Of a DNA stretch of 46,716 bases, positions 1 through 46,716 are shown in pieces. The stretch covers positions 1 to 46,716 of the forward strand of contig JAFGDS010000092.1 of assembly GCA_016931995.1 (NCBI GenBank), given 5' to 3'. The translations under genes and the position numbers were made by a program. The stretch is from Pirellulales bacterium (GTDB taxonomy: Bacteria > Planctomycetota > Planctomycetia > Pirellulales > Thermoguttaceae). Each line of letters opens with the position of its first letter. Within the stretch, counting starts at the first letter, position 1. The notes under the pieces were generated by a model, which was not told the DNA's origin, did not search any database, and worked only from the letters and a program-made list of their open reading frames with translations.

Positions 1-58
1 GCGCGTCATTCCGAGCGCGGCGCGTCATTCCGAGCGCGGCGCGTCATTCTGAGCGCAG
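1..58. repeat. 19-bp tandem repeat, three units
   Basis: Three head-to-tail copies of a 19-base unit, GCGCGTCATTCCGAGCGCG, start at 1, 20 and 39. The third copy has a T for C change and runs into the REP-like palindrome that follows. The unit resembles the left arm of that palindrome, so this looks like local duplication of a palindrome arm. The units abut with no spacers, so this is not a CRISPR array. Confidence 0.8.
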
Positions 59-114
59 CGAAGAATCTCCTTAACGCTCGCGGACGCGAGATCCTTCGCT
101 GCGCTCAGGACGAC
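43..114. repeat. REP-like inverted repeat
   Basis: The arm GTCATTCTGAGCGCAGCGAA (43 onward) is matched in reverse complement by the arm ending at 114, with a short spacer around 70-87. A related pair occurs at 35235-35306. It is a dispersed intergenic palindrome rather than a gene. Confidence 0.8.
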
Positions 115-137
115 GATCGATGCGCGCGGTCTATCCT

Positions 138-196
138 GTGGCACAGCCGCCCTCGGCTGTGTTGGCTGATTTTCACGGCCGAGGCGGCCGTGCCAC
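138..196. repeat. GTGGCAC-type hairpin repeat
   Basis: The arm beginning GTGGCACAGCCGCCCTCGGC (138-161) pairs with the arm at 174-196, which ends GGCGGCCGTGCCAC. The terminal GTGGCAC/GTGCCAC relates it to the hairpins at 5796, 40815, 44779 and 44857. It lies in the gap after cas9. Confidence 0.7.
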
Positions 197-215
197 GCGA
201 GGGCCCTCACCCCGT

Positions 216-242
216 CCCCTCTCCCGCGTCGCGGGAGAGGGG
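216..242 (-). terminator. Hairpin just past the cas9 stop
   Basis: A perfect 12-bp stem, CCCCTCTCCCGC/GCGGGAGAGGGG with a 3-base loop, begins 8 bases after the cas9 stop codon. It has no T-run on the cas9 strand, so it may be a weak terminator or 3'-end stabiliser. It belongs to the CCTCTCCC/GGGAGAGG palindrome family also seen at 26655 and 38165. Confidence 0.5.
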
Positions 243-250
243 AGGTTTTG

Positions 251-3200
251 TCAATCGCCCGCGCGGCGGATCTCGCCCAACGGATCGAGCGTCACCTTGC
301 GGGCATTAAGAGTGTTGGCATTGGCAGTGTACTTTCGGTATTCCTTCTTCTTCCTGGCATCTGTGTGTTCGGCAAACACCATCTGTAGCGAAGTTGAAGG
401 AACCGTTTTGAAAACGAGGAGCTTCTCCTCACCCTTCCAGTTGGCCAGGACCATCTCGCCGCGCGACAGGGACATGATGAACTTCGCCTCCGGCCGCTTG
501 GGATGCGTTCGTTGGATTACCCGCTCCTTCCGTTTTACTCGGGCCGCCGCCTCGAGCATCGAGATCGGTACGGCCTCTCGCTTCGTTTTGCCCTTCGCCG
601 TAAACTCGAAAATACATACGTGGTGATTTTTGCCGGGTTTGACACACACTTCGCCTGGCGCGCCATTGCGAATCGATCGAATCGTGCCATCTTTCTTCTC
701 AACGCGGACTTTTTTGATTGGTACTCCGGAACACATCCTCAAATTCGCCAAGGCCTTGGCCAAAGCCGCTCTCCATTTAGGACCTCCTGTCGTGCCGCGA
801 CCGAATTTTACCCCGTGCTCCCGCAACCGCTCGACGACGATCCGCTTGATCCCCGCGTCGCGGATGCCGTCGATCTCGTTGGGGGAGAGCGATTCCACCG
901 GCTTCCGGGCGACCCAAACGCCCTCGGTTTCCGTTTTGCCGTAGAACGTCTCCTCGTGCAACTTGCCGCTCGTCTTGCGCGACGCGCGGTGGGAGACCTT
1001 GATGTCGCGGACGATCCGCGCAACGTCGTCGCGCAAGGAAAGCCACGGATCGACGACCAGCTCGCCGGTTGCTTCGGTCCCACCCTGTGCATGGATGCGG
1101 GAAAGCTCCTGCAGCCGCTTCCGGCTGGTCAGGGCGAGCACGATGGCGTCGATCACGTGGTGGCGGTGGTCCGCCCGATTCTTCTCGCCATCGCGGAGCT
1201 TGCCTTGCTCCTGCCAGGCGGGGCTGTCGGGCAGTTCGGCCAGGACCGTGTCGAGCCCCCAACCGTGCCGCAGCTCGGCCGTGAGCTGGCCCTTCAGGCC
1301 CAGCACGTGATGGGGCGCCTCGAACAGACACCGCAGATACTCCCCGGCGAGCCGCGCGATATACCGCGTGTCGTTGAGCTGACGCGAGATGAAATCGTCC
1401 AGTTCGACCGTCTTCTGCGTGAACCGGCGATACTTGCCGTACGGCATACGCCCATCGCGCATCAGGGCGCTTGCCCGCACGCAAATCGCCTCGTATCGCT
1501 CCGGCTGGCCGTGGGCGAGCCACTCGTAGGGCGTCCGGTCCGACTTGTCGGCGTTCGCCTTGCGGAAGCAGACCACCAAGTTGTTCTGCGAATCGTCCAA
1601 CGACTTCGACCGCGGCAGAATGTGGTCCACGTCGACCTCACCGCCAAAAAGCTGCGCGAAGCTGATCGACTTGGCCGGGTGCGAATACATGCACTCCTGC
1701 TTCTGATCTTCCCAGAGAAGGTAACGGTTGATGTTGTCGCGGGTGACCGGCTGCCCATAGTCGCGCAGCGCCTGGGCAGCGGCCGCGCGCCGGGCCTCCC
1801 GCTCGCGTTGCTCGGCGATCCGGTCCTGGTACTTCCGGTACGCCTCCGTTCCCCTGCGGGGGCGCGTCTTCACGTCGCGGCCCATCTCGACGTGCACCGC
1901 GCTGGGCCGGCCGTGCTTGCGCAAGATGGCGTTGACCACCTTGCGCAGCTCGACGAGCGTCCGACGCACCACGGGGTTGGGTAGGTCGCCGATCGGGCAG
2001 TCGCGCACGCGCTGCGGGTTGGGCAGCTTGTCGAACAGCCGTCGCCGCAGCTCGTCGCGACGCAGATACCCCGCCGCGTGCAGGGCGCTTCGCTCCGTGT
2101 CGCTCTCGGCTTGATAGACCAGGCCCTTCTCCATGTGTGGAAGCAGCTTGTCGATCGCCTTCAGGCTCAAATTGGCATACCCGTCGGGCAAGTCCGCCTC
2201 GACGGCCGCCTTGGCCTGCGCGTCCGTCATGCCGAACTCGTCCACCAGCCGACGCTGGAGGGCCGCGTCGTCCTGCTGGTTGTCGATCAAGAGCCGCACG
2301 ATGGCGTTCTTTTCCTCTTCGGGTCGGTCGTGCCACTTTTTGCCGGTGGCCGTGGCCAATCGGACGTCGACCACCAGGCCCAAGAGATAGGGTCGCTTGC
2401 CCTTTTCGAGATTAAACCGGATGCTCTCCAGGAACCCAAGTGCCTTGCGGATCTGGTCGAACGTCATCTTCTCGGTCTGACCTAGCTTGTCCAGCAAGAG
2501 CGCGCGTTGCTCGTCGTCGAGCGGCCGGGGCTCCGTCCGCGCGCCCAGATCGACGTACCGCAGGTTGTTCACCTCCTGCAACAGCCGAAACCGCTGCGCC
2601 CGCCGGTCGGCCCTGGGACATCGCTTCTGCTTGGGCTCGAGTTCGCACTGGCCGACGACCGACCGGGGCCAGAACATGGGCCGCTGAAAGAAGATGAGCC
2701 CGTGCAGGCCAAACTCCTCCAGCGGCGAGCGGCCCGCCTTGCGCGGCGCCGGCCGGGCCGGATACGTCCGCTTGCCTTGGTCGCCGTATTTGAGGGCGTC
2801 GGTCAGCAGGTCGGCGTGGCCCAGCGCGCGCTGCGCCTGCCAGATGGCCTCGAACTCCGCCTCGTACATGGCGCGCCGCGTGTGGCGCCGGCGGAGGTGG
2901 TCGTCCTCGCCGCGTTTCTTGTGGTCCAACCGGCGCGACTTCTCGCCGAGCCATTGGCCGAGCGTCTTGCAGCCGCTTTGCTGGATGCTGGCTTCGATCT
3001 GGCTGATTTCCGCCAGCATACCCTTGAGCTCCGCGTCGCCGCGGTCCTTCTTCTTATTGGATTGAAACCCTCGCCGCTGGGCCAGATGGTAGAACACCCG
3101 GCCAAGCTCATGCGGCGCGAGCTTCTCCGAGAGCGCCCGGGCGCGGAGTTGATACGGATCGGCGTCCCGCAGGGCCTTCAATGCCTCGGGCTCCTCGGGC

Positions 3201-3451
3201 CACAGCCCGGCCTCGACCAACGCTTCGCGCACGAGGGCCTTGCGCCGGCGGCGGCGTTGGATCTGCCGTCGCATCCCCCGGGCGACCCGCCGGCCCTCGG
3301 TGGGCGAGACCTCCTTGGCCGTGTCGAACTGATCCACCCCCTCCGGAAACACGCGAACGCCCGCGTCGACGATCGTTTGGTTGTCCTCGTCAATCAGCGC
3401 CCATCCGATGGAGTTTGGGCCGAGATCGAGCCCAAGTGTAAGTCCCGCCAT
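251..3451 (-). CDS. cas9: Cas9 RNA-guided endonuclease, type II-C size
   Basis: This is the type II CRISPR effector, which cuts DNA at sites chosen by a guide RNA with an HNH and a split RuvC nuclease domain. The catalytic positions are all visible: RuvC-I D9 in LGLDLGPNSIGW, an arginine-rich bridge helix at about 53-83, RuvC-II E522 in VHVEMGRD, HNH D609-H610 in DVDHILPRS with N633 placed 23 residues after the histidine as in other Cas9s, and RuvC-III H765 and D768 in HHVIDAIVLAL. The region after about 820 would carry the wedge and PAM-interacting parts. At 1066 residues it has the size of type II-C proteins; the subtype is inferred. The ATG lies directly before RuvC-I. No cas1, cas2, csn2 or array follows in the 250 bases left of the stop. 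A tracrRNA-like gene diverges from its 5' side. Confidence 0.97.
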   Translation of the reverse strand: MAGLTLGLDLGPNSIGWALIDEDNQTIVDAGVRVFPEGVDQFDTAKEVSPTEGRRVARGMRRQIQRRRRRKALVREALVEAGLWPEEPEALKALRDADPYQLRARALSEKLAPHELGRVFYHLAQRRGFQSNKKKDRGDAELKGMLAEISQIEASIQQSGCKTLGQWLGEKSRRLDHKKRGEDDHLRRRHTRRAMYEAEFEAIWQAQRALGHADLLTDALKYGDQGKRTYPARPAPRKAGRSPLEEFGLHGLIFFQRPMFWPRSVVGQCELEPKQKRCPRADRRAQRFRLLQEVNNLRYVDLGARTEPRPLDDEQRALLLDKLGQTEKMTFDQIRKALGFLESIRFNLEKGKRPYLLGLVVDVRLATATGKKWHDRPEEEKNAIVRLLIDNQQDDAALQRRLVDEFGMTDAQAKAAVEADLPDGYANLSLKAIDKLLPHMEKGLVYQAESDTERSALHAAGYLRRDELRRRLFDKLPNPQRVRDCPIGDLPNPVVRRTLVELRKVVNAILRKHGRPSAVHVEMGRDVKTRPRRGTEAYRKYQDRIAEQREREARRAAAAQALRDYGQPVTRDNINRYLLWEDQKQECMYSHPAKSISFAQLFGGEVDVDHILPRSKSLDDSQNNLVVCFRKANADKSDRTPYEWLAHGQPERYEAICVRASALMRDGRMPYGKYRRFTQKTVELDDFISRQLNDTRYIARLAGEYLRCLFEAPHHVLGLKGQLTAELRHGWGLDTVLAELPDSPAWQEQGKLRDGEKNRADHRHHVIDAIVLALTSRKRLQELSRIHAQGGTEATGELVVDPWLSLRDDVARIVRDIKVSHRASRKTSGKLHEETFYGKTETEGVWVARKPVESLSPNEIDGIRDAGIKRIVVERLREHGVKFGRGTTGGPKWRAALAKALANLRMCSGVPIKKVRVEKKDGTIRSIRNGAPGEVCVKPGKNHHVCIFEFTAKGKTKREAVPISMLEAAARVKRKERVIQRTHPKRPEAKFIMSLSRGEMVLANWKGEEKLLVFKTVPSTSLQMVFAEHTDARKKKEYRKYTANANTLNARKVTLDPLGEIRRAGD

Positions 3452-3522
3452 GATTTGCCCTCGCTCTGAAGAGGCCGATACCCCACCATGGAGAGATGGC
3501 CGGAACTTTGCGATCCGGTCGC

Positions 3523-3551
3523 TTGACGTCGTTGTATCGGATTGGTAAGGT
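3523..3551 (+). promoter_or_regulatory. Candidate promoter of the tracrRNA-like gene
   Basis: A TTGACG -35 box (3523-3528) is followed after exactly 17 bases by TAAGGT (3546-3551). The -35 matches consensus at 5 of 6 positions and the -10 at only 3 of 6. Its placement, pointing away from cas9 and just upstream of a hairpin series ending in a terminator, makes it the best promoter candidate here. Transcription would begin near 3558. Confidence 0.45.
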
Positions 3552-3557
3552 GATGAC

Positions 3558-3664
3558 TAGTGTAACCGATCCCAGCCTGCGGCTTTTCGCAACAACAACG
3601 ACGAAACATTCGCAGGCACTGCTCCGCGGAGCAGCCGGCCGTCTCTCACGGGGCGGCCTTTTTT
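3558..3664 (+). ncRNA. Candidate tracrRNA, divergent from cas9
   Basis: A roughly 107-base transcript is predicted between a promoter-like sequence and a strong terminator. The 5' half (about 3558-3596) has no stable self-structure and could be the anti-repeat. The 3' half carries a compact hairpin, CTGCTC-CGCG-GAGCAG (3619-3634), and then the terminator stem (3637-3658) with six T residues. A single-stranded anti-repeat followed by a nexus-like hairpin and a terminator hairpin is the usual tracrRNA layout, and a place just 5' of cas9 is common for type II-C loci. A competing 7-bp pairing, GCCTGCG (3575-3581) with CGCAGGC (3611-3617), could form when no crRNA is bound. No CRISPR repeat is present in the window to test the anti-repeat, so identity is inferred. 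Confidence 0.6.
3637..3664 (+). terminator. Rho-independent terminator of the tracrRNA-like gene
   Basis: A 9-bp stem, GGCCGTCTC (3637-3645) with GGGGCGGCC (3650-3658), includes two G-U pairs and a TCAC tetraloop, and is followed by TTTTTT (3659-3664). This is the most canonical intrinsic terminator in the window. No protein gene on this strand precedes it, which supports a small RNA gene ending here. Confidence 0.85.
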
Positions 3665-3795
3665 GTTGGCCGGTTGACGCGCCCGGCCGCGAGGGTTCAG
3701 GATAGGGGGCGCGCGTGCCGCGCGCCTGCCGTTGGTTTGCCGCAACGGGCTTCGCCCGGGCCGTCCCGCCTCAAACCGCAAGGAGATTCCTCGCC

Positions 3796-5766
3796 ATGAC
3801 GCGATTGTCTGTTCTTGTTGTTGGTTTTGTTCTTGCCGCGCCGGCGGCGGTTGGCCTGGCCCCGGCGGCCGAGCCGATCGGCGTGACGATCCACGCGGAC
3901 CAGAAGCGGCCCGAGGCCAATCCGTTTCTCTACGGTCAGTTCATCGAACATTTGGGCCGGTGCGTCTACGGGGGCATTTGGGCCGAGATGCTCGAGGACC
4001 GGAAGTTCTTCTTCCCGATCGCGAAGGATTACGCGCCGTATACGGGCTTGGTGGATTCGCGGTTTCCCGTGGTGGGGGCGTCGCCCTGGGAGATCCTGGG
4101 TGATCCGGAGGGCGTGCGCATGGCGACCGACGCGCCGTTTGTCGGCCGGCACGCGCCGGAAATCGCGCCCGGGGCGGGCATCCGGCAGCGCGACTTGGGC
4201 GTGGTCGATCGGAAGCAGTACGTGGGTTACATTTGGCTCGCGGCCGCGGGCAACGAGGCGAGTTCGGTGGACGTGACGCTCGCGTGGGGCGACGACGACG
4301 GCGCGCGGCGGACGCGGACGCTTTCGGCCGCGCCGGGCGAATACCGGAAGCACGCCTTGTCGTTTACCGCCGGGGCCGGGACGGACAAGGCGACGCTCGA
4401 AATCCGGGTAACCGCCGGCGGGGCGGCGCGGGTGGGCACGCTCTCGCTCATGCCGGCCGACAACGTCCGCGGCATGAGGGCGGACACGCTCGCGGTGCTG
4501 AAACAACTGGATTCGCCGATGTATCGGTGGCCCGGCGGTAATTTCGTCAGCGGCTACGACTGGCGCGACGGGCTCGGCCCTCGCGACCGTCGGGCGCCGC
4601 GGCGCAATCCCGCCTGGACGGGCGTGGAGCACAACGACTTCGGCATCGACGAGTTCCTGGATTTCTGCCGCGAGTTGAAGACGGAGCCGTTGATCGCCGT
4701 GAACACGGGCTTCGGCGACGCATTCTCCGCCGCGCAAGAAGTGGAATACTGCAACGCGCCGGCCGACACGATCGGCGGCTCGTGGCGGGCAAAAAACGGC
4801 CACCCAGAGCCCTACGCCGTGCGCTACTGGTGCGTCGGCAACGAGATGTTTGGCCCCTGGCAGTTGGGGTTCATGCAACTGAGCCACTACACGCAAAAGC
4901 ACAACCTGGTCGCCGAGGCCATGCGCGGGGTCGATCCGACGGTGAAGCTCATCGGCGTGGGTTGCCTGGGCGGGAGAAACCCCAGGCACGATCCGGACGA
5001 GAAGCGCGGTTGGTCCCGCGCGATGCTCGAGCAGTGCGGCGGCGCGATGGACTACATCTCGGAGCACTTTTACGTGGGCGAGCGGAAGGACAATCCCGTC
5101 GAGCACGCGCAACGTATGGTGAACGAAATCCGCCAGCGGGCGGAGGGACACCGCAAGCTCCAGGCCGAGTTGAAGCAGTTGGGCGGTCGCGTCATTCCCA
5201 TCGCCATGGATGAATGGAACTACTGGTACCATCCCTATGAATATGGCGAAGCCGGTTGCGTGTATCAGTTGCGCGACGCGCTGGGCGTGGCGGCGGGCTT
5301 GCACGAGTATCTCCGCAACACGGACGTTATCGAGATGGCCCATTACGCGCAGACGGTAAACGTCCTCGGCTGCGTGAAGACGACCAGGACCGAGGCATTT
5401 CTCTCGACGACGGCCCTGCCGTTGCTGCTGTACCGCCGGCAGTTCGGCGCGACGCCGGTCGTCGTGTCGGGCGACCACGGCGCGGCGGCGCTGGACGTCG
5501 CCGCCGCCTTGACGGCGGACGGGCGCGCACTGACCGTGGGCGTGGTCAATCCCAACGGCGAGGAGAAGACGATCGAGTTGGCGGTCGAGGCCGTCGGCGT
5601 CGCGGACCGCGCTCGATTGTGGCGGATCGCGGGCCCCGATCCGGGCGCGTTCAACGCCCCGGGAAAGCAAGCGGTTGCGATCGCGGGGCCGGAGGAGGCG
5701 CCGTTCGACGGAACGCTAAGCGTGCCGGCGTACAGCGTGAGTCTCTATCGGGTTCCGTTGAAGTAG
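3796..5766 (+). CDS. Secreted GH51 alpha-L-arabinofuranosidase
   Basis: It is predicted to release terminal arabinofuranose from arabinan, arabinoxylan or arabinogalactan outside the cytoplasm. A signal peptide ends at about residue 25 (GLAPAAEP). The GH51 hallmark FGQFIEH-like segment appears as YGQFIEHLG near 45. The acid/base glutamate is E350 in CVGNEMFG, and the nucleophile is E473 in AMDEWNYW. The 656 residues include an insert between the N-terminal strand and the barrel (about 90-230) that may be a carbohydrate-binding beta-sandwich. The ATG at 3796 has AAGGAGA 10 bases upstream; an in-frame start at 3715 would put the signal peptide internally and is rejected. It stands alone between the tracrRNA-like gene and a convergent membrane protein gene. 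Confidence 0.93.
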   Translation: MTRLSVLVVGFVLAAPAAVGLAPAAEPIGVTIHADQKRPEANPFLYGQFIEHLGRCVYGGIWAEMLEDRKFFFPIAKDYAPYTGLVDSRFPVVGASPWEILGDPEGVRMATDAPFVGRHAPEIAPGAGIRQRDLGVVDRKQYVGYIWLAAAGNEASSVDVTLAWGDDDGARRTRTLSAAPGEYRKHALSFTAGAGTDKATLEIRVTAGGAARVGTLSLMPADNVRGMRADTLAVLKQLDSPMYRWPGGNFVSGYDWRDGLGPRDRRAPRRNPAWTGVEHNDFGIDEFLDFCRELKTEPLIAVNTGFGDAFSAAQEVEYCNAPADTIGGSWRAKNGHPEPYAVRYWCVGNEMFGPWQLGFMQLSHYTQKHNLVAEAMRGVDPTVKLIGVGCLGGRNPRHDPDEKRGWSRAMLEQCGGAMDYISEHFYVGERKDNPVEHAQRMVNEIRQRAEGHRKLQAELKQLGGRVIPIAMDEWNYWYHPYEYGEAGCVYQLRDALGVAAGLHEYLRNTDVIEMAHYAQTVNVLGCVKTTRTEAFLSTTALPLLLYRRQFGATPVVVSGDHGAAALDVAAALTADGRALTVGVVNPNGEEKTIELAVEAVGVADRARLWRIAGPDPGAFNAPGKQAVAIAGPEEAPFDGTLSVPAYSVSLYRVPLK

Positions 5767-5795
5767 ACGGCGCCCCCAATGACTTCGGCGCGGGA

Positions 5796-5867
5796 GTGTG
5801 TGCCACTGGCTCCGCCCGTGTCGCGTGATGCGGTGTCCTTCGCACTGGCGGAGCCAGTGGCACACAC
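5796..5867. repeat. GTGCCACTG hairpin between convergent genes
   Basis: A 20-base arm, GTGTGTGCCACTGGCTCCGC, is repeated in perfect inverse at 5848-5867 around a 32-base loop. It sits between the 3' ends of the GH51 gene and the minus-strand membrane protein gene, so it could end both transcripts. Relatives lie at 40815, 44779 and 44857. Confidence 0.85.
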
Positions 5868-5900
5868 GGAAGTGACGGCAAAACGCGAGTGGATCGACGC

Positions 5901-6878
5901 CTAGCGCACGGCGCCGAATCGGAGTGCGCGGCGGGTTTGGGCACTGGCGGCCCCGTGGCCGGCGGCGGCGAGCACGGCCCAGGCGGGCGCGGCGAGCGAG
6001 ACGGCCGATCGCGCGTCGATCCATCCCAAAACGGCCGCGCCGGCGGGGACGATTGCCCAGCAGCCGACCAGCCGCCAGAACGGCGCGGCGTGGTGGCCCT
6101 GGCGAACTCCCGCGACGATGGCCACGATCGCCAAAGGCGACCACGGGAACAGCGCGACGGCGAGACGCCGGCCGAGCAGGGCCAGCGTGTCGGCGGGATC
6201 GCGGACGGCGGCGAGCCACGTCGAAGGATCGAGGGCGGGCGCGTCGCCGCCGAGCCAGCCGCGTTGGCATGCCCACCACCGCGCGGCCAAGGCGACCGCC
6301 AGCAGGATTGTCCCGGCGGAGAGCGCGAACCGTCCCAGCCCGCGGGTGTCCTGCCCGACCAGGAGATACGCCAGGCACACCAGCCAGACGGTGGCCGGTT
6401 CGCCGGGTCCTCGCGCCACAAGCCAGATGCCGAGTATCGCAAATGCCCCCGCCCGCGCGATGCGCCGCGGGTCGCAGGCGAGCCGTCCGGGTACGCGGGC
6501 ACGGGCAAAAAGGCCAATCGCCGCGGCGGCCGAGGCGCAGATCCAAGGATCGAGCAAGCCCAAAAGGCCGCCGGCGCCCAGCGACATCGCTAGGCCGGCC
6601 GCCAGGCCAAGCCCACCGCCGAGCCAACGGGCCGCGAGGGCCGCGGTCGCCCAGGCGGCGAGCCACGCGCCCAGCATATCGACCAGTGCCGGCGGGTCCG
6701 GTCCATGCGGCGTTCTTGCGGCGAGTCCAACCGCCAGAGCCGCGCCGCCCAGCACGGCGACCGCCGGCCACGGAAGCCGCAAGGGCACGTCGCCGCCGGC
6801 GAGCATCCGGCGATAGACGGGTACTCTGGAGGGGGATGACTGGGCGCGTGGCCCCGTGGTCAGGGAGGTGGTTGCCAT
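5901..6878 (-). CDS. Polytopic membrane protein of unknown function
   Basis: A 325-residue protein made almost wholly of hydrophobic Ala/Leu/Gly/Trp segments, with roughly eight to ten membrane spans after a polar 30-residue N-terminus. No catalytic motif could be identified. The spacing of spans is reminiscent of the membrane half of ArnT/PMT-type glycosyltransferases, but the N-terminal acidic loop that such enzymes use was not found, so no function is assigned. The ATG at 6878 was chosen because the upstream in-frame extension to 7085 is polar and of low quality. The gene is divergent from the TPR protein gene, with about 210 bases between the two starts. Confidence 0.65.
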   Translation of the reverse strand: MATTSLTTGPRAQSSPSRVPVYRRMLAGGDVPLRLPWPAVAVLGGAALAVGLAARTPHGPDPPALVDMLGAWLAAWATAALAARWLGGGLGLAAGLAMSLGAGGLLGLLDPWICASAAAAIGLFARARVPGRLACDPRRIARAGAFAILGIWLVARGPGEPATVWLVCLAYLLVGQDTRGLGRFALSAGTILLAVALAARWWACQRGWLGGDAPALDPSTWLAAVRDPADTLALLGRRLAVALFPWSPLAIVAIVAGVRQGHHAAPFWRLVGCWAIVPAGAAVLGWIDARSAVSLAAPAWAVLAAAGHGAASAQTRRALRFGAVR

Positions 6879-7089
6879 GGGGCGGATTTTAGCGTTCCGC
6901 CCGGCGTGGGCCGAGATCAATCCGGTCCGAGGAGCCACCCGATCCGCCGAATGCGGCTTGCCCCGGGGCGATTCGGCGGAGTATCCTTTGGTGACAAGGG
7001 TTTCCGCCGTGGCCGGCTTGCCCCATCTCCAGAGGGGGTTAGTGGAGTCATGCACGGCATGCCGTGACGGGGGCAAGGTGCGCAATACG

Positions 7090-9000
7090 ATGTGGGCGAC
7101 ATGTAGACCCCTGGCCTTCGGTGTCGTTTGGGCGAGTCTGGTTCTTTTGACTGCGCCGGCGCGCGCGGCCGACCCGGCGCCGCCGCCTGCCCAGCGGCCG
7201 GCGATCGACGCGCTCGTCGCGGAGTTGGGCGATCCGGACTACGAGGTCCGCCAGCGGGCGCAGGCGGAGCTGGCCCGGCTGGGCTTCGCGGCGTTCGACG
7301 CGCTGGCGGCGGCGCGGGATCACGAGGACCTGGAGATTGCCTCGCGGGCGAAGTATCTGCTGCGGCTCATGCAGGTGCATCTGATCGACAAGGACGATCC
7401 GCCGGAAGTGGTCGAGTGCCTGCGGAACTTCCGGCTCGTTCCGTTGGGCGAGCAGCTGGCGCGGATGGCGAGGCTGGCGAAGCTGCCCGAGGACAAGGGC
7501 ATCGCCGCGCTGTGCCGGTTGACTCGTTTCGAGGATTCGGAGATTCTCTCGAAGCACGCGGCGGTTGCGATTATCGCCGCGCATTCGCCGCGGAACCCGC
7601 CCAGCGAGGCGTTGGCCAAGCGTCTGCGTTTGGATTTGGCCACGTGCCGGCGCGAGGCGGCTGGATGGCTCCGCGTCTTGGCGCAATTCCACGATGCCCC
7701 GCGCGAGGCGATGGCGGCGTGGACGGCGCTTACGGACAAGGAGCAGGCCGCCCTGGCCCGCGGCGATCCGCAAACCGATCCGCGGATTGTCGCGGCGCTG
7801 GCGGATCAGCAGCTTCATTGGGCGTGCAAGCTGGCGGCGGCCGATCCGGCGGCGGTGGCGCGGGCGATTCGCGCGGTATTGGCGCCCCGGGTGGATCTGG
7901 CGGCGATGCTCTCGCCGCACGTGGATTGGATCGTCCAACGCCGGCTTTGGGAGGCGCTCAAGACGGATCCGGCCGACTTCGCCCAACGGTTGTTGCGCAA
8001 TCCGTGGGCGACGCTCTACGCCGCGGCGCAGGCGTACGAGTTGGCCGGCGAGACCGCGCTGGCCGAGGCAACCGCCACCCGCGCGCTGGCGATGGATCTG
8101 GCGGACGTGAAGACCCGGGCGATCGTCCACTTCCAGATGGCGTTCGCGTTGCAGCGGGAAGGGCTCTTCCGCTGGGCGGAGCGCGAGTACCGCCGCGTCA
8201 TGGACTTGGCCGTGACGAGCAACCCCCTGCGCAACGAAGCCTATTACTATCTTGCCCAAATGCTGCACGACCAAGCCGACGAGCTGCGCGCGGCGAAGGT
8301 GATGGCCGAGCTGGTCGAAGCGTTGAAAAAAGAAGGCGCCGCCGCCACGGCCGCCCGCACCCTGGCCGAGGCCGCGGCGCAGCGGGACTACCTGTACGCC
8401 TGCCATTTTGCCGGGGGCAAGGATCCGGCCAAGCACCGGCGCTATCTCGAGGAAGCGCTGGCGGCCGATCCGACGAACGTCGAGGTCCTCATCGCCTGCT
8501 ATCATCTTCCAGACCAGACGCCGGAGTTTCACAAGCAAATTGTCCAGCGCATCGACCAGGTCGTCCAGCTAACGCGGCAGGAAATCGAGCGGATGCCAAC
8601 GCAGGCGTCGCCGTGCAACCAGCTTGCGTGGCTCGTCGCCAACACCGAAGGCGACCTGGACGAGGCGCTGCGCGCGTCGCGGCGGTCGATCGAGATCCAG
8701 CCGCAAAGCGCCGGCTGTCTGGACACGCTTGCCCGCTGTTACTTCGCCAAGGGCGATTACGCCGCCGCGGTGAAAACCCAGATCGAGGCGGCGCAGCTCG
8801 ATCCACACAGCGGGCAAATCGTCAAGCAACTCGCGTTGTTCCGGAAGAAATACCAGGAGAAGTTCGGCAAGCCGGCGCCGGAACCCAACCCAAAGAAGAT
8901 GCCGGCTCCGGGCGCGAACCTCATCCCGAGCGAGCCGGACGAATCGTCCGGCGCGTCCGGATGGGACGAGTTTGGATTCGGCGATCCCTTTGAACAGTAG
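7090..9000 (+). CDS. Exported HEAT/TPR repeat protein
   Basis: A 636-residue protein with a signal peptide (MWATCRPLAFGVVWASLVLL, cleavage near ARAADP at about 27). Residues 36-100 hold a HEAT-like helical repeat (ELGDPDYEVRQRAQAELARLG), a form common in planctomycete exported proteins. The C-terminal half, about 330-600, has TPR-like helix pairs such as NEAYYYLAQMLHDQADELRAA and AGCLDTLARCYFAKGDYAAA. The tail is proline-rich and acidic. It is probably a periplasmic scaffold for protein interaction; no enzyme motif is seen. The ATG at 7090 is preceded by an AAGGTG box and gives a clean signal peptide, whereas the open frame further upstream does not look coding. The ABC transporter pair follows 55 bases later. 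Confidence 0.85.
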   Translation: MWATCRPLAFGVVWASLVLLTAPARAADPAPPPAQRPAIDALVAELGDPDYEVRQRAQAELARLGFAAFDALAAARDHEDLEIASRAKYLLRLMQVHLIDKDDPPEVVECLRNFRLVPLGEQLARMARLAKLPEDKGIAALCRLTRFEDSEILSKHAAVAIIAAHSPRNPPSEALAKRLRLDLATCRREAAGWLRVLAQFHDAPREAMAAWTALTDKEQAALARGDPQTDPRIVAALADQQLHWACKLAAADPAAVARAIRAVLAPRVDLAAMLSPHVDWIVQRRLWEALKTDPADFAQRLLRNPWATLYAAAQAYELAGETALAEATATRALAMDLADVKTRAIVHFQMAFALQREGLFRWAEREYRRVMDLAVTSNPLRNEAYYYLAQMLHDQADELRAAKVMAELVEALKKEGAAATAARTLAEAAAQRDYLYACHFAGGKDPAKHRRYLEEALAADPTNVEVLIACYHLPDQTPEFHKQIVQRIDQVVQLTRQEIERMPTQASPCNQLAWLVANTEGDLDEALRASRRSIEIQPQSAGCLDTLARCYFAKGDYAAAVKTQIEAAQLDPHSGQIVKQLALFRKKYQEKFGKPAPEPNPKKMPAPGANLIPSEPDESSGASGWDEFGFGDPFEQ

Positions 9001-9055
9001 TTCGTTGCTGGTGGTTCACGCCCACGTTTGCGCGTGCGAAGCGGCACGCGGCTTA

Positions 9056-9748
9056 ATGGCAATGCCCGCGCTGGTGGTCGAAAACGTGACGAAGGAGTTT
9101 TCCACGCGGGCCGAGCCGCTGGTGGTGCTGCGGGGCGTGTCGCTGTCGCTGGAGCCGGGGCAGAACGTGGCGGTGGTGGGGCCCAGCGGGTCGGGCAAGA
9201 GCACGCTGTTGAACGTGCTGGGCACGCTCGAGCCACCCAGCGCGGGGCGCGTGGCGATCGATGGGCAGGACGTCGCGGCGCTGAACGAGGCCGCTTTGGC
9301 CGCGCTTCGGGCCAGGAAGATCGGCTTCGTTTTCCAGGACCATCACCTGCTCCCGCAGTGCTCCGTCCTGGAAAACGTTCTCGTGCCGACGTTGGCCGCG
9401 GGGCGGACCACGCCGGACGACGTCCAGCGCGCTCGGGAGCTGCTGGATCGCGTGGGGCTCGGCCGGCGGCTCGAACACCGGCCCGCGGAACTCTCCGGCG
9501 GCGAGCGGCAGCGGGCGGCATTGGCGCGGGCGCTGATGAATCGGCCCCGGCTCGTTCTGGCGGACGAGCCGACCGGTAATCTCGACCGTGCGACGGGCCA
9601 GCGCGTGGGAGAACTCCTGTTGGAACTTCAGCGGCAGTCGGAGGCGATGCTCGTCGTGGTGACGCACAGTGCCCAACTGGCCGCGATGATGAACCGGCGG
9701 CTCGCGCTGGACGAGGGACGCCTTCGCGAGGACGCCCAGATCCCATGA
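9056..9748 (+). CDS. ABC transporter ATP-binding protein, LolD/MacB type
   Basis: The nucleotide-binding subunit of an ABC system, 230 residues. Walker A is GPSGSGKST (42-50), the Q-loop is VFQDHHLLP (Q94), the signature is LSGGERQ (146-152), Walker B is LVLADEPTGNLD (167-178), and the switch histidine is H204 in VVTHS. The FQDHHLLP and ADEPTGNLD forms are typical of the LolD/MacB/FtsE class, which drives lipoprotein release or mechanotransmission rather than classical import. The stop overlaps the permease start by four bases (ATGA), so the two are translated together and almost certainly form one complex. No strong ribosome-binding site precedes the ATG at 9056; an ATG at 9062 is also possible. 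Confidence 0.93.
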   Translation: MAMPALVVENVTKEFSTRAEPLVVLRGVSLSLEPGQNVAVVGPSGSGKSTLLNVLGTLEPPSAGRVAIDGQDVAALNEAALAALRARKIGFVFQDHHLLPQCSVLENVLVPTLAAGRTTPDDVQRARELLDRVGLGRRLEHRPAELSGGERQRAALARALMNRPRLVLADEPTGNLDRATGQRVGELLLELQRQSEAMLVVVTHSAQLAAMMNRRLALDEGRLREDAQIP

Positions 9749-12700
9749 ACGTCGCCCGACTCGTCGTCGCCTCGTTGGTCCACCACTGGCGGACGAATCT
9801 TGCCGTGGCGGCGGCCGTGGCGGCGGCCGTCGCCGTGTTGACCGGCGCGTTGGTCGTGGGCGACTCGATGCGCGCTAGCCTCCGCCGGTTGGCGATCGCG
9901 CGGCTGGGGCGGATCGACCACGCCCTGGTCGTTGATCGCTTCTTCCTGGCGGAACTGGCCGACGAACTGGCGCGACAACCGGGCTTTGACGAGCGATTCT
10001 CCGACGCCGTTCCGGTCGTCCTCCTGCGGGCGAGCCTTTCGCGCGCCGGCGCCGCGGGGCAGGCGCGGCGCGTGGGGCGAGTGAATGTGATTGGGTGCGA
10101 CGACCGGTTCGGCCCACTCGGCCCAATTGAAGAAATTGAAGGGGACGGTCCCCTTTTCGCTGGCGCGAAAATCGTGACAGCCCCCGGGGCGGCGGAGCCG
10201 TCGGGTCGGTGGGTGGTGCTCAACCGGCCGCTGGCCGACGCGTTGGGGGCCGCCGTGGGCGACGTCGTGGTGCTGCACCTTGCGCGGCCCGAGGAGATCC
10301 CGGCCGACAGTCCGCTGGGACGGAAGAACGATACGCTGCGCAGCGCCCGGCTCACGGTCGAGGCAATCGTGCCTGGCGAGGGGCTGGGCGGCTTCGCCCT
10401 GCGCAGCGCGCAGCAGACGCCGCGCAACGCGTTCCTTGACCGCGAGGCGTTGGCGGAGTTGCTCGGCCAGCCCGGCCGGGCCAACGCGATTCTCGTGGCG
10501 GAGCGAACCGAAGGGGACAGTCCCCTTTTCGCGGACGCGAAAATCGGGACCGTCCCCGGGGCGGTCGAACGGCTTGAGACAATGCTTCATCCGCGACCCA
10601 CCGACTACGGGTTGCGGATCGAAAAGACGCCCCTCGGCTACGTCAACGTCACGTCCGACCGGCTGCTCCTGGAGCCGCGAAGCGAGACGGCAATCGAGGA
10701 GGCGCTCGGCTCGCGGCGGGTGCGGCCGGCGTTGGCGTACTTGGCCAACACGATTGCCCGCGGCCAGCGCGAGATTCCCTATTCCACCGTCGCGGGCGTC
10801 GACTTCGACGCGGCGGCGCCGCTGGGGCCGCTGCGCGACGCGGCGGGAAAACCGATCGGACCGCTGGCGAAGGACGAAGTCGTCTTAAACCAGTGGGCGG
10901 CCGAACAGTTGCAGGCCAAGGTGGGCGATGAAATCCGTATTGCCTATTTCGAACCGGAAACCACGCACGGGACGCTGCGGGAGCGATCGGTCGCGCTGCG
11001 GCTGGCGGCGATCGCGCCCCTGACCGGCGCGGCGGCCGATCCGGCGCTGGTTCCAAGCGTCGCCGGCGTGACCGACCAGCTCACCATGGCCGACTGGGAC
11101 CCGCCGTTTCCCTTCGACGCGGGCCGGATCCGACCCGACGACGAAGCCTATTGGGAAGAGCACCGCGCGACGCCCAAGGCGTTCGTCTCGCTGGCGACCG
11201 GTCGGCGGCTTTGGGCGAGCCGTTTCGGGCGGACGACGTCGCTGCGGGTTGCGCCGAAGGACGAAGCAGACGCCAAGACGCTCGCGCGAATCGAGTTGGA
11301 TCCCCGCGCCATGGGTTTCGTGTTCCAGCCGGTCAAACAGCAAGCCCTCGAGGCGTCGTCCGGCGCGACGCCCTTTGGCGTGCTCTTTCTCGCGATGAGC
11401 TTTTTCCTGGTCGCCTCGGCGGTAATGCTTGTGGCGATACTTTTCCGTTTGGGCGTGCAGAGCCGGGCGGCGGAGATTGGCCTGCTCTTGGCGTTGGGTT
11501 TCCGAACGGGGCGAATCGCCCGACTACTCCTGGCCGAGGGGCTCGCGGTGGCGGCGCTGGGGAGTCTGGTGGGCGTGTTGTTGGCCCTGGGTTACGCGGG
11601 GTTGATGGTCGGAGGGCTGCGAACCTGGTGGCTCGCGGCCGTGGGAACGCCTTTCGTGCGTCTGGATGCCGCGCCGGCGAGTCTGCTGGCGGGCTTGACG
11701 CTGGGACTGGCCGCGGCCGCGACGGCGATTGCGGCGTCGGCCTGGCGGCTGGGGTTTGCGTCTCCCCGCCGGCTGTTGGCGGGCGAATGCGAGCCCGCGC
11801 CGGTTGCGGGCCAATCTCCGCGCAAACGGCGGTACGATCGTTGGGTTGGGCTGCTCTTGACCGCGGCAGCCGTGGGCGCGTCGCTGACGGCGATGGCAAG
11901 CCCGCGGTACGAGGCCGGGGCTTTCTTTGGCGCGGCGGCGCTGGTGTTGGCGGCGTTGGTGACGTTCGTGCGCGGGTGGTTGGTCCGCGGGGCGGCGGGC
12001 AGGGCGATTGCGCCGGGCCGCGGCAACCTCCTCCGGCTGGCTGCTCGCAATGCGGCCCGCAATCCCGGCCGCAGCAGCCTGTCGATCGGCCTGGTGGCCT
12101 CGGCGTGTTTCCTGATCGTGGCGATGAGCGCGTTTCATATCGACCCGACGGACCGGCCGCCGCGGCGGGCCAGCGGCGACGGCGGCTTCGCGCTGGTGGC
12201 CGAGTCGGATCAGCCGATCTATCAGGACCTGAACACCCTCGAGGGCCGCCGCGCGCTGGGGTTCTCGGACGAAGACGAAGCGATTCTTGAGGGTTGCGCG
12301 GTTTACTCGTTTCGCGTGCGCTCGGGCGACGACGCGAGCTGCCTCAATCTGTACCAAGCTCGGCAACCGAGGGTGCTCGGCGTCGGCGAGCGGCTCATCG
12401 CCCGGGGCGGATTCGCCTGGGCCGCGGCGGCCGATGCGAAGAACCCATGGACGGCGTTGGAAACAGGCGCTGGCCGCGAGGGAGAAGGCCCGCCCGTGCC
12501 GGTCGTGATGGACAAGAACACGGCCAACTACGCGCTGCACCTGTGGCGCGGGCTTGGCGAGGGGTACACGCTGCCGTTGGCTGCGGGACCGGGCGTGCCG
12601 ATGACAGTGGCCGGCCTCTTGGACAACAGTCTGATGCAGGGCGACCTGTTGATCGCCGAAAACGAATTCCTCGGGCTCTTTCCCGACCAAAGCGGCTGTC

Positions 12701-13215
12701 GGTTCTTTCTGATCGAGGCCCCGCCCGAGCGAGCCGAGGCCGCGCGGGCGGCGCTCGAACGGACGTTGGGCGACTACGGATTCTCGGCCGAGCCGTCGGG
12801 CGAGCGTCTGGCCGACTTCCTCGCCGTGCAGAACACGTATCTGGCCACGTTCCGAAGTCTGGGCGGGTTGGGGTTGCTGTTGGGCACGTTTGGCCTGGCC
12901 GCCGTCCAGGTCCGCAATGTGCTGGCCCGACGGCGCGAGTTGGCGCTCTTGCGCGCGGTGGGGCTCGGCCGCCGGGCGATCGGGGGGCTGGTCGCCGCGG
13001 AGAACGCCGTGCTCTTGGTCGCTGGCCTCGTCTGCGGCGCGGTGGCCGCGCTGGTGGCGCTCGTGCCGCACCTGTTGGCCGGCGGCGCGACGATTCCGTG
13101 GGCGTCGCTGGCCGGCACGCTCGGGCTCGTCCTCCTGGTCGGTCTGATCGCGAGCCTGGCGGCGGTGCGGGCGGCCGTCGGCGCGCCGCTCGTGGCGGCG
13201 CTGCGCGAGGAATAA
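9745..13215 (+). CDS. Large FtsX/MacB-type ABC permease
   Basis: This 1156-residue inner-membrane subunit pairs with the ATPase encoded just upstream. An N-terminal span (about 18-42) is followed by a long extracytoplasmic domain. A group of spans begins near 545 (LFLAMSFFLVASAVMLVAIL), a second periplasmic block covers about 800-1025, and the final FtsX-type spans lie at about 1035-1155, with the characteristic RRRELALLRAVGLGRRAI between them. This duplicated FtsX layout matches large permeases such as YbbP-like proteins. Two inserted peptides, GDGPLFAGAKIVTAPG at 133-148 and GDSPLFADAKIGTVPG at 257-272, are encoded by palindromic DNA elements and are probably foreign to the fold. Both keep the frame open. 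The exported substrate is unknown. Confidence 0.9.
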   Translation: MNVARLVVASLVHHWRTNLAVAAAVAAAVAVLTGALVVGDSMRASLRRLAIARLGRIDHALVVDRFFLAELADELARQPGFDERFSDAVPVVLLRASLSRAGAAGQARRVGRVNVIGCDDRFGPLGPIEEIEGDGPLFAGAKIVTAPGAAEPSGRWVVLNRPLADALGAAVGDVVVLHLARPEEIPADSPLGRKNDTLRSARLTVEAIVPGEGLGGFALRSAQQTPRNAFLDREALAELLGQPGRANAILVAERTEGDSPLFADAKIGTVPGAVERLETMLHPRPTDYGLRIEKTPLGYVNVTSDRLLLEPRSETAIEEALGSRRVRPALAYLANTIARGQREIPYSTVAGVDFDAAAPLGPLRDAAGKPIGPLAKDEVVLNQWAAEQLQAKVGDEIRIAYFEPETTHGTLRERSVALRLAAIAPLTGAAADPALVPSVAGVTDQLTMADWDPPFPFDAGRIRPDDEAYWEEHRATPKAFVSLATGRRLWASRFGRTTSLRVAPKDEADAKTLARIELDPRAMGFVFQPVKQQALEASSGATPFGVLFLAMSFFLVASAVMLVAILFRLGVQSRAAEIGLLLALGFRTGRIARLLLAEGLAVAALGSLVGVLLALGYAGLMVGGLRTWWLAAVGTPFVRLDAAPASLLAGLTLGLAAAATAIAASAWRLGFASPRRLLAGECEPAPVAGQSPRKRRYDRWVGLLLTAAAVGASLTAMASPRYEAGAFFGAAALVLAALVTFVRGWLVRGAAGRAIAPGRGNLLRLAARNAARNPGRSSLSIGLVASACFLIVAMSAFHIDPTDRPPRRASGDGGFALVAESDQPIYQDLNTLEGRRALGFSDEDEAILEGCAVYSFRVRSGDDASCLNLYQARQPRVLGVGERLIARGGFAWAAAADAKNPWTALETGAGREGEGPPVPVVMDKNTANYALHLWRGLGEGYTLPLAAGPGVPMTVAGLLDNSLMQGDLLIAENEFLGLFPDQSGCRFFLIEAPPERAEAARAALERTLGDYGFSAEPSGERLADFLAVQNTYLATFRSLGGLGLLLGTFGLAAVQVRNVLARRRELALLRAVGLGRRAIGGLVAAENAVLLVAGLVCGAVAALVALVPHLLAGGATIPWASLAGTLGLVLLVGLIASLAAVRAAVGAPLVAALREE
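10141..10185 (+). repeat. In-frame palindromic element, copy 1
   Basis: The arm GGGGACGGTCCCCTTTTCGC (10141-10160) pairs imperfectly with the arm ending at 10185. It lies inside the permease gene and is read as residues 133-147. The flanking GGCCCAATTGAAGAAATTGA just upstream may belong to the same element. Confidence 0.8.
10513..10557 (+). repeat. In-frame palindromic element, copy 2
   Basis: GGGGACAGTCCCCTTTTCGC (10513-10532) is matched in inverse by the arm 10537-10557, giving a near-perfect hairpin. It is read in the same frame of the element as copy 1, giving permease residues 257-271. Confidence 0.85.
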
Positions 13216-13255
13216 AGCCCAGCAAGGTGGAACCGATCTTCCACCCTGCTGGGCT
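13216..13255. terminator. Bidirectional hairpin between convergent genes
   Basis: A 17-bp stem with one mismatch, AGCCCAGCAAGGTGGAA (13216-13232) against TTCCACCCTGCTGGGCT (13239-13255), with a 6-base loop. It begins directly after the permease stop codon and faces the 3' end of the minus-strand PEP-CTERM gene, so it could stop transcription from both sides. There is no T-run. Confidence 0.7.
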
Positions 13256-13308
13256 GGCGTCGTGCCCTTTGCGCGAGGTGCGGGTCGCGCGAGGGCGCCA
13301 GTATGGCG

Positions 13309-14703
13309 TCAGACGCGTCGTCGCCGAAGCATTGCGCCGGCGGCGGCCAAAGCGAGCAGCAGCGTCCAGGTGGCCGGCTCGGGCACGGCGGCGCCGGCGG
13401 GCGCGGGCGACCAGTTGGCCGAGAGGATCGCCAGATCGAGGTCGTCCACCCAGCCGTCGCTGTTGAAGTCGCCAACGTTCGGGCCACCGGCGATTTCGAG
13501 CAGCCAGTTGGCGGCGAGGATGGCCGCGTCATCCCCATCCACGTTGCCGTCGTTGTCCGCGTCGCCGGGTCCGGCGGGCATCAGAGGCGCGTCGGCCAGG
13601 GCGAGAATCTGGAAGAAATTCGAGATGCCTTCGGCGGGCTCGCCCTCCTCGCGACCCGCGCCGCCGAAGACGTACGTTCCCGCGTCGAGCCACGCCCCGT
13701 AGACGGAGGAGTAATGGGGCGCGGAGGTAGCGCTGCTACGGTCGGCGGCGCTGATCTGGAGCCTCGTGTCGGTGAAGGTCCCTGGCGCGGCGAAAGCGTC
13801 AACGATGGCGTCCACCCAGGCCTGCGGGTTCACCGCGCGGTCGTCGATGGTGAGCATGGCGAAGACGCGCGAGAGAAACGTCACGGAGTATTCCACGTCC
13901 GGCGCGGCGCGATCATCGTTGAACGTGCGGACGTATTCGGCTCCGCGCAGGGGCTCGTCGACGATGTCGAGGACGGTGTTTCGGTCCGAGTAGGCTTGGC
14001 CGCCCAATTGCAGGCCGAAATCGGAGGAGGGCACGACGCCGGAGGAGCCGTCGAAGGGTCCGATGGGGAGCCTGTTTCCTTCGGCTCCACCGCCGCGGGT
14101 GACGGAGCCGATCAAGGTGGGGGTCGGGGGCGCGACCGGCTCGCGATAGACGACGCCGTCGATCTGGGCGCGATAGCTCCCAAAGGTGTCGAGGTAGACG
14201 TGGGCGTTTCCGTTGGAGTCGGCGACCGCGTCGCCTAGGGGAATGCGGTACAGCGCGCCGCCACCCAGCGCGAAGACGGCCCGGCGACCGTAGTCTCCCA
14301 ACGCGTCGTATCCCGGCGGGAAAACCGAGTCGAAGCCGGCCGACAGCCCATAGGCGAGGGGGTCGTCGCGTTTTCCGAAGATGATGGCGTCGAAGCCGTA
14401 CGTTTGGTACGGGGTCAAACCGGAGATGGTCATGTCCATCATGCCCAGCGTGTGATCCTTGCTGTCGGCGACGTTGCCATTGACGGTGACGGAGCTATCG
14501 CTCGTGTCGGGGAAACCCCAGCCGGCGGCGGCGTTGGTCGTGTTTCCTTCGGGCAGATCGGCGTCGATCAACTCGATGAAGGTCTCGCCGGGGAAAAGCC
14601 ACAAGTCGGACGGCAGGGTCACCGCGGCGGCGCCGCGCGGCGCGCCCAGGGCGGCTGCGGCGATGGCGGCGAAAAGAAAGAGGCATTGTGAAGCGCGGCT
14701 CAT
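13309..14703 (-). CDS. Exported dockerin/PEP-CTERM protein
   Basis: A 464-residue exported protein. A signal peptide covers about 1-27. Residues 30-190 form a beta-rich domain. Residues 197-368 form a domain that is also found in the FecR-like protein encoded two genes upstream, sharing NR-PIGPFDG, YSDR, DEPL-GA-YVRTFN and FAM--IDDRA. Two calcium-loop dockerin repeats follow (GDADNDGNVDGDD and GDFNSDGWVDDLD, about 379-432). The end is a PEP-CTERM sorting signal (VPEPATW, hydrophobic stretch, RRRR; 440-464). It is probably surface-anchored or secreted. It is the last gene of the sigma-FecR-pseudopilin group. Its substrate or partner is unknown. Confidence 0.88.
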   Translation of the reverse strand: MSRASQCLFLFAAIAAAALGAPRGAAAVTLPSDLWLFPGETFIELIDADLPEGNTTNAAAGWGFPDTSDSSVTVNGNVADSKDHTLGMMDMTISGLTPYQTYGFDAIIFGKRDDPLAYGLSAGFDSVFPPGYDALGDYGRRAVFALGGGALYRIPLGDAVADSNGNAHVYLDTFGSYRAQIDGVVYREPVAPPTPTLIGSVTRGGGAEGNRLPIGPFDGSSGVVPSSDFGLQLGGQAYSDRNTVLDIVDEPLRGAEYVRTFNDDRAAPDVEYSVTFLSRVFAMLTIDDRAVNPQAWVDAIVDAFAAPGTFTDTRLQISAADRSSATSAPHYSSVYGAWLDAGTYVFGGAGREEGEPAEGISNFFQILALADAPLMPAGPGDADNDGNVDGDDAAILAANWLLEIAGGPNVGDFNSDGWVDDLDLAILSANWSPAPAGAAVPEPATWTLLLALAAAGAMLRRRRV

Positions 14704-14758
14704 CGGATGAGGTCTCCAAAAAGAGGGGTTGGATTGAGAGTGGTTTGTCTATCGTTTG

Positions 14759-15748
14759 TTAGTACGTTTCCGAGGCGTTCATGCGCATTCCATCGGCGCG
14801 GTTGGCCAACGCGCTGTGAACGGACGCCTCGATCGCGAAGGGCATGCCGTGGACCGACCCGTCGCAAAAGAGCATCTGGAAAACGCCCGCATGCGCGCTG
14901 CCGAACGCGCGATCGTCCTGAACGCCGGGTTGATCTTGTTTGGGCGCCGCGTAGGCGGTTCGGAACGTGTCGTTGTTGAAACCCACGTAGCAGATCTCCC
15001 GATCGCCCGGGTCGGTGCCCGTCTCGTAGGCGTCGGGGTTGAGGTATTTCTCGCCGACGAGATACGTCTGGCTCGCTCCATCGGAAACGTCGTCGATCGT
15101 GATCGCGCTGCGCAGGAAGCAGACGCCGGTCAGGTGGTCCGTGTTGGGCCAGGGCCAGAGGGGATTGTCGCCGTCCACGAGGCGTTCGGGGGTGTCGTCG
15201 AAGAACTGCGTGGTGGACTGGTCGCCGGCGCAGGCGGCGTAGTCGGATCGGAACGACATGCTCACGATCATGTGTCCGTTGAAGCCCGCCGTGCAGTAGT
15301 TGCTGTGTGTGTCCGGAAACGCTTTGGCGGGCCGGCGCGAAGGGCACACGAAACCAGGCACGGGCATCGCGCAACGCGTCGCCAGCGCCGCGCCGCGGGC
15401 GTTTCCGCTCAGACCCTCGCCCATCGTCCGGACGTTCGACAGCTCCATGTAGTCGAGGATGTTGAACAGCCATCCGCCGGGCTGTTTCTCGTCGGTGCCC
15501 CGCTCCGGCTCGCCGATCCAATACAGCCCCCAGCCGCCCGAGGGAAATCGCCGATGCGCGTTGTGGTGCGAGAGGATCGCGAGGCCCATCTGGCGGAGGT
15601 GATTGCCGCACTGGATCCGCCGCGCGGTTTCGCGAGCGGCCTGGACGGCCGGCAGCAAGAGCGCGATCAGCACGCCGATGATCGCGATGACCACGAGCAA
15701 CTCCACCAGCGTGAAGCCGCGATGACAACGTTTGGCTGCGTCTAACAT
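14759..15748 (-). CDS. DUF1559 pseudopilin-like protein
   Basis: A 329-residue protein with a short leader ending in a prepilin cleavage site, [20 protein letters not shown], at about residues 11-30, followed by the DUF1559 domain. The C-terminal hallmark is [23 protein letters not shown]1559 proteins are abundant in planctomycetes, have type IV pilin-like N-termini and are thought to be exported through a type II-like system; their function is not known. The ATG at 15748 was chosen because it gives the short positively charged leader usual for the family; a frame extending to 15892 would bury it. It lies between the FecR-like gene (31-base gap) and the PEP-CTERM gene, and is probably co-transcribed with them. 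Confidence 0.92.
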
Positions 15749-15779
15749 GATGGCAAGATCAAGGTCATTGGAGAGGGGT

Positions 15780-17312
15780 CTACTTCCGCGCCGGCGGCGG
15801 TTGCGGCAGGACGGCGATGACGTAATGGGAATAGCGGTTCGGGGAGCGGGGAACGCCGCCAAAAGCGTACGTGATCGGCTTGCCCGCGGCATTCGTGGTG
15901 GGCACGGTCATGCCGAACGCGCAAAAGAGGTGGTCGGCGCCGTCCGGAGTGTCGTCGACGAGGACCCGATAGCCGGTGTCGAAGAAACTGCCCGGACGGG
16001 CGAATGCCAACGCAATCCGATCCACGAAGGCTTGCCGCTCGGCGGCGGCTTTCGCCGCGCGATCGTCCAAAAGAACCATGGCGAAGACCTCGCCGCGGTT
16101 GGTTGGAAACGTGACGTCGTACCTGTGGCTCGGGTCGTACTTGTCGGAGTTGAACGTCCGGACGTAATCGGCGCCGACGAGGGGTTCGTCGATGTTCCGA
16201 ACGACGTAGAGCCGGTCCGAGTAGAACATCGCGCCGGGGCGAAGTCCCCAAGCATCGGAAGGCAGCGGGGGCGTTCGACCGTCGAAGGGACCGATCGGAG
16301 CGCGGTTGTTGCCGCGGCCGTCGCGCCGGACGACCGACGCGATCAGCCGGTCGATGGGCGGGCCCCGCGGACGCGGGATTTCCGGGGGGAGGCGCAAGAC
16401 GAACTCGTCGGACGACGCGGAGATCGCCTCGACGCGCGGCGTCTGGTCCACGGCCGCGTGAATCCGGGCGGCCTCGCCGGCAACCAATTGCCGAAGGGGC
16501 GTGGCCGGCGCGCCGGCAGGCACCGCCGGCGAGACCTCGATCTTGCCGCCGAAAACGTGCGCCTCGGCGACTTGGTCGGACGCCACCCGGACGCCAAAAT
16601 TCGTGCCCAGGTCCACCACTTTCGCCGTGGGCGTGTCGATCGCGAAGCCGTGCGCGCTGGGGGGCACGGTGGCCGACAACCGGCCCATGCGGAGCCGGCC
16701 CGCGTTGCGGCCGAGAACGTCCAGCGTCGTTTGCCCCTCCAGGATCACGCGCGCGCCGTCGGCGAACGCGACCTCGACCACGCCGCGCGCAAGCGAGATC
16801 GTCTCGCCCGCGGCCAGCGCGCTTCCCACGGCGAGCGGAGTGGACGAATCGCCGAGCGTCCCGCTGGAATCGAGCGTGCGGGCGATCGTGGCCGCGTGCG
16901 ACGTCTGCCACGCCACGCGCGCCTCGCGCGGCGTCTGCCAGAACAGGCCGAACGCCAACACGACCAGCACCAGACCCGGCAGGCCAATCGCCACCAGAAG
17001 CGAGAAGACGCTCGATTTCGATAGGAACGAAACACCCTGCTGGAAGCACTCGCCCAGGAATCCCAGAACGGCCGAGCCACCCGACGACGCTGGCTCTTGG
17101 ATGGACTGCGCCGCCGCGCATTCGTGCATCTTGTCCCAGTGCAGTCCGGCAAACAGGTGCATGTACTGCGCGTAGATCCACGCCGCCTCGCGGCTGCCCT
17201 CGATCAGCGCGCGAAGCTCGGCCATCTCCGCCTCGTCGGCCTGCTCGTGGTAGACCGCCTGCGTCAGCGCGCGGACGCGGGCGTCTTTTTCCGACGGGAG
17301 CGAATTGCTCAT
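15780..17312 (-). CDS. FecR-like membrane protein, probable anti-sigma partner
   Basis: A 510-residue single-pass protein. The N-terminal 95 residues are cytoplasmic and include the segment [20 protein letters not shown], typical of planctomycete FecR proteins encoded beside ECF sigma factors. One membrane span lies at about 102-125. A FecR domain follows (about 150-280, with [14 protein letters not shown] and [13 protein letters not shown]). Residues 322-500 form a domain shared with the nearby PEP-CTERM protein; the same position in relatives often carries a LamG domain. The start overlaps the sigma factor stop by four bases (ATGA), implying coupled translation. By analogy with FecR it would control the sigma factor from the membrane in response to an outside signal; that is inference. 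Confidence 0.87.
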
Positions 17313-17836
17313 GGAGTGCCCTCCGCGGCGGTGGCCTTGCGGATGCAGTCGAACAGCGTGTCGTGAATCCGCGTGAGCGCCTTGTAAACGGCCGCCACGC
17401 TGCGCCCCACTTGTTGGGCCACGGTCTTGGGCGGCGCGCCCTGCTGATAGCGGCGGTCGATCAGGTCGCGGTCGCGAGGGTGCAGCTTTTCCAAACAACC
17501 GGCCAAGGCGTCGCGCTGGGCGTCGAGCTGCTTCGTTCCGCTGAGCACGACGTGATCGACCATCTCCAGCGCCTCGGACGTGCACAGGAGCGTCCGGTGC
17601 TGTCGCAACTGCTGAAAACTGCGGACCTTGTTGAAGGCCACCCGATACGCCCAGGCCCGGAATTCGGTGCCTGGGACGAATTGGTCGAACTTCATCCAGA
17701 GCGTCATGCTCACGTCCTGGAAGAGCTCCTCGGCGTCGGCGCGATTGGCCACCAACGACAGAATGTAGGCGTAGACCTGCTGCCCGTGGGTCGTCCACAG
17801 CCGCACATAGTCGGTCGTCTTGCCTGGATCGTTCAT
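17309..17836 (-). CDS. ECF sigma factor, planctomycete/verrucomicrobial type
   Basis: A 175-residue sigma-70 family protein. Region 2 runs from about 10 to 80 (YVRLWTTHGQQVYAYILSL, then DAEELFQDVSMTLWMKFDQF and FRAWAYRVAFNKVR). Region 4 covers about 118-165 (LHPRDRDLIDRRYQQGAPPK, TVAQQVGRSVAAVYKALTRI), a helix-turn-helix for -35 recognition. The pattern matches the Rhodopirellula/Verrucomicrobium sigma subfamily usually paired with FecR-like membrane proteins. The ATG at 17836 follows a GGGTGGG stretch; an in-frame TTG lies five codons upstream. It is the first gene of a four-gene minus-strand unit. A broken relative lies about 450 bases upstream on the other strand. Confidence 0.93.
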   Translation of the reverse strand: MNDPGKTTDYVRLWTTHGQQVYAYILSLVANRADAEELFQDVSMTLWMKFDQFVPGTEFRAWAYRVAFNKVRSFQQLRQHRTLLCTSEALEMVDHVVLSGTKQLDAQRDALAGCLEKLHPRDRDLIDRRYQQGAPPKTVAQQVGRSVAAVYKALTRIHDTLFDCIRKATAAEGTP

Positions 17837-18617
17837 GGAGCACCCACCCAACCGATAGCATCCCCGCCTATGGTTAAATTTGACGAACCTGCAGATTTTG
17901 GAGGGTCGCCGGACACAAACCGGCTAGGTCTGACGAGGAGACTCGCGGGGATTCTAGGCGCAATCGATTGCAGAGAAAAGAGTTGCGCCGTAGGAGAGGG
18001 GTGATGGCCGCGTGGTTCCACAAGGCCGCTGGCGGCTTCGCGGCCAAAAGACCGTCGCCCTGGAGCTTTGCCAAAGAGCTATCGGCCAGGCATTGGGCCA
18101 GGCAACGCAGCGACACGCGCCGTCAGAACGGGAACGACTATGTCCAAGTCAATGCCAACCGATAGTGGTAGTACCATAAACCCGACGGAAGGGTAATTCA
18201 GGCGAGACGTCGCAGTTGGAGGGGGGCAAGCCTGGTCTCCTTTGCAGAATGGAGAAAATACGCCGGTTAAGACATAAGACTATTTAGACAAGGTTCGGCT
18301 TTGGACGTCGTACGGCCAGCGCATCCACGCGTATATCCTGGCGTTGACATCCAACTTCGCGGACGCCGACGAGATCCACCAGGAGGTCGGAATGACGCAA
18401 GGCACATCGGCCGTTCGTCGCGGCCGACAGTCGATGGAGCTCGGGTCGAGGCGCCCATTCGACACGCGAGGGGGGATTCGCCCCATCGTCATCGAGTCAT
18501 CCCCCTCGGCGCATCGGCGCGGCCTACATGTTAAAATGGGGCGTGATCCCGCCCTGTCCGTGGTTGCCACGCTGGCAGATTGTAGCCCCCCCGTCTCTCA
18601 CCCGAAAGGAATTGACC
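17837..18617. other. Long intergenic region with sigma-gene debris
   Basis: About 780 bases separate the divergent sigma factor and GH43-like genes. The only recognisable content is the sigma factor fragment at 18278-18400. No tRNA, strong promoter pair or long palindrome was found. The base composition is locally less GC-rich around 18160-18290 than in the neighbouring genes, as expected of decayed or non-coding DNA. Confidence 0.6.
18278..18400 (+). pseudogene. Broken N-terminal fragment of an ECF sigma factor
   Basis: Read from 18278, the frame gives DYLDKVRLWTSYGQRIHAYI followed by LALTSNFADADEIHQEVGMT. This lines up with residues about 9-45 of the intact sigma factor at 17309-17836 (DYVRLWTTHGQQVYAYILSL, VANRADAEELFQDVSMT). 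A TAA lies immediately upstream at 18275-18277 with no start codon between, and similarity stops abruptly after the first region-2 helices. No region 4 follows. It is therefore the remnant of a second, related sigma gene in the opposite orientation. About 60% of the aligned residues match, so it was a diverged paralog and not a recent duplicate. Confidence 0.8.
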
Positions 18618-19649
18618 GTGCGAATCCCGATCGTCGCATTCGTTTGCCTTGTCGCCGCGCCTTGTGGACTGGTTACCCACTCCTGGGCGGCCGAGCCGGC
18701 CGCTCCAACCGAACTCCTAAAACCGCTCGTCGAGATGGGCAAGTCCATCAAGGTCTACGACCCCAACGTCGGCGAGGATCCAGACAAGGAATGGTACATC
18801 AACGACCATTGTCTTATCCACGGGCCGAAGGGTCAGTGGCATCTGTTCGGCATTACTGGCGTCATGCCGATCAAGCCGACCAAGGAACGCCTGTTTGCCC
18901 ACGCCACGGCCAAGACGCTCCTGCAACAGCCCTGGGACAAGCAGCCCCATGCGCTCGCCTACGCGCCCGAGGCCCCGTGGCGCGAGCGTCATCTTTGGGC
19001 GCCGCACGTCGTCGAACGCGACGGGACGTACTACATGCTCTACTGCGCGGGCGACGAGGACAACTCGAAATACAAGCTCCACCTGGCCACGTCGAAGGAC
19101 TGCCGCGCCTGGACCCGGCACCCGGCCAATCCGATCGTCGTCGACGGTTTCGACGCCCGCGACCCCTTCGTCACCCAATGGGGCGACAAATGGGTCATGT
19201 ACTACACCGCCACGACCAAGCCGGAAGGGGGCAATCACTGCGTGGCCTACGTCACCAGCGACGACCTGATCCACTGGGGTAATCGCGGCGTGGCTTTCGT
19301 CGATCCGAGCGAAGGCAAGTGGGGCGGCCCGTGCGAGTCGCCGCAGGTTGTCCGCCGTGGGGACCGCTACTATCTATTCCTCGGCCCGCGCGACGGCAAT
19401 CGGATCGAGTACATCGGCACCGACGTCTACGTCAGCCGCGATCCGTATCATTGGAGGATCGAGGATCGGGTCGGCCACCTGCCCGCCCACGCGCCCGAAG
19501 TGGTCCGCGACACGGACGGAAAGTGGTACATCAGCGACTGCGGCTGGGGCCGTCGCGGCGTCTTCCTCGCTCCGCTCGTCTGGAACGATGGGCTGGAGGA
19601 TCCCCAAACGAATATCGCCGTGCCCAAGTCCCCGGCCGGCGGGGAATAA
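18618..19649 (+). CDS. Secreted GH43/GH32-like five-bladed propeller glycosidase
   Basis: A 343-residue exported protein with a signal peptide ending near HSWAAEP (about residue 25). The three acids of GH43/GH32-type beta-propellers are recognisable: D63 in INDHCLIHGP, D182 in FDARDPFV, and E240 in GGPCESPQVV. Repeated W/Y-rich blades such as GTYYMLYCAG, DKWVMYYTAT, DRYYLFLGP and GKWYISDCG support the fold. The likely substrate is a furanoside such as arabinan, but the family could also be one of the fructan or anhydrogalactose relatives. The GTG start at 18618 is chosen because GAAAGGA sits 7 bases upstream and it gives a clean signal peptide. Its 3' end faces the GH28-like gene. Confidence 0.85.
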   Translation: MRIPIVAFVCLVAAPCGLVTHSWAAEPAAPTELLKPLVEMGKSIKVYDPNVGEDPDKEWYINDHCLIHGPKGQWHLFGITGVMPIKPTKERLFAHATAKTLLQQPWDKQPHALAYAPEAPWRERHLWAPHVVERDGTYYMLYCAGDEDNSKYKLHLATSKDCRAWTRHPANPIVVDGFDARDPFVTQWGDKWVMYYTATTKPEGGNHCVAYVTSDDLIHWGNRGVAFVDPSEGKWGGPCESPQVVRRGDRYYLFLGPRDGNRIEYIGTDVYVSRDPYHWRIEDRVGHLPAHAPEVVRDTDGKWYISDCGWGRRGVFLAPLVWNDGLEDPQTNIAVPKSPAGGE

Positions 19650-19741
19650 CCTCGCGCCCGCGGATGGAAAAAACCGGGGTGAAGCCGTCGGTTGACGCCG
19701 ATTGCGGAGCGATCGGACGCCGCCTGCGAAACATCGGATCT

Positions 19742-21217
19742 CTAGAGTTCTTTGTCGCTGGACCCGCCAAGCAGTCGGATGACGTTGCCGGCGATCGGGG
19801 GTTTGGCGTGGAAGGCGTCGAGTTGCAGGCCGCGCACGTCGTCGCAGACCAGCGCCGGGCGGTGCTCCGGATGCTCGTAGTCGAGGCGCACGTTGTCGAA
19901 ACGGACGTTGCGGGCGTGCCGGCAGTAAAACCCGTAGGCGGGCAGGGGGCCGAACATCTTGTATTCGGGATACTGGCGTTCCTGCTCGGGCACGTGGCGG
20001 TCGATGAGGTCCCGCTCGCCGCCGCCGGCGAACGTGATGCGGATGTTTTCGAGCGTCACATCCTCGACGGGATGACCGGGCACGCCGGCGATGGCGCAGC
20101 CGATCTGGTCGGCGCCGCGGGCGATCACGTTGCTGATGATCACGCCGCGCAAGCGGCCCACGCCCGGACGGGCGGGGGCCGGCTCCTTGCTGGATTCGTC
20201 GGCACGTCGTTTAGCCTCGTCCTGAAGGTACGGCCGCGCCCGATTTCCCAGGCGGATGAAGATCGCGTTGCCGACGTTATTCATGGTGACGTTCGACACC
20301 ACGACGCGTTGGAGCGTGCCGCCGTCCACGGTTTCCAACGCGATACCGCTTAATCGCGTGTCGTGGATCACGCAGTTGTTGATCGTGATATCCTCGAACC
20401 CGCCGGTCGATTCCGTGCCGCATTTCAGGGCGTTGCACCGGCTGTGCAGCGTGCAATTGGTCACCGTCACGCGCCGGCAGGGACGGGGCGACGTGCTCTT
20501 GAGCACGATGCAGTCGTCAATGCTGCGGATGTCGCAATTCGCCACGCGGACGCGATCGCAACTGTCGATGTCGATGCCGTCGTTGTTGCCGTTTGCCAGG
20601 CTGTCGATCGTAACCCCGTCGATGGCGACGTTGTCGCAAGCCAGGTAGTGTTGCACCCACATGGCCGAGTTCCGCAGGGTGACGTCCTTGACGCTCACGT
20701 TGCGGCATTCGATCATCCGGATCAGATAGGGCCGCCTCTTGAAGGGTTTATTCTTGAAGACCTCGTGGCTCCCCTGCCCATCAATCGCGCCGTGCCCGAC
20801 GATGGCGACGTCGTGGACGTTCTCGCCGTAAAGGAGCGACTTGTCCACGTAGTTGACGTCGGTGTAGGAACGGAAGGCGGGCGTTTGGGGGGGATAGTCC
20901 GCAAGATCGGTGCTTCCCAAGAGCACGGCGCCCGCGTCGAGATGCCAGGTGACGCGATCACGCAGGAAGAGGGTCCCGGTCAGATAGGTTCCGGGGGGAA
21001 AGAAGACGGTCCCGCCGCCCTTGGCCGCGCAGGTATCAATCGCCTTCTGCAGGGCCGCCGTGTTGAGCGTCGCGCCGTCGCCGACGGCGCCGAAGTCGGT
21101 CACGCAATACGCCCCCGGTGGAGCAGTGGCCACGGCGGGGACGCCCTGGAGCGAGAGAGACAGACACGCGACGAATTTTGCGAGATACGCGGATCGAGCG
21201 ATTGCGGAAATACGCAT
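19742..21217 (-). CDS. Secreted GH28-like beta-helix protein
   Basis: A 491-residue exported right-handed beta-helix protein resembling polygalacturonases. The signal peptide ends near VPAVATAPPG (about 30). The N-terminal FGAVGDGATLNTAALQKAID motif is typical of pectin-active beta-helices. Catalytic-type acids occur in NNDGIDIDSCD (about 212) and SIDDCIVLKS (about 233). Where polygalacturonases have GHG, this protein reads SRCNALKCGTE (about 258), so the catalytic histidine is absent. It may act on another uronide-containing glycan or by a variant mechanism. AAGGAGA stands before the ATG at 21217. It lies 123 bases downstream of the GH2-like gene on the same strand. Confidence 0.87.
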   Translation of the reverse strand: MRISAIARSAYLAKFVACLSLSLQGVPAVATAPPGAYCVTDFGAVGDGATLNTAALQKAIDTCAAKGGGTVFFPPGTYLTGTLFLRDRVTWHLDAGAVLLGSTDLADYPPQTPAFRSYTDVNYVDKSLLYGENVHDVAIVGHGAIDGQGSHEVFKNKPFKRRPYLIRMIECRNVSVKDVTLRNSAMWVQHYLACDNVAIDGVTIDSLANGNNDGIDIDSCDRVRVANCDIRSIDDCIVLKSTSPRPCRRVTVTNCTLHSRCNALKCGTESTGGFEDITINNCVIHDTRLSGIALETVDGGTLQRVVVSNVTMNNVGNAIFIRLGNRARPYLQDEAKRRADESSKEPAPARPGVGRLRGVIISNVIARGADQIGCAIAGVPGHPVEDVTLENIRITFAGGGERDLIDRHVPEQERQYPEYKMFGPLPAYGFYCRHARNVRFDNVRLDYEHPEHRPALVCDDVRGLQLDAFHAKPPIAGNVIRLLGGSSDKEL

Positions 21218-21340
21218 GGCAAGTCTCCTTCTTTTTCCGTCGAGACGCGCGCCGCGACGCCCGTGGGCCGCTTGCGGTTTCGCAATACAACACGCTGGGA
21301 CAGACTGTGGGAAAGGCATGGCTTGTGCGGCGCGCGTGGT

Positions 21341-24300
21341 TTAAAAATACGTCCGGGCGTGGTATGCCGAGGGCTGCGGCGCGTAGGGTTTCGGCTTGGC
21401 GTCGGAGTCGGGTTGGGTGAAGACAAAGACGGCCTGGCCCGCGTAGGGTTGGTACACGATCAGCTCCTGCCGGGCGTCGCCGCGGAGGTCCACCGCGATG
21501 GCCTGCGGGGCCAGGGCCTGCTTGCTCGCGCCGCTACCCAACCGGGCGACGACGTGCTTGTCCAGGCTGCCCAGGTTGGCCACCGTGTGGCCCCGACCGT
21601 CCACCAGCCGCCGATCCACGGGCACCCACAGGGCCGACGTATCGGGGCTGGTCCAATGGACGGCCACGGGGAAGTCGGGATAGGCGTGCAACTCCCCTTC
21701 GTGTTGGAAGCGGGCGATCTCGCCGCCGTCGGTTCCCGAGAGCGTGAGAAAATCGCCGATGTGCCCGCTACGAAGGACGATCACTTCCGTGCCCGGCCTG
21801 TCGGGCAGGAAGTCGCCGGTCCAAACGGCCTGGCCGTGCGGCACGTCCTCGCGGCTCTTTTTCCAGAGCGTGTCACCTCGCGCGGAGAGACAATACATCG
21901 GTCCCTTTTGGCAGATGCTCACGAGCACTTCTCGGCCGGGTGAATCGGCCAGATCAGCCACGGCGGTGCAATCGGCGTGGATGCCGAAATCGCGTTGCCA
22001 AAGGATCTTGCCGCCCTGGCCCAGCGCCGTCTCGCCGAGGACGACCTCCTCGCGGCCGTCGCCGTCCAAGTCGGCCACCGTGGGGATGTGGCCCATTGCC
22101 GTGGGCCGCATCTCGTGACGCCAAAGCACGTTCAGTTGCGAGTCGAGCCCGACGGCATGCGTGGGGATCGTGTTGCTCGCTTCATACTTCAGCACGATGG
22201 TCGGCGGCGCATCGGCGCCGTCCAGGTGGACGATCAAGGCCATGGGCACGGGCCGCCAACCGCGAAATCCCTCGGGCTTGCGAACCGACATGTCCAGCGG
22301 AGACGGGATCCGCCGTCTCACCTTTCCCGTCTTGCCCTCCAGGAGCACGAGCCACGGCTTGTCTTCTTCCCATAGCTCGGCGAGGGCTTCCGCGCGGCCG
22401 TCGCCGTCCACGTCCACCACGGAGGCGATCCCGCGGCAGGTCGGCTCCCGCCCGACGCCCGACACGCCGGTACGCGGAGTCTCGCTTCCCACCTCCCAGA
22501 GTTTTTTGCCCTCCAGGTTCACGGCGATCAGTCGGGCGGGGGTCGTGTAGGGTCCCATCTGCGAGAGCAGGAAATCCACGTTGCCATCCCCATCCAGGTC
22601 GCCTGGCGAAACGAACGACCCTCGCCACGCCGCTAGGTCGATCTCCTTCCAGAGCTTCATCGCCGGCGGCGGAGTCGGGGCCTTGGCAGCCGGCCCGTCC
22701 GACGCCGTCGCGGCACTCCAGATTTGATCCCGCTGGCGCCACGCGCGGAGAAACAGTTCCTGTTCGTACTGGGCAAGCACCTCGTCTTTTGAATCCACGA
22801 GGAGCAGCTTGACGGTGACAACCTCCGCGGCGTCAGGCACGGCGGAGATGTCCACCTCGGCAACGCGCCGGGCGTCGGACGCTGGAACCACCGCGGGCAC
22901 GGCGCCTCCGGCCAAGGGCTTGCCGGCGTCGCGGATCTCCCAATGAAGTTGGGCGTTCTCAACCGGCCGCGGCAGGTCGTTGGCCAGCCATAGTTCCATG
23001 GCCTTGCCCTGGTTCGTGATCTCCAAAAGCGGCACGAGCGGCTGGTTCACCTGGGCCATGGCGAAGTACGCCTTCTTCGGGCAGCAGTCGTGGCTGACGA
23101 TCGACTTGGGCCAACTGGCCGGCAGGACGTCGATGAAGTGGAAGTGGAAGTAGCCGGCGATTCGCCGCGGGGACAGCCGCCACGCCTTGGTTACCTCCGT
23201 GCAGGCGTCCGCCTGATACGTCTGGCTCGCCTCGATGTATTGGCCCAGATTCGCCGGGCGCCGGCCGCGAAAGCCCGTGATCTGCGGGCGGCTGGCCTTC
23301 TCGACCTGCACGTGGCCCCAAAGGGTGTCGGCCTCTGGCGGGGGCGTCTTCTTGAAGTGCGCGGGGTAGTGGCGGGCCATCGTGTCGTAGCCGTCGAGGG
23401 CCTCGACGCCGTATTCGCCAACAAGGATCATTCGCCCGGGCGGGAGCCGCTTCGAGAGATTCCATATCTCGCCGGGCATCGCGTACCATCCGCGATACGC
23501 GTGGAAATTGTCGATCACGCGGGCCCACTGCTCATCGGGCAGATCGTAGCCGGTTGTGCCTTCGTACGGTTGAGGGTTGCCGCCGTGGGGATGCCCGCTG
23601 ATCGGCGCGATGATCCGATCGGGATCAAACGCCAAAGCCGCGCGGATCACGTCCGTGGGGTCGAAGCGGCACTCGTTCGCGAAGGAGAGCACCACCACGC
23701 CGGGATTGTTGTAACACGCGCGGGCAAGGGTCGTGCCGGTTTGCGTCATTTGGGCCGACGCCGCCGGGGCGGTCAGGTTGCGGCCGCCGCCCTGGTCCTG
23801 CTCCGACATGATGCCCAGCCGGTCCATGAGTTCCCGGACCTCGGGCCCGCAGACGTGCTGGCACGAACGGACCGCGTTGAAATGCGCCGCTTTGAGCATC
23901 AGGAGCACGTCGAGGAGCTGGTCGGTCTGCCCCCAATAGGCCAGCTCGTTGAGTCCGTTGACGCTGGTGCCCCGCAGAAAGATCGGCCGACCGTTCAAGA
24001 GCAGCGTCCCTTCCTGGAGTCCCTCGCGAGGGTTCTGCGGCGAGACCATCGCCAGCGAGCGATAGCCGAACAGGGCGTCCTTGCCGTCGACTGTCTCGCC
24101 AGCACGCTCGATCGTGACCCGGCAGCGGTAGAGGTTCGGCGCGTCCGGGGACCAGAGCATCGCCTCGGGCACGTCGATCGTGACGGCCTGCTCGCTTGGG
24201 CCGGCCGGAAGTGCGCACGTTCGTTCGGCGAGATACGGCTGGCCCTCGAAGTTCTCGGGCAGCACTTCAACGGCGAGCGTCGCCTCGCAAGGCGCCGCGG

Positions 24301-25135
24301 CGCGGACTTCCACCCGGGCGATGGTTTTGCCCCGCTCGGGATAGCCGCGGACGAACACCTCTTCGATGTAGGGATCGCCGGTTGTCTCAAGGTAGACGTC
24401 GCGGTGGATCCCGTAGCCGCTGCCCACAAGGACGTCGTTGCCGCGGTGTCCGGGCACGCTTTGCGCGGCGCCCGGCGTGTATCGTTGCCGGGCGGCCGGC
24501 GCGAGGGTGAAGAGCGACCAGAAGGCGACCGGTTCGCCGTATTTCGGACCGTCGATCACGCGCACCGCCAGGACGTTCCGCTCGGCCAAAAGCGGCGTCA
24601 CGTCGATCTGGAACGGCTCGTAATAGCCGCGATGGGCACCGAGATACTGGCCGTTGAGCCACACCTGGGCCTCCCAATCCACGCCCTCGAAGACGAGCAC
24701 GGCCCGCTTGCCGTCGGCCGTCGGCGCGGCGGGGAATTGCGCGCGGTACCACGCGATGCAACTGACCGCCTCGCGCGGGCCGACCGCTTCGTAGCGCCAC
24801 TCGGGCAGATCGACCGCCTCCCATGCCGAGTCGTCGAAGTCCGGGGCAAACCACGCCGGCGGCTCCGGCACGGTCCCGTCGGTGGCGCGGCGGACCTCGA
24901 AGCGCGACCGCCACGCCGGACCGATCGCCTGCCGCGACCGCGCGGCCAAGGGCGCCGGGAAGCTCCGCAGGTAGGGGGCGTACGTCTTGTGGAGCGCGGC
25001 CATCGCCGTGCGCAGCTCGTCGGCGTTGCGCGGCGCCTCGCCCGGGGCCGCGGTGGGCAAACCCAGGAACACCATCAAGCTCAGCCAGGCCGTGGTAGAG
25101 CCGAGGCTTTTCGTGGGCAGGGAGTCTTTACGCAT
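21341..25135 (-). CDS. Secreted GH2-like glycosidase fused to FG-GAP-like propeller
   Basis: A 1264-residue exported protein. After a signal peptide (about 1-35) comes a GH2 jelly-roll sugar-binding domain (about 110-270, with LVFEGVDWEAQVWLNGQYLG), an immunoglobulin-like domain, and a TIM barrel. The barrel has acid/base E488 in LSFANECRF and probable nucleophile E574 in LVGEYGVEAL. The last third (about 850-1264) has propeller repeats with calcium-loop motifs, DLDGDGNVDF, DVDGDGRAEA and DLDGDGREEV, as in FG-GAP/VCBS proteins. Fusion of a GH2 barrel to such a propeller is uncommon; the propeller may bind polysaccharide. GGAGG precedes the ATG at 25135. It is in line with the small lipoprotein gene upstream and the GH28-like gene downstream. 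Confidence 0.88.
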   Translation of the reverse strand: MRKDSLPTKSLGSTTAWLSLMVFLGLPTAAPGEAPRNADELRTAMAALHKTYAPYLRSFPAPLAARSRQAIGPAWRSRFEVRRATDGTVPEPPAWFAPDFDDSAWEAVDLPEWRYEAVGPREAVSCIAWYRAQFPAAPTADGKRAVLVFEGVDWEAQVWLNGQYLGAHRGYYEPFQIDVTPLLAERNVLAVRVIDGPKYGEPVAFWSLFTLAPAARQRYTPGAAQSVPGHRGNDVLVGSGYGIHRDVYLETTGDPYIEEVFVRGYPERGKTIARVEVRAAAPCEATLAVEVLPENFEGQPYLAERTCALPAGPSEQAVTIDVPEAMLWSPDAPNLYRCRVTIERAGETVDGKDALFGYRSLAMVSPQNPREGLQEGTLLLNGRPIFLRGTSVNGLNELAYWGQTDQLLDVLLMLKAAHFNAVRSCQHVCGPEVRELMDRLGIMSEQDQGGGRNLTAPAASAQMTQTGTTLARACYNNPGVVVLSFANECRFDPTDVIRAALAFDPDRIIAPISGHPHGGNPQPYEGTTGYDLPDEQWARVIDNFHAYRGWYAMPGEIWNLSKRLPPGRMILVGEYGVEALDGYDTMARHYPAHFKKTPPPEADTLWGHVQVEKASRPQITGFRGRRPANLGQYIEASQTYQADACTEVTKAWRLSPRRIAGYFHFHFIDVLPASWPKSIVSHDCCPKKAYFAMAQVNQPLVPLLEITNQGKAMELWLANDLPRPVENAQLHWEIRDAGKPLAGGAVPAVVPASDARRVAEVDISAVPDAAEVVTVKLLLVDSKDEVLAQYEQELFLRAWRQRDQIWSAATASDGPAAKAPTPPPAMKLWKEIDLAAWRGSFVSPGDLDGDGNVDFLLSQMGPYTTPARLIAVNLEGKKLWEVGSETPRTGVSGVGREPTCRGIASVVDVDGDGRAEALAELWEEDKPWLVLLEGKTGKVRRRIPSPLDMSVRKPEGFRGWRPVPMALIVHLDGADAPPTIVLKYEASNTIPTHAVGLDSQLNVLWRHEMRPTAMGHIPTVADLDGDGREEVVLGETALGQGGKILWQRDFGIHADCTAVADLADSPGREVLVSICQKGPMYCLSARGDTLWKKSREDVPHGQAVWTGDFLPDRPGTEVIVLRSGHIGDFLTLSGTDGGEIARFQHEGELHAYPDFPVAVHWTSPDTSALWVPVDRRLVDGRGHTVANLGSLDKHVVARLGSGASKQALAPQAIAVDLRGDARQELIVYQPYAGQAVFVFTQPDSDAKPKPYAPQPSAYHARTYF

Positions 25136-25249
25136 GGGGACGCGACCTCCAGGGATCGACCGGTGCGGGTGGAAGACGACTCGGGTGGGCGCCACGGGCT
25201 TTGCCGGTGCGTTGGGGCACCGAGAATTCAGCCAGTGGCATGCACGGCG

Positions 25250-25687
25250 TCACTTGCTGGGAATATCGTACACGAATTCGATGGGGTCGGAATCGGGGGT
25301 AACGGTCAATTCGATGCCGCTTCGAGCAGGCGATTGGTATTTCGCGGGCACGTAGGACTTGCCGGTGTCCTCCATGTCCTTGATGTCCTCACCGCAAATC
25401 ACCATGGCTCGATACGTACCGGGCATCAGGCCGTCACCCTCGGCGAACGTCGTGAGGACGAACTCCCCCTCCTTGTCGAAGAACCCCTTGCCGGGTCGTT
25501 TGGGAAAGCCGGCGGCCGGCTCGGTACACGTGAAGATGATCATGCCGGGTTTGGGCCAAGCGCCGCCATCGAGCGTGATGCGGCCGTGGACGGGCACGGT
25601 TTCCGGGTTGCCCGAGCCGCAACCGCCAATCGCCGCGCACGCACAAAGCCCCGCGAACGCGCGACCCCACCGCGTCAAACCAGCCAT
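25250..25687 (-). CDS. Small lipoprotein, planctomycete type
   Basis: A 145-residue protein with a lipoprotein signal (lipobox AIGGC, acylated C23) and a beta-sandwich of the kind found in small planctomycete lipoproteins: VPVHGRITLDGGAWPKPGMI, then GEFVLTTFAEGDGLMPGTYR. This resembles carboxypeptidase-regulatory-like or transthyretin-like folds. The ATG at 25687 has AGGAG 8 bases upstream. A GTG at 25696 overlaps the upstream DUF1559 stop (GTGA) but sits too close to that ribosome site. The gene follows a DUF1559 gene directly, a pairing often seen in planctomycetes, and suggests a joint role at the cell envelope. Function unknown. Confidence 0.85.
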   Translation of the reverse strand: MAGLTRWGRAFAGLCACAAIGGCGSGNPETVPVHGRITLDGGAWPKPGMIIFTCTEPAAGFPKRPGKGFFDKEGEFVLTTFAEGDGLMPGTYRAMVICGEDIKDMEDTGKSYVPAKYQSPARSGIELTVTPDSDPIEFVYDIPSK

Positions 25688-25692
25688 AGGGC

Positions 25693-26715
25693 TCACTCCT
25701 GGTTGGGCACCAACTCTCCGCCGTCGCGCGTGCCCATGGCGTTGTACAGCCGGTAGTCAATCGACTCCAGAAAGAAGCGGATGCTACAATCCCCTATCGC
25801 GAAGTTCGCGCCGCCGGGATGGAGGCTCTTGTACCCCATCGTGTGCTGCCATCGCGCCAGGCCGCCGCTGCCGACGGAATCGATGCCGTCGTCGCTCATC
25901 ATATTGTTGATCGGGATGTGCGTTGGGCAAAGCGGAAAGTTGTGCCCGTAGGCCGAGTTGAACACGCTGTGGGCGGGCAGCGTCTCTCCCAGCATGATCG
26001 TCTGGCTCAGCCCATCGGTGACCTCCGCGAACGTGATCGCGATAGCCACGCGGCCGAACATGCCGGGAAACTCGCCGACGCGATCGCCATTCCAGCCGGA
26101 GCCGAAATTCCAGCCCTGGCAGCAGTAGCTCGGATAGCCCGCGTCGCAGTACACGCACGGCGGGCAGCACGGGTCGCGGTCGTGCGCCGGCCCCAGACAT
26201 GGCGCGTACCACAACCCGTGGCAACGCACGGGATTTTGGGTCGTCGACTGCGCGCGGTTCTCGAGGATGGGGGTTTCCGATTGCGGGTCGCTGGGGCAGG
26301 TGAGCGTGGGGATCGGCGTGGTCGCGGGCACCTGGTTGGCCGGGTGCAGCACGCTCAGATCGAACCGGAACAGGTTGAAGACGTTCTGTTGACCAAGAAA
26401 CGGGAGCACAAGCGAGATGGCCGTCCCGTTCTTTACGGTATTCGTGTATTCAGACCCGTAGGGGAGCGAGCCGTGGGCCGACTCATACTGGTGCATGGCC
26501 AGCGCCACCTGCCGGAGGTTGTTCGTGCAATGCACGCGCCGCGCCGCCTCCCGCGCGGCCTGAACCGCGGGCAGCAGCAGCGCCATCAGCACGCCGATGA
26601 TCGCGATAACGACCAGCAACTCGACCAGCGTAAAGCCGTCGCGCCGAGCCGCGCTCCCTCTCCCAAAGGGAGAGGGAAGAGCTCCGGAACACGTCCTGAC
26701 TGAAGTCTCTGGCAT
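25693..26715 (-). CDS. DUF1559 pseudopilin-like protein with repeat-derived leader
   Basis: A 340-residue DUF1559 protein. The prepilin-like signal [20 protein letters not shown] starts at about residue 24, and the family C-terminal motif is [21 protein letters not shown] cysteine-rich insert lies around 168-200 ([18 protein letters not shown]). The leader before the prepilin motif is unusually long, and residues about 13-21 (LPSPFGRGS) are encoded by a CCTCTCCC/GGGAGAGG hairpin repeat inserted in frame. The ATG at 26715 has CGGAG 6 bases upstream. An ATG closer to the prepilin motif is not available, so the long leader seems genuine. It is followed without a gap by the lipoprotein gene. Confidence 0.9.
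26655..26677. repeat. CCTCTCCC hairpin inside a coding region
   Basis: TCCCTCTCCC-AAA-GGGAGAGGGA is a perfect 10-bp hairpin. It is within the leader-encoding part of the DUF1559 gene. Relatives lie in intergenic positions at 216-242 and 38165-38201. Confidence 0.85.
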
Positions 26716-26863
26716 AACTGACTCCGCTGTCTATGTTCCTTGAAGCGAGCCCGGCTCAGCGGGCGCTCCACCCTCCCCCTTCCCGGACCACCTCTCGCGG
26801 TTCCTCGAGACACGCGCACGGTAACGGCGAGCACGTCCCGGACGTCAACGCATCCTTCCTCGG

Positions 26864-28435
26864 TCACCTCCGCGCACGTCGGATTCCACAAAGGACGACC
26901 AACAATCCGATCGCCAGAAGCGCCAGCACGGACGGCTCGGGCACGACGATGCCTGCAACCCCCTGCTGCATGATCTGCTCAATCTGCGTCTCATTGAGCG
27001 CGCCGCGAAGCAGGGCGAAGTCGTCAATCACGCCGTTGAACGGGGTACTCGGGCTGCTGTTGGTGATGCGCGCCGCCAGCGAGGCGGATTCCGCGTTGGG
27101 CAGCGTGTAGCCGCCTTTGGCAAGAAGGGCGCCCGCATCACCATTGACGTAGATGGCCGAAATCATGCCGTCGGCGCCGACCACGACGGCGAAATGGGCA
27201 AACTCATCAGTCGGCAGGCTGCTGAGGACGACGCGCTTGCCCGTGTCGTTGGTGGTCCGCACCAGGATCCCGTCCGAGGCGTTGTGCAGGCCGATCGTGA
27301 ACCCGAACCCATCGAGGTTCTGCGCGGCAACGATCCCGTCCACGTTGATCCAGTCCGCCGACTTGAGCCAGAACACGGCGGTGAAGGCTTCGCCCGCGCC
27401 GGGCATATCGGTGGGCGACTCGATTCGTGCGTGTTCGCTGAACCCGCTGCCGAAGGCGGCGCCGCTGCCCTGAGCGCCCGCCACGACGGCCACACCGACG
27501 TCGCGCGGCGCCGAGCCGCCCGCGATCGCGTCGTACCCGACCAGGATCCCGTCGTTGCCGTGGCCGCTGGAGTCGGCGACGACGCTGCCGGTGGTTTCAT
27601 CCAGTGCGTAGTGGATCGAGGTGGTCAGACCTGAACCCGCCACGCCGCCGCCGATGATGCTGGCGACCTGTCCGGCCGTGACGGTGCCCGGGATGATGGC
27701 AAAATCGTCCACCAGCCCGGTGAGCGACGTGAAGTTGCGGTTGCTGGTAACCCGGCCTCCGAGGCGGAAGCCCTCGTTGTCGTTGCCGAAGAAGGGGCTG
27801 GTCGTTCCTGCGTCCACGACGGGATTGCCATTGACATATACGCCCGTGACGCCGGATGTTCCTTCAAACTGAACGAGGAAATGCGCGAAGGCATTTGCCG
27901 GCAGGCTGGCCGTTACTGCCTCGAAGACGTCCGTGCCGGCGCCCGCGTCCCCGTCACTGGACCAGGCCAATACCGCGTCCCGGGTGCCGTGCTGGCCGAG
28001 CGTCCACTGAAGGCCGTTGTAGTTGTACGAAGCGATCATGCCGTTGGACGTGGTCCAACTGGGCAGGTTCAGCCAGAACGAGACTGCGAAGCTGTCACCC
28101 GAGCCCGGCAATTGCGGGGCCAACGGAACGCCGATCATCAGGTCGTGGTTCACGCCGTCCACGCTGCGCGTGCCCAGGGCCACCGCCGTGTCCACTGCGC
28201 CGGGATCGACCGTGGCGTGCGACGCGTCAATCGCCGGGAGCTCCTGGAAGTGCAAGTGGCGGTAGAACGTGGCGTCGTCGTTGTTGGCCCCGGCGTCCTG
28301 AAACGCGGTTCCGGAATCATCCCCGAAGGGATAATGGACGATCACGTCCGACGGCGGGATCAGTTGGGCGCTGGCAATCGTGGCGACCATCAACAAGATC
28401 GCCGCGGCGAGGCCCGAAAGCACGGTGCGTCTCAT
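26864..28435 (-). CDS. Exported double-LamG PEP-CTERM protein
   Basis: A 523-residue protein with a signal peptide (about 1-23, ending ATIASA) and two concanavalin-like LamG domains: about 25-250 (VIVHYPFGDDSGTAFQDAG, then SFAVSFWLNLPSW) and about 255-490 (IHYALDETTGSVVADSSGHG, then AFTAVFWLKSADW). It ends with a PEP-CTERM signal (VPEPSVLALLAIGLLVVL then RRARR). LamG domains bind carbohydrate or protein ligands, so it is probably a surface glycan-binding protein. GGGAGA is placed 7 bases before the ATG at 28435. It is a tandem paralog of the gene directly upstream but lacks that protein's dockerin repeats. Confidence 0.88.
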   Translation of the reverse strand: MRRTVLSGLAAAILLMVATIASAQLIPPSDVIVHYPFGDDSGTAFQDAGANNDDATFYRHLHFQELPAIDASHATVDPGAVDTAVALGTRSVDGVNHDLMIGVPLAPQLPGSGDSFAVSFWLNLPSWTTSNGMIASYNYNGLQWTLGQHGTRDAVLAWSSDGDAGAGTDVFEAVTASLPANAFAHFLVQFEGTSGVTGVYVNGNPVVDAGTTSPFFGNDNEGFRLGGRVTSNRNFTSLTGLVDDFAIIPGTVTAGQVASIIGGGVAGSGLTTSIHYALDETTGSVVADSSGHGNDGILVGYDAIAGGSAPRDVGVAVVAGAQGSGAAFGSGFSEHARIESPTDMPGAGEAFTAVFWLKSADWINVDGIVAAQNLDGFGFTIGLHNASDGILVRTTNDTGKRVVLSSLPTDEFAHFAVVVGADGMISAIYVNGDAGALLAKGGYTLPNAESASLAARITNSSPSTPFNGVIDDFALLRGALNETQIEQIMQQGVAGIVVPEPSVLALLAIGLLVVLCGIRRARR

Positions 28436-28600
28436 GGCGTGTTCTCCCAAGTGTGCAGCAGAAGCCAATGTGACAAAACCAGGATGAAGCGCCTCTTCCC
28501 TGTTCCGTCCTTTCCGTCACGCCGATCGTCGAGCCGGGGCACCTCCCCTCGCCCGTGAGAGGTGCGCGAGGGCGAAGGAAGGCCCATTCCGGCCGATCTC

Positions 28601-30394
28601 TCACCTGCGTCGCGCGAGCGCCAACGCCGCGCACGCTCCGATCAGAATCGCCAGGGTGGACGGCTCAGGCACCGTGCCGCCCACGGGCGGCGCTGCCGAC
28701 CAGTTGGCCGCGAGGATCGCCAGGTCCAGGTCATCCACCTTGGTGTCGTTGTTGAAATCGCCGTCGAGGCGCCCGCCCGCCACGGTGCCAAGCCAGTTCT
28801 TGGCCACCACGGCGGCGTCTGTGGCGTCGACCACGCCGTCGTTGCCGGTGTCGCCGGGGACGCTCCCCACGGACACGATGGAGCTGACGCCCCCGGCGAT
28901 GATCTGCTCGATCTGCGCCTCGGTCAGAATCCCCCGGATCACGGCGTAGTCGTCCAAGGCGCCTTCCACGCCGTAGCCGTCCAGGTTGCCGCTGCGGATT
29001 CGGCCGGACAGGGCCACGACGCCGTCGTCGCCCGCAAGCCAGCCGTTGGTGACGTCGGGCGCGACCAAGTCCCCGTTGAGGTAGATCGCCCGAATGCCGT
29101 CCACGTCGTCGAACGTGATGGCAAAGTGGGCAAACTCGTTGGCCGGCAGAGTCGTGAGCGTAATGCCTTTCATCTGGGCGGCGCCGAAGTTCGTCCGGAC
29201 GATGATGCCGTTGGACGCGTTGTGAAGGCCGATCGTGAAGCTCAGCCCGCCGAGATTCTGCGTCATAATCAGGGCATCGTCGTTGACCCAATCGGGACAT
29301 TTTGCCCAGAAGCTCACCGTGAAGTCGTCGCCGGCGGCCGGCATGTTCGTGGGCGTTTCGACAAGGCCGTACTCGTTCCACCCACTGCGGAACTGGCTGG
29401 CGTTTCCATGGACGCCGTCCACCGACGCGGGCCCAACGTCCCGCGGCTCGCGGCCGTCACCCACCGGATCATAACCATGCACCGTGCCGTGATGGGCGCC
29501 GGCCGACGAATCTTGCACAGTCGTGCCGGCGGTCTCGTCCAGGGCCCAATGACCGATCACTGTTCCCGGATGGCTCGCGGCGTACGAGGCTGCCCCGTAC
29601 CAGGCGAGTTCGGTCGCTTGACCGGAATCCACTTCGCCGCCAATGATAGCGAAATCGTCCAGCAGGCCCGTCAAACCGCCGAGACCTCGGTCCGTTCGGA
29701 TCCGGCCACCCAGCAGAAAGCTTTCTTCCGTGCTTCCCCAGAAGTAGCTTGTTCCGCCTGCGTCGGCGACCGGAAACGTGTCGACGAACAGGTTGGTCAC
29801 GCCGGCCGTGCCATCAAACTGGATGAGGAAGTGGCTATACGCGTTGGGCGTGAGGCCGCCCGTCACGATCTGGGCAACGTCGGTGCCGGCCGACGGATCG
29901 CCGTCGCTGGACCACACAAGCAGCGAGTCGGTCGCGCTGTCCAGGCCAATGGACCATTCCAGCCCGCCGTGGTTGTACGCGGTCACCATGCCGTAGCCCG
30001 TCGTCCAGTTCGGCACGTTGAGCCAGAACGAGACAGCAAACGTGTCGCCGGCGCCCGGCAGCCCCGCCAATGTGGGAATGTCGACAAAGACCTGGTGCGG
30101 CACGGTCTCGATGCCGACGTTGACGTTCTGAGTCCCCAAGGCCACGCCGCCGCCAAACAGACCGTACTGCGCCACGTTGGCAACGTCCAGCGTTGGGATC
30201 TCGCTCACGTACGGCGGTCGATAGAAGGTCGCGTTGTTGCCGTAGGAACCGGCATCCACGAAGTAGTTGCCCGACGTGTCGTCGAACGGATAGTGCGCGA
30301 TCACGTCCGACAACGGAATCGAGGGCGCGGCGGCGGCCGCGACTGCCATCGCGCACCAGAGCAGCAAAACGCTCACCGGCAAAGCTCGTTTCAT
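28601..30394 (-). CDS. Exported double-LamG protein with dockerin and PEP-CTERM
   Basis: A 597-residue exported protein. The signal peptide ends around AAAAAPS (about 23). Two LamG domains follow (about 25-260, starting VIAHYPFDDTSGNYFVDAG, and about 265-500, starting IGHWALDETAGTTVQDSSAG). Dockerin-type calcium loops (GDTGNDGVVDATD and GDFNNDTKVDDLD) lie at about 512-562, then the C-terminal PEP-CTERM tail VPEPSTLAILIG plus RRR. GGGAG precedes the ATG at 30394. It is the first gene of a minus-strand block that runs through the second LamG protein, DUF1559, lipoprotein, GH2 and GH28 genes. A candidate XylR-type operator lies about 170 bases upstream. Confidence 0.88.
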   Translation of the reverse strand: MKRALPVSVLLLWCAMAVAAAAAPSIPLSDVIAHYPFDDTSGNYFVDAGSYGNNATFYRPPYVSEIPTLDVANVAQYGLFGGGVALGTQNVNVGIETVPHQVFVDIPTLAGLPGAGDTFAVSFWLNVPNWTTGYGMVTAYNHGGLEWSIGLDSATDSLLVWSSDGDPSAGTDVAQIVTGGLTPNAYSHFLIQFDGTAGVTNLFVDTFPVADAGGTSYFWGSTEESFLLGGRIRTDRGLGGLTGLLDDFAIIGGEVDSGQATELAWYGAASYAASHPGTVIGHWALDETAGTTVQDSSAGAHHGTVHGYDPVGDGREPRDVGPASVDGVHGNASQFRSGWNEYGLVETPTNMPAAGDDFTVSFWAKCPDWVNDDALIMTQNLGGLSFTIGLHNASNGIIVRTNFGAAQMKGITLTTLPANEFAHFAITFDDVDGIRAIYLNGDLVAPDVTNGWLAGDDGVVALSGRIRSGNLDGYGVEGALDDYAVIRGILTEAQIEQIIAGGVSSIVSVGSVPGDTGNDGVVDATDAAVVAKNWLGTVAGGRLDGDFNNDTKVDDLDLAILAANWSAAPPVGGTVPEPSTLAILIGACAALALARRR

Positions 30395-30564
30395 GACGCG
30401 TCTCCCAGTCAAAGGTCCAGGACGAGGCCCCAAGCATTCGGCCGCGGAAGGCTTCCGATCCGCGACGACCCAACCGTGTCTTGCGCGCCCGCCAGCCGCC
30501 GCGCCAAGGGACACAGCCTCCCTCCATGCTCAGGTTAGGCAGTCGCATAGTGCCGCGTAAAGCC

Positions 30565-30594
30565 GCATTTTGCGAAAGAAGCGCGCATTTTGCG
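30565..30594. promoter_or_regulatory. Candidate XylR/AraC-family operator, LamG block
   Basis: GCATTTTGCG occurs twice in the same orientation, at 30565-30574 and 30585-30594, exactly 20 bases (two helical turns) apart. The second copy is extended to the palindrome GCGCAAAATGCGC-like GCGCATTTTGCGC. It lies about 170 bases upstream of the first LamG gene. The same decamer pair with the same spacing lies ahead of the xylR-type gene at 35156-35185. Tandem half-sites of this spacing are what AraC-family dimers bind. Confidence 0.55.
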
Positions 30595-30634
30595 CACACG
30601 CGTATCCAAAGGCCACATACATCAGCGGCATGAT

Positions 30635-31795
30635 TCACGTTTCGGACGTTTGTCCAATGGGTGCAGTGCGGTGCGGTCCCGCAGCAGGGCCAGCGGGGCC
30701 AGCGGCGCCGGCGCGACGCCGGCCAACGGTATCGTAGAAAACCAGCACGTTCTCCAGCGGCGTGTCGGGTTGGATGTGATGACTGGGGGCGATGATGAAA
30801 CCTCCGTCGCGGCCGACTTCGTCGATAAGGCGGTTGACTTCCTCCCGGATCTCGACCACGGTGGCCTTCTGCAGCCAGCCCTGCACGTCCACGGCCCCGT
30901 GCAGGGCAATCTCGGCGCCGAAGTTCCGCTTCAATTCGTAAGGGTCCATGCCGGCCGCCTGGACCTGAACCGCTTGCAGCGAGTCCATGCCGCATTCGAT
31001 GAAACGCGGGATCAATGCCCGGCAGGAGCCGCAACAGTGGTGTGTCACCTTCGCGCCGAAGCCGTGGACCATGTCGAAGAACTCTTTCTTCTTCGCGGCG
31101 AAGAGGCGGTCGAACGTGGCCGGCGAGAGGAGCGGTCCCCGCTGGCTGCCGAAGTCGTCGCCGCAGAGCACCAGGTCGATCCGCCCCCGGGCGGCGTCGA
31201 GGATTCGCTCCACGTGGCGCAGATAGAAGTCGTGTCGCTTCTGAACGAGATACAGGTAGACCGGGTTCTCTTCGCCAATGTCGAGCAGGACTTGTTCCAC
31301 GCCGCGGCCAAACGCCACGCCGTTGATGAAGTCCTGAACGTGAAAATCGCCGGCGGCGATCGCGCAATCGGGATACCGCCGGCACAGGGCCGGCACGGCG
31401 TCGTAGTCGTACCAGTCCGGATCGGGCCACGGGAACGCCTCGGCCTGCTGGACCGTTGTCCACGCGGCGTAGGGCGCCCCGACGGGCTCGGCGTATTCGC
31501 CGTATTCGTTGGCCATCGGGCGGCGACGCACGCCCCAAACGTTCATCACGGAGCCGTCGTCGAAAGTCGGCATCGGCGGCCCGACGTACGGCGCTCGGAT
31601 GTAGCGAATGTCCGTGCCGAGCCGCTCGGCCACCGTGTTGTCGCCAAAGAAAAACGGCTTCGGATCCGCCCGCACGGCAAGCCCGAAATGGGCCAAGAGC
31701 CGGCCGTGGATTTCCGGCGTGGCGTAGTAGTCGCACGGGGCGCGGTCCGGCTGGACGTGCGCTAGCGCGGCGAGCACCCGATCTCGTGGCGTCAT
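30635..31795 (-). CDS. Uroporphyrinogen-decarboxylase-family protein, MtaA/CmuA-like
   Basis: A 386-residue cytoplasmic protein of the URO-D superfamily, starting MTPRDRVLAALAHVQPDRAP, the usual entry strand of the methyltransferase-like branch. The cluster THHCCGSCRALIP at about 253-265 resembles the zinc-binding His/Cys motif of cobamide methyltransferases of this family, so it is more likely a methyltransferase-like enzyme than a heme enzyme. Such genes often occur inside planctomycete carbohydrate loci, where their role is unknown. The C-terminus ends in a Gly/Ala/Pro-rich tail of about 28 residues. The start is 6 bases after the GH30-like stop, so the two are in one operon. Confidence 0.85.
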   Translation of the reverse strand: MTPRDRVLAALAHVQPDRAPCDYYATPEIHGRLLAHFGLAVRADPKPFFFGDNTVAERLGTDIRYIRAPYVGPPMPTFDDGSVMNVWGVRRRPMANEYGEYAEPVGAPYAAWTTVQQAEAFPWPDPDWYDYDAVPALCRRYPDCAIAAGDFHVQDFINGVAFGRGVEQVLLDIGEENPVYLYLVQKRHDFYLRHVERILDAARGRIDLVLCGDDFGSQRGPLLSPATFDRLFAAKKKEFFDMVHGFGAKVTHHCCGSCRALIPRFIECGMDSLQAVQVQAAGMDPYELKRNFGAEIALHGAVDVQGWLQKATVVEIREEVNRLIDEVGRDGGFIIAPSHHIQPDTPLENVLVFYDTVGRRRAGAAGPAGPAAGPHRTAPIGQTSET

Positions 31796-31801
31796 CAACT
31801 T

Positions 31802-33811
31802 CTATTCCTCGTCCTCGAACTCCGCGCGACATACCTTCCCTGCCACGTTCGTCAAGGTGACGATGGCCCCCGGCGGCACAACGATCGCATCGGGAACCGG
31901 CTGACCGTCCTTCACGAGACGGGCGTTCTCGTGATAAGGATCGACGATCTCCGCCATCGTAAACCGGCCATCCGGCCAGTTCACCGTGACGGAGCGAGGC
32001 CCGGTTGAACGATTCAGCGCCACGACCGTTCGCCGTCCGTCGGCGCCGGCGAACGCGCAGACCAGCACGTCCGGGTCGCCTGATCGCGCCTCGACGCGCA
32101 CCATGCCCTCGCGGATCCGCCGGCTGAACGCCCCGAACACGCGCAACTGGTGGCTCGACGCCTTGGGTACGAATCCATGTTCCGCGTCGGGCACGAAGAG
32201 TGTCCGCGTCCAACCGTACGACGGCTCGGCGACGTTCAAGAGCGTCCAACAGTAGCAGATCGCCGCGGCGTCGGCCAAGACCAGGTTTTTGTGGTACAAC
32301 TGGCCCATCGACAAAGCAAGCCGGTAGCTCCGCCATTGATACTCTTGGGAATTGACGCACAGCTCGGTGGAAAGAAACGGCTTGCCTTCGGAGAGTTCCC
32401 GCCACCGAAGCAGGGGCGCGTCGAAACGGTCCGGATCGCCCAGACAATTCTGGAAATCGTACAAGTGCGTGGCGGTGAAGTCGGTGACCGCCCACGCCTC
32501 GGGCGACTTGCGCAAGTCCGCCAGCCATTCCAGCCCAGCACCGAGACGACTCGCGTCGCTCATGTGGATCCGCACGTCCGCGAAGCCGTTTTCATCGAGC
32601 GCCTTGCGCAGGGCCAGCGTCATTTCCTCCCAAAGGGGCGAGGGCTGGCGGATCTCGTTCTGAACGCCGACCACGTCGGGCGGCGCGCCAGCCCGCTCCT
32701 TCGACGCGCGGCAATAGGCCAGCATCGCGCGGACGTACTCCTTGGGGTTCACCACGCCGCGGCGCGGCCGGCCCTTCGGGTCGCGCCAGTCCCGCAGGGT
32801 CCACGGCGGCAGCTTCCAAAACTCGAACCACACCTTGCCGCCCAACGCCCGCAACGTTCGGATGTACTGGAAATCGCTGATCTCACCATTGGGAAAGTTG
32901 TCGCCATAGTAATGCGGCGTCGCGTCGGCCAGGCGGTCCCAATTGTCGGCCTCGCGGTTGAGTCGCGTGCCGATGGGGTACTCTCGCTGGATCAACAGGT
33001 TGTACTCGCACGCCAGCTCCCACCATCGGCGCTTGCCCTCGGGGCTCAGTTGGGCATACGCCGTGGGCGTGGCGATGCCGCCGAAACCCAGCATCGTCTG
33101 ATGACGCGCGGCTGGATCGACGGTGATGGCGCACGTCTTGCCGGCCGGCGCAACGCACGATCCGCGCACGACATTCTTGTCGCCCTCCAGACGAAGCTGG
33201 TGGTTGACGAGGTCAATCGGGCAGCGCTGGGCAAACACTTCCTTCCCATTCAACGCAACCGCCAGATGGAGCCGGTAGTCCATCGTCACGCCGACTGCCC
33301 TGATCTTGCCCTCGATCGCGGCTCGCCGCGCGTCGGTAACGTATTCGGGGTGCTTTGCGCGCGTAGCGCCCCTGATGCGGCCCAGTCCGGTGGAATCGTA
33401 AAATCGCTGGCGGACTTCCAGCGCGGAGTCGGACAGGATCACGCTCACGCCGCCGTCCGGCCCGGTGAAGACCCATTCGAGTTTGCTGCCGGCTGGGAGC
33501 GCCTCGTCGAACACGAGCGTCCGCTGGAGCAGGCCCGGAAGGAATTCGTCGAAGTAGTGTGCGGGCTGCGCCCGGCCTCGTCCCCAAATCTCCGCCCGCG
33601 TCTGGCCGGGGTCCAACGTGAAGCGCTGGCTTGGCCCGGGGGCAGCGGACGCGGTCCAATCGGGCAGGCGCACAAAGTCCGCTTCCTCGGGCGGCTTGGC
33701 GCCGGGCCGCGACGCAGCCGCCTGTCGGGCGTCCTGCGCCGGCGCCGGAGTGAGAAGGCCGGTCAGCCCCACGGCCAACACGGCGCTTTGGACAACCCGC
33801 GTCACATTCAT
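31802..33811 (-). CDS. Secreted GH30-like clan-A glycosidase
   Basis: A 669-residue exported protein. The signal peptide ends near LTPAPAQ (about 26). Residues 40-240 are an N-terminal beta-sandwich-like region. The catalytic barrel begins at about 260 with MLGFGGIATPTAYAQLS, resembling the GFGG entry of GH30. The acid/base is E386 in VGVQNEIRQP, and the nucleophile is probably E483 in FLSTELCVN. A C-terminal beta domain carries RTVVALNRSTGPRSVTVNW. Both glutamates follow strands as expected for clan GH-A. AAGGAGA is 8 bases from the ATG at 33811. It lies 72 bases downstream of the xylR-type gene and directly upstream of the URO-D gene, suggesting a three-gene operon. The precise family is not certain. 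Confidence 0.83.
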   Translation of the reverse strand: MNVTRVVQSAVLAVGLTGLLTPAPAQDARQAAASRPGAKPPEEADFVRLPDWTASAAPGPSQRFTLDPGQTRAEIWGRGRAQPAHYFDEFLPGLLQRTLVFDEALPAGSKLEWVFTGPDGGVSVILSDSALEVRQRFYDSTGLGRIRGATRAKHPEYVTDARRAAIEGKIRAVGVTMDYRLHLAVALNGKEVFAQRCPIDLVNHQLRLEGDKNVVRGSCVAPAGKTCAITVDPAARHQTMLGFGGIATPTAYAQLSPEGKRRWWELACEYNLLIQREYPIGTRLNREADNWDRLADATPHYYGDNFPNGEISDFQYIRTLRALGGKVWFEFWKLPPWTLRDWRDPKGRPRRGVVNPKEYVRAMLAYCRASKERAGAPPDVVGVQNEIRQPSPLWEEMTLALRKALDENGFADVRIHMSDASRLGAGLEWLADLRKSPEAWAVTDFTATHLYDFQNCLGDPDRFDAPLLRWRELSEGKPFLSTELCVNSQEYQWRSYRLALSMGQLYHKNLVLADAAAICYCWTLLNVAEPSYGWTRTLFVPDAEHGFVPKASSHQLRVFGAFSRRIREGMVRVEARSGDPDVLVCAFAGADGRRTVVALNRSTGPRSVTVNWPDGRFTMAEIVDPYHENARLVKDGQPVPDAIVVPPGAIVTLTNVAGKVCRAEFEDEE

Positions 33812-33883
33812 CGTCACTGTCTCCTTGGTCAACGGGCTACGCCACGTAAATCCGCGCCACCCCGGGGGCACGACCGCCGGCCC

Positions 33884-35044
33884 TCACGACGCCGCCTGCC
33901 GGTATCGTTGGGGCGTCATGCCCAGCGCGCGGTGGAACGCCCGGCGAAGCTGCAGGGCGTTATTGAAGCCGCACGCGCGGGCGATTTGGCTGATCTTCAC
34001 GCGTTGCGGCCCGCCGAGCAATTGCTTCGCCCGTTGGACCCGCAGCCGCGAGAGATACTCGTACGGCGTGCATCCAAGCTGCGCGCGGAATCCCTGCTCC
34101 AGGCGCCGGCGCGAGACCGACAGGTGGGAGGCAATCTGCTTGATGCCATACTGCCTGTCGAGGTTCTCCCGGATGTACCGCACCGCCGCCGCCACATTGG
34201 GATCGGCCACGCCGACGATGTCGGTCGATTGCCGCTGCACGATACCGTCGGGCTGGATCAGGACGTCGGCCGCCGGCGCACGGCGCCCCGACATGAGTCG
34301 GCTCAACAGGCGCGCCGCCTCGAAGCCCACCTCGAAGTTGCTCCGCGATACGCTGCTCAGCGACGGCTCGCAGAACTCGCAGAGGAGCGCCTCGTTGTCC
34401 ACGCCGATGACGCCGACGTCGGAGGGAACGCGCAGACCCAGCCGCGCGCAGGCCTCGACAACCATCCTTGCCCGATGATCGGTGCTGGCCATGACGCCCA
34501 CCGGGCAAACGAGCCCGCGGAGCCACGCGTCCAGTTCGTCCCGTCCGTGCTCCCAGGGGTGCCTGCCCGCCAGACCGCCTTCGATCGTGTAGACCGCGCA
34601 GTCAAAGCCCTCCTGCCGGACGCGATGCGAGAAACCGCGTTTGCGCAGTTCCGTATACCACGGACCCTCCGCGCCGAAGAAGGCGAACCGGCGAAAGCCG
34701 CACGCCAAGAGGTGTTCGGCCGCCAGGCAGCCCACCGCCTCTTGATCGACCATCACGCGCGGCAGGCCCGCCTTGCGAAGCGCCCCGGAAAGGTTCACTA
34801 CCGGAATGCCCAGCCCTCGGGTCTCGCGGGCTTCGGACTCGGTGTCGATAAGCGAGATCGCCCCGTCGCCGTCCCAACCCCGAAGGCTCCGCATCGACAC
34901 GGAGAACGACTCGGACCAGATGGCGAACGTCCATCCGCCCTGCTGCCGCGCGAACTCGGCGATGCCCTCGGTCGAGCTCTCCAAGTGGGAGATTCTCGGC
35001 GGAAACATCAATGCGACCTGGATGGCTTTACCCACCGGATACAC
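33884..35044 (-). CDS. XylR-type transcription factor (LacI-like sensor plus AraC domain)
   Basis: A 386-residue regulator. Residues 8-265 form a periplasmic-binding-protein-like sugar sensor (RVMVDQEAVGCLAAEHLLAC, GVMASTDHRARMVVEACARL, VGVIGVDNEALLCEFCEPSL). Residues about 280-386 are an AraC-type double helix-turn-helix (YGIKQIASHLSVSRRRLEQ, ISQIARACGFNNALQLRRAF, ending GMTPQRYRQ). This architecture matches XylR of enteric bacteria, which activates pentose genes. The start is probably the GTG at 35044, because the first sensor strand (IQVALMFPP) is already under way before the internal ATG at 35008. It leads an apparent operon with the GH30-like and URO-D genes. A tandem decamer lies about 110-140 bases upstream of its start and may be autoregulatory. 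Confidence 0.93.
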   Translation of the reverse strand: MYPVGKAIQVALMFPPRISHLESSTEGIAEFARQQGGWTFAIWSESFSVSMRSLRGWDGDGAISLIDTESEARETRGLGIPVVNLSGALRKAGLPRVMVDQEAVGCLAAEHLLACGFRRFAFFGAEGPWYTELRKRGFSHRVRQEGFDCAVYTIEGGLAGRHPWEHGRDELDAWLRGLVCPVGVMASTDHRARMVVEACARLGLRVPSDVGVIGVDNEALLCEFCEPSLSSVSRSNFEVGFEAARLLSRLMSGRRAPAADVLIQPDGIVQRQSTDIVGVADPNVAAAVRYIRENLDRQYGIKQIASHLSVSRRRLEQGFRAQLGCTPYEYLSRLRVQRAKQLLGGPQRVKISQIARACGFNNALQLRRAFHRALGMTPQRYRQAAS

Positions 35045-35155
35045 TACTCGTCGGTCCTGTGTTTCGTGACTTGCTCGGCGTTCTGCGCTCCCAACTCGTG
35101 CCCCCGCGCCACCACCCTGTTCTAAACAACCCCCAGCCGGGGTGCGCTAGGTAAT

Positions 35156-35185
35156 TCGCATAATGAACGTTCTTTGCGCAAAATG
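35156..35185. promoter_or_regulatory. Candidate XylR/AraC-family operator, xylR operon
   Basis: On the minus strand CATTTTGCGC and CATTATGCGA are spaced 20 bases apart (plus-strand GCGCAAAATG at 35176-35185 and TCGCATAATG at 35156-35165). Only two of ten positions differ between the copies. The arrangement is the same as at 30565-30594. It is 112-141 bases upstream of the regulator's GTG start. Confidence 0.5.
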
Positions 35186-35234
35186 GCACCAAATGTGACG
35201 GGAGAGAACCAACCGTCATCCGGAACAGCCAACG

Positions 35235-35306
35235 GTCATCCTGAGCGAAGCGAAGGATCTCCTTCCCTTCAAAGCACTTCGGATGTTTCGTTTCGCTCAG
35301 CGTGAC
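35235..35306. repeat. REP-like inverted repeat
   Basis: GTCATCCTGAGCGAAGCGAA (35235 onward) pairs with the arm ending GTTTCGCTCAGCGTGAC at 35306, with mismatches. It is the same family as the element at 43-114. It lies in the 399-base gap between the divergent xylR-type and kinase genes; apart from this and the operator candidate, the gap holds nothing recognisable. Confidence 0.8.
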
Positions 35307-35443
35307 GCGCGAAAGCAAACAAATCCACCGCATCTAGGGATAGAATACCATCATCAAGAGTGTATTGCCCTTCTCGCCAACGTTTCGGCCCCTTCGCCCC
35401 CCACGAGGTCCGGGACGCCCCGCGCTCTGCTATCCTTAATTTC

Positions 35444-38161
35444 ATGGAATCCAACAAGAGCCTCGCGCAACAAGTCGTCGTCGTGATCCTTGCCGCCGGC
35501 AAGGGCACGCGGATGGGCCGCGGCGACCTCGGCAAGGTCTGCTTCGAAATCGACGGCGTGCCGGCGATCAATCGCGTTATCACCGTTTTCAAACGGCAGC
35601 GGTTCCGCCGGTTCCTCTTGGTCGTCGGCGCCATGGCCCAGCAGGTGCTCGAAACGGTCGGCCGGGAGCATCCCGAGGCCATGTTCGTCTTTCAGTATCC
35701 GCAGCTTGGCACCGGCCACGCGGCCAAGGTGGCGGCCGAAGCGCTGGCGAACGTCGAGCACACCGGGCCCATCCTGTTGACCATGGGCGACAAGCTGCTT
35801 GAAGAGGACGCGATCACGGCGCTCGTCAACGGCTTCGTCAAGCAGCAGGCCGATATGGCCCTGCTGACCATTCCCAAGACGAAGGCCACCGAGAGCGCGG
35901 GCGGAACCGTGTTCCTGGACGAAGCCGGTCAGGCCCTGGACATCATCGAGGCGCCCGATCTGGCCCGGGCGGCCGTGGCCGACGAGCTTCGCGCGCTGCG
36001 CGCCAAGAGCAAGACGCCGACCGCGCGGCGCATTGTCCAGATTGTCGAGCGGCATCTGCCCGATCCGAAGAAGCAGGCCAGCGCCGTGGGCGAGCTGTTG
36101 TACCTTGCCCGCCGCGATGGACCGGTCGACGCCGCCGGCCTCGACAAGCTGCTGGCCTCGGAGCGATACCACCTGACCGTGGCCGGCCGGCGCTGGTCGG
36201 CGTCGGAAATCAAACGCACCTGCCGCGGTTTCAACCCGAGCCTGTATCTGTTCAACGCGGAAGCCTTCTACCAGGGCGTCGGGCTGATCGACAACCGCAA
36301 CGCCCAGGGCGAATATTACGTGACCGACGTCGTGCGCTGCCTGGCCGGCATTCGCGATCCCGAAGGCGCGCCGCGGTTCCGCGTGCGGACCGTGCCGGTG
36401 GACAATCCGCTCTGGGTTCAAGGCTTCAATTCCCCGGACGAGCTTCTGGCCATCCAGGACTACGTCCGGCGGAAGAAAACCGGGCAAAAGAAGTCGAACC
36501 TCGCGGACGTCGTGTCGCCCAAGCTTCAGCCGAACCAGTACGCCACCGTGAAGCAATGGCTTGCCAAGGTCGAGGCGTTCCGGCCGAGCTTGCGCCGCTG
36601 GCTCGCCGGCATCTACGGTCGGCACGAATCGCTTCACGAGCGAAAACGCGCCGATCTGGCGGCCGTGCTGGCGTGCTACGGACGCCGCTTCGGATTGGAC
36701 CAGCGTGTGTGCATTGTCCGGGCGCCGGGACGGATCAACCTGATGGGCCGCCACGTGGACCATCGCGGCGGGCATACGAACTTCCTGGCCATCGACCGCG
36801 AGACGTTGGCCGTGGCCGGGCTGGCCGACGACGACCGCGTCGCGGCCGTGAGCACGGAGCCGCGCAAGTTCAAACCCGTTGAATTCAACATCGCCGAACT
36901 CATCGGCCGGTTCGCCTGGAGCGATTGGCTGAACTTCGTCAACAGCCAGTGGGTGCGCAGCCTGCTCTACGGCACGGCCGGCGACTGGGGTAACTACGTC
37001 AAGGCCGCCATGCTCCGGCTCCAGCACCGGTTCCAGGACGTCCGAGTCCGCGGGATCAATCTGGCGTTCTCGGGCAACGTGCCCATTGCCGCGGGCCTTT
37101 CGAGCAGCTCGACCCTCGTGGTGGCCACGCTTCAGGCGGCCATTGCCCTGAACAATTTCCAGCTCGCCAGCCGCCAGTTCATCGACCTGTGCGGCGAGGG
37201 CGAATGGTTCGTCGGCTCGCGGGGCGGGGCCGGCGACCACGCGGCCATCTACCTGGGCCAACGCGGCAAGATCGCCCACGTCGGCTATCTGCCCTTCCGA
37301 GTGGATCGGATCATCGACGCGCCGGCGGACTACCAGGTGGTGATCGCCAACAGCCACGTTCGCGCGGCCAAGAGCAGCACGGCCAAACACACGTTCAATG
37401 CCCGGATCGCCGCCTACAATCTCGGCCTGGCGCTGCTCAGACAGCGTTGCCCCGAGATCGCCCACGTGGTGCAATACGTCCGCGACCTCGACCCGGCCAA
37501 GATCGGCTGCACGACCAGCGACCTCTATCGCATGTTCTTGAAGCTGCCGCCGCGCGTCACGCGGGCGGAGTTCCGCTCGATGCTCTCGGCGGAGCATCGG
37601 GAGCTTATCGAATCCAGCTTTGCCACGCACGACGAGCCGGATGCGTACGACCCGCGGGGCGTGCTCCTCTTCGGCGCGTCCGAGATCGCCCGGAGCCGGC
37701 TGGCCGTGGATCTGCTCGCCCAGGGCGAGGTCCGGCGGTTCGGCGAGCTGATGCGCGTAAGCCACGACGGCGACCGCGTGGCTCGGCCCGACGCCGACGG
37801 CCGGTATCGCGCGATCGACTCGGGTTGCACCGACGCCTATCTAAACCAGCTCGTTGCCGATCTGGGCAGCGAAGACCCGGACCGCGTGCGTGCGGCGCAG
37901 CTCTACATGCAACCGGGCGCGTACGCGTGCAGCACGCCGGAGATCGACGAGATGGTGGACGTGGCCTCGCGCGTGCCCGGCGTCGTGGGGGCGCAGATCG
38001 CGGGGGCGGGCTTGGGCGGTTGCATCATGGTCCTCGTCCGGAAGGAGAAAGTGCCGGCCGTGTGCCGCGCGCTGGCCCGCGAATACTACCGTCCCCGCGG
38101 CCTGAAGCCCGCCACCCTTCCATGCATTGCCACGGACGGGGCCGGCTTGGCGGAATTCTGA
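35444..38161 (+). CDS. Fused sugar nucleotidyltransferase and GHMP sugar kinase
   Basis: A 905-residue cytoplasmic protein with two enzymes. Residues about 10-330 are a GlmU-like nucleotidyltransferase (VILAAGKGTRMG, FQYPQLGTGHAAKVAAEAL, EYYVTDVVRCL). Residues about 405-905 are a galactokinase-like GHMP kinase, with the sugar motif APGRINLMGRHVDHRGG (about 424), the ATP loop GNVPIAAGLSSSS (about 544) and the third motif GAGLGGCIMVLV (about 850). Together they would phosphorylate a free sugar at C1 and convert it to a nucleotide sugar, as fucose salvage enzymes do. The galactokinase EH-D motif reads RH-D here, so the sugar may not be galactose. No ribosome-binding site is visible before the ATG at 35444. 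A hairpin terminator follows the stop. Confidence 0.88.
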   Translation: MESNKSLAQQVVVVILAAGKGTRMGRGDLGKVCFEIDGVPAINRVITVFKRQRFRRFLLVVGAMAQQVLETVGREHPEAMFVFQYPQLGTGHAAKVAAEALANVEHTGPILLTMGDKLLEEDAITALVNGFVKQQADMALLTIPKTKATESAGGTVFLDEAGQALDIIEAPDLARAAVADELRALRAKSKTPTARRIVQIVERHLPDPKKQASAVGELLYLARRDGPVDAAGLDKLLASERYHLTVAGRRWSASEIKRTCRGFNPSLYLFNAEAFYQGVGLIDNRNAQGEYYVTDVVRCLAGIRDPEGAPRFRVRTVPVDNPLWVQGFNSPDELLAIQDYVRRKKTGQKKSNLADVVSPKLQPNQYATVKQWLAKVEAFRPSLRRWLAGIYGRHESLHERKRADLAAVLACYGRRFGLDQRVCIVRAPGRINLMGRHVDHRGGHTNFLAIDRETLAVAGLADDDRVAAVSTEPRKFKPVEFNIAELIGRFAWSDWLNFVNSQWVRSLLYGTAGDWGNYVKAAMLRLQHRFQDVRVRGINLAFSGNVPIAAGLSSSSTLVVATLQAAIALNNFQLASRQFIDLCGEGEWFVGSRGGAGDHAAIYLGQRGKIAHVGYLPFRVDRIIDAPADYQVVIANSHVRAAKSSTAKHTFNARIAAYNLGLALLRQRCPEIAHVVQYVRDLDPAKIGCTTSDLYRMFLKLPPRVTRAEFRSMLSAEHRELIESSFATHDEPDAYDPRGVLLFGASEIARSRLAVDLLAQGEVRRFGELMRVSHDGDRVARPDADGRYRAIDSGCTDAYLNQLVADLGSEDPDRVRAAQLYMQPGAYACSTPEIDEMVDVASRVPGVVGAQIAGAGLGGCIMVLVRKEKVPAVCRALAREYYRPRGLKPATLPCIATDGAGLAEF

Positions 38162-38164
38162 GGT

Positions 38165-38201
38165 CCCCAGCTTCCCTCTCCGATAGGGAGAGGGGCTGGG
38201 G
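38165..38201 (+). terminator. Hairpin after the kinase gene
   Basis: CCCCAGCTTCCCTCTCC (38165-38181) pairs with the arm ending GGGGCTGGGG at 38201, starting three bases after the stop codon. It belongs to the CCTCTCCC family of dispersed hairpins and has no T-run. A smaller hairpin, TCCCCTC-GAGGGGA, lies further on at 38316-38333. Confidence 0.6.
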
Positions 38202-38418
38202 GCAGGTGATCCTGTCTGGTTTCGATGGCTTGCCCGCATATTCGGACCGATCCGCCTCATCCCTCCAGGCGTCAGCGGCCGAATCCGATTAGTAGGGAGA
38301 CACCCCGCGTGGACGTCCCCTCCCGCGAGGGGAGATTGGCGGGTGGATACGTCTTTGACCCAGCGGCTCGGGCTTGGTCCGGGCGACGGTGCGATCCTAA
38401 CAGGGAGGGAGATCGGAC

Positions 38419-38826
38419 ATGAGGAATTATTGGATGGCCTTTGCCGTGGCGTTGTGCCTGGCGACTCCGGCGGCGGCGCAGCAACGACCCAGCACCACGC
38501 CCGTCACGGAGCCCGAAGTGAGCGTCTCATCCAGCCAGGTGCCCGCCACGCCGGAGATGTGGTTCTATCAGCAGGAGCTTCGCCAGTCCCTCGATCCGCA
38601 GATGGTCGTGCGGCGCAACGCCGAGCAGCGGGCCCACGAGCGCCATCAGCGGATCGCCGCGCGGAAGTGGTTCGGCTACTCGAACCTCCGGCCCACCGCG
38701 TCGCCCGATCCGTTCAACGGCGAATACTCGCCGTATTGGGCGGGCAATAACAACCTGTATCCCAGCCGGTGGAGCGGCTACGGCCATCCCTGGATCGTCC
38801 TTCGGCCGGGCTCGCATCCGTATTGA
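38419..38826 (+). CDS. Small exported protein of unknown function
   Basis: A 135-residue protein with a signal peptide (MRNYWMAFAVALCLATPAAA, cleaved at about residue 20). The mature part has a charged helix (about 55-80, RRNAEQRAHERHQRIAARKW) and a Trp/Tyr/Pro-rich end (WFGYSNLRPTASPDPF, YSPYWAGNNNLYPSRW). No domain could be recognised, but the WFGYS-x-x-RP and aromatic tail look conserved rather than random. GGGAGGGAGA stands 5-14 bases before the ATG. It lies alone between the kinase gene and the efflux lipoprotein gene; the 285 bases after it contain only short GC-rich inverted repeats. Confidence 0.8.
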   Translation: MRNYWMAFAVALCLATPAAAQQRPSTTPVTEPEVSVSSSQVPATPEMWFYQQELRQSLDPQMVVRRNAEQRAHERHQRIAARKWFGYSNLRPTASPDPFNGEYSPYWAGNNNLYPSRWSGYGHPWIVLRPGSHPY

Positions 38827-39111
38827 TGGCGGGCGCTGTTGCGGATCAGGCTCTGCCTGACAAGCCAGGAGGCTTAACGAATGCGCGGCCGTTGGGTCTG
38901 GAAAGATGGGTTGTGCCGGATGACGGGGAGGCTCCGGTTGTTTCGCGTGGAGTGGAAATGCGGGAAATGACGAAGACAGCCACTGCCGGACGCCATGTCC
39001 GCGCCTGCGCGGGCATTCCCCCCGACGTTGGGATCGGTCATCCGCGCAAACGCGGACACGGCGCCCTTGGCCGCAACGCTCGCCACCGCCTTCACGTCAG
39101 GGACGACGATG

Positions 39112-40755
39112 ATGAACGTACGTTTCTCGGCCGTGCTAATGCTCCTGCTCGTCTTGACCGGCTGCGCCACCGGCCCGCTCGAATGGTTTCGCAACGGGTT
39201 CAAGGTCGGGCCGAACTACGCCCGACCGCCCGCCCCCGTGGCCAACGACTGGATCGACGCCGCCGACGCCCACCTGAAGTCGGAACCGGCCGACCATGGC
39301 TATTGGTGGACCGTGTTCGATGACCCGGTCCTCAACGGGCTCGTCCAAGAGGCCCACGCTCAAAACCTGCCCCTGAAGATCGCCGGCGCGCGGATCCTCG
39401 AAGCCCGCGCGCAGTTGGGCGTGGCCACCGGCAACCTCTTCCCGCAAGAGCAACGGGCCAACGGCGGCTTCGCGCGATCCGAGTTCAGCGAGAACTCCTA
39501 TCCGTTTGGTGATTTCCTGCTGCCCAGGATGACCTACGACACGTGGTCCGTCGGGTTCGACGCCGCGTGGGAACTCGACTTCTGGGGCCGCTTCCGCCGG
39601 ATGGTCGAGTCGGCCGAGGCCAACCTCAACGCCCAAATCGAAAACTACGACGACGTCCTGGTGATTCTCCAGGGCGAGGTGGCCGCCACGTACATCCAGC
39701 TCCGCACGCTCGAGGAACGGCTTCGCCTCGCCCGGAAGAACGTCGAACTCCAGGGAAACACCCTGCGGATCACGGAGGATCGGTTCACCAAGGGCATGGT
39801 TAGTCAGTTGGACGTGCAGCAGGCCCTCGCCAACATGGCGGCCACCGAATCCATGATTCCCGTCCTGGAAACGAACCACCGCAAGGCGCGAAACCGTCTT
39901 TGCACCCTGATGGGTATGCCCCCGCGGGACCTCGAGGCCAGGCTGGGCGGAGCGACGGGCAAGATCCCCGCGACGCCGCCCGAGGTGGCCGTGGGCATAC
40001 CCGCCGAACTCGTGCGACGCCGGCCCGACGTCCGACGCGCCGAACGGCAGTTGGCCGCCCAATCCGCGCGGATCGGCGTGGCCGAGAGCGAACTCTATCC
40101 GCATATCGCCATCACCGGCAACATCGGCTTCGAGGCGGAGAACTTCAGCCAACTGTTCGACTGGACCAGCATCGCCGGCCGCGTCGGGCCCGGCTTCCGG
40201 TGGAATATCCTCAACTACGGCCGCATCCGCAACGCCATCCGCGTCGAGGATGCCCGGTTCCAGCAGGCCGTGCTCGGCTATCAGGAGACCGTCCTGCGGG
40301 CGGGCGAGGAGGCGGAAGGCGCCATCACCGCGTACTTGCGCGAACAGGTCCGCGTCCGCACCCTCATCGCGAGCACCAATGCGGTGACCCGGGCCGTCGA
40401 ACTGGCCAACATTCAATACCAGCAGGGCTTGATCGACTTCCAGCGGGTGCTCGATTCGGAGCGGGCGCTCGTGCTCCAACAAGACCAACTGGCCGAGAGC
40501 CGCGGCAATGTCGCGGTCAACCTCGTGGCGGTGTACAAGGCCCTGGGCGGCGGCTGGCAGATGCGTCTCGTGCCGATGCCGCCGGGTTCGCCCGTGCCGG
40601 CCGCGATGCCCGACGAGCCGGCCCCCGTGCCGCCGCGGCCGGCGCCCGGCGCGCTACCCCCGCCGCCCACGCCCGCTCCCGCCCCCGAGCCGGCGGCGCG
40701 GCGGCCCGCCGAAGCGTCGCGGATCTCGGTCGTGCCCGCCGGCGGCGCGTTTTGA
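39112..40755 (+). CDS. Outer-membrane efflux lipoprotein, NodT/TolC type
   Basis: A 547-residue outer-membrane factor. A lipoprotein signal is present with lipobox LVLTGC (C18 from the 39112 ATG; an ATG at 39109 is equally possible). Two TolC-type repeats follow, with typical segments VGPNYARPPAPVANDW, YWWTVFDDPVLNGLVQEAHA, the AAWELDFWGRFRR strand near 155, and in the second half ELVRRRPDVRRAERQLAAQS. The C-terminal 65 residues are rich in proline and alanine and probably disordered. Such proteins form the outer-membrane channel for RND or ABC pumps. No pump or adaptor gene lies next to it, so its partner is encoded elsewhere or is the ABC pair at 9056-13215. Confidence 0.95.
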   Translation: MNVRFSAVLMLLLVLTGCATGPLEWFRNGFKVGPNYARPPAPVANDWIDAADAHLKSEPADHGYWWTVFDDPVLNGLVQEAHAQNLPLKIAGARILEARAQLGVATGNLFPQEQRANGGFARSEFSENSYPFGDFLLPRMTYDTWSVGFDAAWELDFWGRFRRMVESAEANLNAQIENYDDVLVILQGEVAATYIQLRTLEERLRLARKNVELQGNTLRITEDRFTKGMVSQLDVQQALANMAATESMIPVLETNHRKARNRLCTLMGMPPRDLEARLGGATGKIPATPPEVAVGIPAELVRRRPDVRRAERQLAAQSARIGVAESELYPHIAITGNIGFEAENFSQLFDWTSIAGRVGPGFRWNILNYGRIRNAIRVEDARFQQAVLGYQETVLRAGEEAEGAITAYLREQVRVRTLIASTNAVTRAVELANIQYQQGLIDFQRVLDSERALVLQQDQLAESRGNVAVNLVAVYKALGGGWQMRLVPMPPGSPVPAAMPDEPAPVPPRPAPGALPPPPTPAPAPEPAARRPAEASRISVVPAGGAF

Positions 40756-40813
40756 AGCGCAGCGCAGGGCGCGGTTGGGTGACCGACACGAAAAATGAAT
40801 CCAAGTTAACGCG

Positions 40814-40897
<84 letters not shown>

Positions 40898-40941
40898 ACG
40901 AAACGCCCAAGCAACTCCACCGTCGTAACAAGGTGCGAACC

Positions 40942-41439
40942 ATGAAAATCGCGATATCGTGTGCGCTATTGACCTTTGGTTTGGTGATGGCCTCGCCCGC
41001 GCGGGGGCAAGACGTTCGTCCCGCGCCGCTGCCGGCCGACGCGGCGGTGCGCCCGGCGTGCGACGAGGCGCCGCTGCCGTCCGTCCGGGGCCGCGCCGGC
41101 CCATGCGCGTCGGCGTGCCAGGGCCGGTGCGGCTGCGGCGGGTCCTGCTGCTTCTGGTGCCCGGACGATTACTGCCCGAAGCCGGCCCCGTGCGTCTGCC
41201 TTCCGCGCACCTGCGGTCGGTGCGACGACTACTGTCCAAAGCCGGCGCCGTGCGTGTGCCCTCCGCGGATCTGCGGCGGGTGCGACGACTACTGCCCGAA
41301 GCCGGCCCCGTGCGTCCAGCTCTGCCCTTGGCCGAACTCGTTCTACCGCTGCGTGCCCATGAACCCGCCGCGGCGTTGCGCCCCGGCGGCGGCTGTGCCC
41401 GCGGCGAGCAGCCCCGGCGGTGGGGAGAATGCCCAATGA
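40942..41439 (+). CDS. Exported cysteine-rich repeat protein
   Basis: A 165-residue exported protein with a signal peptide ending near ASPARGQ (about 23). The mature protein holds three copies of a unit with core DDYCPKPAPCV at intervals of 20 residues, preceded by a CGCGGSCCFWCP cluster. There are about 20 cysteines in 80 residues, so it probably forms many disulphides or binds metal outside the cytoplasm. No known domain was recognised. An AAGGTG box precedes the ATG at 40942. The stop codon and the last residues (NAQ) are contributed by the left arm of a 110-base palindromic element, so the ancestral C-terminus may have been different. Confidence 0.75.
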   Translation: MKIAISCALLTFGLVMASPARGQDVRPAPLPADAAVRPACDEAPLPSVRGRAGPCASACQGRCGCGGSCCFWCPDDYCPKPAPCVCLPRTCGRCDDYCPKPAPCVCPPRICGGCDDYCPKPAPCVQLCPWPNSFYRCVPMNPPRRCAPAAAVPAASSPGGGENAQ

Positions 41440-41537
41440 CCAAACCTCAATGACCAAGGAATGACCAACGACACAAGTCCCAATGACCATTGGTGCTTCG
41501 TGCTTGATTGGTCATTGAGGTTTGGTCATTGGGCATT
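41428..41537. repeat. Perfect 30-bp inverted repeat overlapping a gene end
   Basis: The 30-base arm 41428-41457, containing CCCAATGACCAAACCTCAAT, is repeated in perfect inverse at 41508-41537. CAATGACCA also recurs inside the loop (41480-41488). The left arm overlaps the last codons and TGA stop of the cysteine-rich protein gene. Confidence 0.92.
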
Positions 41538-41701
41538 GCCACCCACTCGTCTCGTTCCGCCGTCCATCCAGTGCCAGCCGACTCGCCATCTCGCGGGCGC
41601 AAGAAAAAACGGCGGCGTGGCGCTTGCGTGTGCCGGGGTCGCGCCACGCCGCCAAGGCCGTGCGCCCAGCCGTGGGGCCGGACGCAAGCCTAGGAGGATT
41701 C

Positions 41702-43294
41702 TCAGTTGTACAGGATCGGATGCTTCTTCCAGTCCTTGTCCTTGTCCTGGGCCCACTCCTTCACGCGGGGACGACGCTCGCGAAGGCGAACGGACTCCAC
41801 GCCGATGCCCAGGCCGGTTGACTTCGGGTTCTTGCCGACGCACTCCAGCCGGAGCGTGTAGTCGCCCGGCTCGGGCCAGAAATCCAACAGGTGCCACTCC
41901 CAATCGCCCACCTCGTCGGCGTACAGGTCCATCGGCCCGCCCAGCTTCACGCCGTTAAGCGTCGCCTGATACGTCCCGTAGTCCGGCGCCCGGGTGACGG
42001 CCAGCACCAGCCGGCGAGGCTCCTTTTGCTTCACCGTGAAGGGGATCTCGACCGCGCTGCCTTCGGCCGTCTCGGGCACGTAGTGGAGCTGCCCCTCGGG
42101 ATAGAACCCCAGGTTGTCCTGCGCGCGGATCGTCCCGTTGCCGCAGTGCTCCTTGTCGGAAAACGCCTTGGCCAGCACGATCTGGTCCAGGTTGGGAAGC
42201 AAGCGGTCCTTGCCTTCGGGGGCCCGGGCTTTGAACGTGGGGATGCCGGTCTGATACCAGAACGCGACGCTGGAGTAGTCGTCCTGGCGCTCGTTCCAGC
42301 TATCCTCCTTGCCCTCGGCGTTTTCGTCGGTGGACATCCAGCCCCAGTGCTCGATGGTCACTTTGATCGACTTTTGGAAGACGATCGGGTCGCAGATGTG
42401 CCAGCGGTAGGCGCTGGTGTGGCCGCCGACGATGCCCCACTGATCGAAGAAGGGCGTGCCGAAATACGGCGTGCTCGTCGTTTGCAGGCCCCAGGCCGAG
42501 AGGAAATAGTCCTCGGTGCCGGTGCCCCAGATCGAGGCCTTCTCCTCGCCGTCGATGTAGATCTTCTCGTCGCCCTCGCCAAACCACGAGGGGCTGCGGG
42601 TCCGCACGGCCATGACCGTGCCAACGTAGTGCCCTTTGCCCTCCGTCTCGAGAATGACGTAATCCTTGCCCTGCTCGACCGGGTATTCCTGGCGATATTG
42701 GGCATGGAAGTAGGGCGTGTCCTCGGGCAGCTTGTCCTTCTTGATCCAGTCGATGTTGTAATACAACAGGTTGATGTTTTTGTCGCTCTGGTTGATTACT
42801 TCAATGCGGATCGACTTGCGGAAGGGCATCCGCCAGAAGCAGTTGTACGAGTCGGCGTCCTCCACGACCACGGGCACGCTGATCACCTCGCTCCGCTTGC
42901 CGAAGCAGTTGGCCATGAAGTCGCCCAGCGGCGCCTCGACGCCGGGCCGGTCGCTGCCGTCGTAGTAGATCCTCAGGAGCATCTCCTGGTGCGTGGCCGA
43001 GCCGTTCTTGGCCCAAGGGTGCGGCTCGGGAGCCAGGAAGGTGAACCACATGTGGGTGATTTCGCCGGGGCCGTCGGCCTCGAGCACGACCTTGGTCGCG
43101 CCGGGCGGAACCCGCGAGTTGTCGGAATTGCTCGCAATGTAGTTGCCGTCCTTGTCCACGGCGGTGGACGTCGCCCTCATGCCGCGACCGTCCTGGGGCT
43201 TGGTCAGCTCGGTGAGCGATTGCGCCCGAGCGGACGTCGCGGCCAGGAACCCACCGACGGCCAACGCGGCCATTGCCAATGCGTAGCGTTTCAT
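41702..43294 (-). CDS. Secreted GH172 (DUF2961) glycosidase
   Basis: A 530-residue exported enzyme of the family once called DUF2961. Known members act on fructofuranose or arabinofuranose linkages. The signal peptide ends near SARAQ (about 25). Family landmarks are GPGEITHMWFTF (about 74), LLRIYYDGSDRPGVEAPLGD (about 105), SWFGEGDEKIYIDGE (about 235), the active-site-type motif IWGTGTEDYF with E261, YRWHICDPIVF (about 302) and TIEHWGWMS. A C-terminal jelly-roll follows (LVLAVTRAPDYGTYQATLNG). GAGGAG lies 10 bases before the ATG at 43294. It stands alone. Together with GH51 it suggests breakdown of arabinofuranose-containing glycans. Confidence 0.92.
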   Translation of the reverse strand: MKRYALAMAALAVGGFLAATSARAQSLTELTKPQDGRGMRATSTAVDKDGNYIASNSDNSRVPPGATKVVLEADGPGEITHMWFTFLAPEPHPWAKNGSATHQEMLLRIYYDGSDRPGVEAPLGDFMANCFGKRSEVISVPVVVEDADSYNCFWRMPFRKSIRIEVINQSDKNINLLYYNIDWIKKDKLPEDTPYFHAQYRQEYPVEQGKDYVILETEGKGHYVGTVMAVRTRSPSWFGEGDEKIYIDGEEKASIWGTGTEDYFLSAWGLQTTSTPYFGTPFFDQWGIVGGHTSAYRWHICDPIVFQKSIKVTIEHWGWMSTDENAEGKEDSWNERQDDYSSVAFWYQTGIPTFKARAPEGKDRLLPNLDQIVLAKAFSDKEHCGNGTIRAQDNLGFYPEGQLHYVPETAEGSAVEIPFTVKQKEPRRLVLAVTRAPDYGTYQATLNGVKLGGPMDLYADEVGDWEWHLLDFWPEPGDYTLRLECVGKNPKSTGLGIGVESVRLRERRPRVKEWAQDKDKDWKKHPILYN

Positions 43295-43629
43295 CTTCTG
43301 AAGTCTCCTCTTCGTCAGGTAGGCGTCGACATGCGCATACGCCGCGGCACACCAGCGGCGTGGCCGACCCCGGGCACGTTCCTCCGATTCTAGTTTTGCC
43401 TGGTGGCCAGAGCAACCAGCCAGCCTGTTGGATCGCGCAAACAGTTCGGCGTTTTGCGACACATTCCGGCGATTCAGCCGGACAATCGGGCCAGACGCCG
43501 CCATCCCCCTTTTTGGCGTTACCCCCTGTCGCCCTCACGCCACCGGCCGCGAACCCTGGATTAGAATGAATCGCCCTTGCGGCCGAATGGACAAGTGGCT
43601 ATCCTCCGCCCTCCACTGAGTCGTTGCAC
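43295..43629. other. Intergenic region, no feature recognised
   Basis: About 335 bases lie between the divergent GH172 and DUF2752 genes and should hold both promoters. A single CGTTTTGCGA (43450-43459) resembles the candidate XylR decamer but lacks a clear partner at 20 bases. No repeat or RNA gene was seen. Confidence 0.6.
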
Positions 43630-44076
43630 GTGACCTGCGCACCCCCTACGCCCCCCGGACGACTTGCCGGCCATGAACGGCTCATGGCGGCGCTCTTGGG
43701 GTTGGCGCTGGTGTGTCCGTGGGCCGTGGCGGCCTGGCTCCGGCCCGACGGCCGGGGTCACGGCACGCACCAACAGCTTGGGCTGCCGCCGTGCTCCTTC
43801 GAGGTGCTTTTCGGACAGCGGTGTCCCACCTGCGGATCGACCACGGCGTTCGCCCACCTGATCCGCGGCCACCTCTTGGCCGCGTGTCGGGCGAACGTCG
43901 GCGGGACCCTGCTGGGCGTGCTCGTGGCGGTGGGCGGACCGTGGCTGTTGGCCTGCGCCGCGCGGGGGCGATGGATCGGCCTCGTGCCCACCAATGCCCT
44001 GGTGGCCTGGTTGGCCGGACTCGTGGCCGCCGCGATGCTCGTCGATTGGGCCGTGCGGCTGGTGGCCTTCGGATAG
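43630..44076 (+). CDS. DUF2752 membrane protein
   Basis: A protein of about 148 residues with three hydrophobic spans (LMAALLGLALVCPWAVAAWL, then about 85-108, then about 118-142). It carries the DUF2752 signature FGQRCPTCGSTTAFAHLIRG just after the first loop; the CPTCGSTTAF cysteines may bind metal. The family is widespread and its function is unknown. The start is uncertain: the GTG at 43630 keeps a proline-rich lead before the first span, a TTG at 43624 is possible, and an ATG at 43684 would cut into the first span. The next gene on the same strand, a lipoprotein, starts 47 bases after the stop. Confidence 0.8.
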   Translation: MTCAPPTPPGRLAGHERLMAALLGLALVCPWAVAAWLRPDGRGHGTHQQLGLPPCSFEVLFGQRCPTCGSTTAFAHLIRGHLLAACRANVGGTLLGVLVAVGGPWLLACAARGRWIGLVPTNALVAWLAGLVAAAMLVDWAVRLVAFG

Positions 44077-44123
44077 GCCGACGAAACAAACATAACTCCT
44101 CCTCCGTCCGACGGGAGAATCCG

Positions 44124-44774
44124 ATGGATCGCTTCTCTTCGCGTCTGGGCCGATCGGTTGCCGCCTTGCTCGTGGGGTTCCTCATGCTGGCGGGCGCGGG
44201 CTGCGGTCCGATCATGACGGCCATGTACCTGGCCGGCGGCGCCGATACGCCCGCCGATTTCAACGGCCTGAAAAAGAAAAAGGTCGCCGTCGTTTGCCGG
44301 CCGCTGGTGCAACTGAAATACCGCGACATGAACGCGTCGAGCCTCCTGGCCCGCGACACCGGCCGGCTGCTGCGCAAAAACGTCTCGAAGATCGAGGTGA
44401 TCGATCACGAGAAGGTCGAGCAGTGGCTCGATAACAATTCGGCCGAGGACCACGTCGAGATCGGCCGGGCGCTGGGCGCCGAGATGGTCGTGGCGATCGA
44501 CCTGATGCATTTCGACATCTACCAAGGCGCGACGCTCTACCAGGGCAAGGCGAACTATACGCTCACGGTGTACGACTGCGCCACGGGCGAGGCGGTTTAT
44601 GAGAAGACGCCGGACCAGTCGGTCTGGCCGCCCAACTCGGCCGTGCCCACCTCGGAAAAGCAAGAATCCGAGTTCCGCCGCCGCTTCGTCGGCGTCCTGG
44701 CCGACGAGGTCGCCCGCCATTTCTACGCCCACGACCCCCGCGTCAACTTCGCCGGCGACGCCGCGGCGCTGTAG
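44124..44774 (+). CDS. Lipoprotein of unknown function
   Basis: A 216-residue lipoprotein with signal and lipobox AGAGC (C27). The mature part begins with GPIMTAMYLAGGADTPADFN and KKKKVAVVCRP, then has a mixed alpha/beta domain, including LLRKNVSKIEVIDHEKVEQW (about 82-101) and IGRALGAEMVVAIDLMHFDI (about 113-132), and the strand repeats LYQGKANYTLTVYDCATGEA. This pattern recalls the CsgG-like or GNA1162-like nucleotide-binding-fold lipoproteins that associate with the outer membrane, but that is a resemblance only. GGGAGA is placed before the ATG at 44124. Probably in one unit with the DUF2752 gene. Confidence 0.82.
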   Translation: MDRFSSRLGRSVAALLVGFLMLAGAGCGPIMTAMYLAGGADTPADFNGLKKKKVAVVCRPLVQLKYRDMNASSLLARDTGRLLRKNVSKIEVIDHEKVEQWLDNNSAEDHVEIGRALGAEMVVAIDLMHFDIYQGATLYQGKANYTLTVYDCATGEAVYEKTPDQSVWPPNSAVPTSEKQESEFRRRFVGVLADEVARHFYAHDPRVNFAGDAAAL

Positions 44775-44778
44775 GCAT

Positions 44779-44849
44779 GAGTGCCACTGGTTCCACCAGT
44801 GCCCTCGCGCGATGTCCTCATTTGCGCACGGGCAAAGCTCGTGGCACAC
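44779..44849. repeat. GTGCCACTG hairpin repeat, decayed
   Basis: GAGTGCCACTGGTTCCACCA (44779 on) faces a degraded right arm, GGGCAAAGCTCGTGGCACAC, at 44830-44849. It starts five bases after the lipoprotein stop. It is immediately followed by an intact relative. Confidence 0.75.
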
Positions 44850-44856
44850 GGTGGGG

Positions 44857-44927
44857 GAGTGCCACTGGCTCCGCCAGTGCCGTGAAATCGCGGCAATGCA
44901 GGCACTGGCAAAGCCAGTGGCACACTC
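44857..44927. repeat. GTGCCACTG hairpin repeat, intact
   Basis: GAGTGCCACTGGCTCCGCCA (44857 on) pairs with the arm ending AAGCCAGTGGCACACTC at 44927. It is the second of two tandem elements in the 358-base gap 44775-45132. The rest of that gap (44928-45118) holds nothing recognisable. Confidence 0.85.
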
Positions 44928-45132
44928 GGGAGCCGAGCCGCCCGCTCGACTAATCCGCGCCGGGGATCTCCCTTCTGCCGCACCCGCGTCTTCATTCCCC
45001 TCCCTAGAGGCAACCACCCGCGTTGACGGCGGCCGTGGGGCAACCTAGGATAAAAGGGTGTGCAAGCGGGGATTGGGCGGCGTCTGGCGCGCCGGACGTC
45101 GGGAGTTGGCCACCTTTTCGGAGGGCCCTATT

Positions 45133-46170
45133 ATGTGTGACCCTCGGCCGTGTCGTGGCATCGGGACCGCCGCGCTGGGGTTCGTCCTGGCCGGCACGCT
45201 GCTGTGTCTCTCCCTGGCCGGACCCGCCGCCGCGCAGGTGCCCGCCAAGACGACGCCCAACAAAACAACGCCCGCCCCGACGGCGGCCCCCAAGGCCGAA
45301 CGTCCCGCGCCCGAGGCCGTGGACCTGGTGACCAAGGACGGCGTGCTTTTGAAGGCCACGTTCTTCCCCGGCACGAAGGGCAACCAAAGCGTGCCCGTCG
45401 TCTTGCTGCACATGTACAAAGGCAGCCGGAACGAGTATGGCGCGTTGGCCGACGGTCTGCAGCAGATGGGCCACGCCGTGCTCGTGCCCGACCTGCGCGG
45501 CCACGGCCAAAGCACCCAGGTCCGAAGCGGCGGAAGACCGCTCGAGGCCGAGACGATGCCGCCCTTGGCGTTCGCGGGCATGATCGAGGACCTCGAGACG
45601 TGCAAGCGGTTTCTCGTCGACAAGAATGACGCCGGCGAGTTGAACATCGAGAAGCTCTGCATCGTGGGCGCCGAGATGAGCACGCCGTTGGCGCTGGCGT
45701 GGGCGCGACTCGATTGGAGTTGGCCCGTGCTGGCCACGGGCAAGCAGGGGCAAGACGTCAAGGCGCTGGTGCTCCTTTCGCCGGAGCAGACGTTCCGCGG
45801 TCTCCAAGCCCGGCCCGCCCTGGCCGATCCCAGCGTCCGCAGCCAGTTGTCCATCTTCCTTCTCGTCGGCAAGGATGATCCCAAGGCCCTGCGCGGCGCG
45901 AAGGGCATCTTTACCATGCTCGGCCGGTTCCACCCGGAGCGGTCGGTCGACCTCGATCCCGGCCTTCAGCCCCCCGATCCGAACGCCGCTCCGGACAAGG
46001 CCCCCCACTGCACGCTGTTCTTCCTGCCCGTGCCGACCAAATTGCAGGGCACGAAGCTTCTCCACGGTCGCGGGCTGACCACGGCCCAGTGGATCGCCTG
46101 GTTCATCAAGGTCCGCCTCGCCGACCAGCCCTACCCCTGGAAGAAGCGCGGCACCCACCTGGGCACGTGA
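45133..46170 (+). CDS. Exported alpha/beta-hydrolase-like protein lacking nucleophile serine
   Basis: A 345-residue protein with a signal peptide (about 1-35, ending GPAAAQ), a Pro/Thr/Ala-rich linker (36-60), then an alpha/beta-hydrolase fold: VDLVTKDGVLLKATFFPG, VPVVLLHMYKGSRNEYGALA, GHAVLVPDLRGHGQST. At the nucleophile elbow, where hydrolases have G-x-S-x-G, this protein reads VGAEMSTP, with glutamate in place of serine. It may therefore be a non-catalytic or unusual member. The late strand SIFLLVGKDDPKAL matches the region of the acidic residue. GGAGGG is 8 bases before the ATG at 45133. It stands alone on the plus strand. Confidence 0.85.
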   Translation: MCDPRPCRGIGTAALGFVLAGTLLCLSLAGPAAAQVPAKTTPNKTTPAPTAAPKAERPAPEAVDLVTKDGVLLKATFFPGTKGNQSVPVVLLHMYKGSRNEYGALADGLQQMGHAVLVPDLRGHGQSTQVRSGGRPLEAETMPPLAFAGMIEDLETCKRFLVDKNDAGELNIEKLCIVGAEMSTPLALAWARLDWSWPVLATGKQGQDVKALVLLSPEQTFRGLQARPALADPSVRSQLSIFLLVGKDDPKALRGAKGIFTMLGRFHPERSVDLDPGLQPPDPNAAPDKAPHCTLFFLPVPTKLQGTKLLHGRGLTTAQWIAWFIKVRLADQPYPWKKRGTHLGT

Positions 46171-46470
46171 ACCGCCTGACTGCCCGGCGCGGCGGCGGGT
46201 TGCCGCGACGATTCTTCGGGCCGCGCTGCCCCAAACACCTCGGCGGCGTCGGCCAACGCGCGTCCTCCGCCCGGCCCCGCGTCGGGTCCGCCCGCTCATC
46301 GACGCCGGCGGAACCAGCGGCACTCACGCGCTTGTCTGGACGTGCCGGAAACCTGCCGCCATTCGCGCCACCTGGTCATCATTGCACGCTGCGTCCCCGT
46401 CTCGACACCCTCATACTATCTGGAATAGTCCTGTTTGCCAGGAGATTGTGGCGGCCATGGACTCGTCACT
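46171..46470. other. Intergenic region, nothing recognised
   Basis: Three hundred bases between the convergent hydrolase-like and leucine-rich-repeat genes. No repeat family seen elsewhere in the window, RNA gene or convincing open frame was found. Base composition falls around 46360-46440. Confidence 0.6.
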
Positions 46471-46716
46471 TCACCACTCGACGTTGCATTCCGGCACGGC
46501 TTTGCGAAACGTCTTGATGCCCAGCGGGGAGACGCAGGTGCGTCGCAAATCGAGAGACCGGAGCTGTTTGAATTGCGCGAGGTACTCCAAGCCCTTGTCA
46601 TTAATGACCGTGGAGGAGAGCCCCAGCCGCCAGAGTCGAGGCAGAGCCACAAGATGCTTCATGCCGTCGCCGGTGATCTTCGTGCCGTCCACGTCCAGCG
46701 ACTCCAATTGACTCAA
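46471..46716 (-). CDS. Leucine-rich-repeat protein, C-terminal part
   Basis: The last 81 codons of a gene that continues beyond the right edge of the window. Three leucine-rich repeats of the type common in planctomycetes are visible: LESLDVDGTKITGDGMKHL, LWRLGLSSTVINDKGLEYL and LRSLDLRRTCVSPLGIKTF, ending PECNVEW. Such repeats form a curved binding surface; no other domain can be seen in this part. The 5' end is missing and the first visible codon is not a start. Confidence 0.88.
   Translation of the reverse strand: MSQLESLDVDGTKITGDGMKHLVALPRLWRLGLSSTVINDKGLEYLAQFKQLRSLDLRRTCVSPLGIKTFRKAVPECNVEW

What the first reader, a model, noticed from the sequence alone, without database searches (positions are those of the whole stretch)
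3523..3664. Predicted tracrRNA allows the missing CRISPR repeat to be forecast
If 3558-3596 is the anti-repeat, the CRISPR repeat paired to it should contain something close to GTTGTTGCGAAAAGCCGC (the complement of 3579-3596) near its start, which resembles the GTTGT- start of many type II-C repeats. The following hairpin 3619-3634 and terminator 3637-3664 fit the nexus and 3' hairpin. An internal alternative stem (3575-3581 with 3611-3617) would hide part of the anti-repeat when no crRNA is present.
Basis: inference. Interest (0 to 1): 0.65.

Follow-up and report, generated by a model that had tools for sequence, protein, structure and literature searches.

The report
Self-folding guide RNA beside cas9
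The stretch beside a bacterial cas9 gene encodes the helper RNA (tracrRNA) of that CRISPR system, and comparison with relatives suggests that this RNA folds back on its own CRISPR-binding part until a matching CRISPR RNA opens it, a possible built-in safety catch.

Summary
Relatives carry a similar RNA upstream of cas9, and their arrays show the family repeat. The anti-repeat is the exact complement of the last 23 nt of one relative's repeat, so the forecast is right in direction and GTTG start, but its exact 18-mer is wrong. I found no matching repeat or type II cas1 in this 153-contig assembly. The contig ends in dispersed repeats 250 nt after cas9, so loss is undecided; a single-contig relative has cas9 and tracrRNA with no array found.
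It is in the predicted minimum-energy fold of 28 of 28 GTTGCGG-type tracrRNAs. In 23 of 23 hand-drawn Cas9-tree clusters the anti-repeat pairs better with its own downstream segment than with segments swapped from other clusters. The stem competes with the nexus-position hairpin. I infer a self-sequestered tracrRNA opened by strand displacement. Against: column covariation on a tree is modest, the window alone is not significant, and four flavobacterial tracrRNAs lack the fold.

The parts
251..3451 (-). cas9, type II-C, 1066 aa, open frame intact; RuvC (DLG at residue 9, HHVIDA at 764) and HNH (DVDHILP at 607) motifs present
   Evidence: TIGR01865 9.7e-204, HNH_4 and RuvC_III, motif positions
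3523..3551 (+). putative tracrRNA promoter: TTGACG, 17 nt, TAAGGT
   Evidence: by eye; TTGAC in 21 of 22 upstream stretches printed; not found by the consensus scan
3559..3593 (+). tracrRNA anti-repeat
   Evidence: 3559-3581 is the exact complement of the 3' 23 nt of the G003 (L049) repeat; duplex with that repeat -66.0 kcal/mol
3559..3574 (+). segment left single-stranded in the free fold (proposed toehold)
   Evidence: unpaired in the MFE; first 12 nt paired 0.21 in the window, 0.26 on average over 73 tracrRNAs
3575..3582 (+). segment B of the anti-repeat, can pair with the crRNA repeat or with B'
3588..3593 (+). site C (CGCAAC), pairs with the repeat 5' end GTTGCG; in the free fold its first three bases are in the inner stem and its last three in the loop
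3602..3612 (+). 4-bp nexus-position hairpin CGAA-ACA-TTCG; predicted P 0.00 in the free RNA and 0.72 with the anti-repeat blocked
3610..3617 (+). segment B' (TCGCAGGC), complement of B, overlaps the 3' strand of the nexus-position hairpin
3619..3634 (+). second hairpin CTGCTC-CGCG-GAGCAG; relatives have hairpins here with changed pairs
   Evidence: 12 distinct stems among 28 GTTGCGG-type tracrRNAs
3637..3664 (+). intrinsic terminator
1..250 (.). contig end made of dispersed repeats, where most relatives have the start of a cas1-like frame
   Evidence: 74 matches listed in the own genome, itself included; gaps in relatives

Best explanation
3559-3664 is the tracrRNA of a type II-C CRISPR-Cas9 system, transcribed away from cas9. 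Shown by sequence and comparison: anti-repeat, match to the family repeat, hairpins, terminator. Supported by comparison and prediction, not by experiment: without crRNA the 3' two thirds of the anti-repeat fold onto the segment just after it (B 3575-3582 with B' 3610-3617), hiding most of the repeat-binding part and excluding the nexus-position hairpin, while the 5' end (3559-3574) stays open. Inferred mechanism: the 3' half of a CRISPR repeat lands on the open 5' end, displaces B' by branch migration (the GCAGGC core of the family repeat is also the core of B'), and the freed strand forms the nexus-position hairpin, so that Cas9 loads a tracrRNA only with a true crRNA. The genome's own repeat should be close to GTTGCGGATTGSTCGCAGGCTGGGATCGGTTACACT. 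(The tracrRNA identity alone I hold at about 0.97; the confidence given is for the whole statement.)
For: tracrRNA: Cas9 families; similar RNA upstream of cas9 in relatives; arrays after cas9 with matching repeats; fold z -3.52. Switch: B:B' with at least 5 pairs in the MFE of 28 of 28 GTTGCGG-type tracrRNAs. Free-fold pairing of anti-repeat with downstream 0.63 against 0.42 for shuffled downstream; own value above the shuffle mean in 70 of 73. Own downstream better than swapped downstream in 23 of 23 clusters, 0.59 against 0.36. In 35 tracrRNAs with known repeat, 35 of 350 anti-repeat cells do not pair with the repeat and 22 of those pair with B'; at position b7 9 of 9 (no null computed for this count). 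Of 16 both-sided changes on the tree 9 end paired, among them L050, L104, L164 and the L183/L203/L204/L195 clade. Nexus-position hairpin mean P 0.05 free against 0.50 with the anti-repeat blocked, higher in 61 of 66 and in 21 of 21 cluster means.
Against: The window alone is not significant. Column covariation on the tree is modest: p 0.11 with B' re-evolved, 0.023 with B re-evolved; permutation ignoring the tree p 0.011. One-sided changes on the tree break a pair 35 times and keep it 27 times. Over all ten positions the anti-repeat pairs with its repeat in 315 and with B' in 259 of 350 cells. Only 13 of 73 are individually below p 0.05. Four flavobacterial tracrRNAs show no such pairing (0.00-0.04), and the two others found in that set are not significant. 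Blocking the anti-repeat can hardly lower a downstream hairpin, so one search is consistent rather than probative; in many GTTGCGG types the 3-bp hairpin stays at P below 0.1 even when blocked. Clusters were drawn by hand from the tree (L044 and L215 placed without it) and are not fully independent. No matching repeat found in this assembly. Everything rests on predicted folds.
Confidence: 0.55

Rival explanations
1. An ordinary type II-C tracrRNA in which the B:B' complementarity is incidental: the anti-repeat must complement the repeat, the nexus side (GCAGGC) is fixed by Cas9 contacts, and GC-rich RNA pairs anyway. No regulatory meaning.
For: B' is nearly invariant in GTTG-type tracrRNAs; tree-aware test with B' re-evolved p 0.11, and one-sided changes break pairs more often (35) than they keep them (27); window alone at chance; flavobacterial tracrRNAs do without it.
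Against: 23 of 23 clusters favour the own downstream segment over swapped ones; the same topology occurs in families with unrelated repeats, e.g. L055, L171, L217; where anti-repeats depart from their own repeat, 22 of 35 cells pair with B'.
Confidence: 0.27
2. The B:B' helix is part of the mature guide RNA bound by Cas9 (an extra nexus or pseudoknot helix), not an inhibitory state; the crRNA is then held by its 5' end and upper stem only.
For: At position b7 the anti-repeat pairs with B' in 31 of 35 and with the repeat in 26 of 35; the related IscB omegaRNA has a functional nexus pseudoknot (passages of PMC9640706).
Against: At b8 it is 25 for B' against 27 for the repeat, and over the ten positions the repeat pairs in 315 of 350 cells against 259 for B'. 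B' overlaps the nexus-position hairpin, which 66 of 73 can also form by a loose rule without a chance control.
Confidence: 0.14
3. In this genome the RNA is a leftover: the array and adaptation genes are gone and Cas9 plus tracrRNA persist without a job or with another one. (Compatible with the best explanation.)
For: No type II cas1 found (best 26.5 bits, at the type I-C-like locus, cut-off 120) and no matching repeat; dispersed repeats fill the place where most relatives have a cas1-like frame; single-contig genome G113 has cas9 and tracrRNA, no type II cas1 above cut-off and no array found; G228 has cas1 with two in-frame stops and three decayed repeats.
Against: The contig ends 250 nt after cas9 inside repeats, so cas1-cas2-array may lie in a gap; cas9 is an intact frame.
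Confidence: 0.35

Closest known systems
Type II-C tracrRNA (e.g. Neisseria, Campylobacter; recalled)
   Same: Upstream of cas9, with cas1-like frame and array after cas9 in relatives; 36-nt repeat; bulged anti-repeat; hairpins and terminator
   Different: No Rfam match at gathering score; the conserved anti-repeat:downstream stem is not described in the listings and passages I saw
tracr-L, long tracrRNA of Streptococcus pyogenes II-A (passages of PMC11417352)
   Same: A tracrRNA with a second, regulatory form (in-cis pairing of its anti-repeat: recalled)
   Different: tracr-L acts as a natural single guide that represses Pcas; here the partner lies 3' of the anti-repeat and no guide is attached
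CRISPRCas_38, a covariance model of Bacteroidetes II-C tracrRNA (passages of PMC9067536)
   Same: Conserved structured II-C tracrRNA whose antirepeat was used to assign arrays, the same idea as forecasting the repeat
   Different: Its figure was not held, so I cannot say which stems it contains; my four flavobacterial examples lack B:B'
IscB omegaRNA nexus pseudoknot (passages of PMC9640706)
   Same: Nexus region engaged in a long-range helix
   Different: There the pseudoknot is part of the active complex; here the helix would compete with the crRNA

Membership tests
type II tracrRNA | anti-repeat complementary to a CRISPR repeat of the same system | tested here: inconclusive
   Exact 23-nt complement to the repeat of relative G003, but no matching repeat found in the own assembly
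type II tracrRNA | adjacent to an intact cas9 | tested here: met
type II tracrRNA | hairpins and intrinsic terminator downstream, also in relatives | tested here: met
type II tracrRNA | transcribed, RNase III-processed with crRNA, bound by Cas9 | not testable with these tools
   needs RNA work
type II-C system | cas9-cas1-cas2-array | tested here: inconclusive
   In this contig only cas9 and tracrRNA. In relatives a cas1-like frame and an array often follow cas9; cas1 confirmed by model only in G098 and, with two stops, G228; cas2 not tested in them
type II-C system | no csn2 or cas4 | not tested
   no search made for either
RNA switch (two exclusive conserved folds) | covariation supporting the alternative helix | tested here: inconclusive
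   23 of 23 clusters in the swap test; p 0.023-0.11 in tree-aware column tests
RNA switch (two exclusive conserved folds) | ligand (crRNA) shifts the fold in experiment | not testable with these tools
   predicted only
tracr-L type natural single guide | pseudo-repeat and guide 5' of the anti-repeat | tested here: not met
   No repeat-like unit in 3452-3800: best 11 of 16 letters of the repeat start

The most novel reading that the evidence does not exclude
Many type II-C tracrRNAs are bistable RNAs: the anti-repeat carries, besides the CRISPR-repeat complement, a conserved complement to the tracrRNA's own nexus region. The free RNA is closed except for a 5' toehold, and only a crRNA with both toehold and core can open it. 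This would proof-read crRNA pairing, limit Cas9 guides made from host transcripts, and tie nexus formation, hence Cas9 loading, to crRNA binding.
Probability: 0.4. Interest if true: 0.78.

Novelty: new variant of a known kind. Interest (0 to 1): 0.6.

Why it matters
Cas9 can take guides from host transcripts (PMC8224270; abstract start, passages). A tracrRNA that hides its anti-repeat until a true repeat displaces the lid would be a natural answer and a handle for engineered, conditional guide RNAs. The corrected repeat forecast also gives a concrete string with which to find this organism's array in raw reads.

Tried and rejected
RNAalifold over a loose alignment gave little structure. RNAduplex against shuffles was noisy, mean z -1.09, 17 of 73 below p 0.05, and was followed by partition-function folds. 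A type II-A comparison failed as a test: three Bacillota plasmid loci with large Cas9 (two annotated with csn2) were read, too few, not counted. The idea that G000's cas1-cas2 belong to this system was rejected: they sit beside 33 repeats of another kind.

Rows dropped: 52 G-genome loci incl. the window were examined; seven were set aside by eye because no convincing anti-repeat lay within 700 nt upstream of cas9 (L046, L048, L091, L099, L108, L109, L128) and L107 as a near-copy, leaving 44. In L046, L099, L108 and L109 a tracrRNA-like stretch was later seen further away; these were not added. Of 80 named loci, 50 had an array, 35 gave a tracrRNA by the rule, 29 were kept after dropping copies and L211. 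Of 15 loci tried by a second rule (mostly Bacteroidetes, L211 among them), 6 gave a tracrRNA: L184, L189, L211, L212 without B:B', L174 and L223 not significant. The tree lacks L044 and L215; column tests on it used 46 of 47.

Papers: search listings plus passages of PMC9640706, PMC12080349, PMC7606464, PMC8224270, PMC11417352, PMC9067536, PMC13131331. In these I saw no report of an anti-repeat hidden by the tracrRNA's own downstream segment; the library holds only open-licence papers.

Full report
WHAT IS THERE. The window is a whole contig (G000:C136, 46,716 nt) of a 5.43-Mb assembly in 153 contigs, 99% complete. Its nearest Cas9 relative in hand, 71% identical, appears under the title of a Pirellulales bacterium MAG among named records (L149, same length and match position as L015), so the organism is probably of that planctomycete group (inference). 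cas9 lies at 251-3451 on the minus strand as an intact frame. The RNA of the finding lies upstream and is divergent from it.

THE RNA. From 3559 to 3664 the strand folds at -43.8 kcal/mol, below all 200 shuffles, with three domains: an 8-bp stem 3575-3582/3610-3617 that closes an inner hairpin, a hairpin at 3619-3634, and a terminator at 3637-3664. By eye, 45 of 52 examined loci including the window have such an RNA within 700 nt upstream of cas9. No Rfam family matches at gathering score.

THE REPEAT. In relatives a cas1-like frame and then an array often follow cas9, mostly with about 1.3-1.6 kb between cas9 and array. In the GTTG-type group the repeat is 36 nt, typically GTTGCGGATTG, a variable core, and an end such as GATCAGTTACACT. 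The last 23 nt of the G003 repeat are the exact complement of 3559-3581, and the whole repeat forms a -66.0 kcal/mol duplex with the window anti-repeat, 8, 2 and 23 bp with a small internal loop and a bulge. A better forecast is GTTGCGGATTGSTCGCAGGCTGGGATCGGTTACACT.

IS THE ARRAY MISSING? The 23-mer with up to 3 mismatches is found only in the tracrRNA itself. The only cas1 and cas2 found belong to another CRISPR locus on contig 145 with 33 repeats GTTTCAATCCACGCCCTCGTGAAGAGGGCGAC, which looks like type I-C (label recalled). In GTTG-type relatives the cas1-like frame mostly starts within about 160 nt of the cas9 stop; here the 250 nt after cas9 are dispersed repeats with 74 listed matches in the genome. 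An assembly gap and a true loss are both open. Loss has precedents: the single-contig genome G113 has cas9 and tracrRNA, but apart from the tracrRNA only one 3-mismatch match to the anti-repeat complement, about 350 kb away, no array in 16 kb around cas9, and no type II cas1 above cut-off (29.9 bits against 120). G228 has a cas1 with two in-frame stops and three decayed repeats.

THE ALTERNATIVE STEM. In 28 of 28 of the GTTGCGG type the minimum-energy fold pairs B with B'. Over the 73, the fraction of the anti-repeat paired with the 45 nt after it is 0.63 against 0.42 when those 45 nt are shuffled; it exceeds the shuffle mean in 70 of 73, while only 13 are individually below p 0.05. The strongest test swaps downstream segments between families: the own segment wins in 23 of 23 clusters, 0.59 against 0.36. 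This is a covariation signal that needs no alignment, though the clusters were drawn by hand from the tree. Column by column in 47 GTTG-type sequences, 342 of 470 cells pair (0.73, against 0.24-0.42 for slid registers); permutation p is 0.011, and on the tree (46 sequences) p is 0.11 with B' re-evolved and 0.023 with B re-evolved. B' is nearly invariant, which limits power. Of 16 both-sided changes on the tree 9 end paired, among them G-C to U-G in L050, G-C to A-U in L104, in L164 and in the L183/L203/L204/L195 clade (with a reversal in L195), and A-A to G-C in L103 plus L110; one-sided changes break a pair 35 times and keep it 27 times. Where the anti-repeat does not pair with its own repeat (35 of 350 cells in 35 tracrRNAs), it pairs with B' in 22, at position b7 in 9 of 9; over all cells it pairs with the repeat in 315 and with B' in 259.

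WHAT THE STEM WOULD DO. Directly after the anti-repeat 66 of 73 can form a small hairpin by a loose rule without a chance control, in very different sequences (GGATC/GATCC in L119, AACGG/CCGTT in L171, GAGGC/GCCTC in L217), at the nexus position. In the window B' overlaps its 3' strand. Predicted probability of this hairpin is 0.05 in the free RNA and 0.50 with the anti-repeat blocked, higher in 61 of 66; for the window 0.00 and 0.72. The direction of this shift is partly built in, because blocking removes a competitor. The 5' 16 nt of the anti-repeat are free in the window's fold. The simplest reading is toehold-mediated strand displacement: repeat 3' half on 3559-3574, displacement of B' by the repeat's own GCAGGC core, then pairing of GTTGCG with CGCAAC and formation of the nexus-position hairpin. 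The anatomy is shown; the fold is predicted; the order of events and the benefit (proof-reading, no loading of empty tracrRNA) are inferred.

LIMITS. Four flavobacterial tracrRNAs show no such pairing, and the two other loci found in that second set (L174, L223) are not significant, so the feature is not universal in II-C. Type II-A was not tested properly. The window taken alone does not beat shuffles. My literature check covers an open-licence library only, and the structure figure of the Bacteroidetes tracrRNA model (PMC9067536) was not visible to me.

SIDE FINDING. In 9 of 93 loci a single repeat sits upstream of cas9 in tracr sense. In five of them (L046, L099, L113, L151, L154) the 10-13 nt just before that repeat recur exactly 55-501 nt upstream of the cas9 start, each followed by a sequence fitting NGGRT, in three cases next to a TTGACA or TTGACG element; in the other four no match of 8 nt or more was found. 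Guides tested against the other loci's regions reach at most 8 nt in 72 pairs. This looks like a type II-C counterpart of cas-regulating CreR guides, which a 2026 review names for types I-B, I-E and V-A (one passage of PMC13131331). I found no such unit in window 3452-3800.

Noticed in passing
L046 ~4038, L113 ~12449 (+ strand); L099, L151, L154 at index 12550, 6723, 5379 of the reverse complement; also L048, L108, L109, L171: Solitary CRISPR repeat upstream of cas9 in tracr sense (9 of 93 loci); in five its 10-13-nt guide end matches exactly upstream of cas9, each time followed by NGGRT: a likely self-repressing crRNA of type II-C systems (CreR-like). Foreign guides reach at most 8 nt in 72 pairs.
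   Followed up: partly
L048, L108, L109: The guide before the solitary repeat is an imperfect tandem copy (about 20 nt) of sequence just upstream of it.
   Followed up: no
L044 (G113), L102 (G228): II-C loci that seem to be eroding in single-contig genomes: cas9 plus tracrRNA with no array or type II cas1 found (G113); cas1 with two in-frame TGA and three decayed repeats (G228).
   Followed up: partly
window 1-250: Contig end built of dispersed repeats, at least two kinds (19-nt tandem unit at 1-60 and others), 74 listed matches genome-wide.
   Followed up: partly
L012 6491-9643 (G000:C145): Type I-C-like array of 33 repeats with cas2 and a cas1 open frame of 171-176 aa matching only positions 182-283 of the Cas1 model, so possibly truncated.
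   Followed up: no
L113 12194-12283: A tRNA-Trp gene lies between the promoter-like site matched by the solitary guide and cas9, on the cas9 strand.
   Followed up: no
L052 and L157, linker after the anti-repeat: Extra small hairpin with a UUCG loop before the B' segment.
   Followed up: no
window 3715-5766 +: Open frame with an alpha-L-arabinofuranosidase C-terminal domain after the tracrRNA terminator.
   Followed up: no
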